A stretch of 64,000 nt of DNA, taken from NCBI RefSeq assembly GCF_042453785.1, contig NC_091672.1, positions 3,254,001 through 3,318,000 on the forward strand, in the 5' to 3' direction. The stretch is from Malus domestica. Taxonomy: Eukaryota; Streptophyta; Magnoliopsida; Rosales; Rosaceae. Position 1 is the first letter of the stretch, and every line of letters starts with the position of its first letter. The position numbers were made by a program, and so were the translations under genes. Under the pieces are notes generated by a model. It made no database searches. It was not told the DNA's origin and saw only the letters and a program-made list of their open reading frames with translations. Positions 1 through 64,000 of the stretch are shown here, piece after piece.

Positions 1-170
1 TCTCCTTCACATACAAAGCCACAAGGCTCATAAACAGAGAAATACAATAATCAGTGTGGACGTAGCCCAAACCTTGGGGTGAACCACGATACATCTTGTG
101 TTATTTACTTTCTTGCAAATTCACAGTCGGATTTACGTTGTTCCAAGACCTCCGGTTTTGTGCATCAACA
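1..170 (+). mobile_element. 3' end of an LTR (Gypsy-type family), cut by the window edge
   Basis: The block ends in TGCATCAACA, the same end seen in the LTR at 62641-63117. The two share the stretches GGGTGAACCACGA, ACATCTTGTGTT and TTTTGTGCATCAACA in the same order, so they are the same family but not the same copy. No primer-binding site follows, so this is a 3' LTR or a solo LTR. The next 55 bases end in GGGTCGTTACAG and look like the end of a different LTR. Confidence 0.6.
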
Positions 171-225
171 AGGCCTATCACCGATATTATTTTTTTAAAT
201 AAATATTTCGGGGCGGGTCGTTACA

Positions 226-510
226 GGTATCCTCCAAGCTCGTTGGGCGATTGTCAGAAGTGCTGCTAGATTGTTTGATTTAGAGTCGCTTCGATTCATC
301 ATGATGATGTGTATCATTCTTCACAACATGATTGTTCACAACATGATTGTGCAAGATGAGTATGATTATGATGCCATTGAGGAATTTGAGCCAGACACGA
401 TAAACAATTCTAAAACACAAATATATTGTGCTCATGGCACCATCGAAGAACCCGTGCAACACAAGTCATTAGAAAGGGATGGACGTTACAATGAAAGGCT
501 CATTCAGTGA
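226..510 (+). pseudogene. PIF/Harbinger transposase C-terminal remnant
   Basis: The reading frame from 226 gives the C-terminal part of a plant Harbinger (DDE-type) transposase. The recognisable block is WAIVRSAARLFD, then LRFIMMMCIILHNMIV, then an acidic tail. The N-terminal helix and the first catalytic acidic residues are absent, because LTR sequence replaces them on the left. A 15-base tandem duplication repeats the residues HNMIV. The frame ends at 510. This is a dead fragment, and the DNA to its right is probably the tail of the same element. Confidence 0.7.
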
Positions 511-1545
511 TATACTTCACTCCAATTCTCATATTATCACAAAGCCCGGAAAATGACTTGATAGAGCACTTGTGGGGATTGAAACAAGCTCAAGAAACTT
601 AAAAACAAGCTTGTGGTGGAAGAAGAATGCTCTTAGTTTGTTTGGTGTATTTTTAAGTTCACTTAGTGTGTTTTTTTTATTTGGTGTGCTTGCGTAATTT
701 TATTTAGTGTGTTTTTTAAGTTCATTTAGTGTGGTTTTTTTTTTTTTTTTTTTTTTGTGTTTATGTTCTTTGAATAAAGATTCTTTTAGTTTAAATAAAG
801 TACCAAATTAAATAAAGTACTCTTAGTTTAAATAACTTACTAAATTAAATAAATATGAAATTACCTAAAGTACTCAATTCAATAAATACGAAATTACATA
901 AAGTACCAAATTAAATAAATACAAAATTACAACCCAAAGTGATTGGAAAGTTATGGGCTCCAATTAAACAACAAATTCCCTAGTCCCTCGTGAATGGAAA
1001 ATCATCACCTAACCAATTTGTCTCTCAAATTATGGGCTCCGATTATACAACAAATCACCTAGTCCCTCATATTTTTTTTCTTTTTTAAAAAAAAAATTTA
1101 AGCCAAAAAATGTGGACCGTTGATCTGGAATTGAACGGCTCAGATTGTGCCATGTCATCTAGTCGTTGGGGGAGTTATGAAATTTTTTTTTACCGTTGGA
1201 AATCGAACGGTCCAGAAAAAAGAACTGTTGAAATCCAACGGCCGAGAAGGTGCCACGTTGCACCCCAACAACGGTTATAGACAACTTATCCAGCGCGGGC
1301 CCTATCGCCTGCAAACCCTGTCAGTGACGCGCTCCCACACGCTTGACGTAATTTTTTTTATAACGTGGCTGACGTCAGCCTTGCATCACTCTCCCCGCAA
1401 GTGCTCGGGCCTTGGGTTTGTGCCTGAGCTGTCTCTCGGCCCCCCTCAGCCCAATAGCTCGAATGGGCTGGAATCACTTTGGCAGGCGATTGGGTTGTTG
1501 GAACAGCCTGTCCATGGGGTTAATGCCCACGCTAGAGGTGCTCTT
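511..1545. other. Non-coding stretch, probably the right part of the Harbinger element
   Basis: The stretch is very AT-rich to about 1080, with a poly-T run near 735-757. From about 1100 to 1540 it becomes GC-richer, with repeated short motifs around GAACGG and CCAACGG. A possible element end lies near GAGGTGCTCTTA at about 1530-1541. The long frame at 1147-1614 has no recognisable protein character. I see no gene here. Confidence 0.4.
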
Positions 1546-1556
1546 ATTGGGGTATT

Positions 1557-1740
1557 TTTTTTATATTTATATTTTCTTTTTTTAGTACATCGATATTTTT
1601 ACATTAGGGGATGAGGAGTTTAACTAAGTCACAAAATGGAAAACCTAATTTGGTATCGAATTCGCCATCCACGAGATTCGAATCTAAGACCTCTCACTTC
1701 CAAGTGAAGAATACTACCACCGTAGTACTGAGTGTCACCT
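1557..1740 (-). mobile_element. SINE, minus strand
   Basis: On the minus strand the sequence begins with a tRNA-derived head. TAGTACTACGGT is followed by TTCACTTGGAAGTGAGAGGTC and then a B-box-like AGATTCGAATCTC. It ends in an A-rich tail towards 1557. The same head occurs at 49150-49315 and its 3' half at 54206-54315, so this is a repeat family of this genome. The exact ends are approximate. Confidence 0.6.
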
Positions 1741-1789
1741 TATTGCTCATTTTAAAGTAATCGTATTGGGGGATTGAAATAATGTGATT

Positions 1790-2075
1790 GCCCTTCTCAA
1801 AGGTACTTTAGGAGCCTATTATTCTTCACTTGTAAGTAAGAGGTTTTATATTCAATTTTCGTTAAGGACGAATTTGAACAACATTATTTTTAGTCTAGGG
1901 TGAGGCTAAGCTCACCCTCCTCCCTTTTAGTCTAGATAAGAGGGTAAGTCCATAGTGAGGCTAGCCTATTATTGCACTCTTTGTAAATAAGATGTTTTAA
2001 ATTTGATTCTCACCGAAACATTTGTAAGACTAAACCCACCATTCTCCGAATTAAAAAATATGAATAATATAGTTT
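1790..2075 (+). mobile_element. Degraded SINE copies in tandem
   Basis: Two diverged copies of the SINE body can be traced. One starts at about 1805 (CTTCACTTGTAAGTAAGAGG) and the other at about 1965 (GCACTCTTTGTAAATAAGATG). Each is followed by a B-box-like stretch and by a 'TAAGACTAAACCCACC'-type 3' body. Both have lost clear tails. Confidence 0.4.
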
Positions 2076-2814
2076 ATTAGAAAATAAAATTACTCTACGA
2101 ACCTAGTTACCAATTTGCTCCTTGCTAGCCGCCCACTACATGGCGATTTGCGGATCCGTACTCGACCCGACTAGGAACCTCTGACTTTTCAACACACTCC
2201 CTCTCCACGTCTCTCTCTCTCTCTACGTTGAATATCTAAACTACTGAATGAATGAACGAACTGAATTCCCGTCAAATTCTCTTTGGGAGGATCCGTTAAT
2301 CTTGTCTATTCATTTTATATTGTAAGGTCATAAATTATTTTAAATATTTTTATTTAAAATTAAACACAAACAGTATTTGATAAAAAATAACCATACAATA
2401 TACTATTAACATACACGATTCACGAATTTTCATGATCTCACCGATCAGGAGAGGATCCTCATGATCCCTACGTTGGTGATTGAACTAGTCTTTGACTATC
2501 CGAATCCGATACAGATGATACAGATAATTTCGAAAATGGCGTCCTTGTCATCTATGTGCTTTTGGCAGGTGCGCGCATTTGATAGTTTGGACCACCATTT
2601 ACTGGGGGCGGCTCAATCTAGTCGAAAGGCAGAGGAAAAAAGCGAGACGACGACGCTGGCTGGAAAAATCTGAGCTTTTACACTCACATGTCATGTGAGT
2701 CACACTAATATTTTTTCTTCCTTTTTCTTTTTTACTTACAAATCGAAAAAATAGCAAACAGAAAATTTGGTTTTGAGCTCCATCATCCCCTGTTTCATTT
2801 GATCACCAACTCCA
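2076..2814. other. Upstream region of the GGT gene
   Basis: This is the non-coding region before the GGT start codon. It contains a short CT repeat at about 2210-2224 and no recognisable gene. The promoter of the GGT gene should lie here, but I cannot point to a convincing TATA box. Confidence 0.4.
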
Positions 2815-5607
2815 ATGGGAAATTCTGGTAAGTCTTTATATATGTATATAATATGTATATATGCATGGGGTGAGAGTTAATCAGATTATGTTTCTGTTTG
2901 TTGTAGATTGGATGATGTCGTTGCTTACCATTGTACTTGTGTTCCTTTCACTGTTGCTTCCTACTTGGAGTGCTACGAGAGGTTCCGCCAAAAGTAGGCC
3001 GGAGGTCATTTCAGTGCGCCACGGTGGGGTTGCCACTGATGATCGCCGGTGTTCTAGAATCGGGAAGGATGTTCTTCGCGAAGGCGGTAATGCCGTTGAT
3101 GTATCAATAGCTGCTGCTCTGTGCTTAGGGGTTGTTAGCCCAGCATCGAGCGGCATTGGAGGCGGTGCCTTCATGCTTGTCCGGCTAGCCAGCGGAGAAG
3201 CACACGCCTTTGATATGAGAGAAACCGCCCCATTGCTTGCTTCCGAGGTTCGTTGTGCTGTACATGCTTTACCGAATTCGTTGCCTTAATTAGTTGTCAC
3301 TCGAGTGTATGCAATAACTATTTTTTCAGAATATGTATGCTGCCAATGTTACTCTGAAAGGTAGAGGCGCTCTCTCGGTAGCAATTCCAGGGGAACTGGC
3401 AGGTCTTCATGAAGCTTGGAAACAACATGGAAGGCTTCCGTGGGATAGGCTTGTAAGACCTGCTGAGCGTCTTGCTCGTTTGGGATTTAAGATTTCACCT
3501 TACCTCCACAGACAAATGGTTACAGCGGAATCAGGAATCTTGGCAAACGAGGGACTTCGTCATATATTTACATCAAATGGGAGTCTCTTGCAGACAGGTG
3601 AGATATGTCGGAACATAAAACTGGCAGAGACACTCAATCAAATTTCAAAGTTTGGTCCCGTAGCCATGTACAACGGATCGATTGGGTCCAAATTGATTAG
3701 AGATGTTCAGAAGCTTGGAGGAATACTGACAATGAAGGACTTGCAAACTTATAGAGTTAGGCTGAGAAAGCCGGTATCTGCTGACACACTGGGGCTTAAA
3801 ATACTGGCTATGCCGCCTCCTTCCGGTGGTCCTCCGTTGATACTTGTGAGTACATCTTTGTTCTTAAATTCGTGTCACCTAATTTTTTTTGTTTCTGTTT
3901 TCGTCTCTTTCTACAAAAGAAGCAATTCAAATAGGTTCGTTATGGACTACTTGTAAGAACTATATCACAGATCATAGATATGCCAGTAAGTTACCAATAC
4001 TCCAACAATCGAACTGAATGACAAAACTATAAACACGAATATAAAACCAGTGGAAAACATACCTGCAGAACTTGAACTCGAAGAAGCCATAGCAGCTTCA
4101 CAAACAAACAATCTTCTCCTCTTTAGCAAAACTAGAGAACTCTCTGAATAATAGGTATTCAATACAAGATGAGCCGTGTCTTTGCAAGAGCAGTGACTGA
4201 GGTTATATACAACATTAATCCAACTCATTCTCCTATTAGAATTAGTGTTGAACTCTAAAACAAAACCTTTTCACACAATGAGCGTACAAGATCAATTAGT
4301 GCAGGATCCAAAACCTTTTCCCAAAGGAACACTAAAAGCACTCATAATCCTACAAGAACTAGGATTCAACCGAACACCTTATCAAGACTTTTCCATTCAA
4401 GAATTCATCCAATATTATAGCTAATCCTCAAACATGTTTCATACTCATATTCCAACACTACTCTGTCAATTCCACTCTACAGATGCTAAACATACTTTCA
4501 CAATATGGAAATGCTTTTGGAGTTCCGGATCCTCTTTGGATTCATCGAGAAATTGAATCTTTGAAACATGTTTTCGCCGTGAGGATGAATCTCGGTGATC
4601 CTGAGTTTGTAAATGTGACTAAAGTTCTAGCTGATATGCTTTCTCCTAAGTTTGCTAAGGAGTTGAAGAAAACCATATATGACAACATGACTTTTGATCC
4701 CAGCCATTACGGTGGCAGGTAAATTCCTTGATTGGCAAGAAATTGATTATCTAGTAGATGCTTGCACTTGATCATGTTTCATCGACGATAATGACTCCTT
4801 ATTTCCTAACAGGTGGAGTCAGATCAATGATCACGGAACTAGTCACTTGTCTATCGTAGATCCTCAGGGAAATGCCGTCTCCATGACGAGTACTGTAAAC
4901 GGATACTTTGGTGCACATATACTGTCATCGAGTACAGGAATAGTCTTAAACAATGAAATGGATGACTTCTCCATACCTGGAAATGTTTCTGCAAGTCCAA
5001 CACCAGCGCCACCCAATTTTATCAGGCCGGGAAAAAGGCCGTTATCGTCCATGACACCTGCTATAGTGTTAAAGGTAATGCAGAACCACCTAAATCTTAT
5101 GTTTTGTATCCGTGCCCTATATGTTCACATATCTTGTTTATACGAATGACAGGATGACCAGCTGAAAGCTGTAGTTGGCGCGAGCGGGGGAGCCTTGATC
5201 ATTCCGGCGACTGCAGAAGTTCTCTTGAATCATTTTGCAAGGGGAATGGATCCACTCTCTTCCGTCATGGCTCCAAGGGTCTATCATCAGGTAATTTAAC
5301 AAATTATTGAGACGTGTACGCTAAACGGAATCTCAACTAAAACTACAAATCTGAAACATTTCTGTGTAAGCAGCTATTACCTAATGTGGTTCGTTATGAA
5401 AATTGGACGTCCGTGACTGGCGATCACTTTGAAGTTCCTACTCAAATCAGGAAATCCCTACAAAAGAAGGGCCATATCCTAGAGCCCCTTACTTCTGGGG
5501 CTATTTGCCAGTTTATAGTTCATAAGGCTTGGACGGAAAATGAAGGTACTCCGGAGATTGTGGCAGTGAGCGATCCAAGAAAAGGCGGGGTTCCGGCTGG
5601 TTTCTAA
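2815..5607 (+). CDS. GGT1: Gamma-glutamyltranspeptidase (glutathione hydrolase), GGT1-like
   Basis: Exons: 2815-2827, 2907-3247, 3330-3845, 4483-4718, 4813-5074, 5153-5290 and 5374-5607. All have GT-AG introns and join in frame to 579 residues, close to plant GGTs (about 570). Members of the family cleave or transfer the gamma-glutamyl group of glutathione and its conjugates; in plants they act in the apoplast or vacuole. The N-terminus has a hydrophobic segment (about residues 8-25, LLTIVLVFLSLLLP) that fits a signal peptide or anchor. Conserved blocks follow: GGNAVDVSIAAALCLGV, SSGIGGGAFMLV, the catalytic nucleophile Thr378 in GTSHLSIVD (start of the small subunit), LSSMTPAIV and GASGGALIIP. 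The C-terminus is ADPRKGGVPAG-like. Intron 3 is enlarged by a solo LTR. I chose ATG 2815 because it splices in frame and gives the signal sequence. The assignment to GGT1 rather than a close paralogue is tentative. Confidence 0.9.
3951..4457 (-). mobile_element. Solo LTR inside GGT intron 3
   Basis: This is a 507-base element bounded by TG and CA. It begins TGTAAGAAC and ends TTCCAACA on the plus strand. The 5-base TSD CTACT lies at 3946-3950 and 4458-4462. On the minus strand it reads TGTTGGAATATG and has a TATATAA box at about 4202-4208, so the LTR points against the GGT gene. The minus-strand frame at 3965-4228 lies wholly inside the LTR and is not treated as a gene. Without the insertion the intron would be only about 125 bases. 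Confidence 0.85.
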
Positions 5608-6689
5608 AACTGCAAACTGGTGCTATGGAAGCGATCGAGGCTAGTTATTGTTCTTGTTCCAACGCTAGTCTACTCCCCCTTTAACAATGTAGTTGAAACT
5701 ATTGGTTATTTCTTATAGCTAGTGACTGATTCACAAGTTTTCTACTCTACGTAGTTCATGTTGGTTCTTCCTTTGCAATGGATATGCTAACAGAAAATTT
5801 TCCGTCACCTTCGAAAAGGCGACGAAGGAAGTTATGCACGATTGACTGGCAATTTGTGCGTTGCAGACTCCGCCGTGTCAAGGATATTGATAGCCGGCCA
5901 CTGTCATTGGTGATGGAAATTTTTTCCAGTCGCCGGAAAATTTCAAGTCACTGTTCAACTCTTACATAAAAATGAGCAATATTGTGCGAAATTATAGTTT
6001 TTTTTACACGTATACACAATAAAATTGGAAAACTTATCTGAAAATTTATCACTTGACATGTTTTTTTGAAAGTCATTTTTTTAGTCTTCAAACTTAACAA
6101 TATGTTCGTTCATTTTCATTGACGCCACCTATTTTTTCTTTGAATTTAGGGGTATATAAGAAACTTCATCACACATCAGTAACATCACTAAAAATGAATT
6201 AAAAAAAAAAGAAATGAGAGAGAAAAAAAAAACCCTAAAAAAATCTATTATTCTTGTGTAAGAAAATTGAATACATTAGGATTTTTTTTTCGTAGTTTAG
6301 TTTGTGATTTGTTAGTTGTTTAAGTGCAGCTCGATTTCCTACCAACTTTGAAATCACATTGCCTAACATTTACAAGTTGCTAAAGTTCAACCATTTTCAT
6401 TTAGTATTTTTATAGTTCAAATTTCATTTTGTTTTAAGTTTTTTATATTCATTTATAAAATTTTATTTGTTTTTTTAGCTTCTTCTATTGTTTTTTTAAG
6501 TTTTATGTTTAATTTTCTAATATACCCCAAATTTATCCAAAAACCAGAACAGATAAGCAGAAATAAGACACAAATGCTTTATTACAAATGAATAACCGAA
6601 ACACTTGGAATTACCAGTGTTATCTACACAACACATCTTCTGTGGCAGATAAATTAAACCCGATATGGTTAAGGCCAAAAGGATGAATT
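5608..6689. other. Intergenic region between GGT and the hydrolase
   Basis: This holds the 3' UTR of GGT followed by AT-rich DNA with T runs. GGT (plus) and the hydrolase (minus) converge here. A 63-codon frame at 5778-5969 has no recognisable character. I see no gene. Confidence 0.5.
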
Positions 6690-6815
6690 TTTAGATGCCA
6701 CAAAAACCTTATGGATTGTCGACGTGAACCCAATGGCCGGACTTGGGAAGAACATGAACTGAAACCTTCCCCTCCGATCCATCAGCTTCACGAGTGGCAA
6801 GGTTTTCGAATTCTT
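6690..6815 (-). pseudogene. Partial copy of the hydrolase last exon
   Basis: On the minus strand this encodes a near repeat of the C-terminal part of the neighbouring hydrolase. Shared residues include REA(D/N)GSEGKVSVHVLPKS and GHWVHVDNP. A TAA follows directly after VDNP, where the intact gene continues with KGLLEIVAP. The duplicated DNA lies about 330 bases beyond the real last exon in the same orientation and is clearly diverged. It is either the relic of a tandem gene duplication or a local segment copy. Confidence 0.8.
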
Positions 6816-6851
6816 GTTCGTTGATATCAAACGATAGACATAAAGTATGAT

Positions 6852-6895
6852 GAAACATCATGGTAAACGTTTCGCCCAGAAAAAAAAAAAAAAAA
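6852..6895 (+). mobile_element. Very short retro-insertion with A tail
   Basis: These 44 bases begin GAAACATCATGG and end in a run of about 17 A. They are flanked by a 14-base direct repeat, ACATAAAGTATGAT, at 6838-6851 and 6896-6909. An A tail plus a TSD of this length is the signature of LINE-driven retroposition of a strongly 5'-truncated copy. Confidence 0.65.
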
Positions 6896-7007
6896 ACATA
6901 AAGTATGATTAACACAGCCTCACTCATTCCATGAAGGTGCTGATGACAGCCATAATAGTAGAACGATAATGAAGAAATCTCTACTCCACGGTGCATCTTG
7001 CGGCGGA

Positions 7008-9364
7008 TCAAAGGGATGAAATCCTTGGTGCCACAATCTCAAGAAGACCTTTTGGATTGTCCACGTGAACCCAGTGGCCAGACTTGGGAAGAACGTGAAC
7101 TGAAACCTTTCCCTCTGATCCATTGGCTTCCCTATTGGCAAGGCTTCCAAGCCGTTGAACCACATCGGGGTCCCAACGATCACTGTTCTCAGCACGCACA
7201 ACATCTATTGCCATTTCTTTTGGTGGGTGCTCCAACAGAGGCCAATAAGACTTCTCCCTGATATTTTGGATTCATAGAAAGTGTGAAAGGTAAGGGGGAG
7301 GGAAGGTAAAAAATATCATTCTTTCTACTTCCAAGAACTGATATCAAAACAATAAGATATTTACTGGTAAGACTTGAACATCTGGACAGCACCATCAAGA
7401 TTGAACGCCCATGTCTCGTGATCTCCCTGTTTCTTGAGGTTGGTGCCTATCCATTCTGACAATGACTTTGAGAACCCAAGTTCAATCATATGATTCACAA
7501 GCCACCTGAAGCCAAGAACCAAATTCATCACATAAAGATTTGGAATTTGGAAACACGAATGTCATGTGACATTATGACAATTTTGTAACGCCATTATGTA
7601 ACAAGTTTTGAAGCAAAAACAACGGTTTCGTCATGCATTTATGTAGACTCTTGTAATCAGAGTAAAGCTAGACAGAATCCAGAGCTCTTGCTTGAGTGAA
7701 GCAATTTGAGAGTAGAGCAGGCATTGTATGTGCCAACATTACTAATTAACATCATCCTTTTAATGGTAAACACTTCTAGGGAGAAATATGACAATGTATG
7801 GATTATTGTTGTCTCCAAATTGGTATGATACCAAAGAAGAAGAAGAAAAAAACAATATTAAGAACTCCGCCTGACACCTACTTATGAACAATTTACCCCA
7901 TAATACACGCAGTTAATACTAATAAATTAACTTATAATAAGGAGAAAGAGGTTTTACTTTCGAGATGGAACTGATGAAGGTAGACTCTGCAATGTCTGCA
8001 AAACTTTCTCAACTTCCCCATCACTTTTGTCACGACTCACTTCTCCTGGAACAGAATCCAATACCCACAGCTGTTCTGGATCACAAAGAAAGTAAAAAGA
8101 GTACAAAATATCTTTAAGTGCAAAGTGAACTGAACTTTCAACCACACATGATCATAAACTTTGACTCTCCTATATAATTTAAAAGTTAGAATTTACTAGC
8201 CACTGGCTAAGCTGGCCGTAATTGACGGCCATAGTCATATTAAAATGGAAAACCAATCTGAAAGATAATCAGTACTTTGGTTTCAATTCAGTTCATTAGG
8301 CAAACATAGCACTACGAAGCAATACTTTCTCATAAACCTAAACGGGGAAACTAAGCATGTTTCATCCAAAAAACCGACTAATCATGATAATGAAAATACA
8401 AGCCTACAAGTATTTGGCTGGAAAGTTTCAACATTCAGGGGTCAGGAACCACCGTGCTCAAAAGTCACATACACGGAGTCCCACCTGATGATCCCCAAGA
8501 TGCAACACATGCAATCGAGTGAGAGCTCTCGGGACCAAAAATGCCGTACGAACACCCCAACCCACGAAAAACATATCATTTGATTCACACTATATACTCA
8601 ACTTGCATCAAGCAAGCAAAAAAAAGTTTCCTAATTCTGTTCATTCCGCTAGAACGATCAGCTTACATTACGGTTCTGGTTAGTTATTGATAAAGCTCTT
8701 GAATTTACCTAACTAACTCATAAATGTTCCCAAATAATTCTACTTTCGGCACAAAAGAGCAAGTACAAGTGATGAACTTATGAGGGGAAGATCGAATACC
8801 TGCTTGGGTAGCTTAGCGGAATCGCCGTAGTCACCAAGGGCACAGCTCTCTGCAAATTGCAGAGCAACCTTACCGCCCATGGAGTGACCGAGAACAACAT
8901 CGGGCCAGTCCCAACCCTGAGTCCCAACCAAATCAGCCAAATCTCGGGCCCCATTGAACAAATCATGAGGTGGGTTCAGACCTTCGATCTCGGCCGATTT
9001 CCCATGGTTCCTCAAATCCACAAGCACCAATCTCCAACCTGCAATTAGAAATTTGCTTCAATAAAAACGGAGAAATCAAGTAATCGAGACGATCAGAGGA
9101 GGGGGAGGGAGAGGGAGCGAGAGAGAGAGAGAGACCAGATGGGTCAGAGAGATGGGAGAGGAGGGAGCGAGAGAAAGTTCGCCAGTTTCTGGCGGAGCCC
9201 AGGAGGCCGTGGAGGATGAAAGCGGTGGAGCGGTAGGGTTGTTGTGGGTCCGCGTCGGAGGGTCGGAGCTCTTCATAGGCCAGGGTTTGCAGCGGCCGTC
9301 GTGAGATTGTGAATCGGGTCAGGAGGTGGTGAAGACCCGGTTTGTTTCCGAGGATCCGAGCCAT
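7008..9364 (-). CDS. Alpha/beta hydrolase, ABHD11-like
   Basis: Exons on the minus strand: 9364-9136, 9038-8800, 8070-7958, 7505-7365 and 7257-7008. All have GT-AG introns and total 323 residues. The N-terminus is Arg/Leu-rich with few acids (MARILGNKPGLHHLLTRF), consistent with organelle targeting. The hydrolase core follows: the oxyanion loop FILHGLLGSARNW (about residues 53-65), VDLRNHGKS (83-91), the nucleophile Ser129 in GHSMGGK, and the catalytic His302 in SGHWVH. I did not assign the acid of the triad with certainty. Mammalian ABHD11 is a mitochondrial serine hydrolase; the substrate of plant members is not clear to me. The start ATG at 9364 gives the best N-terminus, and an upstream in-frame ATG at 9385 is possible. 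A broken copy of the last exon lies downstream and a tRNA-Leu lies 137 bases upstream. Confidence 0.88.
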
Positions 9365-9498
9365 GACGACGGCGAAAACTGTCAAACTATTCCAACTGTG
9401 TTGGAGGAAACAGGGGGATCAAATTATGAGCTGCACGACGTCGTTTCTACCTTCCGCGGGAATATCAACGGAAAGTGTTGGGAAACAAAAAACAATAA

Positions 9499-9501
<3 letters not shown>

Positions 9502-9581
<80 letters not shown>
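9502..9581 (-). tRNA. tRNA-Leu (anticodon TAG)
   Basis: The minus strand folds as an 80-base cloverleaf. The acceptor stem pairs GACAGTT with AGCTGTC (one T-G pair), with discriminator A. The anticodon loop is TTTAGGC between CCAGA and TCTGG, giving anticodon TAG. The variable arm is long, as expected for Leu, and the T arm contains GGTTCAAATCC. No intron is present. A T run suitable for RNA polymerase III termination follows within about 15 bases. Confidence 0.95.
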
Positions 9582-10549
9582 CTATTGGTGCAAACCATAC
9601 AGAGTTAATTATAATTTACTCTAATAGCCTCTCAGTTAATGTACAGAAGTGAGTCGTTTATAGATAGATACTATTAGCTTCCGGATACGACAGTCCTCCC
9701 ACATGAAGGGGCTCATGTGTAGAGTCTCCTCACTAGGAGAGGGTCCATATGTTTGTATGCAAGAATTTCTCCTAATTAAGATAACATCGGTTTAAAAAAA
9801 AAAATTAATCGTGCAATACCCAATTGGACTTTTGAGTCGGGGCCACGACTCGAGGCTATTCATGCAAAAGCTCTCTCACTCCCACCAAAATGTAGGCCCC
9901 AGGTGTCCTACATGCCTTCCCGACTCCTTGCAAGAGAACTGCCCCATCGTCAAGAAATTTTTAGTTGTGATGGGAATATAAATGGTACACCAATAGAAGT
10001 GATAAGAAATTTTATTTTTTAAGTTGTTAACTTTTTAGCACATATATTTTGTGTACCGGTCACATGAAAAATCCTTCCCCATCGTCAGGCTTACCGAAGA
10101 TTTCCTCCAATCGTAGCTCTCAGACGTGAATAGCCACTAATAGGGTTGGCATCTAAATTGCTCATAGAATACTTCTCTACTTTTATTTTATGTCAACAAA
10201 AAGCAACAAATTCAACAAGATTGGCATTTCTTCACAACCAAGTTCCCAAATCCATGTGTACGTTGTAACCCATTTCATCAAACACAACTTAAATTTGCGA
10301 TGATTCCTAGTTTACATGAAGTACTCTTGCAATCAAGCCAACATTTGGCACAAGTTACACACACGAAGCTAATTTGAATGGCCAAATTTTGAAAACCATT
10401 CTATTCAACTTATTTTGCTTTTAAACAACTGTAACTTCATATACTATTTTGTGTCTTTGGGCAGTCGAAAATTAAGGGCTGGAATGGAAAATATTCCCGA
10501 GCTGCATCAACGAGGAGATAACACCGCTAAGTTATTCATCTGGTTTGCT
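9582..10549. other. Intergenic, no gene seen
   Basis: This is non-coding DNA between tRNA-Leu and the 3' end of ORANGE-LIKE. It includes the ORL 3' UTR near the right side. No repeat with clear ends was found. Confidence 0.4.
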
Positions 10550-13429
10550 TTAGTCAAATGGATCAATCCGCGGGTCATGCTCGCTTGCCATCATCATCCC
10601 AGTGCACAGGCATGTCGGGCACATGACCTAAGTGAACATGGAAGGTGATTAGTCCTAGTAGAGAGCGAAAGAGAGAGAGTTTGGCATTACAATAGATGAA
10701 CAACACAAACTGCAAATCTCCTATCAACAAATGGAATTAAAGCCTTTTTGCACCAAATTCCTTTCGGAAGTTTGACAAATCATCGTAAATCCCATTATAA
10801 TTCTTTCTTCCTTTTAAGCTCAGCACAAGTCAACCATCAGCAAACATGATACGATGAAATTGTCTAAAGATTTGAAGCAAGTGTAGCACGAAACAAATGA
10901 TCAACAACACCAAGAGATAAGTGTGAAAAATTGCAGTGCGATCATATCTCATGGATAAACCACCTAGCAACAAATTTTGTACCTTTCCAGCACCAGAGCA
11001 ATTTGGGCACCTCTCAGTTGTGGGCACTCGCAAAGGTTGGTCCGATGCACTAGATGCTGATATAGGATTGATGTTCAAGCACACTCCACTTGCAGAACAT
11101 CTAGCACAGGCCAAGTACCCTGTCCATGTTTGACCAGACAAAATTACCAGATTAAAACCAAATTATGAGAACAATATAACATTAGAAATAACATTTATAA
11201 CGAGAAATTAAAGAAAGGTAAAAAGCATCAGAAAAGTAACAAAGTTGAAAAGAATTTTAGTGATGAGAAAGGCAAGGGAGAACTTCCATAAAATTCGAAG
11301 AAACTAATAGCATTGTAAGAGCCAGAATGTAAGCCACTTTTTACTTGTTATTTTCATAAATTTATCAGCATACGCAAACTTCATAAAAACTAACTGCAAG
11401 AAGATATAAAAACAACCCCATTCAACAAATGATCCACTTATCCCTTAGAACTTTATCAGTTGGCACATTTCATTTGTGACAGTTTAAAACATACCAGTTC
11501 CATGGCAATATTTGCACCTTTTCTTCTCTTGCTGCTCAACATTGTTAGCTTCAATCAACATCAATGCTGAAATGACACCCACTGCCCCACCGGAGAAGGA
11601 TGCCACAATAGGATCAACCTGACTGAAATCAAAATCAAACAAAAGGGCTTTCAGAACAGTAAGTAAGAAAATCCGTACTGGTTGCTTGAATTTCTAATTG
11701 TAATCAGGAAAAGAAAAAAAAAGCATGTTCAGTATATACCTTAATTGTAAAGGCAGATGCATGCTACGAATGAAATCTTCATACGAGGTACCTCCTATAC
11801 CTAATTTTAGTTCCAGCTGTCACAGAGAACAGGTTGAGACATTTAACAAATATAACAGTGAAGAATTTTAAGTCTAACCATTAGGCACAAAACATGAACA
11901 TCAAAACTAAGGTTCCTAATCCAATATGACCTCAACCAAAGACATCCTCTTTAAACAGAGGAACATGTAGCGTCACGCTTCAAGGGCCAGTAAACATATA
12001 AGCAGGTAAAGGGTAAAAAAATTGAGAATCCACCTTTACAAAAGTATACATGTATGGAGCCATCGGGAAATATTCACTATAAACAATCATCCATGCTTAT
12101 AGACTTACCGATGGCGCAATGAGACCCCCAAATACAATTACACTAGATATCATAGATAAGCTTGTGAGGTAGAGCTGCTTCAACGTCTTTGGTGTCTGCA
12201 TCATAACACATATCACACAGTGTCAGTTGAAATAAAAGGTAAAGTGATTGCACAACCACAGAATTCAGAAGAAAAATATCATACAGACACGAAAATTTTG
12301 GCATAAGAGCGCTTGTTTTAGTTGGACATTTAATTGGAAAGGTATTAGTTGGTGACTGTTGGCACAAGAAACGGACTCAGCAAGAGCTAAACAAAGAAAC
12401 GTAACCATCTTATCAATCATGGACAATATTTCATTGTCAATTATCGTTTTCAACCCGCATGCCCCCTCTTGAAATATAAGGTTAGTATTTGTATCTAAAC
12501 CCATATGTGCTTCTGATTTCTTAGCTAACTATCCAAATATCCCAACTTGTTTGAGGCCGTCGATAAGGGGCATACTTTAGGCAGTTAACTACATTGTAGA
12601 TGACACTCACCATATGAGGGAGAAAAGGGATAGTGGATGGAATGTCAGGCATCTCATTTGACTCTTCCTCACAAGCCTCATCCATATCTCTCGCCATCCT
12701 TATCCGGTGCTGCACCCGCAATCTCCTTAGCTACACAAACCAAACATATATCAAACAAGAAGTTCACAATCCCCAAATTACTGAAATTTAAAAGATCAAA
12801 CATTTATCAAACCCTTTAGAGCTATCTGCTTTCACCTCTTCCATGAGAAGAAAAATCTTGTTGCGCCGGCTTCTTATGTTGTCCTGAATTTCCTGCAGTT
12901 GCATCTGCACAAAGTCCTGCACCGTCTCCGGCCCTTCTATGATACAAAAAGTGCTGAGAGAAGAAAACAAAACATAGAAAATTCAGCATTTTTCTCGTCA
13001 ACAAGACAGAAGGACCAAAATTAAATTTCAGGTTGATATTGCTAAAAAAGCGCTTTCTGACAGCAAAAGGGCTAAATGCTTTTGGCTCATAGAAGTGCTT
13101 TTCAGAGAAGAAATGCACCTGCTAGATGCTTCTTCATAAAGCACTTGGATTTTTAATCAAAAAATTAAAGGCACTAGGATTTTTAATAAAATTTTAAACG
13201 TATTTATAGTAAACGTGCTTTCTAGAGAAGCAATTCCAGACGGGCTTGATTACCTTGGCGTGTTATCGCCGGGGGATGATTCCTTGGAAGCAGAACAGGA
13301 AATTTGGGGACGCGGGGAGGTGAATTTGGACAGAGAGAGACGTCTAGGGATTCCATGGGAGGAGGTGGAGGAGGAAAGTAGGGTTTTGGCGGAAGGGGGA
13401 GGATGAGAAGTGAGTGAGAAAGAAGCCAT
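10550..13429 (-). CDS. ORL: ORANGE-LIKE plastid protein with DnaJ-type zinc finger
   Basis: Exons on the minus strand: 13429-13254, 12953-12836, 12730-12611, 12195-12109, 11816-11740, 11622-11495, 11119-10983 and 10627-10550. They join in frame to 306 residues, about the usual OR length. A Ser-rich transit peptide (about 1-50) is followed by the OR signature FCIIEGPETVQDF (61-73) and the Arg-rich helix IRSRRNK (85-91). Two hydrophobic segments follow, near 146-165 and 196-218. Four CxxCxxxG units follow (CKYCHGTG, CARCSASG, CPNCSGAG, CPTCLCTG), and the protein ends SEHDPRIDPFD. OR proteins hold phytoene synthase stable in plastids and promote carotenoid build-up. The stretch TPKTLKQLYLTS and the overall pattern fit the ORANGE-LIKE paralogue better than ORANGE itself. 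The Arg cluster that contains or adjoins the known carotenoid-boosting Arg-to-His change looks intact, but I cannot fix the exact residue without an alignment. Confidence 0.93.
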
Positions 13430-13469
13430 TTTTGTAAAGGTTCTACCCTCTGCTCATCTCATCAGCCAA

Positions 13470-13474
13470 AAAGC

Positions 13475-13515
<41 letters not shown>

Positions 13516-13562
13516 GGAGGGTTTTGGTGAGTGAGAGCCGAGGGGAGAGAGAGAGAGAGAGA
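13470..13562. repeat. Two GA microsatellite runs upstream of ORL
   Basis: GA dinucleotide runs occur at about 13482-13512 and 13545-13562. On the coding (minus) strand they are CT runs just upstream of the ORL start codon, probably in the 5' UTR or core promoter, where pyrimidine-rich tracts are common in plants. Confidence 0.75.
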
Positions 13563-14256
13563 GGAATCTTTGGGAGGTTTGAGTGGGCATCTTGGTGGAA
13601 GACGGAGACAGAAGAGACGATGAGGCTAATGGGTTATTGCCACGTCACCACATGCTTCCCTTTCTCTCTCTTGACCGTTAATTGTTACTTGCGTTCGTGG
13701 CAATTACCGCGCCGCTTATGCATCATCTTGTATTTTCGTTACACTAAAAAATCAACCGAAAGAAAGACCAGCAGAAAAGTCCAAGTTAGCTAAAATGGTT
13801 CCTATAAAACAATACGGGTCGGTAACATTTTGGTAACGTATACAATATTTGAGTTACGAGTATGACTTCAATACTACATATCTTGGGTCGTAAGAGAGGA
13901 GATTTAGTGTTCATATTCAAATTCATAACGCATCTTGGGCCGCAAGAGAGGAGATCTAGTATCCGTATTCATTTAGCAGTTAAATTTGATTTTCACAACT
14001 ATTTAGATATTCTATTTTCAATCTCATTCATTCATTCATTCTCCTATCATTCAACAATACGTAGCATTTGAAGAAATTTCCGTGTGTTATTAGGTTTACA
14101 ACTCCTTAAAGAACCCTAATTGCATTTGCAACTCCTCACTATTTTCTCCCAAACATACTTAAAAACGAAGCTACATGACAATCATGGAATCATCTGCAGT
14201 TCATTGTTTTCTCCAACAACAAAAACAGTGACTTGCTTTGTAGTTTTGGTCTGAAA
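13563..14256. other. Intergenic region with a short direct repeat
   Basis: This is non-coding DNA. A direct repeat of about 35 bases (CATCTTGGG followed by GTAAGAGAGGAGAT or GCAAGAGAGGAGAT) occurs at about 13878 and again at about 13931. The 3' UTR of the oxidoreductase-hydrolase gene should lie at the right side. Confidence 0.45.
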
Positions 14257-17200
14257 CTACAAAAACAAAGACACCAGAAGAAAAAACAACATAAACAACA
14301 GCACAACAACAACAGGAGGAGAAAACCATGTTCCAAATTCCCCAAATCCTTCATACAGATCATCAGCTTCCCAATCCAATACCTCTTTTCTGAACCTCTT
14401 TCCCTTCCCACTCCTCCCGCTTTCAGCAAATCGTATGTGAGATAAAATGTGAGGAAAAACTTCCTTGTGAGAATCTTCTCCAATCAACAAATCTGAATGC
14501 CCGAAGCCCTCCACAACTACCCTTTCGTGATGGAATCCTGGCTGGTGCAACTTCATGTACTTATGAGCGAGGAAAGATGTGTGAGGAGTCACGAGGAGAG
14601 ACCGCCCTCCGGATATGTAAAGCGTTGGGAGTGCCATTCTTTCTGGATGGATCAAATATGAGTTGCTGCCGTTGCTGTCTACTATGAAACCGGAGTTGCA
14701 TATCTTTCTCAGGTGGGGAAATGCTGCCATGGGAAGTTTTGAAGAGCTTTGCTTGTTCAACCACTGGTGCATGGTGGGACTTATGTTTTTGTGCCAGAAT
14801 GTGTTTCCGAAGATTCCTGAGAAAACTTCACATTCGTTGCAGGTGCATCTCTCGTAGCGGGGTATGAAGCGGGCTATAAGTTTCAGGAGGCTGTGGCGTA
14901 AGCTGACGGTTGACGTCTCCAACAGAGGAAGCGTCTTATCATTTCCAAGTATGAACATTGATATCTGCATATTAAAAGGAACTTTTGAGGCTCTCGCAGG
15001 TAAAAATTAATGTGAGCTTGCTTTATGATTTAATAATTTTTGAATTACTACAAACTTTATTTAATTCCTTCCTCCCCTTGTTCATAATAATTAATAAGTT
15101 TCCTGCTTGGTTGTATTCCATCCTAAATCAATAGAGAGAGAGATGGGTTGGGGGGGGGGGAGCGAGAGTGAGAACTCACCGGCATCAGAGGAAGCCACAT
15201 TTTAACTCTGGACCAAGGACTAAGCTTGAAGAACATTGAAGAATTGGTGCATGAGAGAGAAGCAATACGGGTTGCAGAGACGTGACCTCCCATGACAGCT
15301 ATGTGTATGGCTAAGCCTCCGACACAGTGTGCAACTACATGCACCTTCACGCGCGGCCCATGCAACTCAACAATCTTATTAATTGCTGCAGAAAAAGTGA
15401 AGCAGGAAAACGCTCATTGACATACAATAGGATTAGTAAGAGTTAAGTACAATTACAGTAGGTGTATTTGGTCTTTTACCAGCAGCGATGTCAAATCTTG
15501 CAATATCTTCAATCGTAAAACTGTTTGACAAATTCAGAGGGTGCAATCGTGATTGCAGTAGCCATGTTTCATGCCCTCCTTCAAGCAGAGTTCTGACTAA
15601 ATCATTTGGCTCCGTTGGCAGCCAGTAACTCTCAGTGGAGTATCCATTAAGAAGAAGAACTGGATTTAGTTGCTCATTTCCTTTAAGTTGTGGCAAAATA
15701 TGGTGGCACTTCCATTGCCTACAACTGATATTGAATTCGTCTTCTGCATAATATATGGACAAGAAATTAGGAACTCTATAGCAGCAAGAAATGGACCAGA
15801 AACAGAAAACAAAAACATTTGCTACCTGTTTTTAATTCATGGAGAATGCCGCTCGGATAAGATTTAATTTGAAAATAGGATGAATCTAAATCCTTGTGGT
15901 TCCCTCGAGGTATCTGTAATATATAGGTTCTCAAGAGGGCCCCTAATAGATGGCAAAAAAACCTTCCCCTCTTGTTTCCTTCAAGGCTTATGAAACTCTT
16001 AAGAAGCTCCTTCATCGAAATGCTAAGCTCCCCTTTTAAAACAACCTTCTCATCCTTCGAGTTTTTCTCCGCAACTTTCACGAATGTCACATGCAGTGTT
16101 GTCATCTCCCTCCAAGCATATAATGCAGAAAGATAAGGATTCATTATCTTTCTTCCCTCGAGAATATATCTGCATCAAAATCGTTGTGAGAAAAATTAAA
16201 GTAAGAAAATTTATTGAACTTTCAAGTTTTATATACCTTGAACCAGTAGAAGCCCCGAGAAGAAGATGGTAATGCATATACTGTGTGTAAGGCGTTCTGC
16301 AATCTACTTCGCAAAAATTTACGTCCCCATCTAAGACATGTAAATCATCCTTCTCAAAGGCTCTAAGTTTCACATGCCCTCCAACTTTCCCTCTTAAAAG
16401 GGAATGGGCTTCTTGAGTACCCAACTTCTGCTCATTCGGTCCTTTCTGGTCTTGAGGGTTCATCTTCATTCTGAGATAAGCTGCGCACGGCATACCCCCA
16501 ACGTAACCTCTCATTGTTTCTTTGACCAAGACCTCTGATCTCTGACCGTTAACCATAGTCTTATCAGTGAAGGAATCCGGACCTTGGTTAGCAATTTTAG
16601 GAACAGATGCAAGACCTTCTCTGTACATTAGAGCATCCTGCACAAGGTTCTTGCTTATGTGCTCAGCTGCCGTCGCAATAGTAAGAGAAGGATTTATTCC
16701 AATAGAGCATGGGATCAAAGAAGCATCACATACATAGAGGCCGGGATGTACAGTGATAGGCGACACCGGATCAAAAACCTGCCCATTGGAGTTGCAAACA
16801 CCGTGTGAAGGATCTGAAGATGCATTGCACCCTCCTAAAAGATGAACTGATGCACTTCGGTATTTTGACATAAAGAGAATTCCTCCTAATTTCTTAGTGA
16901 GCTTTTGGAAAGCTGTAATTTTTCGTGGGAGAAGGGAATCATGAGGCGGGGTAAAGCATATTTTGTTCGTGCCCTTTTCCAATGTGATCTTACCATCACT
17001 CTCATCATATCCCAATGCAATAAGAACTATTGCTTGGGTTGCTTTACAACCTATGATATGCTTTATCTTGTCTATAATCCCATGAAGGAACCAGTATCCA
17101 GTAGGCCATCCGTAGGTTGTAATTCCTTTAAACAGCAGGTACGGATACGATGTTGGAAGTACAGCACTCTGTAACAATGAAGACTACATAAGAGGTTGAT

Positions 17201-19120
17201 GAATCCAAATCCATCAAACCAGAAAAAAAACATTTTTAAACTTATTTCTTCAGAGATTAACATTTATATACACGCATGCATACTTCATATATATATGTAA
17301 CTCATTTTCCACAAAAGCCAGATTACAGCTAGATTTTCCCACCAGATATATATATGATACATCGTTGATTACGTAAAAAATTAAAAGTCATTTGTGACCA
17401 AACCAATAGATTTACATGATTGAAAAACTGAAGTCAATTAAGTTTATAGAAGTTTCTGAACCTGTATTGTAAAGCCGAGCGAAGAAGTGTAAGAGGCAGA
17501 GATGGATGGCCCAGGCCTTTCTTCAAATGGTGTCTTAAACATTTGCTTTCTGTCTAATCCGTAACCATTCAGTGGTGCTGGGCTCCCAGCAAGATAAGCC
17601 ACAGTATTTCCATTGCAGCTGAATCCAGATCCAAGTGCTTCAGAAAGTTTTAGTCCTCTCATTCTTGACTGGTAGAGTATTTTAGTGGTGCCAAAAACTC
17701 CCGCTGCGAAAAACAAGTCTAGAAATTGTTAAGAGTCTTTGTGATTAAAATTTTCAGAAGATACCTAATTTGATTGTTTCTCACCTGATAGGATTACGAA
17801 ATCAGAGGTTATGTAATCAATCTCATTCAAGTAAATAAGCCATCTTCTATTTTTTCTACCGCTTTCTCCTTTGTATTGGAAGTTTTCATGCACGTTTCGA
17901 ACCACATACTGTACTTGACATTCTGTTTTAACTATGCAGCCTGCCTGCTTCACAAGAAACACTGGTTTTAGTGGAGAAGGTACAGTTAAAACTTAAACAC
18001 GAACATCTCTTACATCCTAAAAAGGTCGTACCCAGTGCACAAGGCTCCCGCTTTACGCAGGGTCTGGGAGAGGTGAATGTCGGCTAACCTTACCCCCATT
18101 TATGGAGAGGTTGCTCCCAAATCTCTTACATACTAATGGATATTTTTTTTTTTTTTTTTTTTTTACAAACTTCATTGACGTATTAGATAACGTAAGACAT
18201 GCCTGGATTGCTGAACGCAGATAATTTTTGTCAGTAGAACTTTTGGCATTAAAAGGACATCCAGAAAGACAGTTTCCACAGGCTAAGCAGCTACCCATTG
18301 CATCATTTTGTGGTTCTTCAAGGTCAAAATTCATGCTTAGCTTCACCGAAGTCTCAAAAGCTTCTTCAATCTCTCCAATAGCAACCTCTTCCAAGACTTT
18401 TGCAGCAGGAAACTTGACAGGAATGCTTTGTGCTTTCAGCATGGCTGCTGCAGAAGCTTCACAGTTATCCCAATTCCTTTCCCAATCCTTTGGCCATTTT
18501 GGATTTCGTCTAGCACGAGCTGGTGCTGGAACCAGAACTCCTGCATTCACTAGTGAACCCCCACCAAGTCCACACGCCATAGCTGCTAGAGAATCATTCT
18601 GCTCATATACCTAGACTTTCATCATAACAGATGTATATTACACCTTGCCCCGATATGAATGGTTACGGAAAAACTGTATATGTCGCTAAATTATAGTAAA
18701 AAGTAAAAAAAACTGGTATATATACACAATAGTAAGCAAAAGTGACATCACAAAACAAAGTACATACAATATCCTGCGATTGACATGGTTCAAAACAAAC
18801 AACAAAATACAGAATCGCGGCAGATATTGCCCGAGAAAAAAAGAGGAAGAGAGAATAACCTGGAACAAAGCATCTTTTGGTCCAAAGCTAATGCCTAGGT
18901 TCTGGTTCTCCATCCTCACAGCAGAAAATATCTTCGAGCTGTCAGTTGGAAAGTCCTTAGATTCCCATCTCCGGCCTTTCTCAACTAGACACACCCTTAC
19001 CCCTGCCATAGACAACCGACAAGCAGCAACAGAACCGCCATAGCCAGACCCCACAACAACTGCATCATAACCATCTTCTTGTCCATAACCAAAACTAACT
19101 TCCGATTCTTGCTCCTCCAT
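14257..19120 (-). CDS. GMC-type FAD oxidoreductase fused to alpha/beta hydrolase, C-terminal anchor
   Basis: Exons on the minus strand: 19120-18860, 18610-18203, 17944-17785, 17703-17462, 17168-16237, 16169-15826, 15743-15480, 15385-15180 and 14964-14257. They join in frame to 1174 residues. Intron 2 has a GC donor (CAG|GCATGT); the others are GT-AG. The N-terminal half is a cholesterol-oxidase-like GMC/FAD protein: dinucleotide fold VVGSGYGGSVAA (about 22-33), GLGGGSLVNAG (101-111), and a C-terminal active-site region with SVHLLGG (His466) and CSIGINPSLT (Asn516). Between them is CLACGNCLSGCP (Cys195, 198, 201, 205), the spacing of a ferredoxin 4Fe-4S site. A beta-rich linker (about 600-780) leads to a hydrolase domain. 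This has LLLNGYSTESYW, a nucleophile elbow AHCVGG with Cys891 in place of Ser, and His1095 in GFGHSD. The tail (1157-1174) is strongly hydrophobic and may anchor the protein. Substrate unknown; a sterol or other lipid is a guess. Introns carry a SINE. Confidence 0.88.
18020..18120 (-). mobile_element. Au-like / angiosperm-wide SINE copy
   Basis: On the minus strand it ends GTGCACTGGGTACGACC followed by T, a 3' end found in widespread plant SINEs of the Au type (family name from memory). An imperfect TSD of about 15 bases, ATCTCTTACAT(C/A)CTAA, flanks it at about 18005-18019 and 18121-18135. It sits in intron 2 of the fusion gene, in the same orientation. A shorter copy lies at 26231-26290. 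Confidence 0.75.
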
Positions 19121-19727
19121 TTTCTTTCAAGTTCCAGATCTAGAATTCGGGACAATTTCTTACTTAAGGTCAAAACGAAGTGTGAGAATTTCAGTTTCAG
19201 ATTCAAGATACCTTATAGCTGAGGGTACTGCCAACATGGAAAGTACTGGGTATCAAATTTGTTTCCTAGTGTGATTATTTAATAGGTAAATGATTTCAAT
19301 CACGTTTTAGCATGAAGAAACCAATGAATCCAGTTAAGACAAAGTTGAGAACAATTACCTAGTAATAAACTCCAAGACAATGCAACCTCGTTAGAACATT
19401 GAACATCCAAGATTACAGCAAATATTGTGTAGTCTAGCAGCACAAAGGACACAAATCGAAAGACTATAAAGTCAGAGTTTAAAAGTCGTTTAGTCATCTG
19501 TCAGCTAGCTAAAAAAGCACATTCGGTCTATTTCTGGACAAATCCCTGATCATCTTAATCTGCATTGAACTTTGTTGAAGCAAACAAGGCTTGCATTGGA
19601 CCACTAAGCATACAAATTGAACAAGAAACAAGGACTTTCTTGTCTTGGACTTAAAGAAGTAAGAAAATTTGCATTACATAACAAAGTGGAGATAATCTCA
19701 ACTCAAACATATGTATAAAAATCTTGT
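19121..19727. other. Intergenic, no gene seen
   Basis: This short stretch lies between the start of the fusion gene and the 3' end of the plastid-protein gene, both on the minus strand. It should contain the promoter of the fusion gene. No repeat or RNA gene was recognised. Confidence 0.4.
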
Positions 19728-20507
19728 TTACAGTCTAGCGATTTGGACCGACTTCTGAAGGGCCTGCATAAGATTTCTCATGATCCTTGGTTCACCAGGA
19801 GGTGTCTTGTCCTTCAAGGGTCCGCTTCTGACAGCTCGGAAAATAGGGCCAGAGCCGTCACTTGGTGGGAAAACCAAGCAGTCTATGTACACAGGGACCT
19901 CAACCTCCGCATTCCCGATTGTAACAAACCCCAATCTAGTCCCACCTGCAATTTTGTCTACCTGTTCCATTGCAATGTACAAGAAAACATTCAGTCCATT
20001 GCTAGGGTCTCAGTGCCATTTTCATAATGTATGCCAATGTGTCCATGCAACCGGAACCTTAAACATGGAAGTCAACATGGCTAAGGGAATATAAGTCAAA
20101 TAAACTGATTTCCGCATACTCATTTTTCGTTTATTTCTGACATATTGGATTGGATAAATTTGTGATTTTTGTGAATCATCTTTATAAATTGGGTGTTATA
20201 AACATAATGGAATTTTATTTTTATTCAAGTTTATTGCATATAGCGATACCTCCAACGCAACACCTAATACGACTTCAGACTTTGAATAAAATAAAGGAAA
20301 ATGAAGAAACATAAATAAACAGAAAAAAAAAAAGAATTGAAGTGAACAATATATTATGTACCTTCAAAGGCATATCAAGAGGCAGGTTGGCTCCTTGGCA
20401 GAGACTATTAGCCCACTGTTGAACAAAACGCAGCGTTTAGCACATTGGACCAGAAAAATGGGAAAATACAGAAATTTTAAAAACGCTAGAAGGAGGGTTC
20501 GAACCTC

Positions 20508-20540
<33 letters not shown>

Positions 20541-20950
20541 AGCTGAGCTATTCCAGCTTTGTTGTTAGAGTATGCACTTTAATGTTTAAATATACTTTAT
20601 ATTACCTGGAATAGTAGAATTTGGAATCTGGGAAGATCGGTATCCGAGGGCAATTTCATGGTCCCGAGCAAGACGCCGTCTTCGGCGTCGTCCGAAGGGA
20701 TAAGGCTGTCCTTTTCCTGAGACGACGCCTTGGCCACCGCCGTTTGATTTCGGTGGCGGTAGTGACGGCCGGAATGCAAATTAAGGTTAGGAAAGAAGCA
20801 GCAGCTGGTGGCGGTGGTGGATACTAGTGGACAGGAAGCAGCCAGCGACGGAGGAGGAGGGGAGAGTAGCACGTGGGAACTGACACGTGGGGAGTGGACG
20901 CGGCGGAGCGAGCTCATCACTCCTCCCGCCACAGCGACAGAAATGGGCAT
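19728..20950 (-). CDS. Conserved plant protein, probably plastid-targeted
   Basis: Exons on the minus strand: 20950-20606, 20415-20362 and 19961-19728, with GT-AG introns, giving 210 residues. The first about 75 residues are Ser/Arg/Pro-rich with few acids, as in a chloroplast transit peptide. The conserved core follows: LPSDTDLPRFQILLFQWANSL, then VDKIAGGTRLGFVTIG and VPVYIDCLVFPPSDG, ending PRIMRNLMQALQKSVQIARL. I recognise this as a conserved plant family of unknown function (an Arabidopsis relative may be At1g63610, from memory). A second possible start is the ATG of MSSLRRVHSPR, 11 codons in. Intron 1 holds a complete tRNA-Asn gene on the same strand. Confidence 0.8.
20484..20557 (-). 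tRNA. tRNA-Asn (anticodon GTT)
   Basis: The minus strand folds as a cloverleaf. The acceptor stem pairs GCTGGAA with TTCTAGC (one G-T pair), with discriminator G. The A box is TAGCTCAGCTGG, the anticodon loop is CTGTTAA (GTT) and the T arm is GGTTCGAACCT. No intron is present. A TTTTT terminator follows almost immediately. The whole gene lies in intron 1 of the host protein gene, same strand. Confidence 0.95.
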
Positions 20951-21149
20951 GGGTGGCTGAGCAAATGAAATCTGTGAGGGGGTTTTAGAATTGATGGGAA
21001 AGAGGGAAAGGGATTCGTTGGAGGAATCGAAAGTGTAGAGGATATGCTGATATGCTGCTTTCATCTTCTTTAACGAGACGGGAATGGTTGGCGAGAAGCG
21101 CCTCACCAAGCTTCTAATCATTTCATGCCATATCAGCAAATGTAGGCCA

Positions 21150-21540
21150 CTTGGCATTTTTTTAACAGAAAATTGTAACAACGGGCCCTCAAATTTATCC
21201 CAAAATTCATGATTATTGTTCCTTAACTCATCAAAACGTGTAATTATGATCATTTTCGTCAACTCAGTCAGAATTCTGTCAAAATGAGTCATGTTGGGAG
21301 GATCGTTATTACAATTTGTTTAAAGTTGAGGGATTATTGCTCAAATTGGGTTAAGGTTGAGAGATCATTACGACAATTTTTCTCATTTGATTTTTCATAT
21401 TTGCCCCTTAGTTCAACCTCACGTGTTTGCCACGTGACTTATTTTGGCGGAAGTTCTTAACAAAGTTAACGAAAAGAACCATAACTACACATTTTAATGA
21501 GTTAAGAGACCAGTGGTCTCAAATTTTTAGTTAAATGGTA
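21150..21540. repeat. Degenerate repeat region, probable Mutator-like remnant
   Basis: Two direct repeats of about 55 bases carry the phrase 'AAGTTGAGGGATTATTGCTC' or 'AAGGTTGAGAGATCATTACG', each followed by an ACAATTT stretch. Surrounding phrases such as 'GGGCCCTCAAATTTATCCC' resemble sub-terminal parts of plant Mutator-like elements. No TSD was found. Confidence 0.35.
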
Positions 21541-21564
21541 CAATTTCCTCCTTTTTATGTGAAA

Positions 21565-21830
21565 TTAATGAGTTGTTTGATAAGTATTTCGTTTTTAGTT
21601 TATTATTTTTTTGAAAACTGATAAATGAAAATTCGTTTGATAACTACTTTACATTTTCAAACCCAAAACTGAAAGCTGAAAACTAAATTTTGAAGACTCA
21701 ATAAAATAGTTTGCATTTTCTAGTTTTTGAAAACTAAAAATAGTTATCAAATGAGTTTTCATTCTTCAATTTAAAAATAAAAATTAAAAAAAATTAAAAA
21801 TTAAAAAAATAGTTACCAAACGGTTCTTAA
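21565..21830. mobile_element. MITE-like inverted-repeat element
   Basis: The left end TTAATGAGTTGTTTGATAAG and the right end, read on the other strand TTAAGAACCGTTTGGTAACT, are imperfect inverted repeats of about 25 bases. The AT-rich interior has further inverted phrases (TTGATAACTACTTT and AAAATAGTTATCAAA). No protein is encoded. I cannot define a clean TSD. Confidence 0.5.
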
Positions 21831-22047
21831 ACTGATTATTTTCGAATTTTAATGACAATTCTCCTTTACCATTTCTCAGTGAAAAAGGATCATTAGCCCA
21901 AAAGAAGTTCATACAGCTAGGAGACAAATCGATGTGATTTCAAACCATTAAGGTGAATGCGAGAAAATAAAAATATGAGAAAATTACCAATTAGTAAAAC
22001 AAGATTCTAATTTCAACGGACAACTCGGAGAATTGGACATTCGAAAG

Positions 22048-23059
22048 CATACCTGGCATTTCAGACCCGACCTGTTAATCCGATACAACCCGTTAAAATG
22101 AGTATTCGGATGAATGTTTAACGAGTTGAATGGTTAACAGGTTAACCCATTAAGCACCCATTAAATAATGAGTCATTTTGGGTGAACGTGTTAACCACCC
22201 GTTAAATAACGGATCATTTTGGGTGAACCTGCAAAACCCGTTAACCATCTGTTAACACTCATTATTGAAGGCTTTTGTGTAATTTCAATATTCAATAATG
22301 AAACCCTCACTCTGTCTCGCATGTTCTGGCTCCCGTTCTCTCTCGTCTCCCTCATCTTCTTCTCAGAAATTACCACTCTATCCGGTCTCCTGCTGCAGCA
22401 TCTTTAGCTACCTGTAATCTCAACCACACCAGAAACTTCCTCTCCTCCAAAGTCCAAACCCCACTTCAATTCCATCTCTGGCTCTCCCTGCACCTTCCCC
22501 ACCAAATCTCGATCATCAACAATCGTTTCCATGGCGCCCCAAAAGAAGGAAATTACGTTCACTCTTGCTCTGTAAATTCTATTTGGCTGCCAAGAAAGTA
22601 TCTTTATATAAATTTACGAATACCGTTTTGTTTTTTGGTTAATTTACAAATACCCTTTTGTTTGTTTGCTTCGTAAATGTGAATTTCGTAAATTTCCAGG
22701 TGAACAAGCTCAACAGCGGCTGGGAGAAGAAGTGGTACGGAGCGGGAATCTTCTACGAAGTGGCAGAGGAAGTGGAAGTCGGCGTCTTCAAGAAGCTGGA
22801 GAAGCGGAAGGTCCTCAGCAACGTCGAGAAGGCTGGGCTTTTGTTCGCGTAGGAGCTCGGGGTCACCCTATCATCGATTGAAAATAAAAAATAAAAATGC
22901 TAAACTGGTGAAACGAGTGAAACAAATAATCCGTTAACTTAACGGATTAAGTTTGGATGACCCATTAGTTTAACGGGTTGAATTTGAATGATCCGTTAAA
23001 TTAACGGATCAGGTTAAACTCGACCCAAATCCAGTAAACCCGACCCGTTTACAGGTCTA
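22048..23059. mobile_element. Non-autonomous hAT-type element carrying a gene fragment
   Basis: This 1012-base element has an 8-base TSD, TTCGAAAG, at 22040-22047 and 23060-23067. Its left end is CATACCTGG, and its right end on the other strand is TAGACCTGTAAACGGG. Both sub-terminal regions are packed with short motifs such as CCCGTTAA, TTAACGGAT and CGGGTTGA. No transposase is encoded. Between the ends, about 22385-22883, lies a broken fragment of a plant gene (separate entry). The TSD similarity runs a few bases further, so the left boundary is uncertain by up to 4 bases. Confidence 0.75.
22385..22883 (+). pseudogene. Fragment of a DUF1118 / RIQ-like thylakoid protein gene
   Basis: An exon-1 piece encodes transit-peptide-like sequence (PAAASLATCNLNHTRNFLSS, then after a frameshift PCTFPTKSRSSTIVSMAPQK). 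An intron follows with a good acceptor (TTTCCAG at 22693-22699) but a ruined donor (GA in place of GT). The second exon (22700 on) encodes VNKLNSGWEKKWYGAGIFYE and EKRKVLSNVEKAGL. This is typical of plant DUF1118 proteins such as RIQ1/RIQ2 (identified from memory). A TAG at 22850-22852 interrupts the frame, but related residues (ELGVTLSSIE) continue after it. The rest of the gene is missing. It lies wholly inside the hAT element. Confidence 0.7.
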
Positions 23060-23315
23060 TTCGAAAGCATATCAAAATGTGTGACTTGCCCTGTAAGTAC
23101 CAGTGCAAGCAACAAATCTTTTCAATTAGTTCTCAATTTGTACAGGCGGTAAGTGAAAAAGTTAAAAAAAAAAAAACAGATAATAATCCACAAGAAGTAC
23201 AACACCGGAATAACAGAAGAAACTCCTGAAGATCGAAAGTTTTTACAAAGAGAGAGCCGCCCTACCGTCTATACGAACCAAGTGAAGTATACTGCTCCAG
23301 TTTATATTCACTCAA

Positions 23316-26300
23316 CTAAGCCGGGGAGCAAGATTCGAGCTTAGGGAGGAGACTTCGCCAAGCGTCTGCAATACTTTTTGCCAGGCGTGCCTGTCCCTTG
23401 GCAAACTCATGGAAAGCAACCCCCATGTCCGTTGTTTTTTGTTCTTGAAAGTGAACTATCTCTTCATTCATCCGTCGCACTATCGTTTCAAATCTTCTGG
23501 TTGCTTCCTCACCCTCAGCCTTCAACTGCATCACAAAACCAATCTTAGTCAAATAGTGAAGATGCCACCTAACATGTGTAAACCATATACGATTGCATCA
23601 GCTGACTTGCCTCCTTGTACTCGTGCTCAGCTTCGCCCACCCTGTCCGATCTGGTCAACATGAGTTTGTCACTGCAAACCAATCAACACTTATTAGGCCA
23701 ATCAACAATTAAAGACAAAATGAGCGCCAGAGAGTATTTATATCAAAATGGTGAGTGGAATCCAACATTAGTTGAATCAAATGGTCCCCATCATGCTTTT
23801 TCACAAATCAATTTTTTTCTCCTTAAACTTTTATTTTTTTTATTAACTAGAAACCTAAATATGATCACAGGTGCTACTTGTCTGTGTTTTCAGTATACAA
23901 GAGGCTAGCGTAACGGAAAATCCAGACACGCAGAGAAACATAAAACAGTTGGCCAGATGCATACAGATTTATCTCCTTCAACTTAATTGTTTCGGCAAGT
24001 TCACACTGTTGCCTGAAGGCATTTGCTCTCTCAGCTATTGTCGCCTGTTTCAACACACATAAGTAAAAGAATCAGCTTTTATTTTATGACAAATGAAGAC
24101 TACCAGAAGGCCACAATCAATGAGAAAACTTTAACCAAGGGCAATTCCAGGAAGAGCTTCTATTACATATGAACCCAGAATGGTAGGAAACAAATTCCAT
24201 GAGTCCAATGCAGAATGGGAAGGATAAATATTCAAATAATAATTTGTGTCCATGAATTTAGAAGCTAAAGTTATATCCATCGCAAAAAGAGAAGAATGCA
24301 AGTGTAAAGAGTATAATCTAAAGACATGTATCAAGTCAAACACTTCTCACCTTAATAGATTGCACGGCACGGACATAATCTTTCAACGGTTCTTCAAAAT
24401 TCATTAACAGTTGTTGGGCCTACAAAGAGACGAAAAGATATGGTACCACCATAACATATAATGATAAGCTCTTATACAAAATGGAAAACAAAAGGAATGC
24501 ATGCAAAGAAGAACAAGCAAACACACCATAGACACTAGAATGCCAATGATATATATCGAATTCTCAATTCAAGCCTACCTCCTTTTGCAGCCTAATTGAT
24601 AATGTCTCTGACTTCGCCCCAAGCTCGGTAAAGGCCTTTCCAAGAGCATTACCTTCGGAAGCTCCTAGGAGCTTGGCTGCTTTCCCAAAATCTGCTAGAG
24701 ACTGTCCCAGCTCTGCATAAATATAGTTATAAAGAATCACATTCTAACCACATTCAGAATTCAGAATAAGGAAATGCAGCCATAAGGCCCCTACTAGAGA
24801 AATTCAAAAGAAAAAGGTAAAGAAAGAACATTGAGCCTTCAAATCGTCATTACCTCTGTGCCTCTTGACAAGACGGTATGCATGCTTCTGGGCTTCAGCC
24901 AAGTGGTTTTCAAGCTCAAAGATGTAGTGTTTCAACTTCTCATATTCAGGATTTGACTCTTCCACCGGCTTTTCCTTTCCGAGAACAACATCGCTCACTT
25001 TAGATTGTACATCCTGTTAAATACAGAACTGCTGTTATTGTACAACCAGATCAACTCTCAAAAAGGAAAGATACTAGTTTAAGTGACCTATTTAGTTCAA
25101 CAAATACAATAAATGCGGAAGACATCATGCAGCGGAAAGGATTGCCTGTTATGTTTGCACTTGACAATACACTAAAGCATTTAAACAAACAAAACCAGGA
25201 AGGAAAAATAAACTTGAAGGACTTCAGAAAACTTCAACTTATTAATAAGAATATTAATTGTCGAATTGCAATTGAATTATGTGGCATTCAAGACAGACAT
25301 TGGAAGGAGATCTCTTCCTCAAATATTCTCCTACATTTATTTCCATGTGATACACGTTCCATTTTCTATTTGGCTAGACAATCCAGAACGCAGATCATTA
25401 ACCTCATAATGAAAATAGATTATAAACAACTTTTCCAGGGTTGAGAATAATTGTTAGTGTGCACTATTTTTCACACTGAATACAGTGACAATTTTCTACA
25501 GGTTTCCAGTACCTGCATAACAGGATTTAACTGTTCAACCTTCCCACTACAGATTATATATCACAGAGACGGAAGGATAAGCAGAACAAGGTACCGATCA
25601 TTTCTATTTCATGAAAAATGCCTTTTTAGGGCAATGAAATATCCCATGGAAACAGTTAGTCTTAAAAACACTATGCAGAATCAAAGTTACCTTGAAGATT
25701 TGCATCAAATCTGCTGGCTTCTTCTTAAAGATACCAGTCTCGTGAAACCTTAACCTTTCCATTGTCTGAAAAAAGCATATAAACACGTCAACTATTCTAA
25801 AGTCCAACAGAGGTGCCTGATAAGTTATTGACTTTCATAGTAGTGACATGAGAATAACTCTGTGACTCAAGGCATCACTTTAGAAGCACCACCTCTTCAT
25901 CTGCTTGTAAGAAGGTTCTCAGATCCTCACTTTGCTGAAGTTCATGATGTGAAGCTATCCGATTAACAAATACATCCAATGCTTGACGCCTCATCTCAAT
26001 AAATTCAGCACTGAAACGGAACTTTTCTGCATTAAGGACTAAAGTTAGTCACAGTGATAGTTGTTTATTTGGAGTGATTCCAAATTCCAATTCTTGGTGC
26101 AAGGCCAAGTGTGCTGGGCCCCTGGAGGAGTCTAGTTTATCTTTTATTTTCGTTTGGTTTTAAGTTTTCTGTGTTTTCACTTCCGCTAACCACTCTAATT
26201 TCCGCTACCGAATTCTATCCTACACACCAAAAAAGGTCGTACCCAGTGCACAAGGCTCCCGCTTTACGCAGGGTCTGGGAGAGGTGAATGTATCCTACAC

Positions 26301-27440
26301 ACCAACAAAAAAAAAAAAAAAAGAGAGTGAATTTTCTTAGGGTTGGCTCCACCTTGTCACTATCACAATTCCTTCATTCGCAATTTGAATCAACAACTAA
26401 GATACCTATACTAGCTAGTTAAGGCCTACACATGAAGATACAAGTACATAAGTTTAGGCATGACAAAACAATGCACATGACGAGGTGAATATAGCATTTT
26501 CTACTTTACAAGTACAAAAGAGTTCTAAGAAAAAGGGTATAGCTTTGTTGTTACCTACAGCACTCTTTTCTGGAAGAGGTGGAATAAAAATTCCTTTATA
26601 CTTTTCAAAGAGACGATCCCGTAGCCAAACAAAATCACTGTAACGTCGAATAACAATCTTCTCCGGCCCTTGGTATTCAGGAAAATTTGTCTGAAAAAAC
26701 AAACATAGATAGATGTGAATACTCAAGTAGAATTTAACCATTATTATTGCATCAAAATAGACACAAAAACAAGACTGAAAGGAGCAAATTTACAGATCAC
26801 ATGCTCATCCAACTCATTAAACACTCAAGCTCAAAAGATCCAATGAAAAACATCATTCATTTGCACACATATTATAACGAGAATCGCTGATTCATGGACA
26901 ATTGGACCCCAATCTAATAAGGCAGATTCTTGTTCGCTTGTTTCATATTAATTAGCAACGACGCCCTAGGTAAAAGCTATGGTACATAAAGCTAGAATAG
27001 TTATCAATTCGCAGTGCATTTTGAATGACCGTGGAAATACAAATTCTAATTTTCTTTCTTTCGTTGCCCAGGTACCCCTTTTTTTTCAAATTTCCTTGTT
27101 TTCTAAGGCCTATTCTCATTAAATAAACAAAATCCCCTAACAAAGTGAGAATTTATATCTTCCGTACACTCTGAGCTAAAACCAACCATATAGTTACTGT
27201 TAATTACGCAATCAACCCAATCACAGGGACCTTAACCCTAATCAAATCAAAGCCTACAATCAATAACAGAAATTGAGAGCGAAATGACGAAATTACCTTG
27301 GTGATCACTCGGTAGGAGATGTATGCCTGGACGCCATTTCCCAATTTCACAGGATCAGTCACTGAGACTGAGAGGTACGGCTGCGACGACGGAGATCTAG
27401 GGCTCTGCGACGGCCCCGATATGCTTCTCTGCTGCTCCAT
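23316..27440 (-). CDS. SNX1: Sorting nexin 1 (PX-BAR protein)
   Basis: Exons on the minus strand: 27440-27297, 26690-26555, 26026-25893, 25765-25691, 25013-24854, 24712-24579, 24419-24351, 24044-23965, 23671-23611 and 23525-23316. They join in frame to 400 residues, matching Arabidopsis SNX1 (about 402). The PX domain (about 20-135) contains PYLSVSVTDPVKLGNGV and the phosphoinositide-binding stretch VIRRYSDFVWLRDRL. A coiled-coil BAR domain (about 160-400) ends ARLAKSIADAWRSLLPKLE. SNX1 works with retromer on endosomes in vacuolar sorting and PIN recycling. Intron 9 has a GC donor (GAG|GCAAGT). The first codon is not certain: besides ATG 27440, ATGATTACCACG at 27570-27559 is followed by GTAATT and could be a tiny first exon. 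Confidence 0.93.
26231..26290 (-). mobile_element. 5'-truncated SINE copy in SNX1 intron 2
   Basis: These 60 bases are almost identical to the 3' part of the SINE at 18020-18120. They are flanked by a perfect 15-base direct repeat, TATCCTACACACCAA, at 26216-26230 and 26291-26305. Both copies have the same 3' end on the minus strand. Confidence 0.85.
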
Positions 27441-27827
27441 GCAAACACAATCAAACGCCAACAGAAACGAAGATTTCATCTTACGAGCAAATCATCAAAA
27501 CAAAGACCCAACAGAAGAAGACGAAGAGGAAGAGATGAATGGCAGGTTCGTAATTACCGTGGTAATCATGGCGGCGTTGTGATGAAGGTCGGGTCGGGTC
27601 GGGTCGATGAAGAAGATGGGGCGAGACGGAGCTCTGCGAGATTTCAATCTGATAGTCAACCAGAGCGTAAAGCGGTGGAAGTGGGAGCGGAATTTTCTAA
27701 AGTGCGCCGTGTGTGCACCGCGCCCTGTTCCGTGCAGTCGACGCCAGGGAAATGATCAGTTGGATGTCTTGCTGCGTAAATGAGTAAGAAGAAGAAAGTA
27801 TTGCTTGTTTATTGGCATTGCTGAATA

Positions 27828-28190
27828 AGTTTTTTGTTTTTGTCAAAAGGTAAAATTTATTACCAACCACCGTAATTACAAAAGAAGAGGTCCAATTACA
27901 TGAAAAGCACAGAAGAAGATATGGATCCTCAAAACAAAGCCCAAAATAAAGTTTCGAGCCCAGAAACAGGAAAACCCAACAATCTTGCTTGAGTTGCCAC
28001 CACCAAAGCATCGTCGAGAAACAGAGATCCAGCCATCCAAATACGCAAAAATGATGGAAAAGACGACTTTAACAACTTCCTCAAAGCACCACATAGATCG
28101 GAACAACAACCACAAACCAAAGAAAGCTAGTGAGATATGACCCACTAGGAATTAAAGTCACTGAAGGAGAAAAAAAGCCACTAGGGATAG
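27828..28190 (-). mobile_element. LINE (L1-type) 3' end, truncated
   Basis: On the minus strand the sequence runs through a weakly coding stretch to a typical plant L1 3' end. GTAATTACGGTGGTTGGTAA is followed by TAAATTTTACC, a T run, GACAAAAAC and an A-rich tail. The open frames here (for example 27876-28145) are remnants with no recognised domain. The upstream end is not defined. It lies directly upstream of the SNX1 promoter. Confidence 0.5.
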
Positions 28191-28367
28191 AGTCATGGGA
28201 GGTGATGGTGTGAACACCTGCGTCCGAGCTCTACACACTTCTCGGGAGAATCACGTCAAAGCGCGTTGAAGGAGAGTGACTGCAGATCCGTAAATATTTG
28301 GGGTGGAGGAAAGCCGGAGCCAGGTGGGAAGGGTAGGAAGAGGAAGGATTAAAACTATTACAATTAT

Positions 28368-29469
28368 GGGTAAATTACATAGTACCCCTCAGGTTTGAGA
28401 TCTATTACAACCACATACAGCGTCTTTAAAATATTTCACTTTTATACATCATGTATCATTTTATTTCAAAATAATACATCCCTTAGATTTTATGTCCATT
28501 AATCTGTTAAATGCTAACATGGCTACCACATTTGTACTGATGTGGCTGCCACGTGGTAAAAAAATATTTTTTTATACATTAAAAATATTATAATATTAAC
28601 CCAATTAAAAAAAAACATAAAAACCCGAACCCAAATCCTCTTTCTTCCCCCTCTCCTCTCTGCAACTCCCATTTACAAAATCCCTTTCCACTATCCCTCA
28701 CCCACTCCCCAGAGACCTCCCCCCAAGTGACCCACATCCTTATCCCTAACCTAGAACCCAAAAACCTACAACAAGAAGAAGAAGAAGAAAAAGAAGAATA
28801 GGGAGGAAAAAAAATAAGCCATAGTTCGTCCCCCCCAAAACCTGCAAGAAGAAGAAGAAGAGGGAGAAAAAAAAGCCTCAGTTTACGGGAAGGTCGCGGG
28901 GAGGGGGGAAGGGAAGTGGGTTGCGGGTCGCGGCAGGGTCGAGGGGGGGAAGGGAGGTGGGTCGCAGGTCGTGGTGGGGCGGGGGGGGGCAAGGGTTCTG
29001 GGCTTCTTCTTCTTTTTGTTTTTTGCGGGTGGGGGACAAACTGGGTTTGGGGATTTCTTTTGTTTCTTCTTCCTCCCTCTTCTTCTTCTTCTTTTCGTTG
29101 TTGCAAGTATGTGGGTCGCTTGGGGTGGGGGGGGTAAGGTCGCTGGGGGGGTGGGTGAGGGATAGTGGGAAGGGATTTTGTAAATGGGAGTTGCAGAGAG
29201 GAAATGGGGAAGAAAGGGGATCTGGGTTCGGGTTTTTGTGTATTTTTTTTTTGTTTAATTGGGTTAATATTATAATATTTTTAATGTATAAAAAAAAATT
29301 TACCACGTGGCAGCCACGTCAGCATTTAACAGATAAATGGACGAAAAATCTAACGGAGGTATTATTTTGAAATAAAATGGTATATGATGTATGAAAGTAA
29401 AATGTTTTAAAGACGTTGTATGGGGTTATAATAGACCTCAAACCTGAGGGGCTACTATGTAATTTACCC
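28368..29469. mobile_element. Fold-back Mutator-like element (non-autonomous)
   Basis: This 1102-base element has a perfect 9-base TSD, TACAATTAT, at 28359-28367 and 29470-29478. The left end is GGGTAAATTACATAGTA, then CCCCTCAGGTTTGAG. The right end is its inverse. The two arms pair over about 450-500 bases, including the CACGTGG stretch, TTAATATTATAATATTTTTA and the GAAGAAGAAG tract. Only a short G-rich centre (about 28880-28990) is unpaired. Frames in both arms reflect purine and pyrimidine bias and are not taken as genes. A 9-base TSD and long inverted repeats are the hallmark of MULEs. Confidence 0.85.
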
Positions 29470-32088
29470 TACAATTATTTATAGGAATGGGAGTTTCGAA
29501 CCCAAAATTTATGGGTAAAAACTCAACACCATATTCACTAGGATATTGAACCACATGCACTCATTACCTAAACACATATTCTAGAAACTTTCATTTGTAA
29601 GGTTGTAAAAGAGCTTAGTCAAATCGAATCATTATGCTCAAATTTGTAATTATTCTAAGGAAGGAAATTATACCTATGCTAAAACCCGGTGGGAAAACCA
29701 CTATTAACAGTGTGTTGATTGTCCTACCCCTCAATTTCTTCACGTTTTTGGGCCTTCTTAGGGATTCTCACTGAATTGGCGGTTTTACCCTTTTCCTCAT
29801 TTTTGTTGTCTCGTGTCGCTGGAGGTGGAAATACGTTTTTCATTTTCTTGGTTGGGCTTTGGTTTCCTGATGATAAGCGAACATCGAATTGACAGTGCCT
29901 TTTTCCCTTTCTCTCTTACTTTTGTTGTTTCCTTTCACTTTCACTTCATTTTGGAGCTTTGGCTTTAAGACGGGATGTGTGTTTTGTTGCTTCTAAATTT
30001 GGTTGGTCAATTTTCTTTGTCGTTTATTCTGTTTTTGTTTGGACCTTTGGCTTTTCTTTTCGGTTTCTGTTGTTGCAGGAGTGTGGTTTCAGTGATGGGT
30101 TTTCAACTTTCGTTTTTTTAGCCGTTTTGTTAGCACTTTTCGATTATGGACAGGGATGTTTGATTTTTTTTTTTTTGTTGTTTGTTTGTTAGTCTTTCAG
30201 CAGGCTATGACTTTGTGTTTTTGTTTGGTTATTTTTGCAACTCTTCAACGACTTTGTGGTCAAGATTTGAATGGTTCTGTGGTCACGATTTCCAGTTGCA
30301 GCAGTTAGGTTTTTTCTCAAGTATTAGTTTTTTCTGGTGGTCACAGTTTATCCAGTGATGCGGGTGTTGTATTTGGATTTTTTGAGTTCTCTTTTGATTG
30401 TTTTGGTCAATTTGTTGCTTAATTATTTTGTTGTAAAGCGTTTCTACAATGTTCAGTTGCTCTGTAAACATTTAAGATTGATTTTACTCTTGAAAGTTTA
30501 TAGCTTTTGTTAGTTAACATAAAACCAGGTTTTGATTGTTTTTTAGGATTTGGATAGTGTTCTTTTTAAAACTGAAACGGCCATGTGATTTCTTCTTTCG
30601 ATTATTTGGTTTTGTTGGGTTGTCTTTTGATTATTTTAAGTGATCTATTGCCTGATTATTTTGTCACTAAGCACTTATGCGTGGTTGAGTTTCTCTCTAA
30701 AGATTTAAAATTAGTTTTTCTCTTCAAAGTTTACAACTTTTGTTGCCTGGCATAAAATCAAGTTTTGATTGTTTTGGAGCATTTGGATAATCTATGTTGA
30801 TGTTGTGTTTCTTTTTGGACAATAATTTTTTGTGGCATTATTGAAAGTTTATCAGGTGATGTGTTTGTTTAAATTGGATGAGTGCAATTTTGTGCATGTT
30901 AGTTATTAATTTTAAATTTCGGTATTTACCTGGGTTGGATAATTATATGACATTTTTTGTAGTTTTAATCTTGATGAATGGTGTTTGAGCATGGAATTGG
31001 CTGTTATAAATGATGTTGTGGTTCGTGTATTGTTGGTGGTATTCAATTGATCTTTTTTTTTTCCTCGGTTTATCATTTTTTGTTATGGTATTTTTTTTGT
31101 GTTTGTATAGAATTGAGTCTTGACTATTCTTTTGTGTTTTTGTTTAACAATTTATTCAATTATTTCATTTCTTTTTTAGCTTATATTATGTTTTGATCAG
31201 ATGATGTTCAAGTTTTTTGAGTTTTTTGTCTACACTATTTGTGAATTTATAGACCTTGAATTTCATTTGAGCAGTTTAAATGGAAGATCAAGGTCCAACT
31301 CCTCTTAATCTTTGTATTCTTTGATTTTCAATTGTAGAATAATATATTAGTTTTCATGCTACCTCTATGCAATGTGTAAATTTTTGGGTGCATATCCATT
31401 GTCTTTAAACTCTTAATTACACTGATGAATTGACTCTCAGTACTTACTATTCATGTTATTCTTTGATGTTTGTCATCTATGTCTATTTTCATATTATTTC
31501 AAGTGTTAGGTATATCAACTCTTATATTAACTCTATGTAATATGTAATTTTTTTTATGCATATCCATCAGCTTTAAAATGTTAATTACAACAATAAATTG
31601 GCTTTGACTATTCATTATCTCTGTTAGTTTTTAATGTTTGTTATTTGCATCTATTTTCATTTTATTTCAAGTGTCAAATTCAGCATCATTTAATTATTCA
31701 TAGTGTGTTTGACAATTTTTTTTTCTTGCCTTTCCCATGTTTGATTATCAAGCAATAAGTGATTAAGGCGTCTTCTTATGAGATAGACTATTAAATAATG
31801 TGCATGCTACGAAATTATGAATTTTTGCACCAACAAAATGAGGGCCAGTATCGAGTGGTGCCGCATGACACTCACGTTGTGTTCATTGCTAAAACAATTT
31901 TTAACAAGTTGACAAGTATCTTTTTGCCTATTCCACGCCAAAGATTCTTTTTGCTAGACTATAATAGGTTGTATCCTCGGTTGGACAAGCTTGATGTCCT
32001 TACAGGTGATAATATGTATATACATATATGTGTGTGTGTGTGTGTGTATGTGTCGTAGAATGGATTAGTATATATTTTATGAAACATT

Positions 32089-32697
32089 TGTTGGAAATTA
32101 TATATTATAATATGAAATATTGTAATATATAATTTTAATAATTGAATGGAAAATAGTGTTAACCAATTTCTTAGAAAGGTTATGTTGTTTAGGTGTATTC
32201 CCTTGATAAGTGGTGTATACTTATAGATGAAAAGTTACATCTCTTTAATAAGTAGAAATTGGATTCTATATAAACCCATGAAACCATTGGTATTGGACAT
32301 AGAAAATTAGAGTTAATTTTTACTCTTGAGAAATAGGGTTTCCCCACTTTGTTTCTCTCATGCTTCGTGTGTCAAATTCCAAGTCGTGTATTGAGAGTAA
32401 GGAATATATAAAGTTCGCTGGAGTCCGAAGATTGAAGTGCTTTGACTTCAGATTATAAATTGTTGAATCCTGGGACATGGATGCATATCGAACTACAAGC
32501 ATAAGAGTAGGCGCAAAATTCTATCTTTAAGACATTGCATTTATGCAAGCCTCAATCTCTAAGTTTGTCAGTTTTTCTATCTTTATCTCTAGTTGTTTAT
32601 ATTAATCTCATATATAATTGATGTTGTGAATTTCTTTATGATTATTATCATTGGAATCATATTGTTATTTTTCATATTTTCTAATATTGTTCCAACA
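32089..32697. mobile_element. Solo LTR (609 bases) in an RPA intron
   Basis: It starts TGTTGGAAATT and ends TTGTTCCAACA, an 8-base inverted end pair. A perfect 5-base TSD, ACATT, lies at 32084-32088 and 32698-32702. No primer-binding site or second LTR is present. The start and end style is that of Copia LTRs. It sits between the two parts of the first OB fold of the RPA-like gene. Confidence 0.85.
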
Positions 32698-33994
32698 ACA
32701 TTTTGTTGTGGCCTAATTATGTTTCGTTCTTTTTTTTTTTTTCAAATTTGAAGACATTATTGGTCACATGGTTGGAGTCCATCATTTGGAGCCCATACAA
32801 ATGAATCAGAGGATTGATCACAAGTGTGTGGTCATTCAAAATATCAGGTTATTTCCTCTACATAATAAACTTTTTAATTGTTTTTCGTATCAATTGTATT
32901 TATGTCATAGATATCCAAACTGCTATTTTGTGACATTGGACAATCATATACTTTTCTTAAAAATAATTTACTTTTATTCAATCTTAAACTTTTTTTGCAA
33001 AATAAATCCAGATGTTCTCTGGCTGTGTAATTCAAATATTTTGATGTGTGAATAAATTTTTTTATGTTGTGATGTAGTGTTCGGACAACGCGTTACTCAT
33101 GCATATACTGCGTCATATCTCTTTTAATTTTCTTCTTGAAAAATTAGTACAGGTCTCAGTTACTAATTCATCAATTTTCACCTGTGTCTAGCAATGTCTT
33201 AACAATGTATTATTACAATAAACATGTTACGAAGGCTGCATTCATTTTAGGAAGGTTAACTTTCACACTCCCTTTTTTTTTTTTGTTAAACATCATTTAT
33301 TATCGCACACAACATCCATCCAATGTAGACAATGCTTAATTCTGTAAATTTACCCATTTTTTTTCCAAGCGTTTGAGAAACTGTTTATAGTGTGTGGTGT
33401 GACAAGCCCAAATCTCGGTGTCCGAAGGACAACGGGATGGCCACGTGCTTGCTGACACTCGAGGGTGACGCATGTCATTTTATGAATGCATATGCCAAGA
33501 ACATGTGAAACATGCGTATAATTTTTTCGTGCAACAACACAATATAGTAATCAAGTACAAGCCTTAATAAAATATAATATTCAACTCCCAACAATGTAAA
33601 AGTGATAATGCATGACATGTTCAGAGCATACGACTAATTTGAAATACAAGCGGAAGGAATATTAGAAAGTGCGATTACAAGAGGAATGAGTCCTACACTG
33701 AAAGGACTCGAAGATACCAATGCGAGAGTGCCATGACGCCGGGATTATACGCCTCGATTCTAAGTCCTGAGGGGGCGTAAAACAAAACATGACTGGACCA
33801 AGTTATATATAAGTAATACTAAAACAATTATTCTTCAACATACTAACCTCCAGTGTAGAAAACTCATATAGCATAATAAGTAATAGGTTTTCCGAAAACC
33901 CTACCATGCCATAAAACCTTCGTATAACATATATCATATATAGTGTGCTTAGTAGTGGTATCACAATCACCCAAAGGCACTATATCACCCGTCC

Positions 33995-34215
33995 GAAGGT
34001 CATATATAAATATCTTCCGACTGAAGCCAATACATCGTCTGGCCGAAGCCATATATAAATATCTTCCGACCGAAGCCACTGCATCACCCGACCAAAGCCA
34101 TATATAAATATCTTCCGACCGAAACCACTACATCACCTAGTCGAAGCCATATATAAATATCATTTGCCCGAACGCCCCTTATCACCCGCCCGAAGGCATA
34201 TATAAGTATCATTTC
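33995..34215. repeat. Minisatellite, about 49-base unit, 4-5 copies
   Basis: A unit beginning CATATATAAATATC and containing CCGAAGCCACTGCATCACCC repeats four to five times with substitutions. The last copies are the most diverged. It lies inside the large solo LTR. Confidence 0.75.
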
Positions 34216-34352
34216 CATATGTAAGCACAAAAAATCATAAACATAATCTTTCCAACATATATATCTCATCAGAGCTCAATAGCTCAAACATCATATCATA
34301 AATCATATTCATAAATATCTCAGTAAGCATAAATTCGATAAAGCATGATATT

Positions 34353-34955
34353 TGTCACATCCCAGACCGGCTCCGCCGTAGCACGATATTGTCCGCTTTA
34401 GGCCCCGACCACGCCCTCACGATTTTGTTTCTGGGAACTCACATGAGAACTTCCCAGTGGGTCACCCATCCTGGGAATGCTCTCGCCCAAACTCGCTTAA
34501 CTTCGAAGTTCCAATGGAACCCGAAGCCAGTGAGTTCCCAAGCTATATGGAGGTGGGCATGTACATATAAGGCACATCACCCCCTCTCCGTTGGTCGATG
34601 TGGGATGTTACAATCCACCCCCTTAGGGGCCCGACGTCCTCATCGGCACACTCGCACCACACAACAAAGTGGCTCTGATACCATTCTGTCACATCCCAGA
34701 TCGGCTCCGTCGTAGCACGATATTGTCCGCTTTGGGCCCCGACCACGCCCTCATGGTTTTGTTTCTAGGAACTCACATGAGAACTTCCCAGTGGGTCACC
34801 CATCTTGGGAATACTCTTGCCCAAACTCGCTTAACTTCGAAGTTCCAATGGAACCCGAAGCCAGTGAGCTCCCAAAAGGCCTCGTGCTATATGGAGGTGG
34901 GCATGTACATATAAGGCACATCACCCCTCTCCGTTGGTCGATGTGGAATGTTACA
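34353..34955 (-). mobile_element. Complete Cassandra TRIM retrotransposon
   Basis: This 603-base element has a perfect TSD, ATATT, at 34348-34352 and 34956-34960. It has two similar LTRs, 34687-34955 (5' on the minus strand) and 34353-34612 (3'), and an internal domain of only 74 bases. The primer-binding site TGGTATCAGAGCC lies on the minus strand at 34683-34671, just inside the 5' LTR. A G-rich tract precedes the 3' LTR. The LTRs contain the 5S-rRNA-like core on the minus strand (GAAGTTAAGCGAGTTTGGGC and GGATGGGTGACCCACTGGG), the defining feature of Cassandra. It encodes no protein and depends on other elements. One LTR lacks about 10 bases of AAAGGCCTCGTG. Confidence 0.92.
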
Positions 34956-36003
34956 ATATTTCATAAAGCGTAAATCCAATTTACTCATAAACTTTTCATA
35001 AAACGTAGTCGTAAAATCATGTTTTCATGTATGCATTTTTAGTAGTAAAATAATGCATTTTGGAAGGGGTCCACTCACAGATACTCAGTCACCGAAGAAC
35101 CCTTCAAACTAGAGAGGACAGGGTCTCCACTAACAAACACACATAAAAGGACCAATTAATTAAACTATACTAAAACGATTGAATTTGGGAAAACGTAGCA
35201 CTAATTTGGAATTAGGACGTCGAAATTAGTCTAGGAAAGGTCCCGGCCGAAATCCGAAAAACCCAACCAAAAGTCAACGTTAACGGTCAACGGTCAACAC
35301 TGTCCAGAAGTCAAGGGGTCGAGTCAACTGTCAATAGGTCGGATCAACAGGTTGGGTCAATGATCAATGGGTCGGGTCAACCCAGTCACCGGAAAACCCA
35401 TCGGAAACTGGGTTTTGGCTGAAAGTTTGGGAAATTTGCAAAGCTTCGTAACTTCTTCGTTTCTTAACCAAATTCAACCCATTATATATCAAAACGAAGC
35501 TAGAAATGTGTAGAACAAGATTATACTTCTTTGGAAGCCCAATGGTTGCTGAAGATGGCCTGAAAGGTGAATGGTCAGCGAAAAAACGGGGGAACTCATC
35601 GGATTTCTAGGTAAATTTTAAACGTTCAAAACTTTTTCAATACTCAACAAAATTGAGTAATTCAAAAATAAAAATCTTACTTCTCAACAAGATGAAGATA
35701 ATGGTACCTTTCTCAATTGCTAAATCGTCATGGTTTGGCTGAAAAAATGGCCTAAAAGGTCACAGCCAGACTTGGGTTTCAATCCCGACGATTCGAAAGG
35801 AAGTTCGAGGTCAGGTTGGGTGTTCTAGGCTCATAAGGACGAGATGAAGCTTGTGGTGCTCTTAGTTTGGGTGATGGTGGGAGTGTTGTCATTGTTGTTT
35901 GTGTGTTGCATTCCCAGAGAAATAAGGTTTTTGAGAGAGGAATGAGAGGGCTGAGATGTGAGGGAGAGTTTGAGAGAAAGTGTGTTAGATATTTTCAAAA
36001 AAT

Positions 36004-37044
36004 TAGGGCTGGTTCGGGTCGGGATCCCGAATCAAAACCCAAAGCCCAAATCCCAAACCGACTCCTTTCGGGATGCAATTCTAAAACCCGAAACCGTACT
36101 AAAATTTCGGTGTTCCCGAATTTCGGGATTCCTGAAATTGTTTCGGGTTTTCGGTTCGGGATCGGGAATGACTGCAGTCCTAATTTAGAAGATCGAATCA
36201 ATGCAGATCCCAAATCCCAAATTTGCAGACAAACCCTAAAAATTCAAAGAGTCAACAATACAAAGATCGAAGAAGCCCTCGATCAAAATTCAAAAGCAGA
36301 AAGCCAAATACAAAGATATCAAGCAGTAATTGAAATAAGGGGATTTTCATTAATTCTAAATCTCCAAATTGAAAGTTCAAAACCTTCTCAATTTTAGAAT
36401 CCAAATCAAAATCAAGGTACAATAATTTCATGAATCTTGACACCTTCATTATCATATCAGAGAAGCTTCGGTTTGGAGGTCGTTCGAGGTGGAACCATGG
36501 AAGCCTGGATCTGGAATATGGAGGAGTCATAGAAGTGTGGTGGTCGATCGGACATGTTGAGTCAGCTCACAGAGGGAGGAGGAGGAGAGTAGAGTGTAGA
36601 GTGTAGAGACGATTTGAGAGATTCAAGAGAGTGTTGAGTTTGTTGACATAGCTTAGGAGGAGAGGAGAGAGTGCGGAGATATTTGAGAGGTTAGAGAAAG
36701 AGTGCAGGTCGTCTGAGTGAGAAAGGGAGTGCTGGCACGTTTGAGAGATTAGAGAGAGTGAGGTATTTTACACAACGGTTGAGATTTAATCTCAACCGAA
36801 TCCAACGGTTACAATTTATCCTAATATGTATAATATATAATAAATAAATGTATAATATGTATACAAATCGGTTCGGGATTACCGAACATCTGCCAACCAA
36901 GTCCCAATTCCCGTACCGAATCTATAGGATTTTTTCGGTATGGGTTACCGAACTTTTCGGGATTTTTTATTTCGGGATTTTTCGGTTTTGAATTCGGGAA
37001 TTTTCGGTCGGGTTCGGGTAATTCGGGATTTTTTTCCAGCCCTA
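36004..37044. mobile_element. Non-autonomous hAT element
   Basis: This 1041-base element has a perfect 8-base TSD, CAAAAAAT, at 35996-36003 and 37045-37052. The terminal inverted repeat is TAGGGCTGG / CCAGCCCTA. Sub-terminal regions are filled with CGGG, TTCGGGA and CCCGAA motifs, as in the hAT at 22048. The interior (36180-36780) has GA-rich and AT-rich DNA without a recognisable transposase. It lies inside the large solo LTR. Confidence 0.88.
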
Positions 37045-39547
37045 CAAAAAATAAGAGGGGGACTCACAGGTACAAGGGGAAACATGTGGGCCCTAGTGGC
37101 TCACAAAATAAGGTTATCCGAAAAACTTCGACGTTTCATAACGTAAAATCTTTGTTATTATTCCAAATTCAAATCCGTTCGCGCCCATGCGTTCGTGGCG
37201 ATGAGTACAATAAGAATAAACTAAGAAAATTAGTAATATGCTTTTCGACAAGATGGTCAATGAAAGTCAACGTTCAAGCCTCCAGGGTAATTTGGTAATT
37301 TCATATGTTCAATAATATAAAAATACGACAAATTTAGGATGGGGTATCACATGGTGATACATCTTTTTTCCCTTTTTCTATTTTCATTTTCGGTTTTTTT
37401 TTTTTGTGAGCATAGACAACATTATCCTCAACAGCACTGGTTCGACGCTCTTTTTTGTTAATCCAGACACTCTAGAGTTAAATTTGTATAAATCAGTGTA
37501 AATCAATTCATTATCATAAAATATAAATCATAACACACGTAGAATTATTAAAAGAAAAACAACTATTTTTTTATATGCTTATTCTACTAATGTTGGATCA
37601 AAATTGTTGCAGGTTTTCTGGTTGGCCTCACCTTGTTAGAACACTTCCTCCTTCCAAATGGTGACGTTTGAAGAATTAGGATATTTGGATCCGGATCTAT
37701 ATAAGGTGCATATAATGCTTATATTTTATCATGTTAAATCAAAACCATCTTATTCACTTTTTACTTCTTTTACAGCAACTTTCTATTTAATGATCATCAA
37801 CGATGTAAACATCTTTCTAAATATTTTACAGGATGACACATTTTTGTACAAGGCATCAATTAAGCGGTTTAACACAAGGTATGAATGGTGGTATGCTACT
37901 TGCCTTACATGTGCCAAACAAATGTATAATGAGTGGTCAATTGATTTGTCAAAAACATCCAAATCAAATCCCAACTCCTTGGTAATAATTCAAATACTGT
38001 ATTTCAATTCTATTAATCAATCATTGTCTCACACTGTTCTTAGATTAAAATTTATACTTTATTTAGTTTTTACATATTTTTAATTAATAGTTCATCACTT
38101 TTTAGAACAACATTATCAAGGTTTAGCCAATGAATCATAAAATTTGTATAATGCAATAAAATCATCGCTTTTAATCATCTGACTGTAGGACGAGCTAAAA
38201 ACTTAATTATATTTTCATACCATTGATATTAACATTAAGCTATAACATAGAAAACTATATAAAAATGCAGTTTTCAACTTATTAGACAATTTATGCTTTG
38301 TAATCAATGCTTTTTTTGTTTGAATGAAGGTACAAAGTGTTCTTGGTCCTTGAAGATGAAACAAATGAAATCAATGCTCTCATTATCGGCAAATCAGGTG
38401 AAAAAGTCTTTGGCGCGCTCTGCAAAGATTTGGTTTTCAATCAAAGATCAGCAGATCAAAAGCAATTGCTAAGCGAGTTTCTCAGACTTATAGGTCAAAG
38501 AAAAAAATTTCACCTCTGATTTGGAAACAAGAAAAAATTGTTGAATTCAAATGATTTCCTCATCTACAATGTTTCTGAGAACACTGCAATCCCACCACCA
38601 ACTCTGTAGGCTACCAGTAGAGAAATTGCAGTGTCTTACACAACAGTTTCATCTTCTACTACACCGCCTAAAATATCTGGAGAATCACACAAGAGAAAAA
38701 GAGATTCAATCAACATAGCCCTTTTTACAGGAGTTGAAAACATGTTATATTTTGCAGACTAACATTTTTTTTCTGTGCCTTAGATTATTTTCAATGTGAT
38801 CTAAATTTATTTTTACAACATTTTTAATATGTTTGGCATAGTGGCACAGAGGAAGTCTCTGAAGTAGATGTGCAAGATTTTGATTAGGTGCCAATCAAGT
38901 TATTGAAGAAAAAATCTTCTCCAACTAGCTCAAAAATAGATGCTCCACCACAAAAGAAGAACTAGGTAACTTCCCTTTATTCCCCTTTTTAATGTGATGC
39001 AACTCTATTCATACACACGCTCTATTTCATCTTTGTTGCCATTTATATTTTTTCCCCTCTACACACTCTCTCATTTGCAGTCAATCTTGGAAGGAACAAA
39101 CTTTTGCTGATGTACAAAACAATGTTATCATCTGTTGTTCAAACCAGAACGATGCTTCTCCATATTTTTTGCATGTGAATAGGCCATTGTAAGATCACTT
39201 CCCCAATTTTTCGTGTATAAGGACAATCTAATGTTTTCAAATCTTTTATTTGCAACTACTGATGTGAATCAAGAACTAGGATGACTGCTAAGGGGGAATA
39301 TCAGATTAACCATTTCTGTGTGTCAATGACAAAGTGTTTGCTAATTTTTATTTTTTTTATTTTTTATTTTTTGTATAAAGAGAATAAATCTAGACATTGG
39401 CATGTAAAAAATATTCGCAACATTATCTATACATCCTTCATTATCTTTGTATAAATAGTATTAGTTTGGATTTCTATGCATTTATATTTTTAGAACATGT
39501 TCTATAATTGGATTTTCCCGCAACAACGTGCGGGCATAGTTTTCTAG

Positions 39548-41039
39548 TTTTGACTTAAAGACCTGACTTGCTTCTTGTACGAGCCAAGCTCGAGCAAACT
39601 TAAAAACAACTAGCTCGATATTGAGCTCAAGCTGTTTCGATTATTTACTACAATTAGTTGATCTGTTCTTGTAACAAATCTATGATATTTGTATTTTAAT
39701 TAATTGTTGTTCATTTTATTGGCTTTCTTTTTCCGATGGACAACAACTTCATATTCAGCAAAAGGCAACTTGCGGATGAGAGTAAAAAGGGAAACTCTCT
39801 CATATCTCAGAGATTGTTTCAAGGTTATTTTTTTTTTTTTTTGGTCAATAAGATTGTTTCAAGGTTAGAATCTCAATAATTTGTACTTTTTGCACTCTTT
39901 GTTCTCCTAATTTTTTATTTTTTTTTATTTTTATTTTTTTTTGCATGAGTAGATGCATCTCCATGGCTTTACACAAGAAAGAAAAAACAAAGATTTAGGG
40001 ATTGTAATTTGAAACCCGGATGCAAGTAAAACATGAAGCTAGTTGCACATGCATAGTATGTGTGCCGGTCGCTAGTATATATTTACTTTTCAATCGTTCA
40101 GTACGGCATTAGTTAGTTCCCATCAATGGATACCGCACTGATCATGCTTAATGGGATATGATTTGGTTTGAAGATGAAATTGGAAGTTTTATCAATGAAA
40201 ACCGAACAAAACATACACTAAGCAAGTAACCCTAGAGTATCATGAACGCAAAGCGTCGACTGTATGTAACAATTCCGGCTCAGTTTCAATTATATGATTT
40301 TAAATGCTCACCCTTAAATAATGGTCAAATTGCTTACTAAATGTATATGTGAGAATCAAAAACCAAGTGTAGATAATAAATGTCGAGTATTTTTTGGTAA
40401 TTTCGATTTCTGCTTTTGGTTGGTCAAGAATTGTGGTGTTTTTGTAATGCCAAGATCAATTGGGGGAATTTTTTTTTTATATATTACCCAATTAAATTTT
40501 TTTTATTCTGGATAATAGTTCTATATTTTGATGTTGAATTTGCTTATGTTTTTTTTCCAAATCCATGCGAATTTAATTTTAATCGAATTTCTTTAGTGAA
40601 CTTTAATTTAGCTAATTAATTTTTAAATAGTCAATTTTCTCTTACATTAAATTTTAAAATTTTTCATCTAGTTTTTCATTAATTAAGATTAAGAGATAAT
40701 TCACTATTTATAGAAATTTAGGGTAATTATATAAAATTAGAATTCAAGAGAAAATTTGACTAATTATAAAACTTAAAGTAGTAATTTGACTAATTATAAA
40801 AGTTGACGAAGAAAATTGTTAGTTCTATACAAGTTCAGATAGAAAATTGTATGAAATTTTTTAAAATATAACATTCGAGAAAATTAGCTATTTATAAAAG
40901 TTCAAAAGTACTCGATTAAATTTTAAAACAAATGACTAATTACAAAAGTTTAATAGGTTAAAACTAAAATTCATAGATAAAATTAACAATTCTATACAAG
41001 TTCGGGATAAATATGCCTCCATCCAAGTCCCTCTTATAA
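39548..41039. other. AT-rich intergenic DNA
   Basis: This is non-coding DNA between the Helitron and the second Mutator-like element. It contains long T runs and short repeated phrases such as AATTTGACTAATTATAAAA (40755-40800). Frames at 40321-40619 are low-complexity AT-rich translations. A tiny retro-insertion is listed separately. No gene was recognised. Confidence 0.45.
39828..39850 (-). mobile_element. Minimal retro-insertion (poly-T plus 9 bases)
   Basis: A run of T plus GGTCAATA is flanked by a perfect 17-base direct repeat, AGATTGTTTCAAGGTTA, at 39811-39827 and 39851-39867. On the minus strand it is a few bases followed by an A tail, as expected for an extremely 5'-truncated LINE or SINE insertion. 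Confidence 0.7.
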
Positions 41040-41969
41040 TATAAGTAATGGTTAATCACAGTTTACTGGCCTAATGTTTCATGGTTTTCAACATTTGGTA
41101 CATGAAATTTTTTTTATCCCAAAGTTATACCTCAAGTCTTAATTTTGGGACAGTCTCATACTTCCGTTAGTCTTTATATTAAGGGCTCTATTAAAACGTG
41201 ATGTGGCACTTGATTGGGCAATGACAATGCAAAATATGACACTGTGGGCCCCACATACCTATAAAACAATTAAAAAAATTAAATAATATTTTTTGCCTAC
41301 CCTTTTCTCTAGTAAGGAGACCGAATAAACAAAAAAATAAAATAAAATTATGACCTCCATCTTCTCATAGTTTTCATCACTTACACCTTCTCTAGCCACC
41401 CCCATATCTCCTCTGACAACCCACTCCCAAGCTTCCTAAGCCGCTATTTTTCATATACCTAGAACCCAAATCCTCCACTTTCCTGACCGCCTCCATCTCA
41501 TCCTTCGACTCTCTAGCTACCATAGTCATCTCCTTCACCAAACCCACAACCTATCTCGCTGCCATAGCCGTCGATTACGGCGATCCAGATCCGAAGACCT
41601 TCTAGAAGATTCCACGGCATGTTGAATATGGGCACGATGGTGATCGACTGCTCGGATCTAGTTGTGACGGTGAATGGGCTGTCTGCGATCGAGTACCCCA
41701 ACTGGATTGAGACGAAACAACGACTTCAAATCTTGGCTTCGTCCGTACAATTAGGAACCGATTCTTTGAACTATGAGGGTTCCATAACCTTGGCGACGTC
41801 TTCAGATCTCAATATCGATGGCGGAGATAAGCTGTTGGAAATAGCTCATTGCCGCGGACCAGATCCATTGTGAAATAGATCTTAGACTTGCTCGCCATGA
41901 CCTTTGTAGAGCTGGATGATGTTGGGTTGTTCACCATCCTCATCACAAAGGACGATGTTGAGGTCCTTT

Positions 41970-42075
41970 TATAGGTTTTAGAGTGGGTAAAGGGTGGGTG
42001 ATAGAGGATGGGTGGGCAAGGGGTGGGTGATAGAGGATGGGTGGGCAAGGGGTGGGTGATGGGGGATGAGAGAAA
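41970..42075. repeat. Short tandem repeat, about 32-base unit
   Basis: The unit GGTGGGTGATAGAGGATGGG followed by TGGGCAAGG repeats two to three times with small changes. It lies inside the Mutator-like element. Confidence 0.75.
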
Positions 42076-42434
42076 GAGGTGCTCGGGGGAGAAAACAAAG
42101 AGGGTGAAAGGGTGCTGAGGTGGATGGGATGAAGGGGTGTCGGGTAGGGAAGACAAAGATGGGTTATGGGTTTATTTTATTTTATAATACTTTTATTTAA
42201 TTAATTATTTTAATATTTTAAATTTGGGCGGAAATTTTTTTAAAATTTTTAATTTCCACGTGGACCCCTTAATGTTATTATCCACATGGGCACCACATCA
42301 TCAGTTAACAGGATATTTAACTACCAAACTAACGAATGTATAAAACTGTCCCAAAATTAACATTTTAGGTATGACTCTGGAACGAAAAAAACTTCAAGTA
42401 TTGAATGTTGAAAACCACAAAACTTGAGGGTAAT

Positions 42435-45400
42435 TGTTGAAGGAATGAAGTGTTGAAGTGTGTTCTGATGGGTTTAAGGTTAGCTTATAGGGTAAGCTAC
42501 CTTGGGTGTATCTCTAAGGTAAGGTTAAGCCCATACTTGTTGTAAATCTGTTTTTCCTTAATTTAAGGGAAGCGACTGATTAGTGTAAAGTAGATAAAGC
42601 ATTTCCTTAATCTAAAGAAGGTGATTGATTAGGTAAGATAGGTTAGCTCTAATTGGCTGTGATAGACAGCCCTTTTTTCTTCCTTCTAGTCAGTTGTTTG
42701 TTGCAACTAACTACCCAGACTTCTTCTCTTCTTCCTTTCTTATATATACCTTGTATCTTGTACTTACACTCAAGTGAAATACATTGAAACTTAAAGCTAA
42801 AATATCCACATGGTATCAGAACGGGTTCTTTCGTAACATGTCTCTGTCATTCTTGCCGCTGCGTTATTCCTTTCGTCTTTGAGCCATGGCTGAAGAAAGT
42901 TCAGTAAACTGCGATGAAGAAACTCAACATAGCCTCTCCCCAAATTTCTCAGATGTTGAGGTTAACACCAATCAACATCTGTGTTCAGTTCTCTTGAACG
43001 AGTTCAATTATCTTCCTTAGTCTCAAGTTGTTTCACTAACTCTCGGAGGCAGAGGGAAATTAGGGTTTGTCAATGGAAGCGTGTAGGCTCCAGACAACTC
43101 CTCGACAACATACAGTGCATGGCTTTGTAAGGATCAGCTTGTCATGTCCTTACTCCTCTGCACCATGGAGAAACATGTTGCTGAGATTTTTAGCTATTAC
43201 AATTCGTCACTTGATCTTTGGAAAGCCTTGTAGGATATGTATGGAAATCAAAACAATTATTTACGAGTTTTTCAACTTAAGAAGGACATTGCTAGTGCCC
43301 AACAAGAAGGAAAAACGTTTGTTCAACATTTGAGGAGTCTCAAGGCCATGTGGAATGAGTTGGATGTTTATCTCCCTCATACCATATACCCTACCACTCT
43401 CCTGAAACGAGCTAAGGAAGACATAATCTATTAGCTATTAGGGAGTTTGAACTCCGAATACGAGGACCTAAGGAGTCACATATTGATGAGTCAAGAACTG
43501 CCAACTTCCAACAATGTATGTGCAACTATTCAACGAGAAAAAGCAAGGAAGAAAGTGATGAATGCTGAGCACAGCTCAAGATTGACTGAAACTCGTGCAT
43601 ATGCCTCAAACTACAAGAACTCAGAGGCAAAATGGTATAAGGGAAGAAATACACACCTAAAATGCAAATACTGCAATGGTGTTGGTCATGTGGAAGACAA
43701 GTGTTAGGAACTTCATCCTGAACTCAAGCCTAAATTTAGCAAAGATAGGAAGATGATACCAAGATCCTCACAACAATTTCACTCTCAACCTAAAGGCTCA
43801 ACTTGCTAATGCTCACTCTTCTACTGTCTCACAAGGATCCATGGAATTCATTGCCAATCCATTGTCACTCATCAATGAATTTGCAGCCTATCTTCAAAGT
43901 AAGGGACATGGATGAGGTTCACAAGCTCAAGGCAAGGATGAGGGTAGTCATACAACTATATTGGGATAATTCGCCGGCTTTCTTGCTGGAAATGAGAAGG
44001 CATCATAAGAGAAAACACCACGTATACTCAGAGCCTTCATTACTGCCCTATTGACTAGTACTGAAAATGATTGTTGGGTAATAGATTTAGGCGCCACAGA
44101 TCATATGACAAACAAAGTCACAAACTTGCATCATTTTAAACGTTTTTCGAGTCCTTCACATGTTTCAGTTGCAAATGGAAAAAATGTCTTAGTTTTGGGC
44201 AAAAGGGAAGTAAACTTACTCTCACACAAAATACCCTCCACTACCTTATATGTACCAACCTTTCCTTTCCAACTTTTGTCAATTGGAAAAATCATAAACA
44301 CCCTAAATTGCCGTGCTATTTTCTCACCAGATAATGTAATTTTTCAAGATGTTCTCACCATAAAGATGATTGATGAATGGGTCTTCATAAATGGACTTTA
44401 CTACTTATGCAAGAATGCCTGCTTTTCTTAGGCTCTTCAAGTTCAATCGAAGTCCATAGATGAAAACCAACTTTGGCATAAGAGATTAGCTCATCCTTTA
44501 AAAGCTGTCCTGTTAAAACTATTTCCATTTTTTTTGTAAATCTCATCTTACTTGTGATACTTGTCAATTTTCTAAGTTTACTAGACTACCTTTTGGTAAT
44601 TCAATGTCTATGACAAGTAAACCTTTTGAAATGGTTCACACTAATGTATGGGGACCAGTAGCTGAATCAATTGAAGGTTTTAAGTATTTTGTTCTATTTG
44701 TTGATGACTTCTTTCGAATGAGTTTTTTTATACTTTATGAAATCAAATAGTGAAGTCCCAAACATTTTCAAAGACTTTCATCTACATGTTAAAACTCAAT
44801 TTCAATCAAACATTAAAGTCTTAAGATCAGACAATGGCACTGAATTTATATCCAACAACATGCTTCAATACATAAGTTCTCAGGGCATCATACATCAAAC
44901 CAGTTGTGTAGGAACTCCCCAACAAAATGGAGTAACTGGGAGAAAGAATATGGATCTCTTAGAAAAGACTCGTGCTCTTATGCTTCACGTGAATGTTCCA
45001 AAGAAATTTTGGTCATTTGCAATCCTCACTACCACTTATCTCATCAATCGACTCCCAAATCGAGTGCTAGAGTTCAAATCTCTCTATGAAGTACTCAAAG
45101 GTAGAAAGATTGATTTGACACACCTCAAGGTATTTGGATGTGTTTGCTTTGTTCACATTCAAGCCTTGAATCGTGACAAATTAGATGTCAGGGCTACCAA
45201 GTGTGCGTTTATGGGTTACTCTTCCACCCAAAAAGGATATAAGTGCTTCAATCCAGCCACTAAAAACTGCATTATGTAAAGAGATGTGAAGTTTGAAGAA
45301 AAATGTCCTTATTTCACTTCCAAATGAACTACTATAAGTCAGGGGGAGGAATTGTTTGAATTATTTCCATTCCCTCAGAACTTTAATCCTCTTGTGTTGG

Positions 45401-47572
45401 AAGAAAACTCAATCTTTGTGATTTCTGATGGTGAAGAAGTGCAAACTGACTCAGTCACTGCTAGTCCGATTCCTGCTAGTGAAGAGAATGATGAGTCTCA
45501 TTCTGATAACTCTTAACCTTTCATAGAGCCTTAAGTGATTAAAAGAAATCCTCCTCGAACAAGGAAACCTCCAACTAGGTTGCAAGATTATGTTACTTAT
45601 GCCTCACGGCACCCTATCATTGAAAGCATCAGTTTTCGTGAGTTCTATACATATCATGCTGCATTTCTCAGTGAAATTGATAAACACTGTGAACCTAGGA
45701 GTTTCCGAGAAGCATCACTCCTTCCATAATGGAATCAAGCCATGGCACATGAGCTTCATACACTGGAAGAAAATAACACCTGGAGTTTTGTTCAATTACC
45801 ACCAAGAAAAAAGGTTGTTAGAAGTCGTTGGATTTACAAGATTAAATTCAAGGCTGATGGTTCTATCGAGTGACACAAGGCTAGACTTGTAGCTCAAGGT
45901 TTCACCCAGACCTTTGGGGTAGATTACAAAGAAACATTTGCACCTGTGGCCAAGATGAATTCTGTGAGGGTTTTACTTTCAATTGCTGTAAATTGTGGGT
46001 GGTCCCTCTATAAAATAGATGCGAAAAATGTTTTTCTTCACGGAGAATTACAAGAAAAAGTGTATATGCAGCCTCTTCCAGGCTATAATGGTCTTGAAGG
46101 CAACATGGTGTGTAAATTGCACAAGGCAATATATGGATTAAAACAATCCCCAAGAGCTTGGTATGCCAAGCTCAGTTCAGTACTCTAGAAGGCTGGTTTT
46201 ATGCGAAGTAATGTTGATTCCTCACTGTTTGTAAAAACTGGTACCAATGGGAAATTATTGGTTCTTATCTACTCGGACGATCTCATTATCACATGAGACA
46301 TTGCTGTTGAAAATGAGGCACTAAAACGTTCACTACATCAAACATTTGCTATCAAAAATCTGGGGCAGCTCAAGTATTTTTTGGGTATTGAAATGGCAAC
46401 ATCTTCAAATGGGCTATTTCTCCATCAACTCAAATATGTACTAGATCTTCTTCAAGAAGCAAACATGCTTGATTGCAAACTTGCCATCACTCCCGTGGAT
46501 TGCAAACTGAGGCTCAATACAGATAGAGAAGCCATGCATGATGTGAGTTTTTACCAACAGTTAGTAGAGAAGCTTATATATCTCAACATCACACATCCAG
46601 ATATCACATATGCAGTAAGCTTGGCAAGTCAATTTATGCAATCTCCCACTATGGATCACCTTCACATTGTTAAAAGAATTTTGCGCTACCTCAAGGGGTC
46701 AATAGGGCAAGGAATCATCATGAGTAACAATAAGTCCACTACCATTAGTGGCTACACGGATGCAGATTGGGCAGGGAATGCACTTGATAAAAAATGTACC
46801 ACAAGCTATTGTACATTTGTAGGGGGCAATCTTATTACTTAGAATAGCAAGAGGCAATAATTAATTGCTCATTCCAACACAGGTTGAATATCGAGCCATG
46901 ACAGCCACTGCTTGTGAACTTATTTGACTTAAAAGGCTTCTTTCAGACTTAGGGTTCCCTACTTCGTCCTCTATGTCCATTATGTGCGATAATCAAGCAA
47001 CCATGCACATTGCTGCCAACCATGTGTTTCATGAAAAAACCAAACATATCGAAGTGGACTGTCATTTCATTAGAGCTCAAATTTAATCTCAAGTTATACG
47101 GACCATCTTCACACAAACCCATGATCAACTGGCAGATCTCTTTACCAAGGCACTGCCATCAGCTCCATTTCATCATTTTTTTGGGCAAGCTTGGCTCAAT
47201 TAACCTCTTCAATCCAGCTTGAAAGGGAGTGTTGAAAGAATGAAGTGTTGAAGTGTGTTCCAATGGGTTTAGGGTTAGCTTCTAGAGTAAGCTACCTTGG
47301 GTGTATCTCTAGGGTTAAGCCCATACTTGTTGTAAATCTATTTTTCCTTAATTTAAGGAAAATGACTGATTAGTATAAAGTAGATAAAGCCTTTCCTTAA
47401 TCTAAGGAAGATGACTGATTGGATGAGGTAGGTTAACTCTAGTTGGCTGTGATAGACAGCCCTTTTTTCTTCCTTCTAGTCAGCTGCTTGTTGCAGCTAG
47501 CTACCCGGACTTCTTCTCTTCTTCCTCTCTCATATATACCTTGTATCTTGTACTTACACTCAAGTATCCACA
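42435..47572 (+). mobile_element. Complete but decayed Copia LTR retrotransposon
   Basis: This 5138-base element has a perfect 5-base TSD, GTAAT, at 42430-42434 and 47573-47577. The 5' LTR is 42435-42810 (376 bases) and the 3' LTR is 47230-47572 (343 bases). The 3' LTR lacks about 28 bases near its end. The initiator-Met primer-binding site TGGTATCAGAACGG follows the 5' LTR directly, and the purine tract GAAAGGGAG precedes the 3' LTR. A hand comparison of the LTRs found about 29 mismatches in about 340 aligned bases, mostly transitions, so the insertion is old. Domain order (gag, protease, integrase, RT, RNase H) is that of Copia. Confidence 0.93.
42886..47218 (+). pseudogene. Copia gag-pol, disrupted by stops and frameshifts
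   Basis: Gag starts at ATG 42886 and meets a stop at about 43018. Gag continues in pieces (43237-43434, 43447-43707) to the zinc knuckle CKYCNGVGHVEDKC, then TAG. The protease region at about 44075-44112 reads WVIDLGATDHMT, where the active-site D-S-G is D-L-G. Integrase (about 44560-45280) has DNGTEF and GTPQQNGV. Reverse transcriptase (about 45740-46400) has KNVFLHGEL and YSDDL. RNase H (about 46660-47200) has TDADWAG and ends with KTKHIEVD-like sequence. At least eight stops or shifts break it, so it cannot work as it stands. Confidence 0.88.
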
Positions 47573-47602
47573 GTAATAAACTGAGAGTTACCCTATAAGT
47601 AA

Positions 47603-48235
47603 ACAATTGGTTGCATTCTGACATTAGCCACAAACTATAACAACTGCGTTCCTCTCTTTGTGATTGAAGTAGCAATCCGACAAAATCCTGAGCGCTCCTC
47701 GGACAAATTGATCGAAATCCAACACTTCAAAAACAACAGATGAAAATTCAGCAACTGCACGAAGCAAGCAACACAGAAAAAGGTTGTTCCCACTTCAAAG
47801 TTTATGCCAAAAGAAACAATTAATTAAGACAAATAATGCAAATTTTAGCGAGGAACTAGATAGATAGTGATGAAAGGCAAGTCAGACAAATCCAAATGCC
47901 TCAAATAATTGAGTTCATAAAAAGAAAAAAGGATTACTCTCTTTTCACACATCTAATTGAATCATCACTCTTTGTCAAATCCCACTTCCAAATTAAATTA
48001 CTAATTTGAAGGTTTAGTGAACTAATTACAGCAACAAACAAGATATATAAATGATGCAAGGCAAGTCAGACAAATCCAAATGCCTCAAATAATTGAGTTC
48101 ATGAAAAAAGATGTCTCCTTTTTTCACACATCTAATTGAATCATCACTCTTGCCAAATCCCACTTCAAACTCAAACAAATTCATCAAAAAAATTGCAAAA
48201 AAATACCCAAATAGGATTCAAATTTAAAATGTTAC
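47603..48235. repeat. Non-coding region with a 185-base direct duplication
   Basis: The stretch from about 47873 (GAAAGGCAAGTCAGACAAATC) to about 47990 is repeated at about 48056-48170, including CAAATGCCTCAAATAATTGAG and CATCTAATTGAATCATCACT. The spacing of about 185 bases indicates a tandem duplication with later indels. No gene was recognised, and the frame at 48136-48324 has no protein character. Confidence 0.7.
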
Positions 48236-48655
48236 CTACCCAAGATCGAGGCATTTACAAATTAAACAGTATACCAAATGGGCCAGAAGCACCCCAATTG
48301 ACTGAAACACCCAGAATCAAATAGCATGGAAACTATCTGCCTTAGGGTTTCAAGAAAAATGGGGAAAAAGTGCTCCAAAACCCAAAAGGAAAACAGAGCA
48401 ATGCCTCAGAAAACCCAGGTGGGAGGAGAGGAGGGTTTCAGAAGGAAAACCCTAAAGAGACCCTCCCCGATGGAGTTTTTCACTATTGCGCAGCTATGAC
48501 TCAAAACGCTTCCATGGGTAAAAAGGGAAGGCGATCTTAAGGGCCACGCTTAACAAGAACAAATAGAAATTGCAGAACAAGCATTTAGACTAAAAGTTGC
48601 GGAATTTGAATGGAAGAAAAACCAGAAAACCCTAATGCCCGAGGAATAAGAGGAG
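48236..48655 (-). other. Possible orphan first exon with promoter (minus strand)
   Basis: On the minus strand a TATATA box (about 48681-48686, CTATATATTCCC) is followed by pyrimidine-rich, UTR-like DNA and several short upstream frames (for example MEAF then stop). It ends in GGGTAG|GTAACATT, a good splice donor at 48235. No exon that could follow was found in the next 600 bases, where the Mutator/Copia block begins. It could be the head of a non-coding transcript or of a gene cut off by transposons. This is inference from sequence texture only. Confidence 0.3.
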
Positions 48656-48779
48656 GCAGATGGAGAGCAGAAGGTGGGAATATATAGGGGATGCGGTGTG
48701 TGTTGGTTGGGCTTTTTGGTTGTGAGTAGCAGAAGACCCAAAGACTTGGAATTTGCGTGAGGCCCAAAATGTTATAATT

Positions 48780-49150
48780 TCAACTTTTGTTGGGATGAGA
48801 TGTTAGAGATTTTGGGCCAAACAAGTTTAGAATTTCATTTGAAGTCGGTGGTGCCAGCCCAATTATCATCAATAGCTTAAAGAATAATATGAATGTTAGG
48901 CACTTCAACGAGAAATTTATTAGCGTGCCTAAAACACGGTCTAGTACATCAAATCTTAATACAAGTGGTTGAATATTTGAAAAAAAATTTCAACTACTTG
49001 TATTATGATACTGCTGTACCGGACTGTGTTCCCAGCATACTAAAGAGTCTCTCCACTTCAACATACTAAAGTATACGGCTAAGGAGATTGTCAATAACGG
49101 TTTCCTAATTTTATTTTAAGCAAAACTCTTAACAAAGTAATCCGCCACTT
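48780..49150. other. Intergenic, no gene seen
   Basis: This is AT-rich non-coding DNA. Two phrases, GTGCCTAAAACACGGTCTAGTAC and CAACTACTTGTATTATGATAC, resemble inverted MITE arms around 48910-49030, but no TSD was found. Confidence 0.35.
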
Positions 49151-49315
49151 AGTACTACGGTCTAATGATATTCCTCTTTCACTTGTGAGTGAGAGGTCTT
49201 AGGTTTGATTCTCACAAAAGGCAAATTTGAACCACATTATTGCTAACCCATTGTAAGACTAAACCCACCCCCTCTCCTTATTGTAAATAATATCGTTTGT
49301 AATAAAAAAAAAATG
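49150..49315 (+). mobile_element. SINE, plus strand, with A tail
   Basis: The head TTAGTACTACGGTCTAATG is followed by CACTTGTGAGTGAGAGGTC and a B-box-like AGGTTTGATTCTC. The body is AATTTGAACCACATTATTGC, and the 3' end GTAAATAATATCGTTTG is followed by an A-rich tail. It is the same family as the copies at 1557-1740 and 54206-54315. Confidence 0.7.
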
Positions 49316-49317
49316 CG

Positions 49318-49498
49318 AGTTTAAACTAGCTAGCATTCAATCAGATAAAAAAAAAGTATTTATCAAATATATCCAAATATTAGTCTCTAATTTCAAAAAT
49401 GTCTGTTTTTATAAAAACTTTCAAATATATCCAAAATATCACTTAAATAGACACAAATACCCTTAAGTTTTAAACCTAATAAATTAAAAAACCAAATG
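49318..49498. repeat. Copy of a Mutator-like terminal repeat
   Basis: The phrases CAAATATATCCAAAATATCAC and TTAAATAGACACAAATACCC match the terminal repeats of the element at 50073-51297. This is a solo end or a partner lost to rearrangement. Confidence 0.45.
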
Positions 49499-49695
49499 TC
49501 ACATCCCGGGTTCAACTCCGTCGTAGCACAATATTGTCCGCTTTAGGCCCTGACCACGCCCTCACGGTTTTGTTTCTGGGAACTCACACGAGAACTTCTC
49601 AGTGGGTCACCCATCATGGGATTGCTCTCACGCGAACTTGCTTAACTTCGGAGTTCCGATGGAACCCTAAGCCAATGAGCTCCCAAAAGGCCTCG
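49499..49695 (-). mobile_element. Truncated Cassandra LTR
   Basis: It starts TGTCACATCCCGGG and closely follows the Cassandra LTR at 34353, including the 5S-like core on the minus strand, as far as CCCAAAAGGCCTCG. There it stops abruptly, so the promoter-side half is lost. No TSD is present. Confidence 0.85.
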
Positions 49696-49739
49696 AATAA
49701 ATTTGAAGTTCCCAGAAATTGTTTTAAATGAAATGTGAT

Positions 49740-50060
49740 TGAAATGTCATGCCATACTTGCGTTATATCTTAGAATATGCATTTAGTAGTTGTGTATGTT
49801 ATTGTTTGATGCGGCAGACGCTCAGCTAAGTTCCAGGTGAGTATATGTATTGATGATTGTGTTGCATTGTAATGGTTATACTTAGAGGCAGTTAGAGTTC
49901 ATTATCCTGCACCCCAGTGTTACTGCTCCTGCCCGTGGTCAGGACACAGTCCTTCACGTGATGTTCACCTCCCGCACCGCACGCTCACCTTGGATCCAAG
50001 TTTGGTGCATAGCCATGTCGTACATACCAGGTGAAATAGCTTAGTTGTTTACTCTAAGTC
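49740..50060. mobile_element. Probable Gypsy LTR fragment
   Basis: The stretch GATGCGGCAGACGCTCAGC, CAGGTGAGTATATG and TCCTGCACCCCAGTGTTACT has the look of Gypsy LTR interiors. Both ends are missing. The call rests on texture and is weak. Confidence 0.3.
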
Positions 50061-50072
50061 TGCCAACAATAG

Positions 50073-51297
50073 CCAAAATTTAACACTCACTTTCATAAAT
50101 TTCACTTTTTATAAAATCTTTCAAATATAACAGAAAATTCACATGAATAAACCTAAATGCCCTCAAAATCCAAAACTCATTTACACAGAAAAACCAAAAC
50201 AATTGAATAGATCTCATCTACATCTTTGTTTGAGAAACTATCATCCCCTATGATGACCGGATACTTTACTTTGGTTGCATATCCCGTATCCGATACTTTT
50301 CGGAAATGATACTTGCTGGATACTCTCAGATACTTGTTGGATACATATCATGGTTAATGGATACACTTTGACTGGACGGATACACGTATCCCACATTTGG
50401 GATACAAGTATCATGCTTTTAGAATCCTTTTACACGTTCAAATAAAAAATTGGAAAGAAAAAATTAATAAGAGACAAATCTTTATTTGAAATCAGTGAAT
50501 ATGAATTATGAAGAGCAACCTCCAATTGAAACTATGAATACAACTGTCATCCTTCTTTTATATGTACTAGGGGAATTAGATTTCCAACTTTTCTTCTCCA
50601 ATAAATCAAATGAACTTGAATTTGAATGATCTTGTGTTATCAAAATATGTTCTAAATTATATTTTTGTCTTTGTTTATTATTATATAAGTTTAATTGCCG
50701 TATCTATTGTGTATCGTATCCTACTTTTTAGAGATTTTTTGTATCACCGTGTCGTGTCGTGTCGTGTCGTATCGTATCGTATCACCGTATCTGTGTCCGT
50801 GTTTTACAGATCATCCCCAAATTTCAACCTCTTTTTGATGTTGAGTTGGGCAATAATTTGGGGAGCTAGGAACTCAATGTTTTGAAATGGAAAGATGGAA
50901 GCCCCGAACATCCTTGTATCCTGTACCACCTCCCTATGGTTTGGTTTTGTCCACAGCAACTCAAACTCCTCCAAGCCTAGACCCTTTACTCTTTTGTTTT
51001 GTCTCAGCTTTGGACTCTGAATTTTCATTGGCATAAGAATTTTTGTCGATAATACTACTACGGTCCTGACATTTTTGCTCGCGTTGTTTCTTGTACTCCT
51101 CTTTTAAGTCTTTCTTTTCTTCTCTTCTTGGTGACATGGAGTTTCTCAATTCTGATCTAATAAGATGTTGTCTCTTATGTTTATTTGGTTTTAATTATAA
51201 GGGTATTTATGTCTATTTAAGTGGTTTTTCTGCTATATTTGAAAGAATTTATAAAAAATGACATTTATGAAATTGAGTGTTAAATTTTATCTATTAT
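50073..51297. mobile_element. Element with about 110-base terminal inverted repeats
   Basis: The left arm (50073-50185: AAAATTTAACACTCACTTTC, then AAATCTTTCAAATATA(A/G)CAGAAAA) is inverted at the right arm (51190-51297). Flanking DNA on both sides shares GACAATAGC and TAGCTTAGTTGTTT, so the TSD is unclear or the site was itself repeated. The interior (50250-50800) is full of GATAC, GTATC and GTCGT motifs. The part at 50870-51150 carries a minus-strand frame rich in Lys and Glu with no recognised domain. Long inverted repeats suggest a Mutator-like element. Confidence 0.55.
50744..50795. repeat. Pentanucleotide tandem repeat GTGTC/GTATC
   Basis: A run of (CGTGT/CGTAT) units repeats about nine times, changing from GTGTC to GTATC half-way. 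It lies inside the inverted-repeat element, at the edge of its GATAC-rich region. Confidence 0.8.
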
Positions 51298-52218
51298 TGA
51301 TCAATTCTCCAATTTTTTCCCTTAATGTAAGACTGCCGACAATAGCTTAGTTGTTTGACTTGAAATTATCTGACTGAGATGTTCAATTCCACACTTGTTT
51401 TACTAATTATTATATATGACTAATTAACCTAATTAGAAATATTATTTTTGAGTTGATTAAGGAAAAGGGCGAATGTCCTCGAAATTTCCCAAGTAATTAA
51501 CAAATTAAAATAGAACGAATTAAATTAAGGTCAACATTCTGTTATGTAGAGGTCAATCGTGCGATTAATTTTTCATTTCCCGTGTCGTATTCCTAATGAT
51601 GCAGTCCTCACATCAATTTAGTCAGAAAGTAAACGATGACCAATTTTTTTAGCTGCAACAACTGATCACCAAGTCTGTTTATTTTATTTTATTTTTTATT
51701 TTGAACAAAAAGACATAACTGATGATCAAGTCTTGAAAATAAAAAAAGAAAAAAATTCGAAATAAAACAGAAGTGTACGTAGTATTATCGATATATTTAA
51801 TTTTTGATCGTCGGATCGAATGAATTGAAGAAGATTAATGACAAAAATTAATAAAGACGTGTAGAAACTAAAAATAAGTGTGAATGTAGCACTATTTAAA
51901 CAGAAATGCATGCATGCATGCATTGTCCTATATGAATTTTCCAGGGTTGGGAGTGTTGATATTTGACGTCAGGGCATTCACATAACTTGAATTTCTAAAC
52001 GCGTTCTTCACATGTTTGGATGACTGGGTCGTTTGACACATAAAATAGGTTATTAGTCCCTCAAGGGAGAGTATGTAATAATTCAAAACTGATAAATAAT
52101 AATAAGTGAGGCTTATAATATCATAAATTGTGTGATACTGTAAAAATGCCACCCTAAGTTATACAGTTGAAATCAAACCAATTTTTATACAGTTGAAATC
52201 AAACTAATTTTATAACTT
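51298..52218. other. Intergenic, no gene seen
   Basis: This is AT-rich DNA. A short ATGC tetranucleotide run lies at about 51906-51922. TACAGTTGAAATCAAAC occurs twice in tandem near 52162-52205 (33-base spacing). No protein or RNA gene was recognised. Confidence 0.4.
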
Positions 52219-52361
52219 TATAGCTCGTTCAGAAGTATTTTTAAAACAACTGAAATCACTTTTAGACAAAATATTTTTTGAGTTGTAAAAGTACTTAAAA
52301 TGCTTATTACATCACCAAAAATGCTTTGGTCATTTTAAAAGCATTTCCAAACGAGCCCTTA
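52219..52361. mobile_element. Small MITE
   Basis: The left end (TTATAGCTCGTTCAGAAGTAT) and the right end on the other strand (TAAGGGCTCGTTTGGAAATGC) are imperfect inverted repeats, continuing TTTTAAAA. At about 143 bases, with no coding capacity, it has the build of a hAT-type MITE. No clean TSD was found. Confidence 0.6.
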
Positions 52362-53112
52362 GGGATGTTATTACTTAATAAATGTGTAGTTAAAAATATT
52401 ATTCCTTGACCTATTTATCCGTAAGAATATTGTTCCTAAATACGATTTCTTGAGCGCCAAATATTTTATTTCTTGCATATTTTTGTACTCACTGACAATC
52501 ATAAATATGTGGAGGTGTGTTTCCTTAAGATGAGATCAAGAAAAATTATAATTTATTATGGAGTTTATTTCAATACATAATTGGTCCCAAGTTGAAACCA
52601 AAATTTTTTATGACTTGAAAATTATTCCATTATAGAGTATTACTTTAGAGAGGTTTTACTATATAACTAATTAGTGAATTAATCATGCATGGCCTCGTGC
52701 TATTAGTAAAGAAATTATTTATTTATAGGTAGTAATTTATTTTTGTCAAATTCATCTAAGAAGCACGTAGACAATTAGGCTGAGGTACGGGTATTTCGCT
52801 CTCTTTAAGGAGATTCAAGCCCACTGCGGTTTGACAAAAGTTCACGAATCGGTGTAGCAGTATATCTCTTGACTTGCCCCGTCCAGGATACAAATAAAGA
52901 AGAGTCCAAAGCTCCACCACAAGAATACCCTTCTTTGGCCAATATGTAAAAGATAGAAAGTATGGAGGAATAAAGAATGTAGTTGTGAGGAAATTGGTAG
53001 TGGGATCATAAATAAAAAGATAATGGGAAAAATGCTAATAATTATATGTTTATTATTAAATTAACAAAGAAAAAATGTTACAAGAGTTACAAAAGTTGAA
53101 AGGCTAAAGATT

Positions 53113-53312
53113 CGGAAAGGGATCATCTTCGGATTCCTTCCACCAAATCCACCAAATCATCCAATCTAGGTCATTGAAATTTGATCAAATAGCTAAATGT
53201 ATATTAACTTTTAAATGGGCCTCATGTGTTTAGTCGTTTGATCAAATTTGAAGGGTCAAGATTTGTTGACTGGATGGATTTGGTGGAAGTGATTCGGAGA
53301 GGATTCATTTCC
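53113..53312. mobile_element. 200-base MITE, first copy
   Basis: An 8-base TSD, TAAAGATT, lies at 53105-53112 and 53313-53320. The terminal repeats (GGAAAGGGATCATCTTCGGA left, and its near inverse at right) extend to ATTTGGTGGAAG. It shares AAATTTGATCAAA and the TCTTCGGAT ends with the element at 56279-56478, which has the same length. Confidence 0.75.
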
Positions 53313-53320
53313 TAAAGATT

Positions 53321-54200
53321 CCATCTTAATTTCCCACTAACCACGAATAATGACAAATAAACTTACTTTTCCACTAACAACCAAACAATAACAATTATAA
53401 TTAATTTAATATTAAAAATGAACCAACATAATGTTTATAAAACATAAATCTAATTTACACACACACACATCATCCATGCGCTAATTTTCTCCACAAATGA
53501 ATGAAATTAAGTATTTGTCCTTGAATTCCAGAAGTTCATAAAATAGCACATATCTAAAATTGAAAATTGAAACATATCGATATCAAGTCGTGTGGAAGCT
53601 AAACAAAATCAACTTGCAGATTTACAGCATAATTACATAACTCTCTTTTTCAAGACATTTGAGCGTGGTCTATGTCCAGTACAAATCTAATCTAATATGA
53701 TCCCTTTGAATTTTTTAATTTCCTATTTTCACAATTCGCTCTTTCGTTGCTTTCCGGGGCCCATTTAAGTGATGTGTGCGGTACAAACTATCAATCAGGT
53801 AGGCTCGGAACTATTCATTCCCTTCTTCGAATATGTCATTGCGCGTGAACTGATATCTGCATTTTGCAGCCTTAAATTGCAGACAAGGAAAGAAGATATA
53901 TATGACATCATAAGTTTTTGTTGACTTCTTTTGTTGACTACTTTGTGACTCATGCATTGACTAATTGCAAATATAAAGAGTCTGTTGTTTCTCAGAAACC
54001 AAACTACGTATCTATCGCCTAAACATGCAATCATATGGGGCCACGAGTATTTAAAATTGGCATTTTCTTCAGATCCCGCGTTTCTTCTCTTAGAGAGACT
54101 TTCCAATGTGCCATCGGAACATGGGCATGTAATTTATTTATCATTATACAAGTGAATGAACACTTGAATAAAAGAATTTTTCTCCACTTGTATAATGACG
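53321..54200. other. Intergenic, no gene seen
   Basis: This is AT-rich non-coding DNA with a short AC run (53458-53468). Frames on the minus strand at 53795-54234 have no recognisable domains. Confidence 0.4.
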
Positions 54201-54205
54201 TATTG

Positions 54206-54315
54206 CATTGTATATCAGACACATTGAACCACATTATTGATAGCTCATTGTGAGGTTTAGCTCACTCCCTCACCCCTTTAGTGTAGATAATATCATTTGT
54301 TCAAAAAAAAAAAAC
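54206..54315 (+). mobile_element. SINE 3' half with A tail
   Basis: The 3' body CATTGAACCACATTATTGATAG, then GAGGTTTAGCTCACTCCCTC and GTGTAGATAATATCATTTG, ends in about 12 A. The head is missing or diverged; the preceding sequence (CTCCACTTGTATAATGACG) is only weakly head-like. Same family as 49150-49315. Confidence 0.7.
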
Positions 54316-55849
54316 ATGATAGAGAGAGAAAAGAAGATTGTGAAAATGACTTCAATATTAATTAGGGTTAAGTCAATCAATATTTTATGCTCTTAAGGAG
54401 ATGTAAATAAAGACCCTAACAAAAAGAAGATGTTAATAAAGAGAAATATTAGAAAGGGATACTGACTTTAGTTGGAGAGAAAATCTGTTTTTATTACCTT
54501 AGTTGAAGAGAATAATTGTTTCAGTTGACCTACACTAGAAAGTGAAAATCTATCAATTTATACTGAAGTATGAGATTATTTATTGATCAAGCTAAACCAA
54601 ATTCCTTCTCTTTTTTACTTTATAGAAGGTCGCGAGTTAATTAGCATTGCCATAGATATAACATGATTAAAGAACATCTTTAAAATACATATAGATTATT
54701 TATTCGTAATTTCGTATGTGTAATAAATATAAAATACTAAAAAATCATCTTTTTAAATCACAATTATAAACCACTTTATGTGGCATGTCTCGTTATCATT
54801 GCTTCACTTATCAATTCATGTGAGGTCGTTATATATTAAACTTAATCTGCCTAGCTAGCCACATTTGTAATATTAGGCAGAAATATACATCTTCACGTAT
54901 TTGCATGTCATGACTAAAACTTGTTGCCCAAAGTCGGCAGAGGAAGGAGTGGGGACCTGATGGCGCCACTCGCTACTGTAAGGAAAGCAGCCCTTCGTTT
55001 CTTTTGTCAGATCGTTAGGGAAAGCAGCCCTTCGTATCTTTTCCCAGTTCGAAGCTTCGTATCTTCCAAACATTTCTATATGCGCGTTTCTTTATTTTCT
55101 TCCGAGGTCAAATTTGGAAATGCTTCTGCGTTGTTGTGGTCTTAATTTTTCATTTTTATGATATTTCGATTGTTTGAATGACTGAAAGACAATATTGGAG
55201 AAACAAACTAACAAAGGGTTCATGGAAAATATTTTTCTTCCCTTTCCCTCTTTTGGTAAAGGAGGAAAAAGGGTTAGTTCGGTTGTTTAAACACAGAGGA
55301 ATGAAAAATGTTGGGTTCCACATTAGGTATATAACAAAGTAATGTGCAATTAGTACATGAAAGATTTTACTCCTAATATCATCGAGACACTTTGTGATAT
55401 AAATCTAACACCTGATAATAGGTGGTTAAGTTGGAAAAATGCCCGTGATATTAGTGGTGGATCATGATGGACCTAAAATGTTTATCAAGAAATTGGGAGA
55501 AGTTAGTGTGTGTTTTCTTTCTCATTAACTTAATTATATATTAGAGCTACTTGGAGACTCGGAGACTAAGCAAGTTATTACATAATAATCCTAAGAGGAC
55601 AACCACATGATTAATAATAATATCTACAAATAAATGTAAAGGATCAAGGAAGAAGCTAGTTGGTATGTTTTGTTGGAATGTAAACAGAAGAAGATTTACT
55701 CCGAGTAACAAGTAAAACCATGCCATGTATGAACTATTGGACAGTTAAGTTTTGTCCATGTTCTGAAGACATTTCAGCGTGGTCTCCAAGAAACACTAAA
55801 GTTTTAATCTATTGCGCGTGAAATCGTATGTGATTGCCACGGTAGTCCT
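54316..55849. other. Intergenic with one presequence-like frame
   Basis: Most of this is AT-rich non-coding DNA. At 54960-55145 (plus) a frame starting MAPLATVRKAALRFF continues with basic and Ser-rich residues and no acids in its first 18 positions, like a mitochondrial targeting peptide. It includes a small internal duplication (GGAAAGCAGCCCTTCGT at about 54980 and 55019). No mature protein follows. It may be a captured or orphaned first exon. Confidence 0.3.
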
Positions 55850-55937
55850 TCTCATAAACCGAACATATTTTTTTTTAATCTAAAGTTTTAATCATGACTA
55901 ATTGACTTTAGTCCTTCTCATAAACCGAACATATTTT

Positions 55938-55954
55938 TTTTTTTTTTTGAAAGG
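55938..55954 (-). mobile_element. Minimal retro-insertion in a local repeat
   Basis: A T run plus GAAAGG is flanked by direct repeats ATAAACCGAACATATTTT at 55920-55937 and 55955-55972. A third copy of TAAACCGAACATATTTTTTTT lies at about 55856-55876, so local duplication also happened here. On the minus strand it reads as a few bases plus an A tail. Confidence 0.5.
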
Positions 55955-56109
55955 ATAAACCGAACATATTTTTATACAATCTCTCTAACCTTCTTTTACG
56001 ATTGAAAATTCAAACTCAGACTCGATCAAATATTTGGGGGGCCACGCGTCAATTGGTTTCATCTTAAGCATGCGCCCGAATCTTTTCGATAGATTTTGTA
56101 ATGTCGGTG

Positions 56110-56620
56110 AGGTAGCCGAATATCGATTTATTCATTATGTTTGTTTATTTGCCTTATACTGTTAGTGTCACCGAATAAAATGTACTCATGTTACACTCAT
56201 TGAAACGAACGGTTTACTCATTATGTTTGTTTAATTGCCTTCAAATCAAGATACCATTTATGTCACCGAATAAAATATAGGAACCGGATCCTCTTCGGAT
56301 CCTATGGAACTGAGCCCAAGGATCAAATGATCCAGGCCATTGAAATTTGATTTAAATGTTACAATTATTATAACTTTTAGAGGGACCTCCTGTTTATAAC
56401 CGTTGAATCAAATTTCAATGGTCCGGATCATTTAATCATTAGGCTTAAATTTTTTGGGTCCGAAAGGGATCCGGTTCCTAAAATATACTCATATTGCACT
56501 CATTGAAATGAGCAGTTTACTCATTATGTTTGTTTAATTGCCTTCAAATCAAGATACCGTATATGTTACCGAATAAAATATACTCATATTGCACTTATTG
56601 ATCAGTAAAAAATATTTGTC
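56110..56620. repeat. Tandem duplication interrupted by a MITE
   Basis: A unit containing GTTTACTCATTATGTTTGTTT, GCCTTCAAATCAAGATACC, TCACCGAATAAAATATACTC and ATTGCACTCATTG occurs about two and a half times. The MITE at 56279-56478 split one copy, so the duplication is older than the MITE insertion. Confidence 0.8.
56279..56478. mobile_element. 200-base MITE, second copy
   Basis: A perfect 8-base TSD, TAAAATAT, lies at 56271-56278 and 56479-56486. The terminal repeats GGAACCGGATCC / GGATCCGGTTCC extend inward through TCTTCGGA. The interior contains ATTGAAATTTGATTTAAATG and its inverse, so it can fold almost end to end. Same length and family as 53113-53312. Confidence 0.88.
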
Positions 56621-59600
56621 GCTTCTTGGTAATAAAAAATTCCTCGTTGCTTTTGTTGCCTAAATAACTAACGAATTAATTTATTACAATTTATTTGTTA
56701 AGAATTGATAGGCAGTGGCACTACTGTCATGCAATTGATCAGCACAACTAGGCCTAGCTTTTCGAAGCAGTCCATATGCAACTTCCTTTACTTTATATGA
56801 TAAATAATGCATGCAGATCGGGAAATTGAAATTTCATTAAAAGTTATTTGTGTATAAAGAGAGTAATTTAACCCTTTATTAATTTTTATAAAGTTTCTTG
56901 GATAATTCTTTACATTCTCACACGCCACCTTATATGTGATAACGTTCATGCCAAACATCCGTACAACATATATTGGATAACATGAAGTGAAACACATATG
57001 CTTGTTGAACTTCACACGTAAACTAACCTGTTATGTTACAATCACTGTTTTATGTTACACTCTAAAACTAATTTGACAATGAAAAGAATAACTCAATTTC
57101 ATGTTTCTTTTAACTTTTCAACGTGACATCTTCTTATAATGGTTGTGTTCACTTGCAATGATAGGTGACCGTTGTGCAAGCACATGAAGGAACCAAGGAA
57201 GTTGCTAATGAAATTTCAAAGAACTAGCTAGCAAATGATCATCACAGTCCAAAAACTTTTGTATTCCTGTGATTTTAAATTATTTTTGTTCTCCTCCTTT
57301 TTCGAGTAAAGGAGGAAAAAGAAGGTGAGAGATTCGATTTTTTTTAAAGGAAAAAGGAAAAGTAATATGGCATATTAGAGAAATTAGGGTTCGTGGTTGG
57401 TATTTGCAGATGTTTTTGTTTTATAAGACTAACGCGAACTCAAAAGTATTGTAAAACACGGAGCATGATAAGAAGGTTAGAAACTCAGTTCAAATTTGTG
57501 CTTGAGTTTAGAGAGTGTCTTATTCCTCGAACGTGTTGATCAATAAAGAAGTTTACACTTCGTGTTGATTAAGTGGTAAAGGCTTCAGAGCCGGTACTGA
57601 TCCATCGTTGATGTAGGATTAATTGTTTTCTTTCTTTTGTCCGGCACAAACCAAGAAATGGCCTCTCCAATGCAGAAATGGTCGCTAGGGGTCAGGCGAA
57701 AATGATAATATATATCATTGTTTTGTATAAGAATTAGAGGGTTAAACGAAAAATAAACACACATATGGTAAGAGATAACTTGGTACGTAATTTCCACGAC
57801 TTACCCAAGAGTTAGGCCATCCACTGCCACTAGACCACCACGGCCAGGTCGAATTGCTGCTTGTTGCACCACCAGGGGCCATTGCGCTGGCTTCTTTGCA
57901 CTGATCACACAACAAATGGCCTCTTTAGCGAGGAACGTGTTAGCAGTAAAAGTAGGAAATTCGTCGGATAAGAATTTTGCCGATTCCTTTCTCGCTAGGT
58001 TGTCAATGGCTCGATATAGGACCAATGTGAAGTCTAGGCCGAGGCACTTTTTGATAAAAAATTCTACGCCGAGGAAAATATTTTTATCATAAAGTAATCG
58101 GTAGTGACGAGACAAATCTTTCTCGGCATATAATTTTTTGTCAGATCTTTGGGAATTATGTTGTGTTTTACATGACTACATCGTTATTAAACATGGAAAA
58201 TGACACTTGGAAAACAAATTCAAATTTGTGCTTTAGAATTTAGAAGACAACAAAAAGTCGTATTCCTTTCACTTAATTACGTAAAATTTGAAGCACGCAA
58301 TGATAGATTATTCAAGAAAAAAGAAAAACTTATAATTGATAACCTTCACATGGTCAGCTTTACACATTGTGCCTTCACATTTCAACTTTCCATCTCGCTA
58401 CTCTCTCCATTCTTTTTCAGGTGCTCTGACGTTTATCGGTTGATTGGATAAATTGTTGCACTATCTTCTCTTCCATATATGTTGGGTTTTCTCACATTTA
58501 TCGCTAAGAAAATCAGGTGAGAAATTGTTTGGCAAACTGTGTGTTGATCATATGTTGGGATATCTTGGTGGGATTCATGTCCCAATTGCAGCTTTTGCTC
58601 ATAGTCTTTCGGAGCTCCCAAATTTTCATTTCTCTTAGAAGTTCTCTTAATTGATTTTTTTTTTGTAATAATTTTCTACTTCTTGTTAAGGTTTGGCTTC
58701 ATATCCCCTCTAACTTATTGTATCTTTACTTTTTTTTCTTCAATATATATTCATAATAATGTCTTTTTCCTTGATAGCAATGCCGAAATGAATGTGACAT
58801 CATTGTTTTAATTATTAAAATTAAAAAATAAAAAATAAACTGGAGAAGATGTGAATTATTAGTCAGAGATGCTAGTCGAGTAAATAGGTTGACTATCATA
58901 TTCATGCATGTAAATAAAAATCATTCGGCCAAACTCTGTTACCATAGACGGTTTACCAAAAAAATAAAAAATAAAAAAAAACTCTGTTACCCTAGACGAC
59001 TGATTGGTTGGAACATTGGAAATTTCATACTTAGCCGTATTTGTGTAGATTTTCCCTCCCTCTCCAACCAATTAAATCTCTCCCAGCTCAACCAATCAAG
59101 AGGGCTCTTGAAATGTTGCTATAATTACTTTATATTAATATGTAGTAATTTTCTCGTACAATTAAACAGATAATTTAAAATGCAATGTTAAGCATTATGC
59201 AAATCCAAAAATACAATATTGTATTGATCCAATAACTAAAAAGTTATACTATTGCCTCGTGGTTAGGTTCTTTTTCTTCAACTCACTACAGTTTGGGTTC
59301 AAACTATCCCTCTCCCATATATAGACGGAATTCAAAGCGGTTCAAATCAACTAAATTGTGCTGGTACGAGAGCATCATGTTGTGACACCATGTAAATTTA
59401 CTCCACATCCTTATCTCTGATGCTTTCTTCCATGCCTTATCTGAGTACACGATTTAAAAAATGGTCTAACGATTAATATATGCTAATCGTCTTGAGAAGA
59501 ATTAAAAAGGATAAACGCAAATAGTATAACAGCGGTGCAGTGTAAAGACCCTAGAGACTGTCGCACAGGAACATGCCATATACATGACTATTGACTGATT

Positions 59601-59922
59601 CCAAGAATTCAAGATGAGGGACAAGGGTTTTCTTCGTCCACAAGCGCGTGGAAATTTCCAAGCAACTCAAAAATTTGTCTTTCCTTTCTCCTTTCACTCG
59701 GCCTCCTTTTTGCTCGATCATTTGGCTAACACAGGCCATTCCATAATCATCTGCTCTATATTTAATGTTTGAAACCTACGTAACTGAAAAACAACAAATT
59801 AGTACCACATAGAAACTTGAACTAGCTACTAGCCTTGAGCTATTCCTATTTATTTGGGTAGCTGGTAGTAGCTAGTGTTATTAGGGTTAGGGTAGAGGGA
59901 GGGAGATCGAGAGACAGATACA
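56621..59922. other. Long intergenic region upstream of the NAC gene
   Basis: I see no convincing gene in this AT-rich stretch. The minus-strand frame at 57801-58115 and the pieces at 58200-58640 have no recognised domains and may be old transposon sequence. The last few hundred bases before 59923 should hold the NAC promoter. They include purine-rich leader sequence (GAGGGAGGGAGATCGAGAGAC) right before the start codon. Confidence 0.4.
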
Positions 59923-61665
59923 ATGGAGGATTTACCACCTGGATTTAGATTCTCTCCAACAGAGGAAGAGCTGATTTCGTTTTACCTGCAGAAAAAACTT
60001 GATGGGAGGAGTGAGGACTTGAACCGAGTTGTGGATCGAATCATACCCGTTGTCTACATTTACGAGTTTAATCCATGGGAACTCCCACGTAATTCAACAT
60101 CTCTCTCTCTCTCTCTCTCCCTCCCTCCCTCCCCCTTCCCCCTCCCTCCCTCTCCCTCCCTCCCCTCCCTCTTTAATTGTTGGATTTATGCTAGCTTCGG
60201 GCTTGCTTAACTCTAGGAAAATGTTGGTTTTAGTGTACTGAATATACATTTGATAATTTTAACATGAAAAATCCATATGATGCATACTTAAAATTATGAG
60301 GCCAATATGCAAGTCTCAATCAGATTTTCCCTCTTTTGAGACAATTGATAGACCAAGAAAAACGTGATATATGAAGCTAGCTAAGCTTAAGATGCAATTT
60401 TATGAAAGCATTTATTTATACATGCATATGCAGTGCTTCAACTATTGTATTTTATAGTTGGGAATATACTTTACATGTACTTTAATTAATTATGGTTACT
60501 AATTAAACAGAGGCTGCCGGAGAGGCGATCCATGGAGATCCGGAGCAGTGGTTCTTTTTCATCCCAAGACAAGAAAGTGAAGCTCGAGGAGGGAGACCGA
60601 GACGACTCACAACAACTGGGTATTGGAAAGCAACAGGATCTCCAAGCACTGTTTACTCTTCCAATTCCAATCACTATCGTGCCATCGGCCTCAAAAGAAC
60701 CATGGTTTTCTATACTGGCAGAGCTCCCCATGGAAAGAAAACGGAGTGGAAGATGAATGAATACAAAGCCATTGAAATTCATGCAGATGATAATAATCAA
60801 CAATCAATGGCCGCCTCCTCATCAAACCCTAGTACTCCTTCTACTCCCACGGTACGTACGTACTAATTAATTTCTTAGCTCAAACTTAACATCGTTTTTT
60901 TTAATTCACAAATTCAATTATGTGCAACACAATGATCTAGGTTTTCTGACGACATAGTTTGACGAAGATCTACATTTATTGTCTGACGTTTATGTGTTTG
61001 TGTATATGTATAATATTCGAGAGATTACAAGTGAATGATTTTGTCCATCAGCTGCAAGTTGCACCATATATATTCAAAAAGCATATATGTATATGTTCTA
61101 GATTGGGCACACAAGAGGACATTTAGTTAGTTTGTAGAACGACACCAACAAGGCCTGAACATGTTAGTGGTACCACAAGGCCGCACAGTTTTTAAGCGAC
61201 TTCTTTGATGGCTAACGGCATTGAGTTTTCAGTGCTGTTGATTAGCATCTAAACCAATTTAATTAACAATACTTCATAATTCATATTAATTATTATGTTG
61301 ATATATGTTGGCATGTATGCATGCAGTTAAGGCAAGAATTCAGCTTATGCCGAGTATACAAGAAATCGAAATGCCTTAGGGCATTTGACAGGCGACCTCC
61401 AGGGATTGAGATCACAAGAAACCCTAACTTAAACATTCAAGCAGCTCCTGCTCAGACTGCAGATCATCTGGATCAGGGTTTGACAACATCGAATAGGAAC
61501 CCTCAGAATATGGAAGGGAGAACAAACTCAAGCTCACCGGAGAGTTCATCCTCAGGAGGACATGGCTCTCAATCCTCTCAACCAGAACAAAGTGGGACTT
61601 TGCCAATGGCCGTTGATAATGAAGCTATTTGGGATTTGGATCAAATGATAAATTTTTTGCTTTAA
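59923..61665 (+). CDS. NAC transcription factor, ANAC090/ANAC061-like
   Basis: Exons: 59923-60088, 60511-60851 and 61327-61665, with GT-AG introns, giving 281 residues. The NAC domain spans about residues 1-165 with all five subdomains: [19 protein letters not shown] (A), [21 protein letters not shown] (B, first part), [19 protein letters not shown] and GYWKATGSP (C), [20 protein letters not shown] with EWKMNEY (D), and [10 protein letters not shown] (E). The SEARGGRP and FDRRPPG stretches match the ANAC090/ANAC061 group. In Arabidopsis this group is linked to salicylate and senescence control. The C-terminus is Ser/Gln-rich and ends in an acidic-aromatic motif, [12 protein letters not shown], a likely activation region. 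Exon positions agree with the family (introns after subdomain B and before E). A long CT repeat sits at the 5' edge of intron 1. Confidence 0.93.
60100..60172. repeat. CT/CCCT microsatellite in NAC intron 1
   Basis: A (CT)n run passes into (CCCT)n and C-rich units over about 70 bases, starting 12 bases after the splice donor. Such tracts are unstable in length. Confidence 0.85.
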
Positions 61666-62640
61666 GGGGTGGATAGGAAGAAAGACTAAGGGGTATTACC
61701 CCGTTATCCAAAATCCTTAAATACAATGTCTAGCTACTAAGAAAATAAACTAGTGCGCGTGGAATCATAATCACTCATATGTACTTATGTAGGGTTTAAT
61801 CGCTCTAAGGTAGAGTTAATTTGTACTGGAATTGGGGACGAAAAGCCAAATTCAAAGGCTATTGTACTAGACATGTCCTGATCACAAACTTAACCTATGC
61901 ATGTATATGTATGTATGTTAATTTCCTGATCACAAGCTGTAACAAACAATTGGGTTCTTTATCTGTTGTGCTTTCATATGTATGTATGTACGTTAATTTC
62001 TTGGACTACTATTCTGTATAACCTTGGACGTTTGCAGAAGTGATATTAGAATTTATCACTTGTATTGTTATGCGTAGGTAATTAAATTTTTGAGCATTGT
62101 TGTCATTTGAAGGCTTATTGATACATGTAATTCACTATTAACTTTATGTATCAACTGCACAAAACTGATATTTTTCAATTAAAAGTTTGGTTCAAATTTT
62201 TTTTGGTTCGATCATTTTTGCATTTCTAGTTTTTCCCATGCATTCCTCCATTTTTTCTAACCTTTGAATTGATTAATTTAAAAGAGATTCAAAGGACAAA
62301 AACAAGAGGCGAAGTGCAAAGAAAGAGAAAATGAGAGTGTAAAAATCACTACTTTTTTTGTCTATTGAGCAATGTGTCAAACTCTTTCAAAATGGTATCA
62401 GGTGGAATATCCTGCGATCATAAATTAATGTATGCTAGATTGACTAGTCAAACTCATCAGTCAACTAAGTACATATTTATTAGTTAAGCAAACACAAATC
62501 TAGCAACTAAACTTGGTTTACCACAGGTTATCCTAGTCAGCAACTGCTCAGTTCGTTATTCATACTCATGTAGTGTAAACTTAAGTGCAAACACGCATCA
62601 AATAACAAGCCATAGAATGCATGTATCATATGCTAATTTT
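61666..62640. other. NAC 3' region and intergenic DNA
   Basis: This is the 3' UTR of the NAC gene followed by non-coding DNA. A direct repeat, ATGTATGTATGT(A/-)CGTTAATTTC(C/T)TG, occurs at about 61908 and 61979. No further gene was seen. Confidence 0.4.
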
Positions 62641-63117
62641 TTGTACCATACTTGACCAATCCCAAAACTACTGAGCACCGGTCAACGTTATACCGTCAAG
62701 GACCAAGAAGAGTTTCCCTCCAACCATGATGCCAATCACAGCGCGACACGTGTCAACATCAGAAACCAATCACAACACGACACGTGTCAATGTCAGAATG
62801 AAACTAAAAACTCTCTTCTATAAATAGAGATCATTCTCTTACAATATTTCTTAATGTCATTTGTACTAAATTATTCACTTGTACTCACTAAAGGAGAGCT
62901 TGAACCTATGTACTTGTGTAAACCCTTCACAATTAATGAGAACTCCTCTACTCAAGGACGTAGCAAGTCTGGGTGAACCACGAACATCTTGTGTTTGCTT
63001 ATCTGTCTCTATCCATTTACATACCTATCCACACTAGTGACCCGAGCAATCTAGCGAAGGTCACAAACTTACCACTTTCTGTTGTACCAAAGTCCTCACT
63101 GATTTTGTGCATCAACA
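62641..63117 (+). mobile_element. 5' LTR of a Gypsy-type retrotransposon
   Basis: It ends GTGCATCAACA at 63117. The primer-binding-site-like TTGGCGCCGTTTGTGGG follows at 63119-63136, as in many Ty3/Gypsy (Tat/Athila-like) plant elements. A TATAAATA box lies at about 62819-62826. CACGACACGTGTCAA motifs are repeated upstream of it (62743-62790). The left end (TGTACCATACTTGACC) is my best guess. The same family ends at base 170 of this window. Confidence 0.65.
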
Positions 63118-63223
63118 CTTGGCGCCGTTTGTGGGAACGACACTTATTCCCACTCTCTTTAGCTTTGTTAAGGTGGTTTCCACCATTCCTACACTCTCTT
63201 TTGACTAGGCATCCCTCTCTAAC

Positions 63224-64000
63224 ATGGGGAGCGAAGGAAGTCACAGCACGTAGAATGACACCTCTCTTGCACTTGGTGCGAGGCAACAAAAGAAGGAAGG
63301 AAAGATGGTTGCTTTTCAAGCTAAAGTCGATGAGCTAGAAGCTCAGAACAACAAGATAACAATGAAGAATGAGGTCCTCCAGGAGCAGTATGAGAAACTC
63401 TTTGAGACGCTCCACGAAACTAGGCGTAGTCAAACACGCGAGCTCGTTGCCTCTGTGGACATTAACCATCATCTGGGTGCCTCCCAACACGGAGGGTCAC
63501 CTCCATTCGACATAGGTATCCCTGATGAAGAGCGAGCTAATCATCAAAACATTGATCAACATGAGACTTCTCTCAACCCAGATGCTTCGACCCGAAGCAG
63601 GAGAAATGGAGGAAGACATCTCATTGCAGAAGGGTTAGAAGGATCAAAAGCCGTTTATTGTGACTGCCGAGGCTTTCTAAAGTAACGTCGAGAGAATCCC
63701 TTCCACATATGTTCGAAGGTTAATGACCCAAGGGTATCTGAAAGACTCAGTCTCATCCCATGACCTAGGCCAGCTGCCAATCTAGGGAAGGAACGACAAG
63801 TCCCAGAGGAACATGAAGGTACATGAGACTCTGAGGTATTCCGACAGACTCGCCCTAGAAGTCGGTACGGCGAGTCTGAGGAAAAACCACACGCCTTTGC
63901 TCAAACTTTCCTACTTCTTAGAGGCGACGAAGACTTACGAAAGAAAATTCCAGTGGTACATGACTCAACTCAGGACCCTCTTGTCTTACAACTCCTTGAG
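63224..64000 (+). pseudogene. Gypsy gag start, with early stop, runs off the window
   Basis: After ATG 63224 the frame encodes a short N-terminus that meets an in-frame TAG after nine codons. The same frame continues with a coiled-coil-like, Lys/Glu/Gln-rich region (VDELEAQNNKITMKNEVLQE) and a hydrophilic stretch to 63685. Further gag-like pieces (KFQWYMTQL near 63940) appear in a shifted frame. It is the 5' part of a decayed gag-pol whose rest lies beyond 64000. Confidence 0.6.

Follow-up and report, generated by a model that had tools for sequence, protein, structure and literature searches.

A single locus in the window (the whole 64,000-nucleotide stretch of apple DNA analysed here) appears to join a flavin-dependent oxidoreductase to an alpha/beta-hydrolase, raising the questions of whether one protein really carries both and, if so, what chemistry such a combination could perform.

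Gene structure and domain organisation

The splice model, rebuilt from the coordinates of the first-pass annotation, runs on the minus strand from 19120 to 14257, its coding part spanning exactly 14257-19120, and joins nine in-frame exons into a protein with no internal stop and a single terminal stop (Table 1); the gene is intact, as had been claimed, and the count of 1174 residues agrees. Seven introns (1 and 3-8) are GT-AG, while intron 2 (18202-17945) is GC-AG (CAG/GCATGT). Two domains had been described originally, which missed a third, a small beta-barrel separating the GMC oxidoreductase and hydrolase halves; intron 5 (16236-16170) sits within it, as judged from coordinates and the domain range of the profile search. 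A bacterial counterpart of this middle domain, confidently modelled alone (214 residues, pLDDT 89), came out as a small antiparallel barrel, helical at one end, with no clear solved relative.

Elsewhere in the window, a GA-rich simple repeat was seen by eye at 13476-13570, about 700 bases past the 3' end of the gene, and ARAGORN placed two tRNA-Asn genes and one tRNA-Leu gene at 20484-20557 (-), 26026-26120 (+) and 9502-9581 (-).

Table 1. Positions in the window of the exons, domains and candidate functional residues of the fused gene
Feature	Position	Strand	Remarks
Exon 1	18860..19120	-	Residues 1-87, ATG at 19120; FAD-binding start
Exon 2	18203..18610	-	Residues 88-223; GC donor follows
Exon 3	17785..17944	-	Splice model
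Exon 4	17462..17703	-	Splice model
Exon 5	16237..17168	-	GMC half ends, middle domain begins
Exon 6	15826..16169	-	Remainder of middle domain
Exon 7	15480..15743	-	Start of lipase-like domain
Exon 8	15180..15385	-	Nucleophile elbow
Exon 9	14257..14964	-	Remainder of lipase-like domain, putative tail anchor, stop
GSGYGG, FAD dinucleotide-binding motif	19034..19051	-	Residues 24-29; invariant across six-row alignment
CLACGNCLSGC, predicted Fe-S cluster ligands	18257..18289	-	Residues 195-205; Cys spacing as in PMC6719666
Gln357	17462..17464	-	Glu in bacterial relatives; aligns with Glu361 of cholesterol oxidase
His466	16842..16844	-	Aligns with active-site His447 of cholesterol oxidase
Asn516	16692..16694	-	Aligns with Asn485 of cholesterol oxidase
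Middle domain, small beta-barrel	15929..16574	-	Residues 556-748; profile-search range; contains intron 5
Alpha/beta-hydrolase-fold domain	14428..15693 (introns included)	-	Residues 800-1118; profile search
Cys891, nucleophile position	15324..15326	-	Bacterial Cys aligns with lipase Ser
Ser1061, acid position	14599..14601	-	Gastric lipase has Asp here, bacteria Asn
His1095, catalytic His position	14497..14499	-	Conserved in 26/26 bacterial rows
C-terminal hydrophobic tail	14260..14328	-	About residues 1152-1174; hydropathy

A paralog under purifying selection

The paralog on C10 (L103, 773-8124) has nine exons with identical phases, the same GC donor at intron 2 and no internal stop, and encodes 1191 residues; the two apple proteins are 74% identical (dN 0.156, dS 0.644). 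Between the two copies, dN/dS was lowest in the hydrolase part (0.158, bootstrap range 0.11-0.22), followed by the GMC part (0.224, 0.18-0.28), the linker plus middle domain (0.344, 0.23-0.50) and the C-tail (0.543), and purifying selection acts on both the GMC and the hydrolase halves. Decayed pieces of the gene family were found on C14 (L104, 86-92% DNA identity to the studied copy), C5 (L105, 90% to the C10 copy) and C9 (L106, 81-98% to the C10 copy), remnants that would be expected from a later genome doubling followed by loss. That two neighbouring genes meeting near 16200 were merged by the first-pass splice model is hardly credible, because the paralog keeps the same junctions, the junction at intron 5 falls inside a domain, and bacteria have the same domain order in one open reading frame, all of which favours the single fused gene originally described.

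Bacterial relatives and history of the fusion

A tblastn search of plasmids returned 47 records, 4 of which covered at least 80% of the query, and a genome scan confirmed 101 relatives, from which 80 loci were kept. Profile search of the loci then in the set yielded 24 bacterial rows with a single frame that carries the GMC, middle and hydrolase domains in this order; L108 among them is a second copy of one locus, and L043 is cut by a contig end. In the six-row alignment, identity to the apple protein was 26-27%. Single-ORF fusions from Leptospira (WP_002741297.1), Rhizobium (WP_063474201.1) and Azospirillum (WP_149201188.1), annotated merely as 'alpha/beta fold hydrolase', are about 24-27% identical to the apple protein and share with it the three domains and their order, the FAD motif, the Cys motif, the HCxG nucleophile and the His. 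They differ in having Glu for apple Gln357, Asn for Ser1061 and Asn for Pro206, and, unlike the apple protein, they stop 1-5 residues beyond the hydrolase domain and so have no tail anchor. The pieces are split in Aquiflexum and Cyclobacterium, where GMC and middle domains stay together and a separate hydrolase gene lies about 5 kb off, and they are also separate yet close together in Corallococcus and in the Acidobacteriota genome G199. At five loci (L018, L037, L046, L049 and L109) a second GMC gene adjoins the first.

A tree of 63 rows placed the plant GMC half within a 37-row clade (100/99) together with all 22 bacterial fused rows of the tree and some stand-alone rows; it was sister to the bacterial rows of that clade (97/82) and lay outside the actinobacterial stand-alone enzymes. 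On this flavin-half tree, the fusion is most likely old, plant and bacteria having inherited one unit. The plant hydrolase half was placed on a very long branch, mainly among split forms, so that an identical history of the two halves is likely rather than proven. Among the papers listed by literature searches, none described the fusion or a function for it, bacterial or plant.

The C-terminal tail

Past the hydrolase domain both plant copies have about 56 residues, with a common EGFGEFGTWFSP stretch and the final 20 or so hydrophobic. The highest 19-residue hydropathy mean of the studied protein was 3.07, from residue 1156 (next window elsewhere, 1.73), and both paralogs have the single hydrophobic segment within the last 30 or so residues that characterises tail anchors; the hydrophobic tail noted at first pass is thus real by hydropathy. 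No N-terminal signal was seen by eye, the FAD-binding domain beginning at about residue 18, and with its hydrophobic C-terminus the protein looks tail-anchored, the bulk of it, including the catalytic part, presumably lying in the cytosol. The bacterial frame ends 1-14 residues past the hydrolase domain in 21 of 22 complete rows, the exception being Ensifer, which has 628 further residues with other domains; judged from these chain ends, the putative tail anchor is a plant addition. What is new in the plant form is this tail and two active-site changes; relatives of the outer domains are already known, and bacteria too have the combination.

The flavin half and a predicted Fe-S motif

The flavin half passed the cut-offs of PF00732 (45.0 bits, cut-off 23) and PF05199 (40.8 bits, cut-off 24.6) and has the FAD Rossmann motif, placing it in the GMC oxidoreductase superfamily. 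Its best PDB match was 1coy, cholesterol oxidase (E 4.9e-18), in keeping with the likeness first proposed. Cholesterol oxidase (1B4V, 1COY) shares the GMC fold and the equivalents of His447 and Asn485, but its Glu361/His447/Asn485 set is incomplete in apple, where Gln357 occupies the Glu361 position, and the solved Streptomyces enzyme is without the Cys motif in the alignment; being only about 500 residues long, cholesterol oxidase is therefore also without barrel, hydrolase half or tail. The NCBIfam cholesterol oxidase model NF058674 scored 137.7 bits against an equivalog cut-off of 850.

A ferredoxin-like motif of four cysteines (195, 198, 201 and 205) had been overlooked; in the bacterial fused rows Cys195 is kept in 22 of 23 and the other three in all 23. 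In Burkholderia FAD glucose dehydrogenase alpha, Cys 212, 218 and 222 are the ligands of the 3Fe-4S cluster (PMC6719666). Compared by spacing and position alone, Cys195, 201 and 205 fit the C-x5-C-x3-C of the Fe-S GMC dehydrogenases (GDH/FDH). Relative to the Burkholderia enzyme and to the fructose dehydrogenase large subunit, another flavo-dehydrogenase with an Fe-S cluster, the apple protein adds the fourth Cys at 198, the fused barrel and the lipase-like half. The flavin half is probably a dehydrogenase.

The same relationships allow a steryl-ester processing oxidase, in which the lipase-like half would free a sterol from its ester, the flavin half would oxidise the 3-hydroxyl of that sterol with oxygen to yield hydrogen peroxide, as cholesterol oxidase does, and the cysteines would be structural. 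The solved proteins closest in sequence (cholesterol oxidase for one half, gastric lipase or lysosomal acid lipase/cholesteryl ester hydrolase for the other), the top Foldseek rank of cholesterol oxidase and the conserved His447 and Asn485 equivalents favour it, yet we consider it unlikely given the low NF058674 score, the Gln at the Glu361 position in the plant, the absence of the Cys motif from the Streptomyces enzyme and a Cys nucleophile instead of Ser; moreover, most of the bacteria with the fusion are not known as sterol producers.

The lipase-like half

Pfam Abhydrolase profiles stayed below their cut-offs on the apple protein (24.7 and 20.6 bits; cut-offs 26.3 and 25.8), and a bacterial relative (L023) reached 39.9 against 25.8. 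A profile built from five bacterial hydrolase domains matched four distinct solved sequences, namely two gastric lipases (E 3.6e-11 and 5.7e-10), lysosomal acid lipase (E 4e-10) and a putative esterase (E 0.0012). The alpha/beta-hydrolase fold first proposed for this half is supported. Across the domain the acid lipases are related in sequence to the fusion proteins and share the motif surrounding the catalytic His, but they have Ser and Asp where the fusion proteins have Cys and Asn or Ser. Cys, always within H-C-x-G, occupies the nucleophile position in both plant copies and in 26 of 26 bacterial domains. All 26 retain the catalytic His; at the position of the lipase Asp in the alignment, each of them has Asn, and both plant copies have Ser. 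Apple thus has Cys891, His1095 and Ser1061 in place of the Ser-His-Asp triad of the acid-lipase type. A Cys-His-Asn set occurs in papain, on another fold. With Cys as nucleophile and the acid residue gone, ordinary lipase chemistry is doubtful, and the earlier idea that this half simply hydrolyses its substrate finds no support in the form given.

An acyltransferase or thioesterase comparable to the PhaC polyester synthases, one that loads or shifts an acyl group on the alcohol later oxidised by the flavin half, would account for the invariant Cys, since PhaC also has a Cys nucleophile on the alpha/beta-hydrolase fold. The class III PhaC model TIGR01836 weakly matched the Leptospira relative, and the Rhizobium locus has genes for PhaC and PhaE some 6 kb from the fusion, but the score of 15.3 bits is far under the cut-off of 365.3, the acid residue of PhaC is Asp and that of the fusion proteins Asn or Ser, and the sequence is closer to the acid lipases, all of which makes this reading improbable. 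TIGR01836 was absent from the apple profile matches among the matches listed (25 of 58 families).

Changes at two of the three triad positions (Cys for Ser, Ser for Asp) could mean instead that the plant domain is now non-catalytic and serves the flavin half by binding lipid or as a docking module; this is quite unlikely when the hydrolase part has the lowest dN/dS of the protein and its Cys and His are conserved from bacteria to plant.

A proposed membrane-anchored lipid enzyme

The explanation we prefer, at a probability of roughly 0.45, is that this intact plant gene encodes a lipid enzyme of three domains, anchored in a membrane, with an Fe-S electron exit and a Cys acyl-enzyme. The C-terminal tail would tether the enzyme to the membrane, its catalytic part facing the cytosol, and the FAD half, with His466 and Asn516 placed at its active site by alignment, would take a hydride off an alcohol group of a bulky lipid. 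From the ligand spacing, electrons may leave the flavin for a protein acceptor, and not only for oxygen, by way of an Fe-S cluster with Cys195, 198, 201 and 205 as its ligands. The lipase-like half could form an acyl-enzyme on Cys891 with His1095 and cleave or transfer the acyl group of that lipid, either before the oxidation or after it, and the middle barrel might serve as a lipid-holding spacer. As substrate, a membrane lipid with a hydroxyl group, or an ester of such a lipid, is the most likely.

More tentatively, and with some doubt, the fusion proteins may form a distinct GMC class, in which a tail-anchored Fe-S flavo-dehydrogenase is combined with an acid-lipase-like acyl-enzyme domain (Cys-His-Asn in bacteria, Cys-His-Ser in the plant), linking the oxidation of a lipid to the removal or transfer of its acyl group and delivering electrons to a membrane carrier. 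If so, plants would have an Fe-S flavoenzyme of lipid metabolism so far unrecognised as such. The labels 'cholesterol oxidase' and 'hydrolase' are both probably misleading. Were the cluster and the Cys acyl-enzyme real, plants would have a lipid dehydrogenase bound to a membrane, a type so far known from the oxidation of sugars in bacteria, and the same chain would carry a second catalytic site; since the candidate residues are named, the question is directly testable.

Bacterial gene neighbourhoods

With four gene types as queries, a metallophosphoesterase-like gene was found within 2.5 kb in 13 of 19 fused-gene loci. Two of the types scored above the Pfam Metallophos cut-off; a third (L021) scored 19.5 against 21.5, is annotated as such and is related to a gene of L032 that narrowly exceeds the cut-off, and the fourth (L017) combines a weak Metallophos match with motifs seen by eye. 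At a fourteenth locus, Ensifer L022 (5821-11547), a PhoD-like phosphatase domain lies on the same 1908-residue chain as the fusion, and neither such a gene nor such a domain was found at the other five (L018, L019, L026, L027 and L029). Two Bacteroidota loci have a patatin phospholipase and an acetoacetate-decarboxylase-like gene nearby. A di-haem cytochrome c gene, its product with a hydrophobic N-terminal part by eye, lies near the fusion at six of the 19 loci, all from Pseudomonas or Bryobacterales (L023, 10412-12271, and similarly L024, L025, L028, L038 and L042); the two cytochromes scanned passed CytoC_perox (191.4 and 201.6, cut-off 150) and have two CxxCH motifs each. These neighbours fit lipid work and, in some lineages, a haem outlet for electrons, and name no substrate. 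The di-haem cytochromes also bear a distant resemblance to rubber oxygenases.
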